Translations under genes and position numbers: made by a program
Shown here: in pieces, positions 1-64,000 of the stretch
Layout: each line of letters begins with the position of its first letter
How positions within the stretch are numbered: the first letter of the stretch is position 1
Notes under the pieces: model-generated
Seen by the model: only the letters and a program-made list of their open reading frames with translations
Databases searched by the model: none
Told to the model about the DNA's origin: nothing
Source of the DNA: Hypomyces perniciosus
Taxonomy: Eukaryota; Ascomycota; Sordariomycetes; Hypocreales; Hypocreaceae
DNA length: 64,000 bases
Assembly: GCA_008477525.1 (NCBI GenBank)
Contig: SPDT01000001.1
Location: 5,146,001-5,210,000 of the forward strand
Direction of reading: 5' to 3'

Positions 1-291
1 ACCGGTATCTCGTGTGTTTCTTTGAGCTTTGGCAGCATGATGCGGTCGTAGATTATGTATGTATATGAATCAGAATTAAATAGATTACGGCATACCTGTT
101 GGCAGAAATTCCTATGCTACTAAAATAGAGGGCGGAGAATCAGCAAAGATCTAAGAACCTATATCTATATGTAGTCATTTATATTTTGCTATAAATTGCA
201 TAAATAAATCCACTTTCAAGAACTGGAAATTAAAAATAATATTTACCTCCATCAACACATTCTATTCCTAACGCACGTATGCATATATCAG
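1..291. other. no gene seen
   Basis: AT-rich sequence without a convincing reading frame or repeat. Confidence 0.5.
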
Positions 292-567
292 ATGGCATTG
301 GCCCTTGAAGAAGCAGAGCAAATGCCAATTTCTTGGATACAGGCCGCTGCAAGCACCGATCGCATACATTATTCCTTCCCACCCATATTCCAAGAAAATC
401 CTTCACCCTCCATTATCACAATTATCCACAATGACTTCGTTTTGCCTCATTGCAATGGTCACCGTCTGGAGGTCTCACCCACAATCGGCAAACAGCACGT
501 CGTAGCCCACGTTCGGCCAATTCCGCTACCCTATAGAGCTGAGCCGGAAATGGCTTCCATAGGTTGA

Positions 568-1323
568 GAACTCCTCACCACAGGCCACGGTCGATTAGGC
601 CAAGCAGAGGTATATGACGCTGAGATTAGAGGAGCAATGGAAGGACTCCAAGTCGCTATCAGTCTTGACCTCGGCCAACCGATATATATCTGTATCGACA
701 GTACGGCAGCCTTATCCAGCTTATTAGGAGTCCCCTCCGACTCCTCACAGGCCGAGGCGCTCACCTTCCAACAACTGGCACGGGACCACAAGGCGACCCT
801 TAAATGGTCCCCCGGCCATATGAATATCTTAGGGAACGAGATGGCAGACCAGCAGGCGAAGCTGGGAGCCAGCCTCCCCCCCACTAACTCCCCCCCGACT
901 CTTTCAGCAATTAAGAGGGCCACCAGGAAAAAGCCAGCAACTGAGTTCGCTACCTGGTGGACCACATCTGCCCCCGACCACTACAAACCTCTGCAACTCC
1001 AAGCGAGTGTAAAGTGCCCCCCTGAGCTACAACTAACCCGCCCACTACTACACAGACTCCTAGCGGCCCGTACAGGCCACGGCGACTTCGCTGCTTACCA
1101 CCAGCGACTCCAGCATGAAGACGCGCTCCTCCACTGCTCCTGCGGCAAAGAGAAAACGCCCACTCATATCCTATTCTGCCGAAAGGTCCCAGTAAGCAGA
1201 CGGATCAGACTAGGACCTAGACCCCAGGAGTCAATCAACAAGCTCCTTGGCGAAGACTTTATGAGGTTTGTCAAGCTAGTCGAATCCTCTGGGTTCTTTA
1301 CGAAGACCTGCCGACAGCGCTAG
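568..1323 (+). pseudogene. LINE ORF2 3' part: RNase H domain and zinc knuckle (Tad/I-type)
   Basis: This is the C-terminal end of a non-LTR retrotransposon polyprotein. The frame reads AEVYDAEIRGAMEGL (RNase H acidic residues), then CIDSTAALSSLLG and KWSPGHMNILGNEMADQQAK, the usual RNase H core of Tad/I-type LINEs. It ends with the cysteine cluster CSCGKEKTPTHILFC, typical of the extreme C-terminus of these ORF2 proteins. A TGA at 565-567 breaks the same frame just upstream. In the frame open from 292 to 567 I cannot recognise the first RNase H strand or any reverse transcriptase, so the element is 5'-truncated and dead. The stop at 1321-1323 is followed by a 3' UTR that ends in an ACT repeat. 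Confidence 0.8.
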
Positions 1324-1731
1324 GACTCCACTCCCATTCACAACCTTTTCCTTTCTTCAGGCAGGCCACTAGTCCTGCCACTCCCTCCCTTGACTCACTT
1401 TTCTCTGTTAGTATCATACTCTGCATGGAAGCAGAAGCCAACTATAACGAAGGGCCGGCGAGCCCGGTGGGAATATAAGGGGCTTACACCCACAGAGGGA
1501 GGATCCGCTGACGGACCTCCCCCCCATCAAATACAGGTGCTGCAGAGCTGAGATTTGTTGGATAACGGCCCCTAGGAATGGGACATAATGTGTAATTAAC
1601 GAGGGCCCTGGGCCCCAGCTTAGTTTCCCTATAGAGCCGTAGCTAGCCGTTAGCCCAGCACGTCCTTTGCCCCAGCAGGGGATCGGCCGCGTATGCGGTG
1701 GACGCTAAATACTACTACTACATACTACTAC
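1324..1731 (+). mobile_element. LINE 3' UTR ending in an ACT repeat
   Basis: About 400 nt of non-coding sequence follows the LINE stop and ends in a run of TACTAC units (1710-1731). Short 3' tandem repeats of this kind mark the end of many fungal LINEs in place of poly-A. The next element begins directly after the tail. Confidence 0.55.
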
Positions 1732-1732
1732 T

Positions 1733-2649
1733 TGCCCTAGGGCACGAAGATACCTGTAAAGCTGCTAATAGGAAGTGGATTATTCGCCATGACCAAGTTA
1801 CCCGTGCATTCTATAAAACCCTTTCTAGCCAGGCTAACTTGGATGCTGAATTCGAACCTTCCTTGAGCTCTATTACTCCTGATACTAGCTTGAGGGCTGA
1901 TTTTGCTATTACCCTAGGAACTAGCTGCTACTATTATGACGTTTAAGTGATGGCTATTAACAAGGTATCAGCAAAAGAAGACCCATACAGCACATTTACA
2001 GAGGCCTATGAGGAAAAACGCCGGAAATATAGCGCCCTAGGCGCTTTTTTCAGGCCTATTATCCTCTCAGCTAGCGGTCTTATGGAAAAAACTACTGCTA
2101 AGCTCTATAAGGAGCTGCAGTAGCTGGTTGGACCAATAGCCGCTAATGTGACGATCCGGATTGATTCTCAAGGGATAAACCGAGGCTCGTGGGTTTATGT
2201 TGACAGAGAGGTCAGGGATGAATACTGAGCAGGGTAACGTAGTCACGATTCTGTAGAACAGGCGGTTCTGGTGAATGCAATTTTTAACGACTGTCTAAGT
2301 AACTATACTAAATGAGTGACGAGCCAGTCGTATGTATATATACAGAGATGCATTGAGGACCGATGTCCTTGGGTCGTGGACCGATCCTCTGGGGGCGCGG
2401 TCCGTTGTATAAGAGTCGGGGACCGCGATCTGATCGCCGGTCCTGGTCACGTGTGTGCACACGTGACGTCTGCATGCATAGGTCGCATGTTCGGGTCGTG
2501 ACAGCTAAGTGGCTCAATAAGTATATTGGGTTAATTCTAGCTAAAACCAGGGCCCAATCAGCAGTTTCTATAGCTAAGGAAATTCCTAGGCATAAAGAAT
2601 CTGGCTGGTTGGCTACCCGGGCCCAAGCTCGGAAAAACCGCCCTAATTA
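1733..2649 (+). pseudogene. C-terminal piece of a retroelement protein with REL-like endonuclease, interrupted by a solo LTR
   Basis: The frame carries RADFAITLGTSCYYYDV, then VMAINKVSA, EEKRRKYSALG and FRPIILSASGLMEKTTAKL, and resumes after the LTR with AKWLNKYIGLILAKTRAQSA. RAD followed 13 residues later by Asp, then a basic helix, fits the R(P/A)D-x(12-14)-D ... K layout of restriction-like (PD-(D/E)XK) endonucleases at the C-terminus of CRE/R2-type retroelements. That assignment is an inference from motif layout; no reverse transcriptase is present here. The copy has TAA and TAG stops, so it is dead. A homologue lies at 52750-53612 on the minus strand. In both copies a pyrimidine (TTTCC)n tract follows shortly after the stop codon. 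Confidence 0.5.
2147..2503. mobile_element. solo LTR, 357 bp, with 5-bp target duplication GCTAA
   Basis: The insert begins TGTGACGATCCG and ends CGGGTCGTGACA, imperfect inverted ends with the TG...CA borders of an LTR. The sequence GCTAA occurs at 2142-2146 and 2504-2508, a perfect 5-bp target-site duplication. Removing the insert and one duplication restores the frame ...GPIAAKWLN..., matching GPTAAKWLD in the uninterrupted homologue near 53.2 kb. A TATAAG box lies at about 2408. No internal retrotransposon region is present, so this is a solo LTR left by recombination. Confidence 0.85.
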
Positions 2650-3000
2650 AGCTATAGCTATAGCTTATCATTTCCTTTCCTTTCCTTTTCTTTTTTCTTT
2701 ATTGTCAATCTTGTCTTTGATCTTATAACCGCGGCCAAAAGCCAATCAAGTACGCTTATTTTGACTTCCTTTTACCCTATATAGCTAGAAATCCTCTTTT
2801 CCCCTTTCCTATTACCAGAAATTACCCTATATTCCTTATATTTCCCTTATTCTTAGGATTTCCCTATATTTCTAGAAATTTCCCTATATTCCCCTATACT
2901 CCTTTATACCTAGAATAGCTAGAAAACACTAGGGCAAAATAGCTAAGGCAGCTCAATATAGCCTAACCAAACCCTAGACTAACCTAAAGAGGAACTAAAG
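2650..3000 (+). mobile_element. 3' flank of the REL-type element, with TTTCC tract
   Basis: A (TTTCC)n tract at 2671-2690 is followed by AT-rich sequence with repeated ATTTCCCTATAT motifs. The end, near 2930-2985, reads ACACTAGGGCAAAATAGCTA and then AGCCTAACCAAACCCTAGAC. This matches the reverse complement of 52760-52840, so it belongs to the same element. Confidence 0.5.
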
Positions 3001-3004
3001 GATA

Positions 3005-3230
3005 TGTTACGACCCAGCATATATGGTCACGGAACAGGTCAGGGCACGGTACATACCCGGATCATCAGTCAGAACGATAGGCCAATCAGAACGGGATCAC
3101 GCTTAGCGACTGTAATCCAAGGACAGGATCACTTGGATCACGAAGTGATCCAGTAATTTAACCCCCTCCCTTTCTCCCCAGGAATTCCTTCTCGGTCATA
3201 AAGGCCATGATGAGTATAGGAAGTTCTGGT
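3005..3230 (+). repeat. possible LTR fragment beginning TGTTACGACCC
   Basis: The sequence starts TGTTACGACCCAGCATATAT, close to the terminus of the solo LTR at 2147, and contains the inverted repeat CACTTGGATCACGAAGTG. No far end or target duplication was found, so the 3' limit is a guess. Confidence 0.25.
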
Positions 3231-4137
3231 CGGACACAGGAAGCATTATCTTCCCACCTACTACCTCCGAGTCATTAGATTGACGCAAAATGGCCAACCA
3301 GTCTCCTTTGTCAGCGAAACGCTGCGAACGGCAGCAATGTCGGCTCCAGCCGTCCAGATGCCTAGAATGGGCCCGTGTATTTGTAAAGCTCAGGAATGGA
3401 ATAATAAGCCCAGAAATGAGATAACCAACCCACGAATGCAGCTCATTTATCTGCAATGCAGTCATTGTTTGTTTTCATCCATTTTGTCAGCTATTTTCAT
3501 ATATTTAAGTAGCAGCTTTTCCCACCTATCTTGGGATCAGCAAGAGTGTCTAATTCTATCGGTTTCTAGTCATCCCATGTGCCATCATACTGTTGATCTG
3601 TGATTGATAGTATTTAGCACCGATAGGACGTGAATAGTAACACACACACACATAGTTTTGCGTATATTCGCCAGCACGGGCCTTATATATAGCCCGTATT
3701 AAGTTAACCAGCTATATAGCCGGTAACTTATAGTTTCGCGGGCATCGCTACTAAGGGGCCGTATACCTAGCCATAACAAAGTCATAGCTGGCCATATCTA
3801 CCACATCCACCTTATATCCGCGCGTATACCTTTTCCACGCAAGGCCCGGACAGGGATAGCGGCACGGATGTAACACATCCTCACATCCGCCCGAAACTGT
3901 TATCAGGAATACTGCTCGTATTCTGAAGTTAGCTTAACCGCCATATTCTGCCCCCTTCATAAGGGGTACCGTCTCATTCACAGTCCCAAACGCCGCCCTC
4001 TTTCTTACACTACCCTGGGAACTCTTGTCTTTAACTTCGCCAAATAAGATCTTCATCTTTTTAAGCTCTGGCGGTATGCTTTCATTTCCGCCCAGACAAG
4101 CTTCCGCGGCTATCTGATTAAGATGCGAATTCCCGTT
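3231..4137. other. no gene seen
   Basis: No supported coding region. It contains a short CA run near 3641 and GC-rich stretches that could be LTR debris, but no borders or duplications were found. Confidence 0.45.
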
Positions 4138-5490
4138 AGTTTGTTTGTTTTTGTTTTGTTTGTTTTATTATTTACGTCCACTAAGTAAACTAGTTACACA
4201 AATCCCTTGTGGGCAATAGGACGTCAGGAGCCGGCGGCTTGCGCCACTGTTCGCTGAGTTTCAATTTACAAAGGAAAAAGGGTCAATCTGGGTGGTGTCA
4301 ATCTGTTTCCGTCGGGGGAGGACCATAAGGGTCCGCTTCCTCCACTAGTTTCTGGAAGGCCTTGCTTCCTGTAGGTCCGAGTAGGTAAGAGAGGGGGGTC
4401 TCTCCTGGGGGGATGTCTGGAAGGAAGGGCCTGACCATTCTGCATTCCGCGAAGTGGCCTTGTCTCCTTGGTTCGCCGCACTTGCAGACAGACTCTCTGT
4501 CGTGTCCGAAGCGTTCGTGGTATTCCTGGAAGTCCCCATGTCCCGATCTTTCCGCCAGAAGCCTGTGGAGGATGGGGCGTGGGAGTTTGAGTTCCGGGGG
4601 GGAAGCTGGGGCCCCGAGTCCCCATCGTTCGTAGCCTCCCGGGGTCTTGCCGAGCCAATCCCGCTCCCTCGTCTCCGCAACTTCTTCTTTGGTCCATCTT
4701 CTGATATGTGTGATCGTAGCCCAGTTCTGTGGCGCGGCGGGGAGGGCCGCGCCTTGTTTAGCCAAACGGTCGGCTTGTTCGTTGCCCATGATGCCCTCAT
4801 GTCCTGGAACCCACGAGACGAAGGTCCTGCAGGGTGAGATGCTCTGTGCTAGTTTCTGGAAGCGTATGTACGCTCCTTGCATGGAAGGGGGGGGCTTGCC
4901 AAGCAGCCCGTCGACAACCGACGAGTTATCCAGGAAGAGGAAGGCTGTTTGAACCGTGCGGTCTTCCTCTACGCGTCTAGCCACCAGCTCCATAGCCTTC
5001 AGGGCGGCCTGTGCCTCCGCGTCGTAGACCTCTGCGTTGTTGAGGCGTCCAGTGTCTGTGGTTGCTTTTGCTCTGTGGTAGGCGACCGCTCCCCAGCCCG
5101 TGCTCCCTCCGATTTGGGACCCATCGGAGTAGGCTAGGATTGAGTAGGGGGGGAGGGACTCGACCATCTCCAGGTGTTTCCTTGCTGCAGTTGGTTTGCC
5201 CATGCCTCTTAGGTCGGGACCGGGGAGAACGTATGGGGACTTTTTGGCGAAGAGTGTGGGTCTGATGGTTCTGCCAACCAGGGCGGCGGTGCGCTGAAGT
5301 CTGGTTTGTGGCAGCCGGGGAGGGAGTTTCTTGTCAATGCGTTGACTGATCGGGTGGTCCCGATCTAGTCCCGCGAATCTCGCCGCGCACCTGAGTCGGG
5401 CCTGGGCTAGGGCGACGCTGGCCGGGGGGACCCCTGATTCTCTGTGTAAGACGGGAACGCTCGTGGTCTTCCAAACCGGGAGGAAGTCAA
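4138..5490 (-). pseudogene. 5'-truncated Tad-type LINE: end of ORF2 with RNase H, 3' UTR and A-rich tail
   Basis: On the minus strand the frame at 5203-4298 opens with SILAYSDGSQIGGSTGWGAV (RNase H strand 1 with catalytic Asp), then NAEVYDAEAQAAL (Glu), FLDNSSVVDGLLG (Asp) and FVSWVPGHEGIMGNEQADRL (final Asp). It ends with the cysteine cluster CKCGEPRRQGHFAEC. Upstream minus-strand sequence to about 5490 keeps the RT-RNase H linker (ARLRCAARFAGLDRDHP), but there is no reverse transcriptase, so the copy is 5'-truncated as usual for LINEs. The 3' end is an AAACAAACAAAAC-type tail, read on the plus strand as the T-rich tract at 4138-4175. Confidence 0.8.
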
Positions 5491-5966
5491 AATAAGTGCG
5501 TTAGTAACTTAATAAGCCTATGCGAGATGATTTGTCTTAGTATCATAGCCGCAAAGCGATCTGCTAGATCGGACTCTTAAATGTGGCGGTGGCGTATGTT
5601 TGATAGTGGCGAACGGAATAAAGTAAGGTTATGCCATGGGTGGAAGTTAAACCTATTGACTTGAATAGTGTCTTATAGTTAGTAACGGTTATTAAGTTGT
5701 TTGCCAGTTGCCTTTCATTTATCTAATTTTAGATATAGTGCCTATAACACTAGTTATAGTGATCAACTCTCCTCTGTAAAAATTCTCCTATGCTAGCAGC
5801 TGTTATGGCTTGCTAACGTGCGGGGTAATTTTTGCAGGCCTATTGGCCTGTCTCTCCGCTTGGGCTTACCAGGCCCTAACAGCACATAAAGACGGAGGAA
5901 TTTGGAGAGCTTTACCTCCCTTGAGAGCTAGCAACGACATCTATGCAGCTCTGCTGCTAGTCTATT
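5491..5966. other. no gene seen
   Basis: Intergenic sequence between the truncated LINE and the palindromic minisatellite; no coding frame can be supported. Confidence 0.4.
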
Positions 5967-6210
5967 GCCTTGTAAGAGGCACGGCTACCGCCTCGCGAGA
6001 GGTATAGCCGACGATGACATACTGCCTCCCACGCGAGAGGCCTCGAAAACTATGTCGCCTCGTAAGAGGTCCTGACAGCCTGCCTCGCAAGAGGCACGGC
6101 TACCGCCTTGCAAGAGGTACAGCCGACGATAACACACTGCCTCCCATGCGAGAGGCCTCGAAAACTATGTCGCCTCGTAAGAGGTATAGTCAATGATGAT
6201 ATACCCTCTC
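5967..6210. repeat. palindromic minisatellite, about two 115-bp units
   Basis: The 12-mer CCTCGYRAGAGG, nearly its own reverse complement, recurs about every 20-40 bp as CCTTGTAAGAGG, CCTCGCGAGAGG, CCTCGTAAGAGG, CCTCGCAAGAGG and CCTTGCAAGAGG. The larger unit starting GGCACGGCTACCG is repeated at 5978 and 6093, a 115-bp period with few mismatches. It ends about 165 bp before the left end of the hAT element. Confidence 0.8.
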
Positions 6211-6374
6211 GCAAGCCTCGGCCTATTCTGAACCACTTGCTGGACCTCCTTCTGAGGGCTCAGCAGCCAACACTCAAGTTTTTCCCCTCTATAAGGAGGG
6301 TTTTTCATCCTAGTGCCTAAATCTTAGAGCCTTAGGCTCGCTTTCCTTTGTCCGGTGAAACGTAGCGAACAGCT

Positions 6375-9005
6375 CATACCTGGGCACCATAACTTGTTAT
6401 AACCATGGTTTTTGGTTATAACCATAACCATACTAAAAAATTTGGTTATATGGTTATAACCACATGACCTCGTGAGTATGGTTATAACAATATGTAACAA
6501 TATTGGCGTCTTGGCGTCTTGGCGTCTTGGCACGGACCTTCTAAGAAAATTCTGCAACAGCTCTGCATTCAACCGTAGATCCCCTCATCTACCCTATCTA
6601 CCACGACCAACATGTCAGATATCTCATCAAGTCTCGCCTCTTCTGTGCAAACAGTACCTACGCCTGCAACACCATTACATTTTGATGTTATAATTAAGGC
6701 TGAATACATAGGTAAACCTAATACGAGCCTCAAATCAGGGGTCCAGCGTCGAAAGCAGTTTACCTGCAAGAAATGTAATTCCTGGACTATATCCCATCGA
6801 ACAAATGCTATTAAACATGTTCTCTCTATCCATCCACTGTCTGGAGGATCATCTCAATCGTCCGTGTCAACGCCAACGTCACAGCCAGACATCTCGTCTA
6901 TGTTTACGCCTATTATCTCCCAAAATGACCTGCGGAATAGCTTCAATCAGCAAGCCTATCGAGAAGCCATCATTGGCCTGCTTACTCGGCGTCGGATGCC
7001 TTTCTCGGCCGTTGAATGGAGCGAAATGAAAGATCTTGCTCTGGCCTGCAATCCAGCCATTGAGGACCTTCTCATTACATCTCGACGTACTGCTGTCCGT
7101 TACATTGCATCAAACTACAGACTGCATAGAGGACAAATAAAGGAAGGCCTCGCTACTAGCATTAGTCCTATTCACATATCATCAGACTTATGGACGTCAC
7201 CACATCGACATTCTCTTCTTGCTATCTGTGCCCAGTGGGTGGACCTAGAGGGACGGCTACAGAAGGCTTTGCTAGGGCTACCAGAATGCCGTTACTCCCA
7301 TAGCGGAGAGAAACAGGCTGATCTTATTCTCCAGGTCATAGAAGAGTTCGGCATCCAGTCTAAACTCGGATGGCACACTGGCGATAATGCCACTTCAAAC
7401 AATACCTGCCTGGAGGTCATGGAGTCACGCTTGCTTGCTGAGCACCGGGTGCAGTTCAATGCTAAGCAACGTCGTGTCCGGTGTATCGGTCATATAATTA
7501 ATCTCTCCCTCCAGGCTTTCTTGCTAGCATCCTCACGGGAAGCCCTACTGGCCGCGCTGAGAGCTACTGCCGATGTCTCTGGAGAAGAGCTGATTGCACA
7601 GTTTTCTGATTTCCTTGACTCCCAGCAACAGAAACACCGAGCAGAATGCATGCAATCGAACGAACCTCAAGGAAACCAATCAAGTCGAAGGTATACTCGT
7701 CGCCCAGATAGCCACAGCAGTCAGATCTCTGCATGCGATGAGTTCTCTGGTATCCAGGGCGTACCTACCTTACGCAAGCTCCACGAACTAGCCGTCTGGC
7801 TTCGCAGCTCATCCCTGCACGCGGATATCTGGGACGATAATGTTGGTCTTCGGCTTGGTATTGATAATCGAACTCGATGGTCATCCTGGTATATGGTTAT
7901 AGATAGGGCTATTAAAAAGCAATTGGAGATTAAGGCATTTATGACGGATCATGAAGCAGTTCTCGGCAACATGCGTCTCACAGCTCAGGATTGGGATTTC
8001 CTAGGTAAAGCCCGTACATTCCTCCAACCATTTGCTTCAGCTACACTGTATGCAGAAGGCGACAAGTCGTCTGTCTCCCAGTCGCTGCCTTTGATGGACG
8101 CCCTTCTTGCTCATTATGAGAGGAATAAGACACATTACTCCCAAGAGGACTGCCACGATCCTCGAATGATTCGGGCTATTGAAATGGGCTGGTTTGTCCT
8201 TGATAAATACTATAACATGACTGAGGAGGTACTTGTTTATGCTGCTGCACTTCTTCTCGATCCTTCTCGCAGAGCAGCATACATTCGGAAGAATTGGCCG
8301 GCTACATGGGTTGATCCCGCGATTGAATCCGCTCATGCGCTGTGGAATGAGGGCTTCAGTACAATGCATGTCCCTGATGATCAACGTAATTCGTTGTCGA
8401 TACCGCTGCAGCGAAGCCTTCCAGGAAGCGTGGCTCCGAGCTAGACCTACTTATGAAGGATATGGAGGTTATTACTGCAGATATGTGGGATGAAGATGAC
8501 TTCAAGACCTTTATTGAACGGCCCCCCTTCCGCATTGATTGTAGCCCTCTCGAGTGGTGGTCTCGTAGTGAGCAGAAATCGCGTTATCCACGACTATATA
8601 ATATGGCTATGACAATATTGTCTATTCCGGCAGAGTCATCGGAGCCCGAAAGAGTCTTTTCTGGATCTAGAAGGACTTGCTCATGGGATAGACTGAGCCT
8701 ATCTTGTCTCAATATCCAGAGAGTTGAGTGTATTGGTAACTGGATACGAGAGGGCCATATCCGGCTTTCTAACCTCGGCGGGATGGGTCTACCAATGAAG
8801 GCAACAGTAATGGATGAAGATGATGAGCTAGACGATGAGATTTTAGACGATATTGTGTGGATTTAGAGTATATATTACCGTCATGTAGACCATGGTTATA
8901 ATATGGTTATATGGTTATAACAAGTTATGGTTTCCGACTTGTGGTTATGTATGGTTATGGTTACAACACCCTAAATAACCATATTTAACCATATGCCCAG
9001 GTATG
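6375..9005 (+). mobile_element. hAT-family DNA transposon, near complete
   Basis: The ends carry the perfect 12-bp inverted repeat CATACCTGGGCA (6375-6386) and TGCCCAGGTATG (8994-9005). Just inside both ends lie arrays of GGTTATAACCAT motifs (6393-6490 and 8888-8990), the subterminal repeats that hAT transposases often bind. No exact 8-bp target duplication could be found outside the repeats, so the true ends may be a few bases off or the copy may be old. The interior is filled by the transposase gene. Confidence 0.75.
6612..8866 (+). pseudogene. hAT transposase with one frameshift
   Basis: The protein opens with a BED-type zinc finger (C52, C55, H69, H74). The RNase H-like catalytic core follows, with SSDLWTSPHRHS (first Asp, residue 192), GWHTGDNATSNN (second Asp, residue 258) and CIGHIINLSLQ (C291, H294). 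The C-terminal hAT dimerisation domain reads EWWSRSEQKSRYPRLYNMA, then ILSIPAESSEPERVFSGSRR, with an acidic tail. The first 610 codons run to 8444. The dimerisation part is in another frame (to 8866), and the sequence DTAAAKPSRKRGSELDLL in that second frame joins smoothly, so a single-base indel lies near 8390-8400. No GT-AG pair of plausible length bridges the two. The rest looks intact, so the loss appears recent. Confidence 0.85.
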
Positions 9006-9123
9006 TCTCAACGAACAAGGCTTAACTATAAGAATTGGTAATATTAACCGTATTGTTGATGTCTGTCAGGCTTGGATATTCCGCCTCAATGACTCCCACC
9101 TACCACTCCTCATCGCTGTCCAA

Positions 9124-9411
9124 CTATTCAGTCCCTTGATGTGTCCGTGATTTCCCTTCCCACACCTCTCTGCAGGCAACCAAGAGGTTATGGGTGATTC
9201 CACGGCCTTGTTTCATGGTATCGAGGATGCGCGAAGCTTTGGTGGAACTTTGCATCATCTTTTCAAATGTTTCGTCTGTTGACCGATTTTGGTGGCCTAA
9301 ACGAATATAGATTGCCGTGTTGTCCCTGTTGGAGGTAAAGACGAACAAGCCAATTACTGCAAATAATAGAAATAGCTTCCATATAAAGCGAAGCCGGTCT
9401 CGTTTCGCCAT
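9124..9411 (-). CDS. hypothetical small membrane-anchored protein
   Basis: A 95-residue frame. A basic N-terminus (MAKRDRLRFIWK) is followed by a hydrophobic segment at about residues 11-27, giving a single-pass signal-anchor. The rest is polar and of no recognised family. It lies 92 bp from the next minus-strand frame, and the two could be exons of one gene, but I found no convincing splice pair. Function unknown. Confidence 0.35.
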   Translation of the reverse strand: MAKRDRLRFIWKLFLLFAVIGLFVFTSNRDNTAIYIRLGHQNRSTDETFEKMMQSSTKASRILDTMKQGRGITHNLLVACREVWEGKSRTHQGTE

Positions 9412-9503
9412 TGCAGTTAAATAGTCGTTTTGTTCGTTCTCTATTAAGTAAGTTTCCCTAGCATTGGTTAGTGAGTGAAAATGTATCAGCTCTAAGCCAA
9501 TCC

Positions 9504-10043
9504 TTACACAACAAGATCTCTTTTCGACTTGAGATCTTGCACATAGCGGGCCGGTTTACTCAAGAATACGTGAGTAGCCCCGCACATGAAAGCCGGGCAA
9601 CGAACGGCAATAAAACCAGGACGGCAGTGCAGGAATTCCGGTTTTTGCAAGGCAGCAACACTTGTAACAATAGTACTGGGCACTTTCAGAACGTAACCCT
9701 TCAACATTGCGTTAAGGGAGTCTGATTTGCGTATGTTTCGTCGCTTATCATCGTCTTGGTGGCGCAAAGTGATAAATGCTGCGTTATCGAGCACACGGGT
9801 TAGAGGAGGCCATAGGATGTCCTGGATGTAGTCGGGAACTACGAGAACAGCGAGTTGCAATAGATCCGAGTATTGGGGAGAAAAGTGCTGGAAGCGCTGA
9901 TAAGGGATTAAAGCGACAAAATTTAAGAGAAAGGAAATACCAAGGCAAGCAATAAATGGGATAATGCAAAGTGCTGAAAGGCATGTCGAACGACCTGATA
10001 GATGATTCCGCAGAAGTGGTGTCCTGTCTGTGAGTTGGGCCAT
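9504..10043 (-). CDS. hypothetical protein with one or two membrane segments
   Basis: A 179-residue frame beginning MAQLTDRTPLLRNHLSG. A long hydrophobic segment covers about residues 22-48. Polar sequence follows, with a basic patch (RHQDDDKRRNIRKSD), and there are several cysteines near residues 138-153. I do not recognise the family. The C-terminal third looks less protein-like and could be read through an intron. It could be a small fungal membrane protein or a relic. Confidence 0.35.
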   Translation of the reverse strand: MAQLTDRTPLLRNHLSGRSTCLSALCIIPFIACLGISFLLNFVALIPYQRFQHFSPQYSDLLQLAVLVVPDYIQDILWPPLTRVLDNAAFITLRHQDDDKRRNIRKSDSLNAMLKGYVLKVPSTIVTSVAALQKPEFLHCRPGFIAVRCPAFMCGATHVFLSKPARYVQDLKSKRDLVV

Positions 10044-10725
10044 CGGATATGACGATATTGGGGATATGATGAAGTATTCTTGCTCTCTTGAGGGCTTCTT
10101 GGCCTTTAATAAAGCCTCTACACCACTACAGGTAGGACTCCAGGACTTCCCAAGAGGGCTGAACGTGTTCGTTGTCCTTGCATCACACTACAATACGGCT
10201 TCAAGACATGTGGGAAGTCACCATCCGACCTGGCAGGGGTCTAGATGACTTTCCAATCAGCATGCATACCCTCGCATTGCAGGTGACTATCTATTCTGTC
10301 TATCACCTGCATGAGCTACACCATGGTAAGAGAGGTATGCATGTCCCTCTAGCATGATGAAAATATTGAAGGAAAGAAGGAATTCAGATATATAGTATTC
10401 AGATCAGGAACACACGGAAAAGCCGAGGGGTGCCCCTGAAAATGGACAGTACTGCTCAGCCTGCATCCTATCACCTACGTTCGCAAATACACCACATCCA
10501 TATGCTGGCAGGAAAGGATTATAAAAGACGTTCTGTTATCTGTTAGGGGCAGTGACTAGATATCATAAAGCATTGTGCAACAAAGTGCTACCTCTTTCAA
10601 GTAGAGGAGCTTTACTGATAGAGGGAAGCAGAGGTACGTGATACAAGTCCGACCATCCTAATTTCCCAGCGACAGTAACGGTAGGAGATTGTTTTGCCAT
10701 AACGTGAGAGTCCTTCAAATTTTAG
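10044..10725. other. no gene seen
   Basis: Probable 5' flank of the minus-strand frames; no supported coding sequence or repeat. Confidence 0.4.
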
Positions 10726-11778
10726 TTAAACTAATACCTCATAAGGCCCTTGACCCCCCTGCGATGTTGAGGCGGCTGTGTTGTTTCCACCATTCCTAGT
10801 GACTAAATGATCCATTGCTGATTGCTGAGTTCCCGACCTATGTAGAGCCATTTCTGGGATCATACATACAAAATCCCAAAACTCAGGTGGAGGCGTTGTT
10901 GATGCTATGACGGCAATGCAGAGACAACATTGACCACCAAACTGTTGCTGAATCGTACCAAGCTCAATGGCTGTCAAGAGTACAGATGAGGCCATAAATA
11001 CCATGAGGAAGATTACTCCAAACATAAGCATACGCCTGCGGTTTCTCCGTTCTAGGCCCGATGCTAGTATGCAAGGCATTGCAAGCAAAGATTGAGGCGC
11101 TAAGGTGGGATACCATAGGTACGGCCCATAAACCCTCAATGCCTAATTGGTGCAGCTGCCAGATTCCCAGCCCAACCAATATGGCATGTAAAACCAGCAA
11201 ACCTCCAATAGCATATGTGACCTCCAATAGCATGTATGTGCTTTTCTTTTTTGAAACAACATTTGCTAAGCGTGAAAATCGTCTCAACGATCTATGGCAT
11301 GTTAGAGAGGGCAAATTTGGATCATGGACACAATACTATACCTCAACACTATCAATAAGTAGTAGAGTAGACCCCTTCCATGCAATGAAGCAGGGGTACA
11401 CAACATTATAATCGCGGTGTAATACTCGAATAGCGAGAAAGGCGAAGGCAAGAGCAAGCCCGCAGAAAGTGAAGAAACCGCAGCTCAGGATAAGCGTATA
11501 ATCAGCACCAAGCTTCGAAATCGATCGTCGATCGCCTCATACATTGAAGGAGTCCCGGGTAGGTTGCGAAGAGCAGTTCGAATGAGACAATGCTATCACC
11601 AGACGAGTCCGTCAATACCCTTGTAAGCCACCAAGCAGCAAAGGGAGATGACTCTAAGACAGGGGTCATATACTCGATCTGAAAGGGGTAAAGGACTCTC
11701 TACTCCGAATCCTGCACCATGGCGCTTCCAGGTCCGCCGGTAGTGGTCAATGGGCTGTCCGATCATGAGCAGCAACAA
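10726..11778 (-). pseudogene. multi-pass membrane protein, several frames, broken or with unresolved introns
   Basis: Successive minus-strand frames encode hydrophobic helices: SLCCLVAYKGIDGLVW (near 11600), then a stretch around LILSCGFFTFCGLALAFAF (near 11480), then YAIGGLLVLHAILVGLGIW (near 11190) and MLMFGVIFLMVFMASSVLL (near 11010). The pieces are in different frames and separated by stops, as expected of introns or of small indels. The most probable switch is near 11110, where two overlapping minus-strand frames carry the same region. The product would have at least four membrane spans. I do not recognise the family. Confidence 0.35.
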
Positions 11779-11849
11779 GGCTGTCCGAGTAGGCCGTTTA
11801 TAGGCGGCCCTGCCAGCTGCTTAGCGTTCGATTTGACCTTAATACTCTT

Positions 11850-12357
11850 TGCGTATGTGCCCAATCACCCACCGGTGGACAACATCGCATACAAAGCTGA
11901 CCCGATTGCATGGTGGAGGGACGTCGGCGCTGTGCGGTTCCCCGGCTGTCTTATATGGCTGTTGACTTTCTCACTATCGCGTCGTCTTCCGCCGAAACGG
12001 AGAGAGATTTCAGCAGTTGCGGGAGGATGGTAACACCACTCAGGTGCCGCCTGCGACGCCATATAGTTGGCATGGCTCAGTGCCTTCGTTCATGGAGTAA
12101 GGCTGGCATTTATCAACCAACTCTTCCTCTGGGTCTCCTTGAAGGGGATAATTGGAGGCAAGTTCTTCAATTGGTGGGCAGGATCAGCGTAGATAGGGAT
12201 AATGAGGATCAGTGATCGATTCAATTCCAATTTGTGATCGATCGATATAAATCGATCAATCAAGGCTTGGGAATCGATCGATTCGATCGATTTCGAAGCC
12301 TGCACAGGTCACTTCGGTACGTATTTATTTGATATATTTGATTTGACGGCAGCCCTG
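11850..12357 (+). pseudogene. 3' end of a hAT element: dimerisation domain and terminal repeat
   Basis: The frame reads DPIAWWRDVG and, after a one-base shift near 11935, PRLSYMAVDFLTIASSSAET, then ERDFSSCGRMVTPLR, the hAT C-terminal dimerisation motif. About 140 bp downstream of its stop the sequence ends in GACGGCAGCCCTG (12345-12357). This is the inverted form of the CAGCGCTGCCGTC terminus at 20393 and 33384, so this fragment belongs to that hAT family and not to the element at 6375. The 5' part is missing. Confidence 0.7.
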
Positions 12358-12645
12358 AGCTCTCTAGTGCCCCTAAATTGCTGTCTGGTTGTACGACTTT
12401 AGACGAAAAGCTGAATGACGGCAGTGAGCACCTCCTTGCCTTGTCAAGCTAATGGGTTCCGCCTAGTTGATATGTGCCAGCGTTTATCACGCAAGTAGCC
12501 GTCTCGACGGTAGGCAAAGGTCAGTCTTCAGCAGGAACGTGGTGGCGAGGGCTCACAAGGCCCTATAGAAGGAGGCTTTAAACTGACTACTTTGGGGGTT
12601 TCAAAACAACCATCCCCGTCCTCGATTCTTCGGACTGGGGGGGAA
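12358..12645 (+). mobile_element. possible 3' internal end of an LTR retrotransposon with polypurine tract
   Basis: No open frame longer than a few dozen codons. The segment ends in a purine run, ACTGGGGGGGAA, immediately followed by TGTAGG, the arrangement of a polypurine tract against the start of a 3' LTR. Inference from this junction alone. Confidence 0.3.
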
Positions 12646-13265
12646 TGTAGGAAAATGCGATTTAGGTCACAAAAAAAGGTACTTGGTTTTTACTATGATG
12701 CCCACGTCAATTCAAGTAGATATGTACCCTCAATACATAAGTCATGTAGATTCTAATATTGTATGTAACTTCAACATATCATAGTATGTATCTCTAAAAC
12801 TTAACTTTTTTTGCAATAAATTCTTGTAATGTTTTTTTCAGAGACTTTTTTATTTGCAGTATAAAAATATCTTAAATCTAGAGACCGGTCTACCTAATTT
12901 CCCCCCCTATAATGCAGAAAACCTTGTAATATTGAGTTTATGCAGGCAAAAGGGTCTACTTGTACTCCGTACTTCGTACTGTTATATAAAGTGGTACATA
13001 CATACCACCCAATCTCCCACCGCAGGTTATTGTCCATTTCTTTCCTCAGACCAGTAATTACCGTCGAGGCCCGAAGCTAACAAAAAGATAATTGCCATTT
13101 CTGGACTTTTAGAGCACGTGCCACCTAAGGCAAGAAATGGACAAGTGGACACTTTCATAAAGCTCAAGTCAATTTCTCGATGGGTCCTATAACCATAGTT
13201 GGATGTCTAAGTTACGTCTAGAGGCTGGAAGCTGGCAGAGAAAAGGGCGAGCTAGATTGGCCTAC
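12646..13265 (+). repeat. candidate LTR (TGTAGG ... CCTACA), about 620 bp
   Basis: Begins TGTAGGAAAATGCG after a polypurine tract and could end at GGCCTACA near 13265. A TATATAAAG box sits near 12984. No target duplication was verified and the right border is the nearest matching inverted end, so this is tentative. Confidence 0.3.
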
Positions 13266-13370
13266 AAAGTACTTCATATAGGCCAATCAAATCTTCACTA
13301 TTCACTTCCACCTCTGGGCGATGCATATGCAAACCCGCCTCTGCAAGCGTGCGACGTGACGTAGCTATAT

Positions 13371-14680
13371 ACATACAATACAATACAATACAGTTTATTA
13401 ACGCCCGGCGGCTGAGCCGAAAGGGCAACTTCAGCTACTGTACATGTGTATTTCTCAAATTTGCCATATCTCCTTACAGCCCATACGCTATCTTTCTCCT
13501 GTCTATCCTGTCTTTCGCTCCTTAGTTCTACGTGTTCTCGTGGCTTAGTAATATTATTAGCAAGCCAGCTTGGAGGCGATTCTACAAGTGTTCAGTGTCC
13601 TATCTTCGGCGACTGAAGCGTTGCCTGCCGTTCGTGCCACGAGGTGGTCAGTGTGGTTTGGGTCAGCTGTAAAGTGGGTTAGTGGGTTAGAGGTGCGGGT
13701 TCATTCCCCGCAGTCAATTTGCATCCAATCGGCCGGTGGCCATTGCGAACCGGATTGTCGCTCGCACTGCTTCTAGGTTGGGTGTCCATGTATCGTTATC
13801 TGACGGCGACTTTCCTCCCAAGTAGAAGGAGATGTTGCCTCTTTGTGTTTCCGTACATTGGAGCATCTCTGTTCGGTATGTTGTCTACTTTCTGCATCGA
13901 AACAGGAAGTGGTCAACCGTCTCTCTTTCATGTCCGCATTCGCACTGATCTGAGGGTGTCGCGTTATGTCGGATAACGTCGGTCTAGTTGTTGGAATAAG
14001 CAAAAATGTGTATGCAAGGGAACCTGTGATCTGACGTGAGGTGAAACAGAACGCGCGGCGTTCTGTTTCTATGATAGAGTGGCTGGAAGAGAATCCAATG
14101 AAGAGGGAAGGATAACAAAAAAGGACATGAAGCAATTGAGTGGAATTCTGGCGCCCTATCTTCGTGATGTGAACAAGCTGACTACGTAACTGGGTTTTCC
14201 AACACGTTGATTCGAGAGAGGTAGGCGTTCAATCTTGCCATGCCTGTTCTGAGTTGGGCAAGCACGCTAGCTTCGTTCCGCGACAGACTATCGTAGAGTA
14301 GCCGTGTGTGTTTTCCTGGTAGTACATACTTTGTCTATTCTCTTAGAGTGCTTTCCGATATGTATTGTCTGGTAGCCGTCTGTCATTTTGTTGTTGCAAC
14401 CGCGCAAGGTTGAGCGTTGTCGATTGCATTCTGGGGAACTGAAGTTGCTGGGTGGCGCCCTGTCGGGTAGCGTCCCGTGCCTGCTCTTTAGCGATCCTAA
14501 GCAATTCGTTTTCTTCGCTTGTAGGAATCCATAAGACTGTCACCGCGTTCCCGTTTTCCCGCAACCCTTCGATCGAGTCGTAGATACATCGGACGTATTC
14601 TTGCCCCGACTGTTGGTGTGGTTGTTTAAGCGTGAGCACAGCTGCTTTATTACTCGTCAGCACCGCGATGTTCCAGTGGC
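13371..14680 (-). pseudogene. LINE fragment (second family): RNase H end, C-terminal domain and 3' tail
   Basis: Read on the minus strand, the frame from 14663 carries LTSNKAAVLTLKQPHQQSG (end of RNase H) and PRMQSTTLNLARLQQQNDR. It then decays through several stops towards a 3' UTR ending in a TGTATTG-type repeat, seen on the plus strand as ACAATACAATACAATAC (13371-13393). A better-preserved copy lies at 21128-22490. The 5' side is cut at about 14680, where Tc1/mariner sequence begins. Confidence 0.7.
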
Positions 14681-15424
14681 TAATAACATTGATACATAGC
14701 TCTTTGCAGTATATCCTTTACGCGCAGTGGTTTGATCGCGCTCCATAATAACGAGGTCAATCCGACCGTCTCTCCAGATCCCTGCCCACACCATCAGAGA
14801 GATCTTGGTCTTCCCATGCACTTTAACATTGGCTACAGCTCTCTGGAACTTCTCATGAGGCTTCCTGAATACCCAGCCGTGGGGCTTATTGGGTTGGTTT
14901 TGAATAGAAGACTCATCAGAGAAGATGACCTTGATCCGCATTAGTATAAGTAAGAGGGTGTAACTTCAAACCGTCATATGTACCTTCATCAATTCTTGTT
15001 CATCTTCTTTCCAAGCTTGTGCCCATTGAAGCCGCGTAGCTGCAGTTTCTGGAGATATAGATATCCTCTGCATTGATCCCCATCTACGGCAGAATTCTTT
15101 CTGTAGAGCGCGGCGTATTGTACTTTTGCTGATGTGGCCGTTCATTGCGCCAACTAATGCATTCCGTGTTATCTGACGGTCTTTTTTTATCATTAAAGTT
15201 ATACATCTGACCTCTGCTGGCGTAAGTTTCTTTGGCCGACCAAATCTTGGCTTTTTTTCAAAAGATTTGGTGTTATTCCAGCGTTTAAAGATAGAGTACG
15301 CGGTTGATGGTGAGCAGTTATATATCTGCGCGACTGCTCGGTAGGTTTTGCCTTGCGATAATTCCGCGCACATTGCAGCTCTTTGTATAGGACTAAACTC
15401 GCATAATTTCCTGCGATTTGCACT
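14681..15424 (-). pseudogene. Tc1/mariner-type transposase, N-terminal two thirds, with an intron
   Basis: The minus strand encodes helix-turn-helix DNA-binding regions (KTYRAVAQIYNCSPSTAYSI, then KKPRFGRPKKLTPAEVRCI) and the first part of the DDE core. There VIFSDESSIQNQ holds the first catalytic Asp and ISLMVWAGIWRDGR is the following strand. The two parts are separated by a 54-bp intron at 14930-14983 on the minus strand (GTACAT ... TACTAAT ... CAAG), and splicing joins QELMK to VIFSDESS. The frame stops at the junction with LINE sequence near 14681, before the second Asp and final Asp/Glu. The fragment is therefore catalytically dead. No terminal inverted repeats were found. Confidence 0.8.
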
Positions 15425-15771
15425 TATTTGGCACCAAAATTACGTTTGGAGACATGTTGTTGTTGAGTTATGTGCAATTGAAGATGGAGGGTGGAAGGAG
15501 GGTCAGTCGCGACGCGGTCGCGGAGGGGTCGCGTGTTCGGATACTAATTTTACTCCGTACGGAGTCCGCTATCCCTCCTACTTTTTTCCTCACGGGCGTG
15601 TCACGATTGTTATGGCTCATATTCTTCGCGTTACAGTCGTTGTTTGCATCAATACACCCCCCACACAACCTCTCCGCCTCAAGCAAGAATGAGTCGCGAC
15701 GGTCCAGAAGTCTGGGTAACTCCTCCGCCGTGGTGGCTGTTAGGCACGATCTTTTTGACTAACATTGGCAG
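15425..15771. other. no gene seen; upstream region of the next gene
   Basis: Non-coding sequence with a TACTCCGTACGGAGT palindrome near 15552-15566. It is the probable promoter of the plus-strand gene at 15772. Confidence 0.4.
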
Positions 15772-16776
15772 ATGACGCCGGCTTCAAAGAACGCTCAACC
15801 GCACCAGGTAGCAGCTCAAACAACTCATGCTGTCCTAAGACGGGATCTCCCGGCATGGTACTATCGCTTGGTTGCTCTCACCATTAACAAAGATCGAGAT
15901 GTATGTCCGGAAGACTTTGACGAGGATCTCTCCGACCTTGAAGAGACCGGCGGCAAGAGCGAGGAAGATAATGGTTCCATGGGCGCAGGCGATAAATGTG
16001 ACTGCGAGGATTCCGAATGCGAATGTGAATCTCTGGCCTACAGCACGGACGACGACAGCTTGACGGAAAGGTCATACGATGGGTCGGATGCCGAATATTA
16101 CTACGAGCTCAAGGACGAACGCGAAGAGCGAAAACGCGAGCTACAAGAAATTAGAGAATGCGAACGAAAAGCGAAGGGAACCCGACGAGAATTTGAGAGT
16201 GAAATGGAGAAAGAGGTGCAAAAAGCATATGAATGTTTGCAGAAAACAGAGACAGAAGGTGATAAACCCAGTCTTGACCTCATTGCTAGCAAGCTTTTCT
16301 ATCTCTATTCCGTTGATCACGTGGATTACTGTTACGATCTAGATCTCTATCCTTCTAAATACGTGGAGTTCTATATCCTGGACGACAATAGCGTACATTC
16401 ACCAGACGAAGCTTCACGGATCGATGGCCACGTGTACTTCAACGTAAACTGTGGCTGCGATCTTGCTCCATTCTCCCCTCCTAGAATGTCAGGTCAGGAG
16501 AAGATTTATTTAAAGAGTTTCCATGGAGAATATGAACTCATATTCCAGTTTATCAGTAACGACTACCTGATAATGACTGTTAGCCGAGAACTAGTCTTAA
16601 TGGACAGGCCACCAACGGCGTCAGCTCCAGAAATATTTAGGTTTATGGGTATCCGCTATGATCAGGAGAAGGAAGCACAGCAACGAAAAGCGAAAAGGAA
16701 ACGTTCACCATCTCCACGCGAGTCCTGGTTTGAGATGAATCATCCAATGGGGTCATGGAACACAGGCGGATGGTGA
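15772..16776 (+). CDS. hypothetical protein, acidic with a charged coiled coil
   Basis: An intact, intronless 334-residue frame. Residues 45-105 are rich in Asp, Glu and Ser (for example EDFDEDLSDLEE) with a cysteine-rich patch CDCEDSECECE. Residues 110-165 are a heptad-like, highly charged helix (YYELKDEREERKRELQEIRE). The C-terminal half is a globular-looking domain (KLFYLYSVDHVDYCYDLDLY, then FHGEYELIFQFISNDYLIM), and the tail is basic (KRKRSPSPRESW). No known domain was recognised. Codon use and lack of stops make it a real gene in a region otherwise full of transposon debris. Partners and localisation are unknown; the basic tail could be nuclear-targeting. Confidence 0.7.
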   Translation: MTPASKNAQPHQVAAQTTHAVLRRDLPAWYYRLVALTINKDRDVCPEDFDEDLSDLEETGGKSEEDNGSMGAGDKCDCEDSECECESLAYSTDDDSLTERSYDGSDAEYYYELKDEREERKRELQEIRECERKAKGTRREFESEMEKEVQKAYECLQKTETEGDKPSLDLIASKLFYLYSVDHVDYCYDLDLYPSKYVEFYILDDNSVHSPDEASRIDGHVYFNVNCGCDLAPFSPPRMSGQEKIYLKSFHGEYELIFQFISNDYLIMTVSRELVLMDRPPTASAPEIFRFMGIRYDQEKEAQQRKAKRKRSPSPRESWFEMNHPMGSWNTGGW

Positions 16777-16982
16777 CCTCATTAGCTTTGACAAGCATTG
16801 ATCGCAAAAACAGTTTAGGGAGTAGATAGTATTATGTATGCCTCAGGATAATGTACGCTTGACCACAGAGACCAACAACAGGTAATTGATCGCGGAAGGT
16901 TGAGAGTGAGAAAGGATTGTAAACTCGTTGATTGCTGCCGTTTTGTTTTGGAAAGATTGGTGTGGTGACTTAGCCTCCAATC

Positions 16983-17564
16983 ATGGAAGAACCAGCAGGG
17001 GACGGGATCGTGGTGGGGGATGGCACCCCTCCTTTTACCACGCAGCGAGGACGCGTAGTGAAGCCGCTGGCAAATATGACGTTGGACACGGTCACTCAGC
17101 CAACGGAAGAGACGAAGAAACGCACGCGATCAGCAACCCAAGAGAAACCGAATGGAGGGCAAAAGAGTCAAGCAACCAAAAACAAAAACGGCGACACCAT
17201 TGACGACAACGATGGGCTGGCGATGCTCCGAAAGGCCCTGGAGATGCTGGAAGACTCCCACGAGGAGATCCGATGGCTGAAGGCGGCGTTGAAGGCGCAG
17301 GTCGAGAGGGCCCGCACGCAGCAAGACATGATAAGCGAACTGAGTCAAAAGATGGAAAAGGACAGGAAACAGATGACCGAGGAGCTGAAACAGGTCCGCG
17401 AACAGCTTGAGGCTATCACGACAAACGCGACCAGCGCGGCGAAGGCCCCACTTTTCACCTACGCAGACGCGGCGCGAGCGTCGCTGCCACCACAACTGAC
17501 CAAGAATAATATGACCCTACCAAATGCATCCCATGCGGAGGGCCACACGAATCGTTTAGCATGA
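16983..17564 (+). pseudogene. LINE ORF1 (gag-like), N-terminal half with coiled coil
   Basis: A 193-residue frame. After a basic, low-complexity N-terminus, residues 80-145 form a long amphipathic coiled coil (EMLEDSHEEIRWLKAALKAQ, MEKDRKQMTEELKQVREQL). A YADAARASLPPQL motif follows, like the SYA(E/D)VAR motif of Tad-type ORF1 proteins. The RNA-binding zinc knuckles expected downstream are missing. The sequence breaks near 17565, where minus-strand ORF2 sequence of a LINE begins. About 200 nt upstream without a frame may be the LINE 5' UTR. Probably a 5' fragment of a Tad-like element. Confidence 0.6.
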
Positions 17565-17570
17565 ATTCCC

Positions 17571-19903
17571 TTTGTGACGAAGCTGGGGCTTCCCCCAGCA
17601 GACCCTTGACCACCGATGTGTTATCAAGGAAGACGTGCACCTCACTGACTCGAGGGTCGTTTCTTACAAGTCCGGCTGCCGTTCTGATAGCCTGAGCAGC
17701 TCCTGTGGCTTCTGCGTCGTAGACTTCTGCGTTGGCAAGCGATCCAAAGTTCTTGTGGACCTTGGCCCTGTAGTATACTGCTGTTCCCCACCTCGTCTTC
17801 CCATTGAGTTGGGAGCCGTCGGAGTAAGCTATGATAGCTGAGGCTGGTAGCGAGCCTACCAGCTCAAGGTGTTTCATCGTGGCTGTCTCCTTTCCTAGTG
17901 CCTCAAAATTTGGTCCGGCCTTGACGAAGCGCAGCTTTTTGGCGAAGAGAGTGGGCCGGATAGACCGGCCGACTAATCTAGCTGTCCTTTGCAGTCGTGT
18001 TATAGGGAGCTGAATGGCTGGTCTATCGATCCTACCCGCCAGTGGGTGGGAACGATCCAGACCTGCAAGTCGGGCAGAGCATCTTAGTCTCGCTTAGGCG
18101 AGTACTGTAAGTGTGGGTGGGATGCCAGATCCCCTGTGTAGCACCGGAATTGGGGTGGTCTTCTAGACTGGGAGGACGGCGCGGGCTGCTGTTTTGAAGG
18201 CCTTGTCCATTTTCATCGCCAGGCTGTTCGCGCCAGTGCTCACGAGCCTGCCTGGGTTGGCTCTGGACTCCCTTTCTAGGCCTGGCCACTATGCCTCCAT
18301 GCTGTATAGGGCAACTAGTAGTATACAGGCGTTAGCCGCTATAGCTACTGCATTAGGGGAAGAGCCCTTTCTGGTTTTGTTGAGAGATTTGAGGAAGTTT
18401 GCCGTTTTTAGAGCCTTGGTCGCTTGAGTTTCTACGTGGATCTTGAACGAGAGCTTGGGGTCAAAGATAACGCCCAGCCATTTTATATGCGGGCCGGGGG
18501 TAATCTGTTTCCTTTCTAGTGAAACCCTATGATGAGGGTTGGGTCTGCGTCTTTTATGGAAGTGAAGAAGCTCAGCTTTGTCCGGGGCGAAAGAGATCGC
18601 ATTTTCCCGCCCCTAACAGACTGCGCGGTTCAGTTTATTCTGTAGTAATATCGTAGTATACCCCGTGTGAGGGCCCGTGGCTAAAAAGGCGATGTCGTCT
18701 GCGTAGCCAAAGCGCCTGCTGCTAGCCCATCCCGTTCCTAGGAGCGGGGAGACGTACAGCATGAATAGAATTGGTGAGATGGGGGATCCTTGAGGGGTTC
18801 TGCACTTGAGCTTGCTGCAGGGGAGCGTGGTACCGTCTCCTTTCCGGACAGAGACCGTGCGGTCGCTTAGGAAGGACTTTACCTATCTAATGAACTGATC
18901 TGGCCATCCCTGTTCCCTGAGCCGGAGGATTATGCGGTTCTTTATTACAATATCGAACGCTCCTGAGATATTGAGGGTCAGGATTGAGGCTTTTTCTCCC
19001 CTGGATAGTGCTTGTTCTACGTCGTGCATAAGACAGGCCAAGAGATCCGTGGCGCTCCTTTTTGGCAGAGCTCCAAAATACTGTTTGGGAAGTACCCCGT
19101 GTTCAAGTGCATCTCTTGCTATCCTCCGTGCAAGTAGTCTTTCCAGGCCTTTACCTATATATGACAGGAGGGAAATCGGCCGCTATGCCTTATGCGTGGA
19201 GTAGTCTTGCTTGTTTGGTTTCGGGATAAACGTTACCTCGGCGTTACGGAAGGGTGCTGGGTAGTGTCCTATCCTTAGGCATCCCTTGAATAGTTGATAC
19301 ACAAACTCGCTAATCGCCGGCCAAGCCGTCTTTAGAAGTTTTACCGAGATCCTATCTGCCCTAGGGGCGGTATTCCCTGCTCCGGTAGTGGCCCTAGTCA
19401 CTTCCTCTCTGCTTAGTTCCTTGTTCCAGGGGATATTCCTAACAGGGCGAGTAGGGCGGTCCTAAGGACTGTTGATATCTTCGGACGCCTCCCTGCGCTC
19501 GAGGATCTTCCTGCGCAGGAGGACCGCCCTGTCCGTTGGGTCTGTTATCTGGTGGTCCCCATCTACCAACGGTGGCGGTTGGAAGCGGTCGGTGGCCTTC
19601 CTCCACTTAGCGACTTGGAATATGCCCCTCCCTGGTCCTGCCGAGGAAATGATCGAGTCCCAATAGGCTGATTTTTCCGCGAGACGGTCGTGCGCAGAGT
19701 CCTCTCGGCTCCTTCCCTCTCTTCAGATCCGTCAGGGGTCGCTGCTAGGGCCTGTTGTGCCTCTTGACAATCGGAGTCCCACCACGGGGCGCTGTGGCCA
19801 TTCTGGTGTCTCCTTTTCCCAGCTCCTGTTATGGCTGTCGAGAAGAGGTCTTGTAGTGCCTGGGCCGCTCCATCTAGGGAGTCTGCCCTAGTTTTGGTGT
19901 TCG
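17571..19903 (-). pseudogene. Tad-type LINE ORF2 relic: reverse transcriptase and start of RNase H
   Basis: Read from right to left the minus strand encodes the linker before the reverse transcriptase and GAGNTAPRADRISVKLLKTA. RT blocks follow: FIPKPNKQDYSTHKA*RPISLL, then LTLNISGAFDIV, TPQGSPISPILFMLYVSPL and the catalytic FGYADDIAF near 18690. The thumb region and the start of RNase H come next (IIAYSDGSQLNGKTRWG, AEVYDAEATGAAQAI, VFLDNTSVVKGLLGEAP). At least five in-frame stops, mostly TAG, are present. The endonuclease domain is absent on the right, and the last RNase H strand and cysteine cluster are absent on the left. The layout resembles the element at 4138-5490, to which it is clearly related. 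Confidence 0.85.
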
Positions 19904-20358
19904 ACGGCCCGGTAGGGTTAGAAGAAGCCAGGCATAACTTCTACTCGTTTTCCGATGAGAATACGGTACGAAAAGATGATATTTCCGAAACCGAGTTATC
20001 CGAGGACTATAGATATATCTCGTCAATACCATGCATAACGAAATGTTACGGCTGGTTAAAGATCAGTGGCAACCTGGTCTCTTCGAGGCAAATTGAGAAG
20101 GATAAGGAGTATGTTTCACTTGTGTACGAGCTGATTGAAGACGGTGAGAATGTACTATCTGCTGTGGAGATGGTGGACGATTTCTTGTGGCATGCTGGTT
20201 TCACCTATACACTGAGGCCGCTGGCGAAAAATTAGAAGAGAAGTATTTTAGTAGACCATTCAGACATTGTCCATTTTGACGGGTTTGGGTGGTCAGACAA
20301 GCAGTTCAAGAAGAGAAAGGCAAGCGACATACTCCAGGATGAAGGAAATTTCTGTTAA
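19904..20358 (+). pseudogene. C-terminal part of a fungal protein-kinase-like protein
   Basis: The frame reads ISSIPCITKCYGWLKISG, then SLVYELIEDGENVLSAVE, FLWHAGFTYTLRPLAKN, a TAG stop at 20233-20235, and KRSILVDHSDIVHFDGFGW before the final stop at 20356-20358. The pattern (a Cys/Gly strand, a YE-I-DG hinge, then RP-x-N-[W]-x3-ILVD-SD) resembles the C-terminal lobe of fungal-specific kinase-like proteins, where Trp commonly sits at the stop position. The identification is by pattern memory only. The N-terminal part is missing and runs into LINE sequence at about 19900. Confidence 0.45.
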
Positions 20359-20392
20359 TTGGGGAAAGAGAGCAATGCTTTAATGCCCCGCC

Positions 20393-21127
20393 CTTTTCTG
20401 CAGCGCTGCCGTCAAATCAAACGATTTGACAAATCTATCAAATCAAACAGTCAAATTGAAGCCATCTAGAGGCATCAAACACTCAAATCTCAAAGGCCTT
20501 GGGATTTGATAGATTTGATGGAGTAGATAGGGTAGGGAAATTCCCTGGATTATAGTTATTCTGGTCTATAATAATATAGAAAAAATATACAGAGTACTCT
20601 GCCTTACGTATAAACGCGAAAGGCAGAGCATAACGCGGTGTAGCTTGCCCCTTAATTTAACGCATAACGCGAACATGCCAACTTTACATCAACCCACCAT
20701 CAAACGCCGACTTCCTATTCTACCTATATTTATCGACAATAACCTAATTCCAATGAGCCTTACTGTGTTTGGGGCATCCCGCCCTCCAAGCATTATATCT
20801 CAACTTGCAGATTCCTTAGAAACTGTACCGTTATCCCGATATGACCCCCAAGCCAAGGACTTATCCGATATACCGATCGCGAGATAGTTCGACCGTTCTT
20901 TTGTGCCTGAGGATAAAATATCGAAGAAGGGTCTACGGGGCCGCACAAGCTGGATTAAGAATGAGGGTATTTTTGTGCGAGAGATCCTTCCATCTAATAT
21001 ATTAGGTAGGGGCTAATAGAGTGCTATATTATTAATAAAGCTAATCTTGTTAAATAGGTGATGTTTTTTTGGGTTTGTAAACGCTGCGATGAATCCGGCG
21101 AATATATCAAGCCTTTCAAAGCATCAG
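20393..21127 (+). pseudogene. 5' end of a hAT element: terminal repeat and BED finger region
   Basis: The terminus CAGCGCTGCCGTCAAATC starts at 20393. After an AT-rich leader the frame encodes FDRSFVPEDKISKKGLRGRT and SWIKNEGIFVREILPSN. Following a break it gives WVCKRCDESGEYIKPFKASA, the start of a BED-type zinc finger as in fungal hAT transposases. The sequence is cut at 21127 by the 3' tail of a minus-strand LINE. Core and dimerisation domain are absent here. The terminus is the same family as 12345-12357 and 33384-33580. Confidence 0.65.
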
Positions 21128-22490
21128 CAATACAATACAATACAATTTATTGACGCCCGGCGGCTAAGCCGAAAGGGCAACTTTAGCTAGTGTATATATG
21201 CGTTTCTTAAGTTTGCTATATCTCCCGAAAGCCTATGCAGTGTCCTTTTTCTGTCTATCATGTCTTGCAAGCCTTATGTCTTTCTATGTGATCTCGTGGT
21301 TTAGTAGTGTTTTATTAGCAAGCCAGCTTAGAGGCGAATCTACAAGTGTTCAGCGTCTTATTTTCGGCGACTGAAGCGTTGCCTGCCGTTCGTGCCACAA
21401 GGTGATGAGTGTGGGTTAGGTCGGCTGTAAAGTGGGTTAGTGTGTTAGAGGTGCGGGTTTATCCCCCGCAGTTAATTTGCCTCTAGTCGGCCGGTGGCCA
21501 TTGCGAACCGGATTGTCGCTCGCACTGCTTCTAGGTTTGGTATCCATTTATCGTTATCTGACGGCGACTTTCCTCCCAAATAGAAGGAGATGTTGCCTCT
21601 TTGCGTTTCCGTACATTGGAGCATCTCTGTTCAGTGTATTGTCCACTTTCTGCATCGAAACAGAAAGTAGTCAACCATCTCCCTTTCATATCCGCATTCG
21701 CACTGATCTGATAGTGCAGCATTGATTCGATGGAGATAGGCGTTCAGCCTTGCCATGCCTGTTCTGAGTTGGGCAAGCACACTGGCTTCGTTCCGCGACA
21801 GACTGTCGTAGAGTAGTCGTGTATGCTTTCCTGGGAGCGCTTTGTCTATTCTCTTAAAATGCTTTCCGATGTCTTCCGGTAAGCACCTATCCTTTCGCTG
21901 TTGTAACTGTGCCAAGTTGAGCGTTGTCGATTGCATCCTGGGAAACTGAAGTTGCTGGGCAGTACCCTGCTGGGCAGTACCCTGCTGGGTGGCCTGCCGT
22001 GCCTGCTCTTTAGCTCGCTTAAGCAGTTCATTTTCCTCGCTTATAAGAATCCATAGGACTGTTACTGTATTCCCGTTTTCACGCAATCCCTTAATCGAGT
22101 TGTAGATACATTGGATGTATTCTTGTCCTGACTGTTAGTGCGGCTGTTTGAGTGTAAGCACGGCTGCTTTATTACTTGTTAACAGCGCAATGTTCCAGTG
22201 TTTAACCTTTAGTAGGTGTCGTCTTAGAGCATATGCTATCGCTGCTAGTTCTCTGCTGTAAGGGTTCTGTTCCGTTCTCTTGCCCAGTGTGAAGGAGAAG
22301 GTCTCGGTCTTCGGGCCGCCGCATACGGATGCCGGAATCTGGATAGCTCCTCCCACTCCTACTAGCTCGTTCCGCGCTGAGCTGCTGACTGCCACACGGA
22401 TGGCCCATCCTATATCTGCCTTGGCTGATGATGTTTTATAGGCGATAGTATGTATACGCTCTTCCCATAGTGCCAATGTAAATAAGCCAA
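21128..22490 (-). pseudogene. LINE fragment (second family): RNase H, C-terminal cysteine domain and 3' tail
   Basis: Better-preserved sister of 13371-14680. The minus strand encodes GWAIRVAVSSSARNELVGVG and GKRTEQNPYSRELAAIAYAL (RNase H with its Glu), then ALLTSNKAAVLTLKQPH. After one TAG come the C-terminal region with LRTGMARLNAYLHRINA and the cysteine cluster CECGYEREMVDYFLFRC. The 3' end is the AATACAATACAATACAA tract at 21128-21147 and inserts directly into the hAT fragment at 20393-21127. Upstream reverse transcriptase is missing. Confidence 0.75.
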
Positions 22491-22762
22491 CCTCTTTCGC
22501 AGACGGGACACCCTCACCTTTTTACTGTCTCCCTTTACTGCCGTTACTGGCTGTTCCAGTTAACGTTGCGGTTACCCTAGACCCAGCTCTAGTCGAACAC
22601 TTAAGACTTGGTTAACAGTCAAGAACAGCTCGAAACTGTGCAACCACTCTTTTTTTTTACTGCACTTGCTGCCTTTTTTACACAGCTTCTTGGCAACGTA
22701 CCCTGGAGCCGTCTCTGACCAGAAACACAACGATATAGCGTAACACCTCGTATAAATCCAGC

Positions 22763-22962
22763 CAGCTTGGCCAACTTGGTGAGCTGGTCGAGAAATGGCA
22801 CCACAAGCCAGATATGGTATACAATAAGCTCTCCTACCTCGTTGGGTAGGTACCGGTGGATAATCTTGGTCGTGCCGGTAATACTGTAACCCTTGTAATA
22901 AGAAGTCACGAAACTGACTAGTCCGTTTTCAATGAAAATGTTTCGGCGACCTCCTGAGCCAT
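22763..22962 (-). pseudogene. fragment D of the YR-RecQ family (middle of the recombinase domain)
   Basis: The minus strand reads GGRRNIFIENGLVSFVTSYY, KGYSITGTTKIIHRYLPNEV and GELIVYHIWLVVPFLDQL. These match GGARNIMIHKRMVCFVALYH / KGFRSKGEAKVIHRYLPQEV / GELLMWYLWLVLPF in locus B and the equivalent region of locus C. The stretch contains the conserved lysine of the tyrosine recombinase beta-hairpin. Neither the first arginine nor the GH-x8-Y block is present, so this is an isolated fragment of about 66 residues. It shows that the family was once present outside the 41-59 kb cluster. Confidence 0.75.
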
Positions 22963-23528
22963 CACCAGGCTGGCGATCCATTCCACGTCCATATCCACGG
23001 GCATCCATTTCCATCCATTCCATCGCGTCTGCCATTACATAATCCATCCATCCACGGAAGGGTCCCGTGGAATGGATGCGTGGAAATGGAAGCAGGGGTA
23101 TACTTACTAAGCATTACCCCGTAGTTTCGGCTTAGTATCACGAGCCAGGTCATATCAGTAGGCGAATGGGCCCCGCCGGAAGACCGCGACGCGAGGTGCC
23201 GAATAGCCCGGAAGAACTGACGGCACGGTTGACTAATCAGAGCAAAGTGGTTACTTCTTACCGGCACCCAATCTCAGCCGTCAGGTCCTGAGGAGGAAGG
23301 ACACGCCTGAATTGAGGGCCTACTTGCAAGGCCTACAGGATATTATGAGCGGGGCCGAGGAATGGAGTAAGAAGACTGCACGATACTTGGAACCATAGAT
23401 ACTGGCCAATGTCTATTATCCCAAAATCATTATATCATTTCCTTAATATTAATTATTTCTGTTAGGTATTCGCTTATTGCCTATGAATAATGCGATATCT
23501 ATAGGACAGCCTCCAGAGGAAGGGCGGC
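22963..23528. other. no gene seen; inverted ATCCATCC-type repeat
   Basis: Plus-strand CCATCCATTCCATCG ... CCATCCATCCACGGAAGGGTCCCGTGGAATGG forms an imperfect hairpin around 22985-23080. A 40-codon frame near 23270-23399 (ending SKKTARYLEP) may be the last piece of a transposon protein. Nothing else supported. Confidence 0.35.
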
Positions 23529-24179
23529 TTGGGTCTTTGGAAGGAGGGGGGTAGATTGGCTAATGTGAGAGGAACCTCTCCCAGTGACGGAAGTAGGCGC
23601 GGGGATCATAAGAGCCCTTGTCACCGAAGATATCCGAGACCGGAGGAAGAGAATGCTGGAGATGGGCAACTCTGTATGTGTCTATTCAGACTCGTCCAGC
23701 TCATGTGGATGTGGACCTTATGGCGCGGCCATTGGTGAGCATCAAACAGCATAGAGAGGGAATGAGAAGCTTACAGTCACATTCAACGTCAAAGAATGTC
23801 CGGAACACCTGGCTATACACGTTTCTCAGTGAGGAAGTCGGCGCCACCCTTCGTTTCCTGGTCACGGAGAGCTCGGAGAAAGAGGTCAAGGGTTCGATCG
23901 ATTGGATTGGCAGGTGGTGGCGTTGAGGTTGACGGAGTAGAATGGCCTGCCGAACGTCATGGGCTAGGTGAGCTTGACCGGCTCGACGAGCTCAGCAGAG
24001 ATAGATGGGAAACGCTCGACTCGGAAGGCGAAACATCTCGCGGACAGCGATCGGACGACGGCGTCAGAGTTATTAGCCCGAAGTCCAGCTCGGGGTCAAA
24101 CACGGAGGGCCGCACGGTGAAAGCGATCAGGGACGAAGCGGTCGTAGCTATTCGCCGAGGGGAGAGACGGGTTCGTTAA
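23529..24179 (+). other. unrecognised relic frames
   Basis: Short overlapping plus-strand frames (for example IRDRRKRMLEMGNSVCVYSD near 23630) hint at an RNase H start (VYSD) of a LINE, but no second motif supports it. The frame at 23796-24179 is Arg/Ser/Glu rich and shows no family features. Left uncalled. Confidence 0.2.
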
Positions 24180-24468
24180 CTTCCCACACAAAGCGCGATA
24201 CGTAGAGCTAGTCTGAAGTGCCAGACCGAGCTGGTGTGTCAAGAACGAGCCACGTCCAACCCACATGCTCTGATCCTCTCCATGAGTTGCGGACTGAGCA
24301 GCCTCTCATTCACCCAAGTATCCTCTTTAGACGGACGGCCATGTCAATGCAGGAGGTATTGGCGCTTCCTGGCGCTTGGTCGGGCTGCCAAAACGTCCAC
24401 GCCCGCGTCAAAACCTTGCCACTTTACCTCAAATTCTGTCGCGTAGCGCGGTTCTGTAGTCAGTTTGA

Positions 24469-25014
24469 TCACACAACAACAGATAGGGCAACAGGCACCT
24501 CAATTCCAGCTCTATTGATCTCAGCTCTCTCGGCCATGTCTCTCTTGATGATGCCGCTATCATCGCTTGTTTCCTTGCCCGCCATTTTATCATACAAGAA
24601 GAATGACGCGCGTTCTGTTTCAGCTGAGTAGGACCTTGTTGCGTGGCCCGCCACGTTTTCCTTTTGCTTGCCGATCCTCGGCGATCTATCAGACAAGATG
24701 ACGCTATCCGACAAATTCATTAAGCATCCGCTTGTCCAGAATGTGTCTCCTTGGCTCCTAGGTAGTGGTGGTGGCACCAGGTTTATCCAACCACTTCACC
24801 AAGGTTTGTTTCCCCCACCGGGCAAGCAGATTTCTAGTGCCCACCTAAGGAAATGCGACTGGCAGTCTTTCTGTAATCCCTCCGGCGTCTCTGACGCCGA
24901 GCGGGCGACAAGAATTGGAGAGACGCAGATTGAAGTCTCAGTCTCATTCAGAATATATAAGGAAGCACCCGGATCATGCCCCCACTGATACACCATGGCT
25001 CTATCATGCGCCAT
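24469..25014 (-). pseudogene. unrecognised minus-strand relic with one stop
   Basis: One continuous minus-strand frame of about 180 codons is interrupted by a single stop near 24796. It contains a short hydrophilic N-terminus, SICVSPILVARSASETPEGL, and a C-terminal polar helix. No family recognised. It may be a chance frame. Confidence 0.2.
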
Positions 25015-25284
25015 TCACTGCAATTACATACAATACAGGAGGCCTTCACGTATGATGGTTTTTTCACCTTGTATGATACGAGGCTGACTGTACGGAGTAG
25101 TAGTAACAGACAGGGCTGCGCCACAACGATAGTGTGTGTAGAAAGTTTTGCTATCATCCATAGCAGAGCTAACGCCACACCAAAGTCAAAGGTGTGGGAA
25201 GCTTTCCGAGGTTCCGTAAAATCTAGCCGAGAACCACTATCCAACGTATGCATCCTTCCAACCATCAACGCGCCAATGTTGTGA

Positions 25285-25593
25285 TTCCTAAAACATTATG
25301 ATCCTCTATTTACCTCACAGAAAACGACAAGCATTGCCATAATTCAATTACTCATGATCTTATACGACATACCCCTGGCGCATTCACCGAGAACCTATTG
25401 ATGACTTATAGAGTAGGTGGCTCTGCCTAAACAGAATTGCATCTTCTTCAAGGCATATACACTAAGAATGGATAAATTTTATGAGGTATCATAAGGAAAA
25501 AATATCATAATTTACCTATGGCCAGAAGAAGGGAGACAAAGAAAGACTCTCATCAGAGAGAAAGATACTCCTTTAACTGGCTGCACTCTCTGG
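25285..25593. promoter_or_regulatory. upstream region of the SAT4-FHS fusion gene
   Basis: AT-rich non-coding sequence just before the start codon. No specific operator or TATA motif could be assigned. Confidence 0.3.
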
Positions 25594-27996
25594 TTGTGCT
25601 ATTCCAAAATCATGTTCCTGGACAGCGACGGGGCCCCTTCTCACTCTAAAGTCGTATTTATCGGCGTGACAATGTCCTTCATATTGGCAACGACCTTCGT
25701 CCTTGCGAGGCTTGTGAGCCGCTTATGCATCCTCCGATGCAGGACCTGGGATGACTTTGCCATCATGCTAGCATGGGTGCGTGAACCCGCCACCTCTTGG
25801 CCAAAATCGAAGACTAATAATACCAAGATCCTCGCCTTTAGCATGCTCTTCACTATCGACTTTGGCATCTCAAAAGGTCTAGGGCGCCAGCCAAACTTCA
25901 TCCCAGCCTCCTGGGTTGCGCCGCTAATGGCGAGCGACTACGCGGCTTTCATTCTATATAACCCAGCATTAATGGCCACCAAGACTTCCATCCTCATCTT
26001 ATATATGAGAATCTCTAAACATTCACACATGTTTATGCATTGGGCTTCCTATATGACCCTTATTGTCGTCAATGTCGCTGGCGTCGCCCTGACCTTCTTA
26101 ACCGCCTTCCGATGCCATCCTATGCAGGCGGCCTACACTCCTGATGTTATTGGACCCAAATGCATCTCGATCGAGACCATCTACCTCTCCTCAGCGCCAG
26201 TCAACGTCGCCACGGACCTGGCCATCTTTATCCTGCCCATCCCGATCCTGACGGCCATGAAGCTGCCGAAGCGGCAGAAGTTCGTTTTGGTCCTGACATT
26301 CCTGCTAGGAGCCTTTGCCACCGTTGTTGATATCGTGCGTATCTACTACCTGCAGCTGGCGGCTGTAAGTGCAAGCATCGAACAACTGGCCAGCAGCCAT
26401 AGGGCTATGTATCTGACGTTCACCTACAATGCGAGCTTGGCACTGCTGTGGTCTGCAGTGGAGGTTAACGTGGGTATTATCTGCGCCTGCATCCCTGTCC
26501 TGCGGCCGTTGATTAAGCGAGTGCTCCTGGGCAGTATTAGCAGTGTTACACAAGCAGGTATTTCGCCACTAGCCGCCTTGGATTCAGGCAGTTCTGAAGA
26601 GCGTCGACAGAGGTCAGTCGGCGCGATCCCGCGGGCGCAGCAAATCCAGACTCCGGATGAGAATGCTGTAAATTCTGTTACTTTGGCATGCAACGCAGCG
26701 ACAGGCCCCGAGTGTATGCTTACTTTAAGCGACTCGGAATCCATCAAATACGGAATCAGAGTCATCATCATCTATACTTTCTGGGGATTCATCCTCTCCC
26801 TACTTACCACCCTCAACAACAGGATCCCTGTCTCGGCCAACCCAACCCTCACCAAAAGCATAAGCCTGACGTGTGCCGTGTATGGAGGCCGCATTATTGG
26901 GTCCTTCCTTGGGCTATGGATCCTGCGAACCACCGGATTTAAATCAACCTTCCTTACAGGTTTAGGGATACTCTGCATTGGAACGCTGATGTTCTGGCCT
27001 TCTGGACAGTTAAGGTCCTATTCTGGCTTCATTGTCTCCAACTTTGTTGTCGGTTTAGGCCTGTCCCCGATGTTAATGGTATCGTACGGCTTTCTAATTC
27101 TCTGCGGACCCCCTTACCACGCCGAGTGTCGTATCTGTCTAGCACAGGGAATACAGAGCTCTGGGCAAGTCTTGGGGGGCCTACTCACTAATAAAGTCTT
27201 AATTCCGAATATTGTCTATACTCAAAGCTTGAGATCGGTGCAGTGGACATATCTCGCCAGCGCTCTTTCCATTGTTATCCTGGCATTCTATTTCTACTAT
27301 ATGTCGTTCCCAGACGCTACTGATTTGGACCTACAGGCCCAAATCGAACGTCTAAATATACCCCAGACATCCTTTGCTGGATTCCCTATTATGCATATCA
27401 CTCAAACCGTGGCAGTCCTATCTCTAGTTTTTGCTAATGGTGGATGGGCATGCTCTACCGCCTTCTTCAATTCCCTGGCCACCAGCGTCGCTCGCAGCAC
27501 CTCCTCCCCCCAAAGTTTATCGACAGCCAGCTATTTTCTCGTGGGCGGCTCGATAAGCGCACTAGGTTCATGCGTCTTTGCTCTTCTCAGTCTTCTTATG
27601 CCCTCGCACGTTATCCTGCTCCTAGTGGGCGCGGGCTCCGTCATATTTTCCGCATTGATCATGGGCATCAACTTCTCGTCGGCCAATCGCACCATGTCTA
27701 TGTTCCTCGTCTTCCGCTTCTTCTCGTCACCCGTGTTTCCTCTTAGTTATGCCATTGGAGTGCGTGGCCTGGGCCGGTGGACTAAGCCTACGCTCTGCCT
27801 CATAACCTGCGCGACTGGCGTGGGCTCTATTTTGTTCCCATTTATCATGTTGGCCATGCTGCAGGCCCATGGGGTCAGATACTCGTTCGGTTTGATAACC
27901 GCTTTGCATAGCGCAGCAAGTATTCTCCCGCTCTACCTTATCCTGTTTCGCCCCGCTCGGAACCAGTATAACGTAGTTGCAAGAAAGACTCGATGA
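25594..27996 (+). CDS. SAT4/rhodopsin-type 7-TM domain fused to an FHS-type sugar transporter
   Basis: Residues 20-330 match the fungal SAT4 (PTH11-related) membrane domain: SRLCILRCRTWDDFAIMLAW (with the hallmark R-WDD), the extracellular Cys pair FRCHP ... GPKC, then VATDLAIFILPIPIL and FAFTTVVDIVRIYY-like TM6 (read here as GAFATVVDIVRIYYLQLAAV). Residues 385-800 are a 12-TM major facilitator of the fucose:proton symporter type, with YGGRIIGSFLGLWILRTTGF, GTLMFWPSGQLRSYSGFIVS, NFVVGLGLSPML and CGPPYHAECRICLAQGIQSS. The segment at 25777-25827 (GTGCGT ... CTAAT ... AAG, 51 bp, divisible by three) is probably an intron, since removing it joins DDFAIMLAW to ILAFSMLF as in SAT4 relatives; the mature protein would be about 783 residues. 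Start either at 25594 or at the second Met, 25612. Role is inferred: plasma-membrane sensor/transporter chimera. Confidence 0.8.
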   Translation: MCYSKIMFLDSDGAPSHSKVVFIGVTMSFILATTFVLARLVSRLCILRCRTWDDFAIMLAWVREPATSWPKSKTNNTKILAFSMLFTIDFGISKGLGRQPNFIPASWVAPLMASDYAAFILYNPALMATKTSILILYMRISKHSHMFMHWASYMTLIVVNVAGVALTFLTAFRCHPMQAAYTPDVIGPKCISIETIYLSSAPVNVATDLAIFILPIPILTAMKLPKRQKFVLVLTFLLGAFATVVDIVRIYYLQLAAVSASIEQLASSHRAMYLTFTYNASLALLWSAVEVNVGIICACIPVLRPLIKRVLLGSISSVTQAGISPLAALDSGSSEERRQRSVGAIPRAQQIQTPDENAVNSVTLACNAATGPECMLTLSDSESIKYGIRVIIIYTFWGFILSLLTTLNNRIPVSANPTLTKSISLTCAVYGGRIIGSFLGLWILRTTGFKSTFLTGLGILCIGTLMFWPSGQLRSYSGFIVSNFVVGLGLSPMLMVSYGFLILCGPPYHAECRICLAQGIQSSGQVLGGLLTNKVLIPNIVYTQSLRSVQWTYLASALSIVILAFYFYYMSFPDATDLDLQAQIERLNIPQTSFAGFPIMHITQTVAVLSLVFANGGWACSTAFFNSLATSVARSTSSPQSLSTASYFLVGGSISALGSCVFALLSLLMPSHVILLLVGAGSVIFSALIMGINFSSANRTMSMFLVFRFFSSPVFPLSYAIGVRGLGRWTKPTLCLITCATGVGSILFPFIMLAMLQAHGVRYSFGLITALHSAASILPLYLILFRPARNQYNVVARKTR
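25777..25827 (+). other. probable in-frame 51-bp intron in the SAT4 domain
   Basis: GTGCGT donor, GACTAAT branch-like motif and CCAAG acceptor. It has no stop and preserves the frame, so an unspliced product would carry 17 extra residues within a conserved membrane domain. Confidence 0.65.
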
Positions 27997-28320
27997 AGAA
28001 CATGCTCCGACGTGTCGACGTTCTCGGCAATGAACTTCTCATTGCCGCAATCCTCGCCGTTCCGCTGGCCCTAACTTACGGAGGTACTGAGCAGCCATGG
28101 TCATCTCGGAGAACATTGGTGCCGCTTGTTATTGGCATTTTGGGCCTCATTGGCTTCCTCGCACTCGAGTCCACAAAGCTGGTTTCCGAGCCGACCATGC
28201 CGCTTCGTTTGTTCTCCAACCGGACGTCACTCGCTTTGTTTGGGCTGACCTTTATCCACGCCATACTTACCTACTGGATTTCGTACTTCCTCCTCGTCAG
28301 TGTTGCTAATAATATGGCAA
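27993..28320 (+). pseudogene. fragment of a drug-efflux MFS transporter, abutting the previous stop
   Basis: The ATG overlaps the TGA of the SAT4-FHS gene (ATGA). The encoded stretch reads RRVDVLGNELLIAAILAVPL, ALTYGGTEQPWSSRRTLVPL, EPTMPLRLFSNRTSLALFGL and HAILTYWISYFL. It is the middle-to-late part of a 14-TM multidrug efflux MFS protein, from the transmembrane segment after the central loop. The rest is missing on both sides: it begins mid-protein, and past YWISYFL the sequence becomes AT-rich and unrelated. It cannot be a working transporter. It looks like a recombination leftover from a neighbouring or paralogous gene. Confidence 0.75.
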
Positions 28321-28910
28321 TAAAACAATATATTGCAATACATATGATATAATATGCCACCCGGCCATATTGTGACAATACAATACAGCAATAGCTATAT
28401 TGGCAATATATTGTTTGTATTGGCAGGTAGCTTTGCAGTAAAAGTTGTTTGTTTGTTGATAATTTGACTGACTGATATGCAATGACACGTGTGAAAACCC
28501 GGCTGGCGATTCATTCTATTTCCATTTTATTTCAAGTAGGCGCTTACTTAAATAGGAAAGAGGTATGTATTTGTGGATAAAATTAGACTAAGATAATTGG
28601 TCTAATAGCCTGATAGATATGTAGTTTTTTTCCTATTTGGGTAAGCGTCCACTTAAATGGACTGCTAGCCTGGTAAAAGCGCATTCTGAAGGGGTTAACC
28701 CAAGCCTATAGGGTAGCACTTACTTAACATTAACCTCCTGCAACCTTGCTGAAACCCTAAATGCAAGCAGAATAAACCCTAATGCCTAATAATGCCTCAA
28801 CAATGCCTTTATTTTATTTAAATGTCGCAACAAAACGCATTATCTGTATTAGAAGATCTTTCCGGGCTCTCTAGTCAGTAATTGCATAACTTAAACAAGA
28901 GCCAAACCTC
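28321..28910. other. no gene seen; AT-rich, two CAATATATTG palindromes
   Basis: The palindrome CAATATATTG occurs near 28326 and 28404 in a region of short inverted AT motifs. This may be a small non-autonomous insertion that truncated the MFS fragment. No coding frame. Confidence 0.35.
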
Positions 28911-29165
28911 TTAATGCCAATCAGTGCAAGCTTGCACAGCCTCTACTACCTCATATTGTTGCGTATCGCGGAAAGTGTAGTCAGCAGTCATTTTGACGAT
29001 AGTGGTCATGAAGGCACCTGAATTCCGTCTCTGTTGGTCTCCCTCTTTCTCATGCCGTTGCTCCTCCGCTATCTCTGATAATTTCCTCGCCAGCCAATTT
29101 ATAGTGCGAAGGGAACGCGTTGCGTTCCTCTTCTCCACTGCTTTTAGGTCCTCCTTGAGTTCCAC
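28911..29165 (-). CDS. short hypothetical frame, helical and charged
   Basis: An 84-residue minus-strand frame (MELKEDLKAVEKRNATRSLR ...). Residues 1-50 form a charged helix and the rest is polar. It could be the end of a larger gene or a relic. No family recognised. Confidence 0.2.
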   Translation of the reverse strand: MELKEDLKAVEKRNATRSLRTINWLARKLSEIAEEQRHEKEGDQQRRNSGAFMTTIVKMTADYTFRDTQQYEVVEAVQACTDWH

Positions 29166-29549
29166 ATCGCAATTTCCTTCGTTTCATCTTCAACCATGTT
29201 TTTCCGACCTTATTCCTAATCCACACTATCCGACAGCTAGCTAGCGCCCGTGGTGCTGAGGGGGCGGGGTAGCTTTCCGTTGTCGTCTCACCTTTTCAGT
29301 GCCGCCTGGTTATTATATCCCGTAATGCTTAGCAGTCGTTAAAAGTAGAGTTATTCAAGATCACCCACTTAATGGAAGGGAGCACAACGGGAACAATAAC
29401 GCATACTGGATTAGTTCGGCTATAGGTTGCGGGCAACATACCGGCGATTCGGACGGATAATCGCGGTGCCTGCGTGGAGTGGCTTCAATTGGTTGGCTTC
29501 CCCCAGTCTCACAAGTAATGGGCTACAATTAAAAAGAGTTGGGAGGAGT
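29166..29549. other. no gene seen
   Basis: No supported feature. Confidence 0.35.
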
Positions 29550-30430
29550 TTCTATCTGCAACATCATCCCCCCGCCGTGGCTCCCCATTGACCACGGCGT
29601 ACCGGCAGCGCCGAGCAATTTAGTACACGTTCTGGGATGGTGTAGATGGACTGGAGACGTTGTTGGAGCGATGGCCAGCCGCGGCCAGGCTGGTGCTGAA
29701 CCAGGAGGCAGAAGCATAGGAAAGTCAAGCATTCGAGTCCCTAGCGGCTAGGTGGCTGCTGGGGAGAAGGCGACGTTTCCAATTCTATAGCTTCCGGAAA
29801 ATAGGTGAGCTAGATAGGATAGGACTGTCGCTTAATAAGGCCCAGAGACAGTTATTAAGCGACTTGGTATCGACGTCATCATCGTCAGCAAGGTCGGCGA
29901 TAGGGCCCGACCTCTATGAGACGGTGGATCTGCAAGAAGCACTTAAGGCGCTGCTAATGGCGATAGTTACAGACGAGGCCATTACGGTGCGGAGCAATGC
30001 AGCATTCTGATGGACGGCCATCTTGGTATGGTCTGCCGTGTCGGGAGAGGAAGAAGGAGATGACTTTATCAGCAGGGGTCGGTTCCGGTCAAACATCTTA
30101 CCCATGGATATCGACATACGGGACCGCGTGGAGGCCATAGGCCATTACAGCAAGGTGTTGATTCTGGATAAGGCATTCTAGGGCTTTACGGGCCAGCAGA
30201 GGTGGATGACGCAGATCCAGAGCGACCTGAATAATATAGACAATAAGTGGCTTAACGCAGAGGCAGGGCCGCGGCCAGATGACAGATTGGATCAGAGGGA
30301 TTGCTCGTCAGAGGCATGGGTCCAGATGCTCATGCATATAGCGGAGGAGAGACAAAGGCTTTTGGGTGGGACGGTAAGAACATTCATGTATAACATAGGG
30401 AGGCTTCAGCGGCAGTTAAGGAAAGCCTAG
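29550..30430 (+). pseudogene. unrecognised protein relic with TAG stops
   Basis: One plus-strand frame runs for nearly 290 codons interrupted mainly by TAG/TGA. It contains LQEALKALLMAIVTDEAITV, FISRGRFRSNILPMDIDIRD, RVEAIGHYSKVLILDKAF and DKWLNAEAGPRPDD-like segments. The conservation-looking blocks (IRDRVEAIGHYSKVLILD) indicate a real former protein. I cannot name the family. It may be a transposon-associated protein like those of the YR cluster, but no YR or RecQ motif is present. The stops, in contexts such as AAF*WTA and KAF*GFT, fit Trp or Gln codons changed by RIP-like mutation. Confidence 0.4.
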
Positions 30431-30584
30431 AGAGGAGATCATCTTTATAAGGCAGGGGAGGGTAGCGGCATATAATACTAAGAGTGGTGGGACAAAGCAT
30501 CATTATTAAACGATCAATGCTAACTCGTAAACCCAAACATTCATGTCCCAATCCATGGAAAGTCTAAATACCAAAGCCCATATA

Positions 30585-30913
30585 TTATTCCACCGCGCGA
30601 TCTATGCATGGATCCTCGGCAATACCCTTCTCAAACTCCTTCAGAGCGATAGCAATGTTCCAAAGATAATGGGCCTTGGTAATGCGACTGCCGGCCAGGT
30701 TGAAGACTGCGAGACGCGAGGCATCGACGGAGGTCTGAATGCAGTAACCGTGAACGCGGACTGACTGTCCATCGATATCAAATGTCTGGCATAACCCCTT
30801 TACCCGCAAATCGTCAACGCAAACTAAAACACAACAATCAGCAGGCAAGGACAGAGGAGAGAACGACACGGGCAGCACATACAGGGCTGGGTAGTGGTTA
30901 TCTGATCCTCCAT
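30585..30913 (-). CDS. hypothetical protein of 89 residues, two exons
   Basis: Exon 1 is 30883-30913 (MEDQITTTQP), the intron is 30825-30882 (GTATGT ... CTGAT ... TTTTAG, 58 bp), and exon 2 is 30585-30824. Splicing gives MEDQITTTQPFCVDDLRVKG and continues LCQTFDIDGQSVRVHGYC, RLAVFNLAGSRITKAHYLW and NIAIALKEFEKGIAEDP. The intron is of canonical fungal size and all signals fit, so a real small gene is likely. There is no signal peptide or membrane segment. I do not recognise a domain. It lies about 540 bp from the next minus-strand gene and may share its regulation. Confidence 0.5.
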
Positions 30914-31449
30914 TGTCGCACTGGTAGTTGAGGCACTAGAAACATGGTCGGTATAGCTAATTGCGCATAGTTGAGCGAGGGAAACCTAGGCGTACGAGAG
31001 ACACGGAGTCGTGGCGTAGGAGTTTGAGTTGCTTGACAGGCAGGGGAAGGCGCTGCAGATGGTAATGAGAGAGTGCTAGTTGGAGAGGTTGAAGGAGGAG
31101 AAAGGTAGTTTATTTCTGGCGGGAGGGTGGAGTCTCTTCATGTAGAAAAGGGCGGAGGTTGAGGTGAATTTGAAGTGAATGCAAAGTGACTCACGCTATT
31201 GAACACGCCATTAAACACGGAGCCAAGCCGAACAAGAGCCAGGACCTAGGTAGCAACTTAATAGAGAGTGAGTGGAATGTGAGAAAGGGTTAATAAACCG
31301 GAATGATACGCGAGGGACATTATGCAGCAATCGCACCAGCATAGAAGGACATGAATTTAACCAGAAGACCGAACCTAAGCAACAATCAACAGAAACCACT
31401 GCCAAAACATTATCATTCCGCAAAGGCAAGCCACACACTGCCAAAACCA
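30914..31449. promoter_or_regulatory. intergenic region upstream of the 89-residue gene
   Basis: GA/AG-rich non-coding sequence between two minus-strand genes. It holds the probable promoter of the gene at 30585-30913 and the terminator side of the gene at 31450-32372. No specific site assigned. Confidence 0.3.
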
Positions 31450-32372
31450 TCAACCAACAAGCTCAACCCCATTGCCACTCTCCTCGGCATCGACGTCGCC
31501 ACCGGCATCAGCGTCACCACCAGCATCAACATCGTCGTCCAAAACTTCGACTACTTCACGGCGCACAGGCGGACGAGGTGTGGGTGACCAGGCAGGGAGT
31601 AAGGATCGGGAGGCAGCGCTTGAAGCGTGGGACTGCGCAGGGCTCAAAGCGCCCGAGGCATTTGGTTCTGCCTTTACAAACGCTGGCGCCTGTCGCATGC
31701 GCTTTCGTGATCGCTCCCTGCCGATGCTGATGGCGGTAGAGAGAATAGAGGCGTCGTCGGAGTCGTCGGAGTCGAGGACCAGAGGATTGAAGGCATCATC
31801 ACCCTGGCGTCATTAGCATAGATCCCGTAGAGAAGCAGACTACACGTACCAGTAGAGCTGAAGGCCTACCAACGGATGCACACGCCTTGTCCCAAGAGAC
31901 AGCAGCACGACCACCAGCCCGAAGACCAAGGTTGTGCAACTCGAAATTCCAATGGCCGACACTGTAGAGCGGGTGTTGCGAAGACGTGCCGACCTCCTAC
32001 GCCGCCACCTCAACCATTGTCGGAACCAACGTCATTGCGGCGAGTACGGCAGCCGGACGATCACCCTTCGAGTGCAAGAGCTCATCAAACGTAGTATAGA
32101 GGTTGCGGGAAGGGAGGGCCCAGTCCCTCCGAAGACTGTGGGCGTGCGAATTGCCATTCTCGTCGCGCAGCGTAAAGGTTTCTCTCTCGGTCGATGGCAG
32201 GGTTCGAGTTCGGACTTGGCGATTCGAGGACGAGGAGACGGCAGAGGGGCTTGGGATCGATATGACTGGCAGACAAACACACTATCGAGACAATACACCA
32301 TCAACAGCCTGTATCGGGAAAGGAACTGAACCAATACTTACCTGCAGGGATAAATAAACGCGATGAGGTCAT
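31450..32372 (-). CDS. hypothetical Ser/Pro-rich protein, three exons, one in-frame TAG
   Basis: Exon 1 is 32342-32372 (MTSSRLFIPA), intron 1 is 32266-32341 (GTAAGT ... CTGCCAG), exon 2 is 31850-32265, intron 2 is 31804-31849 (GTACGT ... GCTAATGAC ... CCAG) and exon 3 is 31450-31803. The phases agree throughout (31, 416 and 354 nt). The product reads SERETFTLRD-like motifs, DWALPSRNLYTTFDELLHSK and GDRPAAVLAAMTLVPTMVEV, then one TAG at 31997-31999. It continues YSVGHWNFELHNLGLRAGGR and an acidic, Ser/Pro-rich tail (LVLDSDDSDDASILSTAIS; a basic stretch RERSRKRMRQAP; then VEVLDDDVDAGGDADAGGDV). Perfect splice signals argue for a gene; the TAG argues that this allele is broken after residue 99 or that Trp was lost. 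Function unknown, possibly nuclear. Confidence 0.5.
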
Positions 32373-33383
32373 CCCGGCAGTGTGGTGGGGAGGAAGAGAG
32401 AGGAGGGGCAATAAAGTAGCAGGGGCGGGGTCTAGTGCATGCAGCTAATTTTCTGCCCAATCACTCGCCACCGCCTGCCAACTCGGGACGATATACCAAT
32501 AAAAAAGTAAAGGCATGTTAAGTCTAGCCGCTGAGCGTAATAGTTATACGTGAGGGATCCTCTTAATTGAAGCTATTTAAAAACTTAGAAAATGAAGAAT
32601 AGGGCCGCTATGCGTCGGCTACCCTGACCTATTATGCCATGCGTCAGCTGCCCTACTGTACCAAGGGTTGCTGGTAATTTGACAAAATATAACCGAACTG
32701 AACCGTGCACGCGATCGTGTCCTTGTATTTCATCAAATTACATGATTTTCATCCATGCACGTTACGACGTCCTCCAGCTCCATATATCTTTTATCTAATT
32801 ACACGAACTTCGTCTGTGTGCGGGCGTATAGCCCTGGCTAGACTTTAACTAGATCACACTATCACACGCTAATCCTCCTAGTCCCAGGTCAAACATTTGT
32901 GCTGAAGTCAAGAGTATTCCTATCCATTTTACCCAGTAATATCCCCGCCTATTCCACTCAATACTACCATTGAATTGGATCAACAACATCTAATTGCGGA
33001 AGATTAAGCCGAAGATATCTATCAAGCTCAGAGCTATCATCGGCAAGTCTTAAAGTCCTGCTTTGAAGCCATTGCTGATATTGATTTTCTTCCTTCTTCT
33101 GTGTTTTAGCAAGCAAATCATATAGACTTGGGCGTTGTTCTTCAATAGAGGAATTGTCCTGATATCGATACCAGACTTGCGTATTGTGATATCACGCGCT
33201 AAAGTGATATTCATATTCATATTCACATTGGATCATTATATGTGCTAGAATATCACCCTAGCACTTTAGCACCTGTGATATCACCATAGTACTTTAGCAT
33301 CTGTGATATCACGAACTAATCTACCCATTGCCTCAATACCATCCGTCGTAATCAAAGTCCGAGTCCTCATTGCCGCCGCTATC
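32373..33383. other. no gene seen; repeated TGATATCAC motifs
   Basis: AT-rich intergenic DNA. The palindrome-containing motif TGATATCAC recurs between 33185 and 33320 and again as variants near 33610 and 33765, with intervening CTAGCACTTTAGCACC. This may be subterminal repeat sequence of the degraded hAT element to the right. Confidence 0.4.
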
Positions 33384-33580
33384 CAGCGCTGCCGCCCAAC
33401 CAAATATATCAAATAAGTACATATTAAAGTAACCTATGTGAGATATTAAATCCAATCAAATAGATGTAATATCATATTAAAGTTGTATGCTCTGGTACAT
33501 CCATTTGATTAGACTTAATATTTTACACAGGTCACTTTAGTATGTACTTATTTGATATATTTGGTTAGGCGGCAGCGCTG
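33384..33580. mobile_element. hAT-type MITE with long inverted repeats
   Basis: The 197-bp segment starts CAGCGCTGCCGCC and ends GGCGGCAGCGCTG. The inverted arms extend inward for over 70 bp with a few mismatches (CCAAATATATCAAATAAGTACAT against ATGTACTTATTTGATATATTTGG). It has no coding sequence. The 13-bp end is nearly that of the hAT fragments at 20393 and 12357, which are probable autonomous relatives. No matching 8-bp flanks were found. Confidence 0.75.
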
Positions 33581-33789
33581 TGTTGCCTACTAGACAGCTC
33601 CGTGGTACTAGTATATCACGTGCATATCACTTTATGTCAGATTACAGCATGGGTCGCGGCATTAGCGGAATTATGAAGGATTCAATTGATGTTATCTACT
33701 CTATGAAAATAGGGGTAAAAACAAGGATAATTTATACTCAAGGAAATTGACTATAGAGCGCGATATCACATGCTATTTCACGTGCTATC

Positions 33790-34974
33790 ATGGCTTATAA
33801 GAAGGCAGAGACTAACCGGCTAAATGCGACACAATTCTCTCTCGCGCTAAACGACGCGTCTGGTAGTGATATATCCAACCAGTCAGATCAGATAGGAGCT
33901 CAAGCAAGACGTCCTGATAGTATCGCATCTAAAAAGGCTTCAATTCATAAGGGAAATCCTCTATCAAGAACAGATAAAAGATTAGACAAGAAGAAAGGCT
34001 GATTTATGATCCCTGCCCTGCGCAAACTACACCGGATTGGGCAGTAGCTACGTAACTCAGCTCTTCACAGTTATCCATGGGATAAGCGCGTTGAATTACG
34101 ACTCGGTATTGATAATAATACGCGCTGGAATTCATGGTATCGGATGATCGATAATCTAATAAGGAAAAAGCAGCAAGTAAAGTAGTTCCTGCTCGACTAT
34201 GATAAGACCCTAGGTGATGATATTCTCACTGCTTCAGATTTGTCGGATAATATCGGAATGTGGTAGTGGGAATACGAGATCGACAGCCTCACTTTCACGG
34301 CTAAATACTATTGAAAGGATTGCTTACTGTCGCACGGCCAACTGTGCCATACAGGAAAAGTGAAGTGCACACTTCAGCAGACCTGGTGATAGTGTCGTTT
34401 ATATCGTGACACTTACGCAGCCTCTCTTCGTGTATAAAGATAGCGGGGAAGGAAGCCAATTAGCAGGAGAGGGGGGACCAGGAATATACACCTTTTTGAC
34501 GATATGTTCAGGCTGATTACATGACAGTATTATCCAACAAGATTGGGATTACCTAGAGAAAACACATGTATTTCTCCAGCCTTTTACCTCTATGACTTTG
34601 TGGGCTTAGGGCGCAACGACAACGCTCTCGCAAAACCTTATGATTATAGATATACTACTGCGCCATTATAAACAGAAGAAGGTATTAACTCATCGTTTTA
34701 TCCAATTAAACCAATAATTAATTATCTCTCTAGGAACTCTATAAAGTAGAGGAGATATATGATCCTCTTATGCTGCACTGGATTGATATGGGCTGGTTCG
34801 TGCTTGATAAGTACTACACAATATCTGAAGAGTCACCTATCTATGCAACTGCCCTTCTCCTTGATCCCTCAAAGCGAGCACGATACCTTGAGATACACTG
34901 GAAGGAGGAATGGGCAGCGACTGCTATTAGGCGTGCTGTCACGGCACTGAGTCTGCCCCCGTCTCTGGCCTAAC
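33790..34974 (+). pseudogene. hAT transposase relic, interrupted by a solo LTR
   Basis: The frame contains PALRKLHRIGQ, VELRLGIDNNTRWNSWYRMI, DWDYLEKTHVFLQPFTSMTL and WIDMGWFVLDKYYTISEESP, then IYATALLLDPSKRARYLEIH. These parallel LGIDNRTRWSSWYMVID, DWDFLGKARTFLQPF and MGWFVLDKYYNMTEEVLVYA in the hAT at 6612-8866, at lower identity. Only the C-terminal half of the core survives. TAG stops and small indels are frequent. The solo LTR at 34241-34539 splits the codons for SD and WDYL. The dimerisation domain is absent. Confidence 0.75.
34241..34539. mobile_element. solo LTR, 299 bp, with 5-bp target duplication AGATT
   Basis: Starts TGTCGGATAAT and ends ATTATCCAACA, an imperfect inverted pair of TG...CA type. 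AGATT is duplicated at 34236-34240 and 34540-34544. Excising the LTR plus one duplication restores SDWDYLEKTHVFLQP, which aligns with QDWDFLGKARTFLQP in the other hAT. Confidence 0.85.
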
Positions 34975-35229
34975 TCTGGCCTGAGCTTGACCTCATGTGA
35001 GTTCCTACGTGAGGACTATAGACTAGACCCTGGGCCCTGTCCCATGATAGCTTCTTGCCTCTTCAAGGCACAACATCGTTACCACCTTGACCCTTAGCTC
35101 CCATGCCGTGATAGGTGGTCGCAGACTTTTGGCACTTAATTGTAAATTAAATTGAAGCTTGTTGTGTTGTGTGATGTGGATCAATTTTGCGGTACCTGTT
35201 TTTTTTGTCAACCGCTTGAGTGATTACTT

Positions 35230-35344
35230 CCTACTAATTGGCTGATATATCCGATATTCTTCCATGTTCCCGTGACCTGGTCCCTGACATAGTTGGGTCG
35301 TGACAGATACCTTCAGGCTGACTACATGACTGTAAATTCCGACA
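35230..35344. repeat. nested LTR ends
   Basis: One LTR-like end, GGGTCGTGACA (35295-35305), is followed directly by GATACCTTCAGGCTGACTACATG ... TTCCGACA (to 35344). The latter is the 3' end of a sister of the LTR at 34241-34539. One LTR therefore appears to have inserted in another. The left borders were not found. Confidence 0.45.
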
Positions 35345-35507
35345 ACACGAATCGTTTGCGGAGCCCTCGACTTCTAGGGCTTGAAGATAAAACTTGTTCA
35401 TCAGTTATACATCTCAGCACCAGTTTTTGTTTATTTTGTTTCTGCCTGAGGTCTATCTTCGAAACTCGATAACCCTAGGGCACAGAAAACACAATCGATA
35501 AGAAGGC

Positions 35508-38500
35508 ATGGAATATCCTGGAAGTCGGCGGCGGTACACCGCCTTACATCAGTATCCTACATGGCATTATAGACCTCAATATTACAGCCATGACTGGGAA
35601 GATGAGGATCATGATGAAAAATACGGCGACGATAATGGGAGACGTCGGCCATCCATGCAATCGACGGAAGACTCGCCACAGCCACCTGGGAGCAGAACGA
35701 GGTCATTGTCGCCATTGAGTGAGGAGTACGAAGATGATATAAGCTCATATAACGGCGATGCCACGGTACAAAAAGAGACGATTTACACCGGCACCATGGT
35801 TGAAAGAGCGGAGAGTGATGGCCTGTCAATCAATGTCGCCCTCAAAAGCGGCAGCAAGGGGAGCAATGTTGGCAGTGGGACTGGTGTGACCTCAAAAGAA
35901 CAGCAGGCTTGGAAAGAGAGCAAGACGCACCTAGAAGAAATTGGCATTACTCATCTCCAGTCCATCTACGCCTTAGAATACTCCGTCCGTGAGATGGGTC
36001 AGGGAAAAGTTGAATTGTTTTGCCAGGAAGGACCACCGCGAGAAGGCGACGCAGAATTTGTTCAAGTGAGATGGCTGTAAGTTGCAAAGCTGTTCTTTTT
36101 TTTTAAAAAAAAATATTCATGGAACTGATAATTCATCTTCGTAGTCACATTGAACGCCGAACGATGAGTCTCCAGGCCTTTAATGTATATCACGTAATTT
36201 TAGCAACGTCGGTGGTTTTTACTGACGCTATTGTAGAAACTTATCATGGATTGTCCATTCATTGGAAGAGACCTCAAAACGATAGCTATCACATTACTTG
36301 AGTCAATCCAACGGAAGTTTGTTCGAGATTCTGAGAGCGGCCCATATGTCGAGCCAGGCTCCGTTTTGCGAGCGATGGGTGACAGCCCTGAAGATTATGA
36401 TCACCCGCGTGAGCCAGGACGCGTCACTCATCCTGCCATTTTTGTGGCTTCGCCCTATTTACGTATGAAACCGTTGAAGAGTCAGCGAGGCGCCAGCAAC
36501 GATCACGAGTTTCACCCCAGGACTCTTCTTCAAAGCCTTTATGGATTTGATGTTGTTTCGAATCGCGACAAGCAGCAAGTCGTGCGAAAGATCTCAACTC
36601 GTAGTCAATCAAGCAAGGTTTTGCATGTTGACCAAACATGGTGTCTTCTGCTGGGCTCCAATATCCTCATCACCATGTCTGATCAAGTAATTGATGATGT
36701 TGGCGACGGTATCATTAAGAGAAGCGCACGCTTCCCAGGGAAGCCTATCACGATTCGGTTATTTGATGCAGATTGCTGTTTACACCATATTGTTTTGCCA
36801 GAAGATATTTCCTGGGTCGACTTCTTCCGTTATATCGTAGTTCTTGGCAAAGGAAAGGTCTCGGACGCCATAAACTATGACCTTGTTGACGAGAACAATG
36901 AAGTTATGACCAGCGAGAGATGGATTGAGACCATGAAATTACCGATGGCTCAACCGGCCAATTGGAGTTTGGGAGAGAAAAAGAAGAAGAATTTCATTCG
37001 CTCGCAGAGCCGCACAAGTCAAAGCTCGGGTCGCTCGGCCAGTCGGGAACTGCTGATGATAGACTACCAGCCAGACGATTTTAGCGACATGGCTACTGAT
37101 TTGACCGACCGACGTTCTGCAAAATACGAGTATCCAGTGGTAGCAAATGAATATAATTGTGATAACTGGATGACGTTGTTCAGGCAGCGAACTCGAAGTC
37201 ACGAATACGATCATTCGGAGTCAAGAGACACACAGCAGAGTTTATACATGGGCAGCAAACGGAGTCCTGCATTTGCCTGGGGTGATGAAGACGAACAAGA
37301 TATCTCCTGGGATGTCAGAACTATCAGGTCTGAGGCTTCAGAACCCCGGCGGCCGATTCATGCTGTAACAGACAAACGACGACTTATCACATATCGAAAG
37401 CGCCAACATAGTGTGGAAGAATCATCTCAGCAACACGAGTATAATGAAGGATTTAGACATACTTCGACGACTTTACCTTCTGCAGATGTATCTAATACTG
37501 GAAAGCTGGTGGCACATCAACCGACGTCCCCAGACCAAGCAGCCAACATTGAGCCTCTTCTAAATACACAAGAGAGTCCTTTCAGAGGCGAAAATCGCAA
37601 CAACTTCCGTAGATATAATAAGCCAACAGTGGCGTCAGTGTCCTCAGATTCTGACGAAAAGGCTTCGTCGAATTATTTCAGTGATGAAGCGGAGGCTGAA
37701 GAAAATACAAACGTACGTGCAGATGAAATCGAGTCCACTCGTAGGTACGAGACTGCTTCCCCCACTCGGCCACCGTCGTCACGAGCCAGAGTATATTACC
37801 GAGGGAAATGGAGGTCAACAGACGAAGGCCTTTCCAGCTCAGAACATAAGCAAGCAAAAAGCGATGTCACTTATGTTGGATATGTTGAAGATCCCACTGA
37901 TAGTGAGAGTGAAAAAGAGCAAATTCAGAAGGCCAGCAATAAATATTCGCAAGCCTCAGATCAGGACGTGAGGCAGCCCAGTCGCCCAGTAAGCACCGAC
38001 AGCTTACGGCGTTTAAGGCAATGGTTTGACCAAAAGGAACGACCGTCTTCTCAATCAGGCCGAGATAGTCCTGTGGATCTGAAATATTTCCATGATGAAG
38101 ACTATTTTTCCCAAATAAAAAATCAACGACCACCGTTTCGTCGCCCCTACTATGCTGATTCGCCGCTTCCTGTTCCTTCTGAGTTGGGTTATAAGAGAAG
38201 GTCTGTTTCACAAGACAAGACCAGGTACTCAAAACCGGCTCAGACGAGTTATACAAAGGATCCTGCAGCTAACGACCGTCCACGTCGAGGAGTAAGATTT
38301 GCAGCTGAGGACGATTACTACAGCGACAAGAAAGGAGTATATTCGCCAGTTGACAGGTCTGGAAACACTCTCGAGCCAGGACTGCCATTCGAAGTCACTA
38401 TTCCATTCTTCCATTGGCCGCCCCAGGGCACTGTTGCTATGGAAGGTGCAGATGTGCTCGATGAGGCTATGATGAAGCTCCTCAGTGGAATTCACAAATC

Positions 38501-40701
38501 CATTTCTAAAGACCGGGTCGGAAGATATTACGACGCGATACCAGAATGCAGCATGGAAGACTTTTTCTTAAGACAAGAGTTCTTGAACGGTATCTCGCCT
38601 GATGGGGACTTGAATCTAGCAAATGATGACGAACGCACATTGCTAGGTGGCTCGCCAAAGAATCATGATGAAGAGAACGGGGCGGCTACTGAAAGCCCAA
38701 AAACCCATGATTACAACATGGCAGACTCACAAGGTAACGATGGTCCACAGCCAGGTGAGAATGATACGAGACGGAAGACAGAGCCTACGAACATAGAGCC
38801 CGAAGAGGTGGAACGGAAACAAGCACAGTTAATCGGCATCATTAGCCATGATAAAGCACTAATGAAGCAACTTGTTGATGTTAGCCGTCAGCTCGCATGG
38901 GCTTTCATTCCCAAACAGGGGGGCGCCATGATACACGTTCTGATGAAACGTTTCTGGGGTAGCCTAGATATCCTGTGTCGCGTAAGTTATGTTTTGATGA
39001 CGCACCTTCATCATCCGATGCTAATAACTGCCGCAGCAATTGATCTGGGAGGAGAACGAGCGAGGGCCCGAGGACGGATGTGCATACTTCATACGCGATT
39101 TCTCAAGCCATTTCCAGCGAATGGATCCAGTTGATCGAGCAGAGTCGTCAAATAATTTTCCATGGAATGAATGCACAGATTGCAAAAATGGCAAGCATTA
39201 TTCGTCAGTAAAAGAGGCCTTAGAACATCTCCACGTTGAGCACCTGGACTGCAGGGGTGAGTTTGAGGAACCTTTTGATGACACCTGCTATATCTGGCTA
39301 CACCATGTTTGGCACATTTCTTATGCTCCCCGAGACTCAAGAGATGGGTTTTTGGCCAATATGGAAGATTTTATCAAAGACCTGCACCGAATAAATAGAT
39401 GCGTCAAGGAGCTGCACATGATGGTTGCCAAGTCCGCAACAGACCATGGATCAACGAGACCACCTTTACCAGGTATTGTTCTTGACGCATTTGAGAAAAT
39501 TACAAAGATATTTGTCCTTCATTCAAAGACACTCTCTCTGATGAACAGACATCGCGCCAGGGCGCTGCACAATGTACAAAACGGCCAGTTGCTGAACCGC
39601 ATCGACGCGAAGATCCAGGAACTCAGGGCCTTGGAAAGCACCGAAATGAGGCAGACCATCGACCTGCTCGGCAGAGCAAAAAGAGACATTTTCTTATCTG
39701 GCAATGCAACCCGCGACATCGAGAGGCTTCAGCCCCAAACTGTCTGTGCGGAGTTCCTGGCCCTGGCAATCATTTGCGCAGGGCAGAATCTGCCTCTCGT
39801 GTCTCCCCAACAGGCTTGGCGGTATCAGGAGGATTCATTCATCAAGCTATATAAAGATTACACCTCTCGGCCGCATTATCAAGCGAACCGACGACCACAG
39901 AAGCGAGTCTTCCTGGATATCCACGACCTTGAGGAAGAGCTCGAAGCACTGCACAATCTGTTATTCGACCAGGCAGATTGCCTCATCAAATACACTAATG
40001 TCATCTACCCAGAGACGTTTAGTCTGTTTACCGGAACTCGAATCAGCCAGTATCAAACTGAAAGCGCATACCGGGATGGCCAACTGCGACAGCTGGAGGC
40101 GAGAAGGCGCGATATTGACAATATGAAGACACGATCAAAATTTCTCAAGGAGCAGGTAAAGCAAACAATTGAGATTATAGAAGAAGATCACGGAAAGGCA
40201 ATCCGAGTCTTTACGATCGTGACGCTGTTTTTCTTACCCCTCTCGTTCGTCTCTAGCTATATGGGCATGAACACGGCTGATGTGAGAGACATGGAATATA
40301 ACCAGCAGATATTCTGGATCAGTGCAATCCCAATTACTGTCTTTGTTGTGGCGTTGGCCTTCGTTTACGGCTATAAAGGTGACGAAATACACGACTGGTT
40401 AGTTCGGAGACTTGAGAACCCGAGGTTCAAGAGATTCAACGTGGACGATCGCTATGAGACGGTGCATCCTCTGCGGCAAGACAAGTTGGAGACGATGGCG
40501 CCGACACCTAGCGCACTAGAGTTGACCAGCCAAAGGGGATACAAGGCGTTCATTGGGACCATATCAAGGGAAACATCTGGCAGACTACCTGGAAATGAAA
40601 TCCAGACTAGAATATGTGATAAACTAGAGCAGTCGCAATCGAATCGCAGGAGACTGATCAATAGACAGGATACTTGGGATAGTCTGGCGCCCTTGAGATA
40701 A
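35508..40701 (+). CDS. large CorA-domain Mg2+ transporter-like protein, four exons
   Basis: Exons: 35508-36076, 36145-36184, 36237-38981 and 39037-40701 (introns 68, 52 and 55 bp with GTAAGT or GTATAT donors and TAG/CAG acceptors). All phases agree, giving 1672 residues. Residues 1-1100 hold an acidic, Ser-rich N-terminus, the conserved fungal block VDQTWCLLLGSNILITMSD, and long charged disordered stretches. The C-terminal 400 residues are a CorA-like domain: long cytoplasmic helices (LEALHNLLFDQADCLIKYTN), TM1 VFTIVTLFFLPLSFVSSYMG, the signature YMGMN (G1528-M1529-N1530) and TM2 ISAIPITVFVVALAFVYGY. CorA proteins carry Mg2+ and other divalent ions as pentamers. The giant N-terminal region is usual in filamentous fungi. 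Transport itself is inferred. The gene appears intact. Confidence 0.85.
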
Positions 40702-41252
40702 ATATTATAAGAAAAGAATAGATAACGAGGGAATTTATGGCCTATTCACTCAATGAATCTTAATTTGTAAATTTGGATACCCGTCTAGTAAGATTAGCAT
40801 CAACGTGAACACCTGCCTTGTGGTCCCTTCTAACATGGGAGTATCTGAGACACTACTCAAGTATTCTGTCCTGGAACGGGGCCCGTTCCAGGTTTTAGAC
40901 CAATCAGCTCCTATGGACCCTTCCCCTGTCTTTCGCGTCCGTAACAGGTCCCGTTCCAATTTCCCGTCGATTTGGCTCTGGCAAGACACGTAACGGGCCC
41001 CGTTCCAGTTCCCGATTATCCTTGTAGAGGCAAATGAATCTCATCTTATATACAAGTAAATACGCCATAAAGCCCTCCTTTTCTCCCGCCATTAAGTAAA
41101 AGAAGTTATTAATTATTAAGACAGATCAAGTCTATAAAAGGGAGTAGTTATAGAATTATATAGATAGATTATCCAACTATCTATCTGATATCCCAGCAAT
41201 CTTTAATACAATGTATTATACTATCCAGCAATATTATCCGATAATGTAAACC
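40702..41252 (+). promoter_or_regulatory. upstream region of locus A with repeated CCCGTTCCA motifs
   Basis: Contains a near-perfect palindrome CTGGAACGGGGCCCGTTCCAG (10-bp arms, one central base) at about 40873-40893. Two further copies of the half-site, GGTCCCGTTCCA and GGGCCCCGTTCCA, lie within 120 bp. The positions, 250-380 bp before the start codon of locus A, fit a regulator-binding cluster, or the end of an LTR; neither is proven. Confidence 0.35.
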
Positions 41253-44200
41253 ATGAGCCGCTCTTTCAACTCATTTCCAGATGGCCTCCAAGACAGCAAC
41301 ATAGGGGCCATCTCTCGGTTACATGCGCCGGAATTAGCGCCTATTATGCAACAACTTACGCCTAAGCAGCTTGATATATTGCAATCTCTAGGCTTATACT
41401 ACACTAACTCCTAGGCTGCAATTATATGTATTCCCTGTGGGTTTGCATTTAAGGCGGATGGCGACCGTGTTTCGAGGCATCTCGGCGAGAAACATGGATT
41501 GACTAAGAAAACACGATGGGGACTCAACAAGCTCATTCAGTCATTGAACCTACCTGATCCAGCAAAGTTGCCACCGAGACCGGATAACTCGCCACGGCAC
41601 CCCCATCTATCGCTGCAGACAGGAGCAGCCTGTAAATATTGCATATTTCGATCGACTAGCCTTAAGCTTCTCTCCCGGCATTTGAAGAAATCGCACAAAT
41701 CCAAGATCAAGCCTAATAGCAAGGGCCGTTGGCTGCGGGACCATATCCATGACAGGCTTATCTTCCAGAGTTGGCTTCCTAGTGATATCCATAATTCTTG
41801 GCTAGTCGAGCAACCGCGCCGGTCAGGCCTCGTTCTCAGGCCTATTGTGGCAGCCTCTGAAGCCCTTCAGCGTCGTGTGGAGGAATTATGCGCACAGGAG
41901 CTGCAATATCTATCTGCCGGGTCAGTCGTTGACAGGCAGACCGATAAAGCATCTACACCACCGGCCTTATTAACCAGCTGGATGCGACGGACAGGCTGGG
42001 CCGAAACCTTCCCAAGAACGCGCCGTGACTTCCTTGTGGCACTCTTGGTGCTACCCCTCCCTAACTCTGGCCTACTTACACTTCTAACACGCGATGGGAC
42101 AGTATTGCAGTGCTCTGAGGCCGACGAAAATAAGCTGGCTATAGTTATTGCAGCCCTCGACCATCTGCTCGATCGCTGTGGAGACACAGTAAAGCACACA
42201 GATGTGTCGCTGCGTCGTTGGCTGAGGGGTAGATATCCAGATCGTCCCTTCAAGGCGCCATTCGAGCTTGTTGCTAGGGCGGAGTCGGAGGTGAAATATC
42301 GGCGATTGTTGAAGAGATGTGTGTGTTTTGGATCCGATTCTGGCTGCTGCCCCGGTCAATCACGAAATCCTTGACTTGTCGCACCCTTTACGCGGTGCAG
42401 AACGGAGCTATTAAGTCTCTCTGGAGTGACCCGGTGTGGGATAGGTGCACTCTGCCAACTGAGGTTACGCATAACGAGTGGCAAGCAGAAAGCGAGGTCG
42501 GTAGTGAAGGCGACGACGACGACGACGAGGGTGAAGACAATGAAGACGATTATGGTGATGAAAATAATGAAAGTGGAGAAGAGGAGAGTAATGGGGAGAG
42601 CGAAGCCGAGTATGATATAGACTCTCTGACTGAAAGTTGCGAGTCGATTATGCCACAAGACCCTGCAGCTGATATACTCCTGCGCTTCTGTTACTTTATG
42701 GCAACAGAAGATTTTGAGGATGGCAAATCAAGCTCAACGCTGCTGATATACTTTAGTGCCCTGTGTGGACTCTCACTACCAGACGGATCCGAGTTTCTTC
42801 GACCGGCCGCGTTTACCACATATTTATCCGGGCTAATTTACTGCGTTCGACTTATCATGATTGAGGCCATGCTGCCCCGATTCTCTCATTATTACGTCGG
42901 AATTAAATCCAGACCTCGCAAAGGCCAGTTGGAGATGTTAAATGGCATTCGCCGGGAGAAGATGTGTGACGGAACGATGTCACCATTGGGTGAGTTGTTG
43001 AGTCTCTTGGCTTTTGGCTATGCTCTTCGTCGATCGGAAGGACCAGCCTTTCTTTTCGAGTGGAGCGATGACGGTGAAGAGGTCTCGTGGGACGGAGAGT
43101 TCCGGCTGACCATGAATGCCTTCCGTGGTCTCGTGCATGACGTGCTCCGCGCTGCCGCCCAAACCTCGCAACGTCTGATGTATGACTGGGAGCCGCCAAA
43201 ACCGGACTTCAAGAGTATCACAGACAGGCTGTCCAACCCAAGAGCTGGCTATTCGTTCGTTACGGACCCTACGAATGGATTGGCCAAGGCTTATCTGGAC
43301 CTGTTAACAAAAGCATGTATCTCACCTATTGATGGCCTGCTGCAAAAGATCAAAGGGAGGGAAAGCTCTTGGGATCTGGAAGCTGTCGACAAATACATCA
43401 AAACCCACGACAAGCTCCTGAAAATGCTTATGCTACTATTTCATCTAGGTGGCGGGCAAGGCAGTAGGATATCAGAGCTACTGACCATCGAGTACCGCAA
43501 TACATCTTCACGGCTCCGAGGCGTTGGGTTTTATGCTGGCCGAGTGTTCGCCATCACTAGGCACCATAAGACACGTCTCACAACAAACAATGAGTTCCAG
43601 GTTGCGCGGTTCCTTCCCATGCCCATTGCCTTGATTATATATCATCATCTGGTCTTTATTAGGCCGATGACGTATATGCTTCTGCGCACCTGCTTTCAAA
43701 GGAACACTGAAAGTGCCCTCCTCTTTACTCCAGCTGGGGGTTCCGTTCCCTGGAAAACGGCTACTTTCTCTCGAGAGTTGCAGCATTTCAGCAAAGCCTC
43801 TCCAGAAATATCGTTCAGTATTGGGGCCCAACTATATCGACAGCTTTCTATCGCCATTACAGAGAAACACGTCAGGACTGCGGCTGGATTCTTTAATCGG
43901 TATGATGACTTGACGGCGAAAGGCGACCCTGACGTGGCGTTTGCGTGGCAGAGTGGCCATAGGCTGTCTCAGAGATACTCTGCATACGGGCTTGATGGCG
44001 CCTATCCAAATCAATTACAGCCAGCTCTTTTGCAGCTGTACCTTAAGGTATCCGAGCAATGGCATGCGTTTCTTCGGCTTAGGGATGCAGATGATGAGAG
44101 TGGCGATGCCAGTCCATGTCATCCTCATCCTGAAGACCACCCTGTGGGTAGTGTAACAACAGTCCCTCAGCTATTAAAACGACCTTACCCATACACATCA

Positions 44201-44914
44201 CCAATATCCCAATCAGAGCATCTACCAGCTAAAAGACAGTGCACCATTCGAGAACCTGCTAGCCAACCTTACCCTGCAGTCGAGGGTATTAGTCATGAAG
44301 TTGACTATAGTTCAACCGAGGATATTGCGTGTCATGACGCATCGGCGGCAATACCAACAAGCCCCACGCCACCAATTGAAGATGAATCGTCTATCCAACA
44401 CCCAGAGGTCGATGCACCTATTCGCATTGGTCCCTTTGAACATTTGCCGGATCTTAATCTGTTTGTTTGTCGTGTTTGCAAATTTGCGGTGGTATCTGAT
44501 GAGGTGGTCACGCATTTAAAACGCGATCAACATCGCCGAACAGTCACGCCACAGCAAAGACGAGACATTCAATCCAAGATCCAAGCAGTACCCGGGATTA
44601 TACGGAACCAAGACAGCCTCAGAAGTTTTAAATATCCTGCACCAGAAAGCCCAGCAATCTCAATACTTGGGCCCCCTAAGATAGATGGCCTAAAGTGCAA
44701 TGAATGCAGGTATATAGTCCGATCGAATACTGCAATGAAACGGCATTGCTATAAGGAGCATGGATGGCAGAATGACTGGCAGAAAGGAGGGAACGTGAAA
44801 TTAAAGGCTCAGCAGGTACGCAACTTGCCCTGGACGACCAGTATACAATGTCAGCAGCTGTTCCCATCACGAGCGGCTAGCGGGTGGTTTGAGGTTAGTC
44901 GCAATAGCGTTTAG
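41253..44914 (+). pseudogene. locus A: OrsD-like zinc fingers, tyrosine recombinase, second OrsD domain
   Basis: Starts at ATG 41253 and is interrupted by one TAG (41412-41414) and one frameshift in the GTGTGT run near 42320. Segment 1 has two C2H2-like fingers: CIPCGFAF ... HLGEKH (C59, C62) and CKYCIFRST ... HLKKSH. The recombinase core follows, with Arg in GGGQGSRISELLTI (codon 43466), a conserved second Arg in LYRQLSIAI (43838) and GHRLSQRYSAYG (His codon 43958, Tyr codon 43985, spacing +9 as in tyrosine recombinases). A linker rich in Ser/Pro follows. The C-terminal 165 residues are an OrsD/DUF3505 domain: VCRVCKFAVVSDEVVTHL, DGLKCNECRYIVRSNTAMK and PSRAASGWFEV. No helicase is present. 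The last domain closely matches the N-terminus of locus B. Confidence 0.75.
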
Positions 44915-46769
44915 GGCTATTAGACTTAAAGTAGATATAGTTAAAGTATTAAGAGCAGAGATTTATACTACTTCTTAAATAGCATTAAAGTAATAGTATA
45001 AAATAATATATAATGTTGTAATTAAAGGTTTATAATTAACTTAACTGATAAGCTAGAGTAAAATATAGAACGCGCGCTATTCTATTTTACAGTAAAGCCG
45101 CAGTTTCTCCGATTTTGTATAAAAAACGAGAGAGCATTAATAGCAGGGAATATCCATATAAGAGCAAGTTATGAATACTCCGTCAGGAAAAGAAAAAAAA
45201 TTCTATATTAAGTTATAATATATTAATTTAATATCTATAGAAAGCCAGATTTAATTCAATTTAAACAAGGATTTTTAATTATATTTTTAATAATAGGTTT
45301 AAGAGTAATAGTGCATTTAGGTTAACAGTATATTAATTAGTTAGTAAAAGCGGCAGCCGCAGTAACCCCGTATTTATACTAGAGCAGGAAAAAAAGGTAT
45401 TAAATCCAGTAATATTTTAAACGTTAAAATGCACGGATATTCTATCAATATAAAGCTAGATTTTAGTTTATTTAAATACGTATTTTTAATTACATTTTCA
45501 ATAATAGGTTTAAAGGCAACCGCCCAGTTAAGTTAAGAATAGTTCAGTAACAGTAGCTTGTAATAGGTCCCATCCCCGTTTCCGGTTTAATCATAGCAGG
45601 CCCAAGATACAGATTAAATAAATAAAAGTTATATTTGGGTTATAGTTATATAGAATACAAGATACAGGTAGAATCAGAGAGTGGGATTGTACCGAGATAA
45701 GCCATTGTTGAAATGCCCAAAAGCTCGCGAAATAGAAGGAGAGTCCAAAGCAATAAAGCCCAGAGGTAATAGATATACAGGACTAAAAGAAGGCAACGCC
45801 AGCAGCAGAGTTGCAATAGTATAGACCAAGCTTCAGGTCAAGCCCAACAGAGGGCAAGGTCATAACGAGGGCAAAGGGCGGGAGGGAGGAAAGGAGGGGT
45901 ACTTGTAGTTGAGTTCAGCGGGCAAAGAGCATGCCCGAAAGATGAGGCCGACAGGCGGATGAGGCCGTTGAGCGGGGTTTTAGACCAGTATAGCAGGAGG
46001 AGAAGTTCATGTAAGTGAGCCGGCAGTGGCATTGGATATCAGGGTTCGGGGCAGACGATTAGCGCGGGGCCGGTTCCGGGATAAAGCGGGGCCGTAACCC
46101 GATCGAGGGGCCGCAGGATAGGGAAGAGTTAATATATATTATATAAAATATATATAAATTTAATATAGATAGAAAGCCAGAATTTAAGTGGTTTAAATAG
46201 GTATTTTTAATTAAATTTCCATCAATAGATTTAATGGCAGCTGCCCAGTTAGGTTAAGAGTAGGTTGGTTGGTTTTAGTGAGAGTAGCTTGTTTTCCAGT
46301 TTCCAGTTTAGCCGCAGTCACCGCAAGGGTATAGCAATCCAGAAAGAGAAGAAATTGACAACAGTCAAGTGCATAAGTATTTACTGGGTTGAAATATATA
46401 AATTTAATATCCCAGGAAAGACAGATTTTCAGTGATTTAAATATACATTTTTAATAATATTTTCAACAATAGAGTTCATATCAATAGCCCAGTTAGGGTT
46501 ATAGCCACGCATATTCCATACCATCGTATTCAGAGATAATCGCATTCAAAGCAGGACTAGCCATAGCAGTATACGCTGAGATATATATAGCCATACAGCG
46601 GCCGCAGATGGAAAAGGAAAACTTGCATAATACGAGTTAAGGCGCAATTTGATGGTCAAACGCATAAAGGGTAAGGACCAGGGAGCAAAATAGGTTTAAA
46701 TAGAAGCCATTATCCATTATGAATTTAATGTAAAGAGTTGTTTTTTATTTATTATTTGTAGTCGGAACA
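44915..46769. repeat. AT-rich intergenic block with four degenerate about 90-bp repeats
   Basis: Four blocks at about 45241, 45453, 46171 and 46412 share AAAGCCAGATTT ... TTTAAAT ... ATTTTTAATTA ... CAATAATAGGTTTAA and are followed by CCCAGTTAGGTTAAG-type sequence. GCCGCAGT motifs separate the blocks (near 45107, 45357 and 46310). Frames here are short and full of stops. This could be a repeat-rich 5' region of element B or RIP-mutated DNA. A probable splice acceptor, TTTATTATTTGTAG, ends at 46760 just before the start codon of B. Confidence 0.55.
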
Positions 46770-49700
46770 ATGGAGCCGTTTATCCATTTGGCAGAGTACC
46801 CGTTCGTTATATGCAAGTCATGCAGATTTGCGTGTATAGCCGACGAGGTGTCCGCCCATTTAAAGAGGCATCATTTATCAATTCAAGCCGACGAGAGAGG
46901 CCAGATTACACGCGCAGTCGGGACCATCCAAGGGATCATTCGAAACCAGGCGACATTGCGCGAGTTCCAGTTGCCAGCACCCGCAACCGAGCCGATCCCA
47001 TTCATTCAGCAGCCCCAGTCGGATGGGTTAAAATGCAATGAATGTCCGTATGTATGTCGGCAGGTGCGACGTATACAGGAGCATTGCCGCAAAGTTCACA
47101 GATGGCAGAACGAATGGACGAAAGGCGGCAATGTGGTGAAGAAGGCCCAGCAGACACGCGTAGTGCCGTGGACAGCCGGGGTGCGTTGCCAGCGATTTTT
47201 CCCATCGCGGGCAGCCAGTGGGTGGTTCGAAGTTGGCCAGAGCAGCGAGTCGTCGGACGAGTCGTCAGGGCAGCCGGCAGACGATATCGCCGAACGGATC
47301 AGACGAATCCATCAAGATCAGTCAAAACGGTTCGAAGCAAAGAGACAGGAGACCATCCGCGTAGCCAACGAGAAGATGGAGCCCAATTCGTGGTTGGATT
47401 TCGTCGGTTGGGCACATCATTTGAAGGGTTTAAACTCGGCCCGGTTGCGTGAGGCGACGGGGCCGATTGGAGAGGAGGAACCAGTGTTGCAGCGGATGTG
47501 GGAGAGTTTAGACCGCGTGATGGACCAAGCACGCACGACGGCGACGGCAACCAAAGTCTGGGCACCGGCGTTGTTCGAGGTGCAGCGGAAGGAGGTGCAC
47601 ATCAAGCCGAACAGGCCGTTTGACAACCGGTTGGAGGATGATACGTGGGCGCGGTACAAGGACGTGTGGAGGAAGTTGTTGTGTGTTTTGCAGCGAACAC
47701 AGGGGTGGGCAGGCAGCGAGAGGCCGCCATACAGGTTGACGCCCAAGCAGCGCGAGGCGTGGGCCATGTGGAAGGACACCGTGGAGGGGGACATAGAGGC
47801 GGCAAGCCATGGGATGGGGGTGGTAGGGGACGAGACGGTTGACCGGATTTGTTTGGACGCGGTGGTGCGGTTGTTGGACCACCAGATGAAGCAGAGCCAT
47901 TACGACAACGTCGTCATCAGCGGGTTGGCGGTTTTGGGGATCAGGGACGACGGCGGGTGGATTGATGCGTTGGATTACACGCCGGTTTATTCGGCCGTGA
48001 TCAAGGTGGCGCGCATGTTGGTGGTGTACCAGTCGTATTTGGAACGGGAAGACGAGGTGGCGGAGTTGATCAAGGTCAAGAGGCTGGACGAGGACGAGGC
48101 GCGCGAGAGGGCGAGAAGTGTGTTTGGCATCGTGCGAGGCAAGGTGCAGCGGTTCATGACGCAGATCACGGACAAGAAAACGGCGGAGCCAACGCCGATG
48201 GATTGGATATTCGAGTCGCGAACGTACGGCATGCGCATCCGATACGATACGGCGGCGGATGGCAGCATTGATTGGGACGGCGATCGGGTCACGCACCGAA
48301 GAGTCAGGTTTACGATGGGCCAGTTGTCGGACATGTTGCACACGTTGGTGGGGGAGACACGGGGGTTGTTGTCGCAGTTGGCGATGACGGAGACGGAGGG
48401 CATTGGCGGGTTGCCCAAGATCGAGTGGTCAAGGGCGGACGACGACCACAGAGAGGACCGCGTAGGTCATTCGTTTATACAGGACGACCGGAACGCATCG
48501 TGGTTGGAAAGGGGCAAGGATTGGGTATTAAAGCGGATTTTGGATTCCAAGGCCAAGATAAAGGCATGGTTCGCAGCGGGCGGCAGCGGCAGCGGCAGCA
48601 GCGACGCAAGCCCATACAAGGGCAAGGCGATCCGGGAATATGGACAGGCAGTGACCCAGTTCCGCGAACGGTTGTGGATGTTGATGCATATGACGGGCGG
48701 GCAGCCGGCGCGGGCAACAGAGATTTCGGGGATACGGTTCGTCAACACGGTCAACGGCGGGGCGCGCAACATCATGATACACAAGCGGATGGTGTGTTTC
48801 GTGGCATTGTACCACAAAGGGTTCCGGAGCAAGGGGGAGGCCAAGGTGATCCACCGGTATTTGCCACAGGAGGTAGGCGAGTTGTTGATGTGGTATTTGT
48901 GGTTGGTGTTGCCGTTTTGGCAGACGGTTCAGAGCGTGGTGAAGGGAGGGGGGCGGTGCAGCCCGTTTTTATGGGCAGACGAGATTGTAAGCCGGGAGCA
49001 GAAGGAGAGCAAGATGGAGAGGCGGGAACGGGAGCGAGAAGAGAGGGAGTGGGCAGAACACGGGGGCGACCAAGGGGAGGAAGCCGTGCCGGCGACGGAG
49101 GGGTTTGCCGATTGGGTCAAGGAACGCAAGTGGACGTCGGACCGGGTGCGGCGGATCATACAGCGTCACAGCGAGAGGTTGTTGCCAAACCGGTTGAACA
49201 TTAGTTCATGGCGGCATATAGCGATCGCCATAGCCAACCGATATTTGAACCGGGCGTTTGGGCAGATGGGCGGAGAGGGAGGTGAGGGAGACGAGGAGGA
49301 GGATGCAGATAACATGGAGGACAGCGTATGGGATTTGCAGGCAGGGCACGGAACGCACGTCGCAGGCATGATATACGCAAGAGAGTTGCAGCAGGGGCCA
49401 TTAGGGACGGCGACGCGGCGGGACCAGTTCCGGACGGTTAGTCGGCAGTGGCACCGGTTTTTAGAGTTTGGAGCGGATGATTGTGGAACGGGAGTGGGTC
49501 CGGGCCGGGGACCAACGTTCAAGAGACGGCGGGACCCGTTTGAGGGGCCACGGGAAGAGGCACGGTTCCGGCGATTCGTACGATTGCAGCAGACGAGCAT
49601 GCGGGGCCAGTTACGGATGATGATGGGGGAGGACGTTGAGTTCCGGGGCAAGCAGGAGATGGTGATCCGGGCGGTGGTCCGGGGAGAGAGCCCGATCATG

Positions 49701-50285
49701 CAGATCACGGGAACGGGAGGGGGGAAGAGTTTGACGTTTATGTTGCCGGCGTTTTGTTCGCCGGATGGGGTAATGATTGTGGTGGTGCCGTTGGTGTCAT
49801 TGCAGGAGGATTTACACGATCGTTGTGGGCGGAGTGGGATTGAGTCGCATATTTAGCAGAGTAGGCAGAGCAACCGGGCAGCGGTAATCGTATTCGTAAC
49901 GCCAGAGTCGGCGGTTACAAAAGGGGTCAGGGATTTCGTCAACCGGTTACAGGTCCGGCAGGTATTGGACCGGGCGGTTGTTGATGAGTGCAATGCGTTG
50001 TTGGATGGCACAGATAAGTTCAGGCCCCAGTTAAAAGAGTTAGGGCCGATATTACAGGAGTGTAGGGTATAGAGGGTGTTTTTGACAGCGACATTGGCGC
50101 CAAGGGATAAAGGCAAGTTTATAGGGTAGCAGGGTTATCAGCGAGTCGGGTGCGTATATTCCGGTCACCGACGACGAGGAATAATATTGAGTATAAGGTA
50201 GAGACGGTAAAGGGGGCGGCGGGCAAGCAGGAGGAGGAAATAATAGTAATGGTGTTAAAAAGGAGGGCTAAAAAGCAAGGATTTC
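46770..50285 (+). pseudogene. locus B: OrsD - tyrosine recombinase - RecQ helicase, 3'-truncated
   Basis: The first 1028 codons are open (46770-49856). Residues 1-165 are an OrsD/DUF3505-like C2H2 region (C15, C18, H30, H34; C89, C92, H105, H110; PSRAASGWFEV). Residues 600-880 hold the recombinase core: GGQPARATEISGI (R648), GNVV-type hairpin with YHKGF, SSWRHIAIAI (R815), and GHGTHVAGMIYAR (H860, Y869). Residues 960-1028 begin a RecQ helicase: ITGTGGGKSLTFMLP (Walker A, K986) and VVVPLVSLQEDL. The frame then passes TAG stops (49854, near 50068, near 50107) and one frameshift near 50140. It still reads VFVTPESA, VVDECNALLDG (DECN in place of DECH) and RVFLTATLAPRDKGK. At about 50285 it becomes unrelated sequence; motifs IV-VI are lost. 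Confidence 0.8.
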
Positions 50286-52749
50286 AGTGTAATTGGTTAA
50301 CCTTCCTATTCTGGCTAGACCCGGAATTAGGCCCGACGCTAGGACCGAGTTCCGGAGGAACTTCGGTGTAAGTCAGGAAATTTCTGTTATCTTCAACGAT
50401 AACAATTGAGCTAGGACCAGCTACCCTGCCTACCCTAGACTCAATACAATGGGCATAATGGCCATTGTGAAAAATCTGACCAAAATGGTTTCCTGTTTGT
50501 ATGGCCGTGAGTCGATTTGGCCGATTTCCCATACAAATGAATTTTGCGGAAAATAGGAATGCGGCCACGAACCCAATTCTGCCACAGCACGCCTATTTTT
50601 AGGTCGGAGGACTATTGTAGAAGACAAAGCATTGTTCTACAATCACTTCTACAATCCAGCCGCACATCACTAGATATTCTATAGCTTTCTAGCTATTAGT
50701 TCAGTTACAATTCAATTGTTCATCTATTGTTAACCCAATTAGACTCTCAGTCGTTTCCTCATTGCTGCGTTGTGTGCAGCTTCCTAGAAGCTACACATAA
50801 ATGAGGTTCAGTATAACCTTGTTATTTCAACAATAGAGAAAAAGTATAATAAAGTGGGAAGTAGTTAATTTTTCAAGGTTTTTAAAATAGGAGATTAAAA
50901 GGGATAATTTAATAAAAGATAGTAAATATAATATTTCCAGTAAAGGGAAAAAGGAATAATAGTAAAGAATATAAGAAAATAAATAAATAGTTTATATAGT
51001 AAATGGAAATAAATAAATAAAAAGGTTGAAGGAATAAAAAATTAGTGAAAATAGGTTAAGTAGTTAATTTAAGATGGTGAAGTTGAGCGGGAGGCAGGAA
51101 ACGAGGGTTGGCGAAGCAACCCGTTATGGTTAGGGGGAGCAGTTAGTTGAATGGTTAGGGGAAGGATTGGTGAATGGTTAGGGGGAGAGAATAATATAGA
51201 TGGTTTATATATAAGAGATTAAAGCCATGTAATAAAAGCCCATCGCCACGCACAACGCCACCGTTTTATTTAACCATAAATAAAAGGTAGGTCGAAAATA
51301 TAGAGAAAGCCAGTAGATTTACAATTAAGGTCGAGGATAGTAGAGTATTATAGTTACAGGTATATAAAAAGTGAAATATATAATTTTATAAAAGGCAGTA
51401 TAGATGGTTCAACAGTAAGGTTAAACAGATTAAAAGGGTTAGTTTAAGTATATGATAGTAAATTACCAAGACAATTCCATTAATTTAGCCATTAAAAAGA
51501 TCAATTATAGCATAGAATACGAGGTAGTTGGCGGCGGATATATATATTATTGAGGCCAATGACAGCAGGGCATTATAACAGCGGGGCGTTAGCGCAAAGC
51601 CGGGATGCATTTTAGCGGGCGTAAAGCGTCAGCAAAATAAATTATATAGGTATATAAAGAGGGTAAGCATCCGATTTCATATACGAGCCAACGCGGATTT
51701 ACATTTATTTTACACGAGGCGAGAAGGCAGCAGCCAACCAGGCAGCGAAATAAATACAGGTCAATGTTATGACAATACAGGCGACAAAGACATTCCCGTT
51801 TAGCAGAATGATGGGCAACGTACAGCGCAGGCAGATGGTTAATAATGCAAGCGGGCCGAACAGCGTATTGGTATGGGGATAAATGTGTTGTGTTTAGCAT
51901 GCAAGGTATGGCAACAAATGCGAGCGAATGAGGATGGAGGGATTTAGATTTTGGGATATAATTGACATGCAAGACAGGCAAAGCATGCGGGTATCGGAAC
52001 GATGCAATACAGGTTATGAAGCAGTTGGTTCGTGTGGTAGAATACGCAGCATCCAAGCATCCAAGCATTCGAGCATTCGAGCATTCGAGCAGCGATTGGG
52101 ATTGGGGGTAGAGATGAAGGCATAGGATTTATGTGTTTAGAATATCCGGGCAGCACGCAAAGCAGCACAGAGAGCAAAGTACAGACGATACAAAGCATCA
52201 GAGGCAGATAATTAACAGCGTCAACAGCGTCGACCGACAGCATCCGCAGCGTCAATCGCCACATCAACAGCAGCATCATCAACAGCATCAGCATCAATTC
52301 ACCATATGTCGTTTTTCGAAAAAGGTAGCGAAAGGGCAGGAAGCAAGGTGGTACAAGTACAGGTTATCAGTGTGTTAGGGAAGTGGGTTGGCAGGGAGTT
52401 TTCGGTTACAAGCGGGCAGCAGTTGGTTAGTTGTAGAGTGGGGTGGGACAGTGTAAGGAAGAGGGAGAGAAAGGGAAGAGAAGAGAAGAGAGAGGGAGAG
52501 AAGAGAAACAAGGTGGAAGGGTGGTTTAGAGGGCAAGGGCAATCAGCAGCGGCAGACAAGGTAGTGGAAGTGGTGACGAGAGCGGGAAGGGCGGTTTTGA
52601 GGGCGGTTCGAGGCACGGTTAATGGTTAGGAGGTAGTTAAGGGCGTGAAGGGTTAGGGTTACAGGTGGAAAGTTAGTAAAGACGACAGTTAGGGTTGCAG
52701 AGAGGAGGGTGGGTTTAGAGAGAGAGAAACAAGGGGTTAGGTTTTGGGA
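50286..52749. other. no gene seen; AT-rich with TTAGGG-like and CAGCATCA-type repeats
   Basis: No supportable frame. Noteworthy parts: GGTTAGGGG motifs at about 51127-51185; the run CATCCAAG CATCCAAG CATTCGAG x3 near 52050-52090; a stretch of CAGCATCA variants at 52180-52295; and purine-rich GGGAGAGAAAGG at 52455-52520. It may be decayed element and subtelomere-like sequence. Confidence 0.45.
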
Positions 52750-53612
52750 GACGAGTTAGGGTTGGGTTAGGCTATATTTTGCTGCCTAAGCTGTTCTGCC
52801 CTAGTGTTATCTAGCTATCTAGTTTAATTAGACTTTAATAGGAAAGAGTAAAGGAAATTAGGAAATAAAAATAAAGGAAAAGGATAGAGGAAAGGATAAA
52901 GGAATTGATAAGGAAAAGGATAAAGGGTAAAGGGTAAAGAATAAAGGATAAAGGGTAAAGGGTAAAGAATAAAGGATAGAAGATAGAAAAATAGAAAAAT
53001 AAGAAATAAAGGATAGAAAAGGATAGGATAAGAAAGGAAAGGAAAGGAAAGGAAAGGAAAGGAAAGGAAAGGAAAGGAAAGGAAAGGAAGCTGTATTTAG
53101 TTAGAACGGTTTTTCTGGGCCCGGCTAGCTAGCCAGCTAGGATCTTTAGACCTAGGGATTTCCCTGGCTATAGAAACTGCTGATTGGGCCTTAGTCTTAG
53201 CTAAGGTTAGCCCAATAAGGCTGTCTAGCCATTTGGCTGCTGTTGGTCCTATAAGCTGCTGCAGCTCTTTATAGAGCTTAGCAGTAGTTTTTTCCATAAG
53301 ACCGCCGGCTGAGAGGATAATAGGCCTAAAAGAAGCACCTAGGGCACTGTATTTACGGCGTTTTTCCTCAGCTGCCTCTGTAAGCGTGCTATAGGAAAAT
53401 TGAAAAATCAGTAAATTGACCCTAAGCCTGACCCTAAGCCCGACCCTAAACCTAGAAAATTCCCTATAGGAAAATTGAAAAACCGCATCGGCAGGGTCAA
53501 CAGCGTCATCGGTTCGCCGAACCGAGTATGCAAATTGTAATGGGGGCTCCCTAACATTTTCCGTTGGCGGGTGGGTGGCCCATGCGTCGCTGAAGGCCGG
53601 GGGGCCTACCAT
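52750..53612 (-). pseudogene. second copy of the REL-type element C-terminus, with long GGAAA tract
   Basis: The minus-strand frame encodes TEAAEEKRRKYSALGASFRP, IILSAGGLMEKTTAKLYKEL, QQLIGPTAAKWLDSLIGL and TLAKTKAQSAVSIAREIPRS, the uninterrupted form of the piece at 1733-2649. Upstream, beyond about 53390, sequence of the element is lost and a CCCTAA-like run (GACCCTAAGCCTGACCCTAA) follows. Downstream of the stop lie (GGAAA)n at 53032-53089, a longer AT/purine tract to 52848, and the conserved 3' end near 52760-52840. The REL motif itself (RAD ... D) is not in this copy. Confidence 0.55.
52848..53092. repeat. homopurine-rich tract with (GGAAA)n, (GGATAAA)n
   Basis: About 240 bp almost free of C on the plus strand. 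It includes GGATAAAGGGTAAAGGGTAAAGAATAAAGGATA repeats and ends in twelve GGAAA units (53032-53089). Unlike a normal transposon tail it is interrupted and varied. Confidence 0.7.
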
Positions 53613-53981
53613 TTTCTGGGGGTGGGCTGGTTAACAATTTCAACCCTAAACCAGAGAGGGTCAGAGCGGCCAATCATCTTACACGACGTCCAGGGTTAGA
53701 TGAGAGAGGCGCTTCCCATCACATTGCCGTCACACAAACACATACGAATAGAGCACTACTACATGATGATTATATATGATATAACTATAGATAATTTATA
53801 AAATAGGGGGCGGTATGGGCTACATGCACATATATATAGAGAGACGGGCAGACAGGACACTCGCAGACCAAATTGTGATATATATATATGACTTGCATCG
53901 GAAAGCAGGGTTGAGACAGCGGTACAGCCTGCCACAAGACTGGCTCGCCCATTGCGTCTGGAGCGACATCTACAGAGCAGG
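53613..53981. promoter_or_regulatory. probable 5' region of locus C
   Basis: AT-rich leader with TATATATAG motifs near 53830-53890, directly upstream of the start codon of locus C. No specific site assigned. Confidence 0.35.
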
Positions 53982-56900
53982 ATGGAGCACATCGAGTTCC
54001 TGCGCGAGTATAATGTAGCTGCATGCCGCGAGTGCCACACAGGTGTCCGGCTGGAATACATCAAGGGCCACTTCGCCGCGGGGCCTCACCGGTTAGGCAA
54101 AGGTGAGAGAGATCAACTCTTCAACGCCGTGAGCAAGCTATTCCAGGACGCCAGGGGAGACGGAGATGGAGATGAGGCCATGACAGCGAACAGCTCCGTT
54201 TTGCGCAGGCCACCAGCAACATCGCCACCGATAGAGGCCCTGGGGCCACCGCTAACAGGAGGATTTCGCTGCACGTTTCCAGGCGGCGGTGGAGGAGGAG
54301 GGGATCCCAATAGTGACAATAACGAGGAAGAGGCTGAATGTGCCTATGTGACAGGTAGTAGCAAGGCTATCGAGATTCACTGCCGATATAGCCACGGGTG
54401 GAAGAGCGCGAGAGGTCGTGGAAGACCCCGCCGATACGGCCGCGAGACGACCGGGCGGCCAAGCAATCCATGGCGGTCCGGCGTGTCATATCAGCGCTTC
54501 TTCGCTCAGGGACCAAACTCAAGCTTCTTCGAGGTTAATCGGGGCTGGGACACGAGCGACCAGCAAGGCAGGGGGAGCAACAACACTGGATCATCGGGGC
54601 CGACCGACGACAATGCATTCGACCGGCTGCTGGGCAGAATGCAGGAGCGACATCGAGAGCTGGAGGAAGCGGAGCGAAGCCAACTACTGGTCGTAGACGA
54701 TACCAAGGAACCGGACCCATGGCGGCGTCGGGTCGGCGTCGGTCGTTATCTAAAGCAGGCCGAAGAGCTTGAAATAGAGCTAGCACAGCTGCGTGATCTC
54801 GTTCAACGGCCCGTTGACGCAGTCACGCCGGATGGCGGACCGAGAGAAGAGAGTCACATCGCCGAGGTGCATCACGCTTTCCGGCGCCTAATCTGGAGCG
54901 CGAGATCCAACGCCATTCTCGAAAAGGTCGGCATCTTTGCCCTCTTCGAGGTCGAGCGACGTAGCTCGGGCCAGGAGTCCAATCGGCCGTTTAACGCCTA
55001 CATCCGCCGCGCGACGGTTTGACGGTACCGGCATGTCTGGAACGGCATATAGACCTTTATCTTGCAGATATAGCAGCTGCCGTTAAAGGAGCGCCCGCTA
55101 TTCACCATTACGCATGACCAACATCGGCTGCTATTTAACGTCATAGACGAGGCGAAACGGGTGGCAGCGGCCAGGCCGAGGAAAAGAGGAAGCAGGGCAG
55201 CAGTATCCACCGCCGGCGCAACAGATCGTGGCCCAGGAACTACTGCTTTGAGCCTCAAGGAGCTCCGGGTAAGGCTCGACGACGCCGTTCTCGACCTAGT
55301 CATTGGGCTGTTAGACCACGCTCTAAATGATGACGCGTACGAGAGCATTCTTATTAGTGCCCTGGCCGTGTTGTCCATTGAGGAAGATGGCTCTTTCGCA
55401 GACCTAGAAGACTTTCTGCCGCGCGTGTCCGCCGTCATTAAGTTCGCGAGACTCCTAGTAGTTCAGAAGGCCCACAGATCCCGCGCCCAGGATATTGCAC
55501 AGGAAGTTCGGGCCAGCGGCCTGTTGGAAAAGAGTGCGGCCACTGTAACACCAGGACATATAAAACGAGTGACGGCTATGGTGTACCGGTTTATGGTCCG
55601 CCTTCCTAAGAGCAAGCGAGAGCCAAGGCCCATTGACTGGCTACTTAGCTTGCGCACATACGGCCTGCGCATCCAGTACACCACCCCCATCGAGGGTCAG
55701 GTCTACTGGGTTGGAGATGTCCTGCACTACCGGTCAATCCGCTTCAGCATGGATAGCCTGCGTGGCTTCGTCCGCGGTCTAGCTGTCGACATGCGCCGCC
55801 TGCTATTTGACTACCTTCTCCTCGCGGACGACGATGGGAGTTAGGGTATTGTTGGCGATGACGTTGCCTCTAGAGGCGGTATCCCACGAGTCGATTGGAA
55901 CTGGGTCGACAACCTAACCGAGAAGTCCGTTGGGTAGTCCTTTCTAAAGGACATTTGGAACCGGTTTGAGGTGGATAGAACGCAGTGGCTTGCGCGCCGG
56001 ATTTTTGCAAACCGCAAACTCTGCAATAAGTTCGTCCGGAAGGAGCATGGAGAGGTGCACTGGGTAAAGAAGGCCATGGACCAGTATATGCGGTACACAA
56101 ACCGCTTTCTAGAGAAGCTTCTTCTAGCCATGCATTTCACCGGCGGAGGGCCAGCGAGGGCTCCGGAAATTAGGAGCATACGGCACAGGAACACGGCCAA
56201 CGGCGGCGTGAGGAATATCTTCATAGACCAGGGCCTCGTCGTCTTCGTCACGATGTATTACAAGAACTACGAATGGTCTGGTAAGCTGAAGCCGATCCAG
56301 CGGTTCATCCCACGAGAAATCGGCGAGCCGCTGCTACTCTTCCTCTGGCTAGCTCTCCCGTTTCTCGAGACTACGCAGGCGGTGATGACGAAGGACTCAA
56401 GCGGGCCGCCCTCTCCCCCCAGCGCATTTCTCTGGGGCGATCGAAGCTTCGTCGGCGCTGATGAAGCTGGTAGTAGCGAGAGCTCTAGCGAGGGCGAAGG
56501 TGATGGCGAAGATGATGGCGGCGAAGCCGGGACCGATGGTAGTGAAAGCGAACACCAGCAAGCGATGCCCTTGCCCCGTCAGGGGCAACAAGCGAAGCGG
56601 CGGGCTAAAAGACGTCGTGGACGACCGACGAGGTGGACACCGGACCTAATGCGGCGGCTGGTGAAGCAGGAGACGGAAAGGCTAATGAAGGTCAAAGTCG
56701 GCGTTAATGCCTGGAGACAAGTTGCACCGGCCATCACCAGGCGATATCTTATAACTGGCTTTAACCCTGACCTCTATGGACGACAGGATCAGGAAATAAG
56801 CCATGAGGATGAATATGAGGACGAATACGAGGCCGCTCCGGCCCGGGACAGCCCTTGGGACGAGCAGACCGGACATCGAAGTTTCACAGCCGGCATAGTG

Positions 56901-58934
56901 TACGGCGGGCTTACCTCAGAGGCCGAGTTCGAGTCCATAGACACGCGGGCGCGGTTTCGCGCTGTAAGCGAGGACTGGCACCGCTTCCTACAGTTCCCGT
57001 CAAGTATTGGCGACGTTGGGCCTGTGGCAATAGGACGCAAGCGTCGCGCGCCGTCGTACTGGGCAGCGGCAAACAAGGAGATTAGCCTCGAACGATGGAA
57101 GCACATGGTAGACACTGATATCCATGCACAGCTTAAGGAATTGGTAGGCGCCGAGGCACAGTTCCGAGGCGCCCAGGAGCAGGCCATCCGAGCCATCATG
57201 CGTGGTACTAACCCAATAGTCGTTATTATGGGGACTGGCGCGGGAAAGAGCCTGTGCTTTATGCTACCCGCCAGCTGTGCACTCGGTGGGACAACTATTG
57301 TGATCGTGCCGCTCACGTCGCTCCAGGGCGATTTGCAGCGTAGATGCAAGAAGAGTGGTATATTAAGTATAGTGTAGACTAGCCGTCGGCCGCATAATAC
57401 AGCTGCCATCATCTTCGTGACACCTGAGGCGGCTCTAAGCGAAAGCTTTGCCGGCTTACTGACACGGCTTGTAGCATCGCACCAGCTGGATAGAATTGTT
57501 ATTGATAAGTGCCACGTAGTCCTAGATGGTAAAAAGGACTTCCGGCCAATGCTGCGAGAGTTAGGTGAGCTCGTCCTACGTGGCATCCAGATGGTGTACC
57601 TCACAGCAACCCTACCTCCTCGAGATAAGGTAAAGTTCTTTTGTCTTATATATATTGACGAGGGGAGAGTTATAAAGTTCCGTTCCCAAACAACACGCAA
57701 AAATGTGCGGTACCAAGTTCTAGATCTAGACCTGCCTCCGCCGGTATGCGACGCACTAGGCAAAGTGAAGGAAGACAGCCTCGAGGCAGCCCTACAGGAG
57801 CTGGTGGAGCAGAAGGTCAAGCAGTATACAGCGCCTGCGAAGATAGTCATATACTGCGGCACAATTGATACAGCTAAGCGGGTGGCCGCCAGGCTAGGAT
57901 ATTCCTTGTACCACCACGACGTTGACACTGCCTCCGGGAAGCTGCAGCTGTTGACAGACTGGATGAATGGACAGTGCCCAGGGCATAGTCAGGTATCGCG
58001 GCGAGTCATGGTGGCCTCGAGCGCATTGGGACTCGGCATTGACGTAGGTGATATTCGCGTCGTTGTTCACACCGGGTGGCTGCGAAAGCTCAAAGACTAC
58101 GCACAGGAAAGCGGCAGGGCAGGCAGGGACGGGTTGCCAAGCGAGGCGATCGTCGTCCGCCGATGCAATGATAATAGCAGCTTGGCCGGTGGAGGTAGAT
58201 ACATCGGAAAGCCCAGGGTTGCCACGAGTCTGAATGAAGAGTTAGAGTCAGACTTGGCTCCCACCACTGGTCTAACCTTGGCCAATACGATTACCCACCG
58301 CAAAGGTAAACAGTTTCCCGATATAGATGAGTACGTTAGTGGTCACTACTGCCGACGGAAGATCTTAGATATGGTCATGGACGGTTGCCCTAATATGGTA
58401 GGTTGTGAGGACGGCGAAGAGCGCTGCGACATATGCGATAAGTGGATGACCTACCGAACTGCGGACCAGGAAGAACAAACCGCTGCCAGGGTGGAATCTG
58501 AAGTATTGGCCGTACACAACAGCATTCGACTGTACGGGCATAAGCTTCGGGAGCGGGTAGGTCAGAAAAGGGCGGATGCGGTTGAGAATGTTGAGCGCTT
58601 ACGTGACTACCTTGAGCTATGGGCCGGGAAGTGTGGGCTGTGTTGGTGGCTAGGACACGAAAGTGAGGACCATACTATTTGGGGTTGCGCGGCAGAGAAT
58701 GCGGAGCTTGTGCGCTATGGGATCGATATAATGCACCAAGAACTTCGTAAGTGGAAGCCTATGGAAGACTTTTCTGGTAGGTGTCTGCTCCCATATAGCT
58801 TCTATAATAAGTGGCAGAGCCGGGGAGATACTGGGGGTTGGGAGCTAGTCAACGACGACGGTAATAATGGCAGCTGCGAGGAAGCATCATGTCAGTTTAG
58901 GGGCGAGGTGGCCGGTGGTAGATTTAGATTATAG
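53982..58934 (+). pseudogene. locus C: OrsD - tyrosine recombinase - RecQ helicase, one frame with six in-frame stops
   Basis: The start at 53982 aligns with locus B (both have C15, C18 and H30). The frame has 1650 codons without any frameshift. Six stops interrupt it: TGA 55020, and TAG 55050, 55071, 55842, 55935 and 57375. Residues 1-175: OrsD-like C2H2 fingers. Recombinase: GGGPARAPEIRSI (R726), YYKNYEWSGKLK, NAWRQVAPAI (R912) and GHRSFTAGIVYGG (H965, Y974). RecQ: MGTGAGKSLCFMLPA (K1089), IVPLTSLQGDLQ, FVTPEAAL, VIDKCHVVLDG (motif II, Glu replaced by Lys1176), VYLTATLPP, KIVIYCGTIDTAKRV, MVASSALGLGIDVGDIRVVV and AQESGRAGRDGLPSEAIV (R1379, R1382). A RecQ-type zinc cluster follows (YCRRKILDM ... 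CPNMVGC ... CDICD), then a C-terminal extension with CGLCWWLGHESEDHT. Most complete copy of the family. Confidence 0.85.
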
Positions 58935-58984
58935 AGGAAAGAATATACGGTGAATGAGCGGTATAGCGAAAAAGGGAGAGCTTT

Positions 58985-59715
58985 TTATAGTGTAGACTGC
59001 AATAATATATCTCTACCCAAGGCCCTGTGTTCTACCAGTAGATCGCCTGCTTCCATGACCTGAAATAGTTTTTTTTTGTGCTTATGGAATATTTCCGCAA
59101 TAGCGTACTGTAAGCCTATATTAGAGTCTCTTATTGACGTATAAATCTCGCGGATGACGGTAAGAAAGCCTGGAATATCTTGAATGTCTGTCCACCTATC
59201 TGGGGTTACAGCCTTAAACTTGTTAAGAGCGAGTTGCTTCAGCTCGAGAACATCGTAGCACTCGGCAAGTGAGGAGAGTTTTGCATGCAGCAGGAGTGGA
59301 TGTTTGCTAGCGCACGGAGTATCACGGTCCTTTACATTTTCATCATGGGCATCCTGCTTTCGTTCTTAGCTGGGGGCCTCATCGGGGAGGTCAGTAAAGT
59401 AAGATGGATCGTAGTTATCAAGATAGAGGAACTGAAGAAGGCAGTCGACAGCATGCGGGTCCTCGGAGGAGAGATCGAGAAGCCCTCCACATTTTACGAG
59501 GCCTCTATGACTAGGGCTAAGCTTGGTGTCTAGTTGATGTTCCTTTTTAAACTGGCAGATCTTCAGGAAGACTGGGGAATGAGCGCAGACATGAATGTGA
59601 TGCAGACTGTACTGTCGGCCAGCGGCAATAACAGTGACGTCTGAATCATCGCCACCGATAAAAAGGCTATAGGGAATAAAGAGGAAGCGCTATAATCAGC
59701 CAACAGCGACTTCAT
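58985..59715 (-). pseudogene. BTB/POZ-domain protein, one frameshift and one stop
   Basis: The minus strand reads MKSLLADYSAS, then after a single-base shift near 59660 DDSDVTVIAAGRQYSLHHIH, VCAHSPVFLKICQFKKEHQ, DLSSEDPHAVDCLLQFLYLD and NYDP. This is the BTB core with the D-V-x-V, H-x-x-V-x-x-x-SP and FLY signatures. One TAA follows near 59370, then SLAECYDVLELKQLALNKFK, the helices after the BTB fold. The final stop is at 58985-58987. BTB proteins of this fungal type are common small paralogues, often of unknown function. The TAA fits a CAA to TAA change. It lies tail-to-tail with locus C (51 bp between stops). Confidence 0.75.
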
Positions 59716-60195
59716 ATAAGCAGGGCCTAAGATTCATATACCGCTTTAAGTGCTGCTTAGTGTAAGACTGTAGACTAGCCTGCGAACTCATAACGACTGC
59801 CGGGTTAGAAATAGGTAAATAAGGACCAGAAGAGCGTTAGGCTAGTTCTGGAAATGCAATGTCGGCAGCGTGTTGAGATTCGTATACGCGATCTTTAAGT
59901 AAAGACTGGAGGATCTCGACGAGTTTATTGGAAGAGAAGTGTCCAACGAACAAGTTGTGTCGCTGAATAAGGGTAAGAATAACCTTCCGCTTGCGAAGTC
60001 TAGCGTTGTCAAACTAAAGGAAAACACTTTTACAATTAGGGTTGTTGTATATGGCTTTTCTCTCTTGCCTAGTAGGGGGCATTCGGAGCGTAGATTTAAA
60101 GAGGCTATTAGCAGGAAAGCGGACCCTAACCCTAACCCAGAGCCAGAGCCAGCTCGTCCTGTGGAAGGAAGCAAAGTGAAAGTAGGGTTACCTAA
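59716..60195. other. no clear gene; short CCCTAACCCTAACCC run inside a plus-strand frame
   Basis: The only sizeable frame (59939-60370, plus strand) contains DPNPNPEPEPARP encoded by CCCTAACCCTAACCC near 60124-60138 and overlaps the minus-strand gene below. The frame looks like relic sequence or antisense. Confidence 0.4.
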
Positions 60196-60865
60196 CTACC
60201 GAAAGAAGCTAGTTTTAGCTTTTGTAGAGTGTCCAGTAAATCCTGGGTTTTTAGGTAAAGCTTGGGAAAAGGTTATACTGTATAATACCGCAGAGACCAC
60301 GAGCCATGTCCCAATGATAGTCACGGTGACGATCGCAGTTATCGACCATTGCCCGCCCTGCATGCTATAAATATTGAGAAGTGCTGAGCCTAAACCCAGC
60401 GCCGAATGCGTCAAAGTAGGACTTGACGATGGTTAGGTACATAAGGCCATGTGAGGGAATCAAATCGGCTTACACGATGATATAGCGGCTGATCCAAATA
60501 TAGTTGTAGTACCATTTATACCATAACCACCCCAGGCCCGCTATTGCTCCCAAACAAGCGAAAGAAGCGACGTAGATCAAGGGAACATTCCGTACCGCAT
60601 CTGTGATGGATTTTCCCACCCTTCCAGTGCTGTCAAGAGCATTCGACTGCTGCACAGAAGCGTATGTAGACGGAGATACCAGAAAGCCTGCCAATAAAAG
60701 CCAGGAAAAAAAGCCAGCAAGGGCAAAGTAATAAGGCTCGATTTTTTCATCAATCTCCAAGATCAGCTCCTTATATTTGGATAATCCTTTCCTGGTGTTG
60801 ATTGAATCCTGCAGAATTACTTGCTCCGGACCTCCCTGTGACTGACTGTGATGAACGCCCGGCAT
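60196..60865 (-). CDS. small integral membrane protein, two exons
   Basis: Exon 1 is 60474-60865, the intron is 60422-60473 (GTAAGC ... CTAAC ... CAAG, 52 bp) and exon 2 is 60196-60421. The product has about 205 residues: GPEQVILQDSINTRKGLSKY, the hydrophobic YYFALAGFFSWLLLAGFLV, a second hydrophobic span IYVASFACLGAIAGLGWLW, and WISRYIIVPTLTHSALG with the splice at IIV. The third and fourth spans follow: LLNIYSMQGGQWSITAIVTV and TIIGTWLVVSAVLYS. The (F/V)LPTL ... NIY-x-x-Q-x-GQWS-x-TAI layout is that of a small fungal four-TM family of unknown function that I recall from Aspergillus. The last 20 residues (NPGFTGHSTKAKTS) look foreign and may come from inserted sequence. Confidence 0.65.
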
Positions 60866-61094
60866 TTTAACGCTTACAATTGCGATCTCTGAGCGTGGCT
60901 TTCATAGTGCGCCATCTCGGAATTTATCATTTTTCCCTAATCGCCTCAATTTGAGCAAGGCCATTTGTCCATGGACTGACTGACTTGTCTAATTGCTGTC
61001 GTTGGGACACCGGATGACAAAGCCTGGCAATACGCTAGTTAAGGTTAATACTGGCTAGGAGGCATATCCATCAACGATACGAAGTACAGGGGCC

Positions 61095-61126
<32 letters not shown>

Positions 61127-61411
61127 TTTGTTTTCTCCACTTTTTTCTTTTTTCGCTATTTACGTATGGCCTGCTGGCAGTTTTCGACTTTTAACTTTTA
61201 ACTTGTACGTACGCGTACATACATACTGGGTCTTGTGTGGTGGAATTGTATCTTTTTATTACGGTTATACTTTAACATCAATATATGGGATCGATTATTG
61301 TATTCTAGATATGTTTACTTGACACGATGGATGCCATCGTAGAAATTACTACGGCAGCAAGCTGCGAATTCCATTCTATCGCCCCTCCCAGATAGTACCT
61401 ATGCATTCCTC
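60866..61411. other. intergenic, with CT microsatellite
   Basis: Upstream region of the membrane protein gene. A (CT)n run lies at 61094-61127. Confidence 0.5.
61094..61127. repeat. (CT)n microsatellite
   Basis: CTCTCT repeated, with one TTT interruption. Confidence 0.95.
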
Positions 61412-61672
61412 CTAAGACGTTCGAGTAGCAGGCTGCTGGTGGGCTGCCTGGTTGTCATCCTTCTTTACCCCTCCTTCGTCCAACACAGAATCGACGGGAG
61501 ACATGCTCGCCACCCATTCCTCCACCACATCCCTGTCAACGGATTCCATTGGCGACTCGGATATTGGTACAAGCAAGGGCAGCCTAGTGGTGAATCTCCG
61601 AAGTGCTGGGCGTCGAGTGGAATTTGAGCGCCGTCTGCCTGTGCTGTTTGGCGTTATTTCCACCTGACCTTT
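61412..61672 (-). CDS. short basic/acidic hypothetical protein
   Basis: A frame of 86 residues from the internal Met (MKGQVEITPNSTGRRRSNST), followed by RRPALRRFTTRLPLLVPIS and an acidic part (ESVDRDVVEEWVASMSPVD). Sequence upstream of this Met is microsatellite-coded and not credible. No family recognised. Could be a small gene or chance. Confidence 0.3.
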   Translation of the reverse strand, partial: KGQVEITPNSTGRRRSNSTRRPALRRFTTRLPLLVPISESPMESVDRDVVEEWVASMSPVDSVLDEGGVKKDDNQAAHQQPATRTS

Positions 61673-61757
61673 CATATTGAACCGAAATATAGTGGAGTGG
61701 TTGAAGGATAAGCGATGATAACCTTTGCTCGCATATGCATATACATATGTATCACCG

Positions 61758-61789
<32 letters not shown>

Positions 61790-62469
61790 GTATAATATGG
61801 AACGCCTTGTTGTCACCATTTCTTGGGAATATATTCCGCAAATAAGAGCCTCTAAAATAAGAATACGGCTGATTCAGGTTCTTGAAATATCCAAAAGGTG
61901 ACTTTTAGACCATGATCAGTAACTGACAAATCGGCCACTCAAATATGTACCATATATTATCCAAGTCTCGAAACCACTTCGACGTTTCGACTGGTTGTAG
62001 AAACTGAAGTCAGTGACCATGGAAGAATACGAGAAGTTCAGACAAATGTCACTTGGCGCATTTTCCTGTAACTCCCTTTCCCTGCTGGGGGCAGCTTTGA
62101 GCGTGATTCAGACTACTCACGCTACGCATCATATCTCTCTTTGGGTAAATGGCAGGCAGAAACCTTTCCTGTATGGTTCTTGCTATGCTGCGCAAATTGG
62201 CCTACCCCTGGGCTGAATGTTTCCGTCCCACCATCAGCGTATAATTTAGTCTATTGTTGTTGGCGATTGATGACAATGTGAGTTTGTCCTCTGACTCTCT
62301 ATTCTCACTGCTGTCAGCATTTAGACTAGCGGACGAAAAGCACTGGGGGTGACAGCGCTAGATAAGAAAAAGAGCCTATTGGAGCAAGATGCTATTAGTA
62401 CCCACCATTCCCTGTCCCGTATCCCTCCCTCATGCGAAGAGTAACGAGACAGGTTATTTCACCTTAAAA
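61673..62469. promoter_or_regulatory. intergenic, with (CA)n(TA)n microsatellite; upstream of the LysM-like gene
   Basis: Contains the (CA)n(TA)n repeat at 61758-61790. A 67-codon frame at 62013-62216 (MTMEEYEKFRQM ...) is unsupported. The last 200 bp are the probable promoter of the LysM-like gene. Confidence 0.45.
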
Positions 62470-63340
62470 ATGATTCCGATATTTCCCCTCCTTTTCGCCA
62501 TCTTAGCCAACGCTACATGCACTCGCTGGTCCGATGTCTGGGAAGTCTTGCGAAACGACACGGTCGACGAAGCTGCCAGGATCCTTGGCCTTCCTGACTA
62601 TCGAGCCATCCAAGAAAGAAATCCGGGGATAAATACGGCATTCATCGCTCCGGGGCAGACCTACGATGTCCCATTTACAACCCCCATCGCTCCACCAGGA
62701 ACTTGGGTAACAACTGGTTGCTCGCACATTCTCTATCTGAGAGGCCAATCGGACCCAACACATCGAAATACGGATGTATCCACGGAGACGTCTGAATCGT
62801 CTGTATGTCCTTCCACGACAACGGAATCGTCAAATAGAAGGTCTACATCATCTACTCGGACCTATTCGCCAACACATTCGAGCTCGCAAAGCAGTCAACC
62901 AGCCAGCCGCACTGATGCCCCCAGATTGATAAGTGCGTGCCACCCCTCGGGGAAATTCCCCAAGATAAAAGACACCCAAAGTGATTTCGCGACGCGATTC
63001 TGCAGCCATCATGAAAACTCTACACTGAACAGCAACAGCCACATGATCGTCGATTTATTTGACGCTGATGGTCAGGGCCACTTTCATCTCTACTCTGTCG
63101 GGTGGATCCCAAGTTGCCAACTCAAGTCTTCCCAGACCGTCAAAGGTCCACCACAAATGCGATGTGGCTTTGCCATGAAGACGGCAGCCTTCGAGGCATG
63201 TGCGTAACAGTAGCATGTGGAAAAGGCATTACTAATTACAAGCTAATAAGCTAATAGGCGACAACGGAGGCATGGGTGGCTACGTTGATATAGACTGTTT
63301 GAGATATGATTACCGGCCCCTTTCACCAGTCAAATATTAG
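62470..63340 (+). CDS. secreted LysM-like protein, two exons
   Basis: Exon 1 is 62470-63199, the intron is 63200-63257 (GTGCGT ... CTAATAAGCTAATAG, 58 bp) and exon 2 ends with the TAG at 63338-63340. The spliced product of 270 residues ends EACDNGGMGGYVDIDCLRYD and YRPLSPVKY. The N-terminus MIPIFPLLFAILANATCTRW is a signal peptide, which argues for this start over the in-frame ATG at 62389. Residues 25-75 resemble a LysM motif: SDVWEVLRNDTVDEAARI, AIQERNPGIN and IAPGQTYDVP. A Ser/Thr-rich linker (about residues 95-155) separates it from a cysteine-containing C-terminal domain with CHPSGKFPKIKDTQSDFATR and the final C-x-NGG-x-GG-x(6)-C. LysM proteins bind chitin or related glycans. Substrate and role here are inferred. 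Confidence 0.75.
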
Positions 63341-64000
63341 TGACGCTCTCCTACCTCATTGTTATGACCGGCAAAGAGGTGGGATGAAGTGTGGTCTAGT
63401 AGGTATGCGACTATACGGCAGCAAACTGGTTTAAGGAGCCTAAACAGTGATACTATCTTACGTGAAATACGTGTTGAAAAAAAAAAAATTCTTGGTGTCT
63501 TTTTCTTCTTTGTACAAATCGAGGCGGAAGCTACGTGTTGGCCGTGGGGCGTAAAGACGTATGACTCGGTAAAGGGATTCTTAAATGTAGCTGTTCCTCA
63601 TTGAAAAGGCAGCATCGCTTTATAAATTATTGTCGCTTTTCTACTTGCTTGTTTTCATCCACAGATGCTGGCCCAACTGAACCCGCTTCGCTGGATGATA
63701 GCAGCGCAATTTATAACCTGTTAAATTGACCATTGTACCATGTGCACAAAGTAGAGCTATTCTGTATGTTCTTATGTACACACAGTAAATAGACTATATC
63801 CAACACCTTCCTCAAACTACATTATGCAGTCAGCTAACTTGGATCTGAGAAAAGTCAAGGCAATAAATACTATCCACAGCGCTCCAGTCACGCATCTGTC
63901 CAGGCCTAGGGGGTACAAATGGCCAGAGTCAGTAGCCCAGCCCTGTACGTCTGCGCCACACGCGGCCTGGCTCAATTAGCGCAAGCTAACGTTGCGCGCA
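63341..64000. other. no gene seen
   Basis: 3' flank of the LysM-like gene, AT-rich. The window ends within it. Confidence 0.4.

Follow-up and report, generated by a model that had tools for sequence, protein, structure and literature searches.

RecQ-like telomere-linked helicase (TLH) genes lie near telomeres in several fungi, according to the available text of three reports (PMC11499160, PMC12857005, PMC4522978), and the record of fungal subtelomeric RecQ genes goes back at least to 1998 (cited in the accessible part of PMC5576322). Both the TLH genes and the subtelomeric "helicase + DUF3505" repeats of Colletotrichum higginsianum resemble the family considered here in having a RecQ-type helicase and in being found near chromosome ends (available portions of PMC5576322, PMC12857005, PMC4994206), and DUF3505 (OrsD), as far as the accessible text describes it, is common to the C. 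higginsianum repeats and the present family. In the present family, however, a tyrosine recombinase stands between OrsD and RecQ, whereas the papers on TLH and C. higginsianum name none; the distinction is drawn from their text, and the word "recombinase" is absent from the main text of the papers searched on TLH and on subtelomeric helicase + DUF3505 repeats. The family is represented by three loci, A, B and C, all on the + strand of a 64,000-nt window of Hypomyces perniciosus contig SPDT01000001.1, which is the whole stretch of DNA analysed and provides the coordinates used throughout.

Several other known systems share features with these loci. Starship captains, which carry DUF3435, are fungal tyrosine recombinases that move DNA. 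Loci A, B and C likewise encode a fungal tyrosine recombinase, but without a DUF3435 (PF11917) match in Pfam; DUF3435 genes are present elsewhere in the same genome. Two or three different tyrosine recombinases act together in XerC/XerD with FtsK and in the bacterial recombinase-in-trio elements, and in the Xer system a DNA motor is linked to one recombinase. There the motor is a separate protein or absent, whereas in the present family one recombinase has RecQ attached in the same chain, with zinc fingers in addition. Helitron, AcademH and KolobokH also place a helicase in a mobile element, but use HUH or DDE enzymes in place of a tyrosine recombinase. All three are described as helicase-bearing DNA transposons in the available text of PMC10799480. 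Cryptons, like the present family, are fungal and have a tyrosine recombinase, which there runs DNA elements; CryptonF has a GCR1_C domain and, in the accessible text of the paper, no helicase (PMC3212892), whereas A, B and C are without a GCR1_C match in Pfam.

Organization of the three loci

The cluster begins at about 41346, as delimited by family profiles. Each locus combines zinc fingers of the OrsD type (PF12013) with the core of a tyrosine recombinase (YR), followed in B and C by RecQ and in A by a second OrsD region instead. All three are damaged, with one open frame kept only across the OrsD and recombinase of B, and they are decayed copies of a widespread fungal gene family. An earlier, sequence-only reading had proposed a fusion of OrsD, recombinase and RecQ at all three loci; this holds for B and C but fails for A, in which Pfam and the family profiles detect no RecQ helicase domain and the C-terminal part is the second OrsD. 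The OrsD and RecQ parts that it recognized are genuine, as judged by Pfam matches.

The N-terminal OrsD (C2H2) region of locus A occupies 41346..42329 (PF12013 E 2.2e-8; family profile A_Nreg 408.6 bits), with a frame change near its end, inside a conserved block. The helical N-terminal, core-binding-like part of the recombinase follows at 42650..43387 (family profile YRA_N 365 bits), and then the catalytic domain at 43391..44086 (profile YRA_cat 346 bits, with residue conservation and fold), with catalytic codons at 43466 (R), 43568 (K), 43838 (R), 43958 (H) and 43985 (Y). The second OrsD region, at 44426..44911 (PF12013 E 4.6e-16), is in frame with the recombinase and 49% identical to the OrsD of locus B. 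From OrsD through YR, A and B are paralogous (hhalign E 1.9e-58).

Locus B has its OrsD region at 46770..47315 (PF12013 E 1.3e-16; family profile), the helical N-terminal part of the recombinase at 47376..48578 (profile YRB_N 601 bits) and the catalytic domain at 48609..49481 (profile YRB_cat 463 bits, conservation and fold), with codons for R648 at 48711, K683 at 48816, R815 at 49212, H860 at 49347 and Y869 at 49374. The N-terminal part of RecQ follows at 49539..50254, in two frames and with an in-frame TAG at 49854, and covers positions 2-240 of the 643 in the RecQ profile; helicase homology ends near 50254, with only the first part of the DEAD domain kept, and the DExH box position translates as DECN. 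Because it is truncated, the helicase of B is probably dead. A repeat of about 580 bp (50253..50833, no strand assigned), with at least 49 matching places in the genome, starts where the helicase homology stops.

In locus C, the OrsD region (53982..54566; PF12013 E 2.8e-10; family profile) is followed by the helical N-terminal part of the recombinase with in-frame stops (54705..56045; profile YRB_N 297 bits), the catalytic domain (56058..57002; profile YRB_cat 260 bits and residues), whose catalytic codons lie at 56157 (R), 56262 (K), 56715 (R), 56874 (H) and 56901 (Y), and a RecQ helicase (57063..58856; RecQ profile 581 bits, positions 3-566 of 643; PF00270/PF00271). The locus has several stops, including a TAG at 57375 in the RecQ part. 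The DEAD and Helicase_C domains are both present in C, as in all 30 B-type relatives scanned with Pfam. In 30 relatives the Asp and Glu of the DExH box are invariant and the His nearly so; the corresponding position in C translates as DKCH, and from this altered box its helicase is probably dead. A recurrent programmed stop, at a Trp position reading TAG in both B and C, was considered and rejected; only B ends there among 107 rows.

Conservation of the active site

The catalytic set R-K-R-H-Y, with Tyr nine residues after His, is kept in 33-35 of 35 aligned domains: Arg I (R-x-x-E) in 33, the exceptions being one Pro and one gap, and the beta-hairpin Lys, Arg II, His/Trp III and the Tyr nine residues on in all 35 each. 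Arg II is also present in 104/105 B-type and 68/69 A-type rows. The B-type alignment has 107 rows (B, C and 105 relatives of at least 800 aa, from the 120 listed of 316 matches) and shows R648 in 105/106, R815 in 104/105, H860 in 102/102 and Y869 in 102/102. Only 52 of the 474 columns in the same stretch reach 97% conservation, so that retention of these four residues exceeds chance. For the A-type, 120 of 158 matches were listed, of which profile A2 drew on 68; profile A1 drew on 75 of 120 listed matches. The sequence-only reading had placed the catalytic residues correctly (His and Tyr codons 43958/43985 in A; R648, R815, H860 and Y869 in B), its His-to-Tyr distance of +9 is seen in A, B and C, and the four residues proved conserved in the wider family in both the 107-row alignment and the 35 domains. 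A fifth YR residue that it had not listed, the Lys, is K683 in B (106/106) and K431 in A (69/69).

The usual second-box His (H-x-x-R, three positions ahead of Arg II) is replaced in most rows, by Ser in 96/105 of the B-type and by Gln or Arg in 65/69 of the A-type (2 others have His and 2 Lys). This position is also variable in accepted members of the tyrosine recombinase superfamily. The GHGTHVAG stretch was also considered as part of a subtilase, and this was rejected; PF00082 matches it weakly (E 0.15 in B; 10/30 relatives, best 0.0048), and the segment is the His-III/Tyr of the recombinase.

Predicted fold and database searches

VIA-align of Foldseek's candidates, the source of the fold assignment, placed Cre above all else aligned to the AlphaFold model of B, with a clear gap below, and Xer, Cre, Tn1549 integrase and topoisomerase IB above all else for the model of A, the first three outscoring topoisomerase IB. 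Foldseek alone gave nothing significant for B (best E 1.1, with no recombinase among the 50 of 98 matches listed) or for A (best E 0.045, XerH). In the predicted models the catalytic-domain fold of the tyrosine recombinase superfamily is present, with the segment holding the catalytic His and Tyr at low confidence (pLDDT <50 in both). An unrelated fold had been named earlier as evidence against a recombinase; the predicted folds of A and B instead match tyrosine recombinases best.

A profile search, proposed at the same time, gave no match in A, B or C to PF00589, DUF3435 or any other YR family in Pfam at E up to 1, nor one to the GCR1_C domain of Cryptons. For relatives, the Pfam tables list 25 families out of 33 in one set and 25 out of 47 in the other, and a weak match to a YR family in an individual relative may fall outside them. 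Comparisons of the catalytic profiles with single Cre and XerD sequences were not significant by hmmsearch or hhalign; the non-significant hhalign alignments bring Arg I into register for A/XerD and B/Cre, but not for A/Cre and B/XerD. PDB sequence searches gave no tyrosine recombinase among the matches listed, which for B (41 matches) were helicases including RecQ, with weak matches to subtilisins and a C2H2 protein, and for profile A1 (60 of 230 matches) RecQ and other helicases. Rfam gave no match, PHROGs one helicase family (E 6.5e-5, locus C) and otherwise weak matches, and IMG/VR scans with profiles A1 and A2 no relative. Overall, the sequence-only reading is partly supported: the domain make-up of B and C survives, as does the recombinase core, by fold match and residue conservation, and A as a RecQ fusion does not.

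Distribution of relatives

The family has two main kinds, OrsD-YR-OrsD (A) and OrsD-YR-RecQ (B, C), and in gene models (not sequenced proteins) of two other fungi a single chain carries two YR domains together with RecQ. Elsewhere in the H. perniciosus genome the same domain order is found 35-42 kb from a telomere. Among the 11 loci covered (apart from the C5, C8, C16 and C22 matches and three further C3 places), relatives in this genome lie as close as 3.5, 17.5 and 35 kb to contig ends and others up to 628 kb away; one fragment (C3:2486848) is in mid-contig. For the A-C cluster itself the distance to the contig end is 156 kb, beyond the approximately 10 kb from a telomere given for TLH genes in the available text of PMC11499160. 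In nucleotide searches of the genome, the coding sequences of B and C match only themselves, and that of A gives, besides the self-match, a single 127-base stretch at 75%; with no close second copy, there is therefore no sign of recent movement in this genome.

Interpretation and alternatives

Loci A-C are decayed members of a family centred on a catalytically equipped YR domain, and the proteins are most likely the enzymes of a selfish element found mainly near chromosome ends, a reading given a probability of about 60% from the domain order, the fold match of the predicted models, active-site conservation, paralogy and the two-YR tandem. The mechanism that we infer would comprise catalysis, A-B pairing, a helicase role, mobility and end targeting. 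The OrsD zinc fingers would bind sites of the element, and on these the two YR paralogues may pair, as modelled on XerC and XerD, which pair at dif; strands would then be exchanged by way of a 3'-phosphotyrosine and a Holliday junction, and opening or branch migration of the DNA by the attached RecQ would let the element be integrated, excised or exchanged between chromosome ends.

Counted against a selfish element were the weak Foldseek result, low His/Tyr pLDDT, lack of a YR Pfam match, non-significant hmmsearch and hhalign comparisons with Cre and XerD and the second-box His replaced in most rows, the standing of the two-YR chains as gene models, and also the distance from ends, the mid-contig fragment, the lack of a close DNA-level copy and the damage to all three copies.

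The proteins could instead be products of host TLH genes serving telomere maintenance, their YR-like domain an old captured recombinase that now binds ends. The telomere-proximal RecQ-like TLH genes of several fungi fit such a role, as do the rise of U. maydis TLH genes in telomerase mutants (available text of PMC10532341) and the lack of recent DNA-level copies here, and domesticated Crypton YRs exist; those, however, lose their active site (accessible part of PMC3212892), whereas the present family keeps it in 33-35/35 domains. The copies, moreover, are numerous, diverged and often broken, with several far from ends, and a host function appears unlikely.

Less likely again is a YR domain that serves the helicase as a partner topoisomerase of type IB or as a telomere resolvase and relaxes or reseals DNA ends, with no element moved. 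Its analogue would be Top3, which works with RecQ, but with model A topoisomerase IB scores below Xer, Cre and Tn1549 integrase, and two different tandem YRs would better fit paired recombination sites than relaxation. An accidental resemblance, in which a helical linker unrelated to YRs has four or five conserved residues, would accord with sequence comparisons in which none of the tested YRs matched significantly, the weak Foldseek result, the middling Z that helical models often reach and the low-confidence His/Tyr segment, but is highly improbable given that the beta-hairpin Lys is among the conserved residues and that the models of two paralogue families, predicted separately, each rank YR-superfamily chains alone above the rest, for B by a clear margin.

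Beyond the selfish element, it is a tentative and rather doubtful extension that the family is a new class of chromosome-end element, in which a twin tyrosine recombinase with a RecQ motor, in its fullest form one chain, would exchange or capture subtelomeres site-specifically and so drive the spread of near-identical ends and fungal accessory chromosomes.

Significance

Published work already covers subtelomeric "helicase + DUF3505" repeats as well as telomere-linked helicases; the fusion of a tyrosine recombinase to RecQ, and two tandem recombinases in one gene, would be an undescribed pairing in the literature searched. That literature gives no clear account of why subtelomeric RecQ genes spread to many or all ends. 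Some relatives lie near chromosome ends, and the recombinase may therefore explain the spread of such end elements; placed between zinc fingers and helicase, it offers a direct, testable enzyme for the spread of subtelomeric RecQ genes.

Active site and family of the recombinase domain

The sequence-only reading had placed a tyrosine recombinase (YR) core within the three tandem loci A, B and C. By Pfam, OrsD is matched twice in A and also in the other two loci; B and C further match DEAD, and C matches Helicase_C. No relevant Pfam match falls in the stretch between OrsD and the helicase. Searches with the middle region of B found 316 relatives and with the A region 158, of which the best 120 of each were listed; the protein relatives mark the DNA as fungal, and named relatives among the matches listed are mostly from ascomycetes. 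Alignment of B and C with B-type relatives (107 rows in all) showed that R648 (105/106), K683 (106/106), R815 (104/105), H860 (102/102) and Y869 (102/102) are kept, as are R397, K431 and Y570 in all 69 A-type rows and R521 and H561 in 68. Of the 474 columns of the B stretch, 52 are conserved to at least 97%, and of the 466 in A, 67. Across 35 YR domains from 33 sequences, the first Arg is present in 33 and the Lys, second Arg, His and Tyr in all 35, and all of the recombinase residues are retained in the window copies of A, B and C. The five positions correspond to R173, K201, R292, W315 and Y324 of Cre (letters from the P1 sequence), which we take to be its catalytic residues. The second-box His is replaced, by Ser in most B-type and by Gln or Arg in most A-type rows, and this is the sole departure from the textbook YR catalytic set. 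The proposed core is upheld, and we regard the family as tyrosine recombinases with their catalytic residues kept (probability about 0.93).

B-type relatives with a complete look have about 1400–1740 amino acids. OrsD–YR–RecQ is the commonest architecture among the best 120 of the 316 B matches (65 proteins), the remaining rows having an end missing or a domain split. Among the best 120 of the 158 A matches, OrsD–YR–OrsD is commonest (41), followed by YR–OrsD (32) and OrsD–YR (26), and nine proteins have a RecQ match. Because the profiles of the two types align from OrsD through the recombinase, they are paralogues. In a tree of the 35 YR domains, clade A (18 rows) and clade B (11 rows) each have support of 100/100, and the six D rows fall into two lineages.

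Condition of the window copies

Locus A has a frame change near 42.33 kb, within a conserved block, and its recombinase and second OrsD share one open frame (42278-44914). In B, a frame without stops runs from 46770 as far as the TAG at 49854. All 91 aligned rows with a residue at that position have Trp, not counting the stop of C itself. C, which shares only about 40% identity with B, has a TAG at the same codon (window 57375), which may be due to chance or to an editable UAG. Helicase homology in B stops at 50254, at the start of a repeat with at least 49 genome matches. This repeat of about 580 bp (50253-50833), most of whose listed matches are 94-97% identical, could be MITE-like or a solo LTR. 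C is a single frame with six internal stops and an altered DEAH box, and its long branch in the tree (1.79) is as expected of a decaying copy. DNA-level searches of the genome with B and C returned only self-matches, and with A only the self-match and one 127-base stretch at 75%; thus there is no recent copy of the three loci in the genome.

Other features of the window were also noted. In the AT-rich interval that separates A from B (45218-46518), a direct repeat of about 125 nt is present four times in diverged form, matching the first copy at 66-73%, and directly upstream of A (40871-41008) is an inverted repeat having 26-nt arms, 85% complementary and 86 nt apart. Another piece of a recombinase catalytic domain, of the B type, is on the minus strand at 22769-22957 (80.8 bits). 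G-over-C skew is strong (0.22-0.34 per 2 kb) at 46001-54000, across B and the B-C gap.

Chromosomal position and published relatives

The window is C3:5146001-5210000 of an assembly that totals 44 Mb in 23 contigs, several ends of which have TTAGGG repeats. Eleven loci measured to the nearest contig end suggest a bias toward ends: one 3.5 kb from the contig end on C21, one at 17.5 kb on C10, two at 35 and 48 kb on C9, the A–C cluster at 156 kb, and six others at 247 to 628 kb. A fragment at 2.49 Mb of C3, the window's contig, is mid-contig and outside the 11. C9 (1,362,776 bases, telomere repeats at both ends) holds 6 of the 12 OrsD matches and is perhaps an accessory chromosome; the binomial chance of this is 7e-7 under even spread by length, a figure that overstates the excess, as OrsD matches within a cluster are non-independent. 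Several DUF3435 (Starship-captain-type) genes also occur in the genome, for example at C3:5030531-5031835, on the same strand as the A–C cluster and about 155 kb upstream.

Colletotrichum higginsianum is a stronger case for end bias than this genome, PMC5576322 describing helicase and DUF3505 repeat families at each of the 24 assembled subtelomeres. Telomere-linked helicases (TLHs) are described in Fusarium (PMC12857005, PMC11499160, PMC4994206), OrsD and RecQ at chromosome ends in U. maydis (PMC10532341), and telomeres are reviewed in PMC8381367. None of the six papers, a set that stops short of the specialist TLH literature, uses the word "recombinase" in its main text. Further papers treat Zymoseptoria RecQ repeats (PMC4522978), Cryptons (PMC3212892) and transposons bearing a helicase (PMC10799480).

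Tandem recombinases

A search restricted to long proteins gave 20, among them P0243, a Metarhizium anisopliae model of 2674 residues with OrsD (4-173), YR (519-995), OrsD (1073-1209), YR (1506-1989) and RecQ (2030-2659), in which all five catalytic residues are present in both YRs. P0244, a Fusarium oxysporum model (2032 residues), has the order YR, YR, RecQ, and its second YR has an alignment gap at Arg I. The order of P0243 is found again on the minus strand at C9:34842-42122, where three open frames hold OrsD and an A-type recombinase, OrsD, a D-type recombinase and RecQ, and P0243 aligns there collinearly at 41%, 37% and 33% identity. Between the D-type recombinase and RecQ frames is a splice-donor-like GGTAAGT, and splicing across these frames is possible. 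In Fusarium poae, the consecutive tags FPOAC2_10245 (A-type) and FPOAC2_10246 (B-type) suggest an adjoining pair, and in two more cases the A- and B-type proteins are on contigs that match in length (11,646 and 831,323 bases) and are read as identical. The two recombinases would act as a pair in the reaction, with RecQ as a motor, and on balance we lean toward the recombinase family serving a selfish or mobile subtelomeric element.
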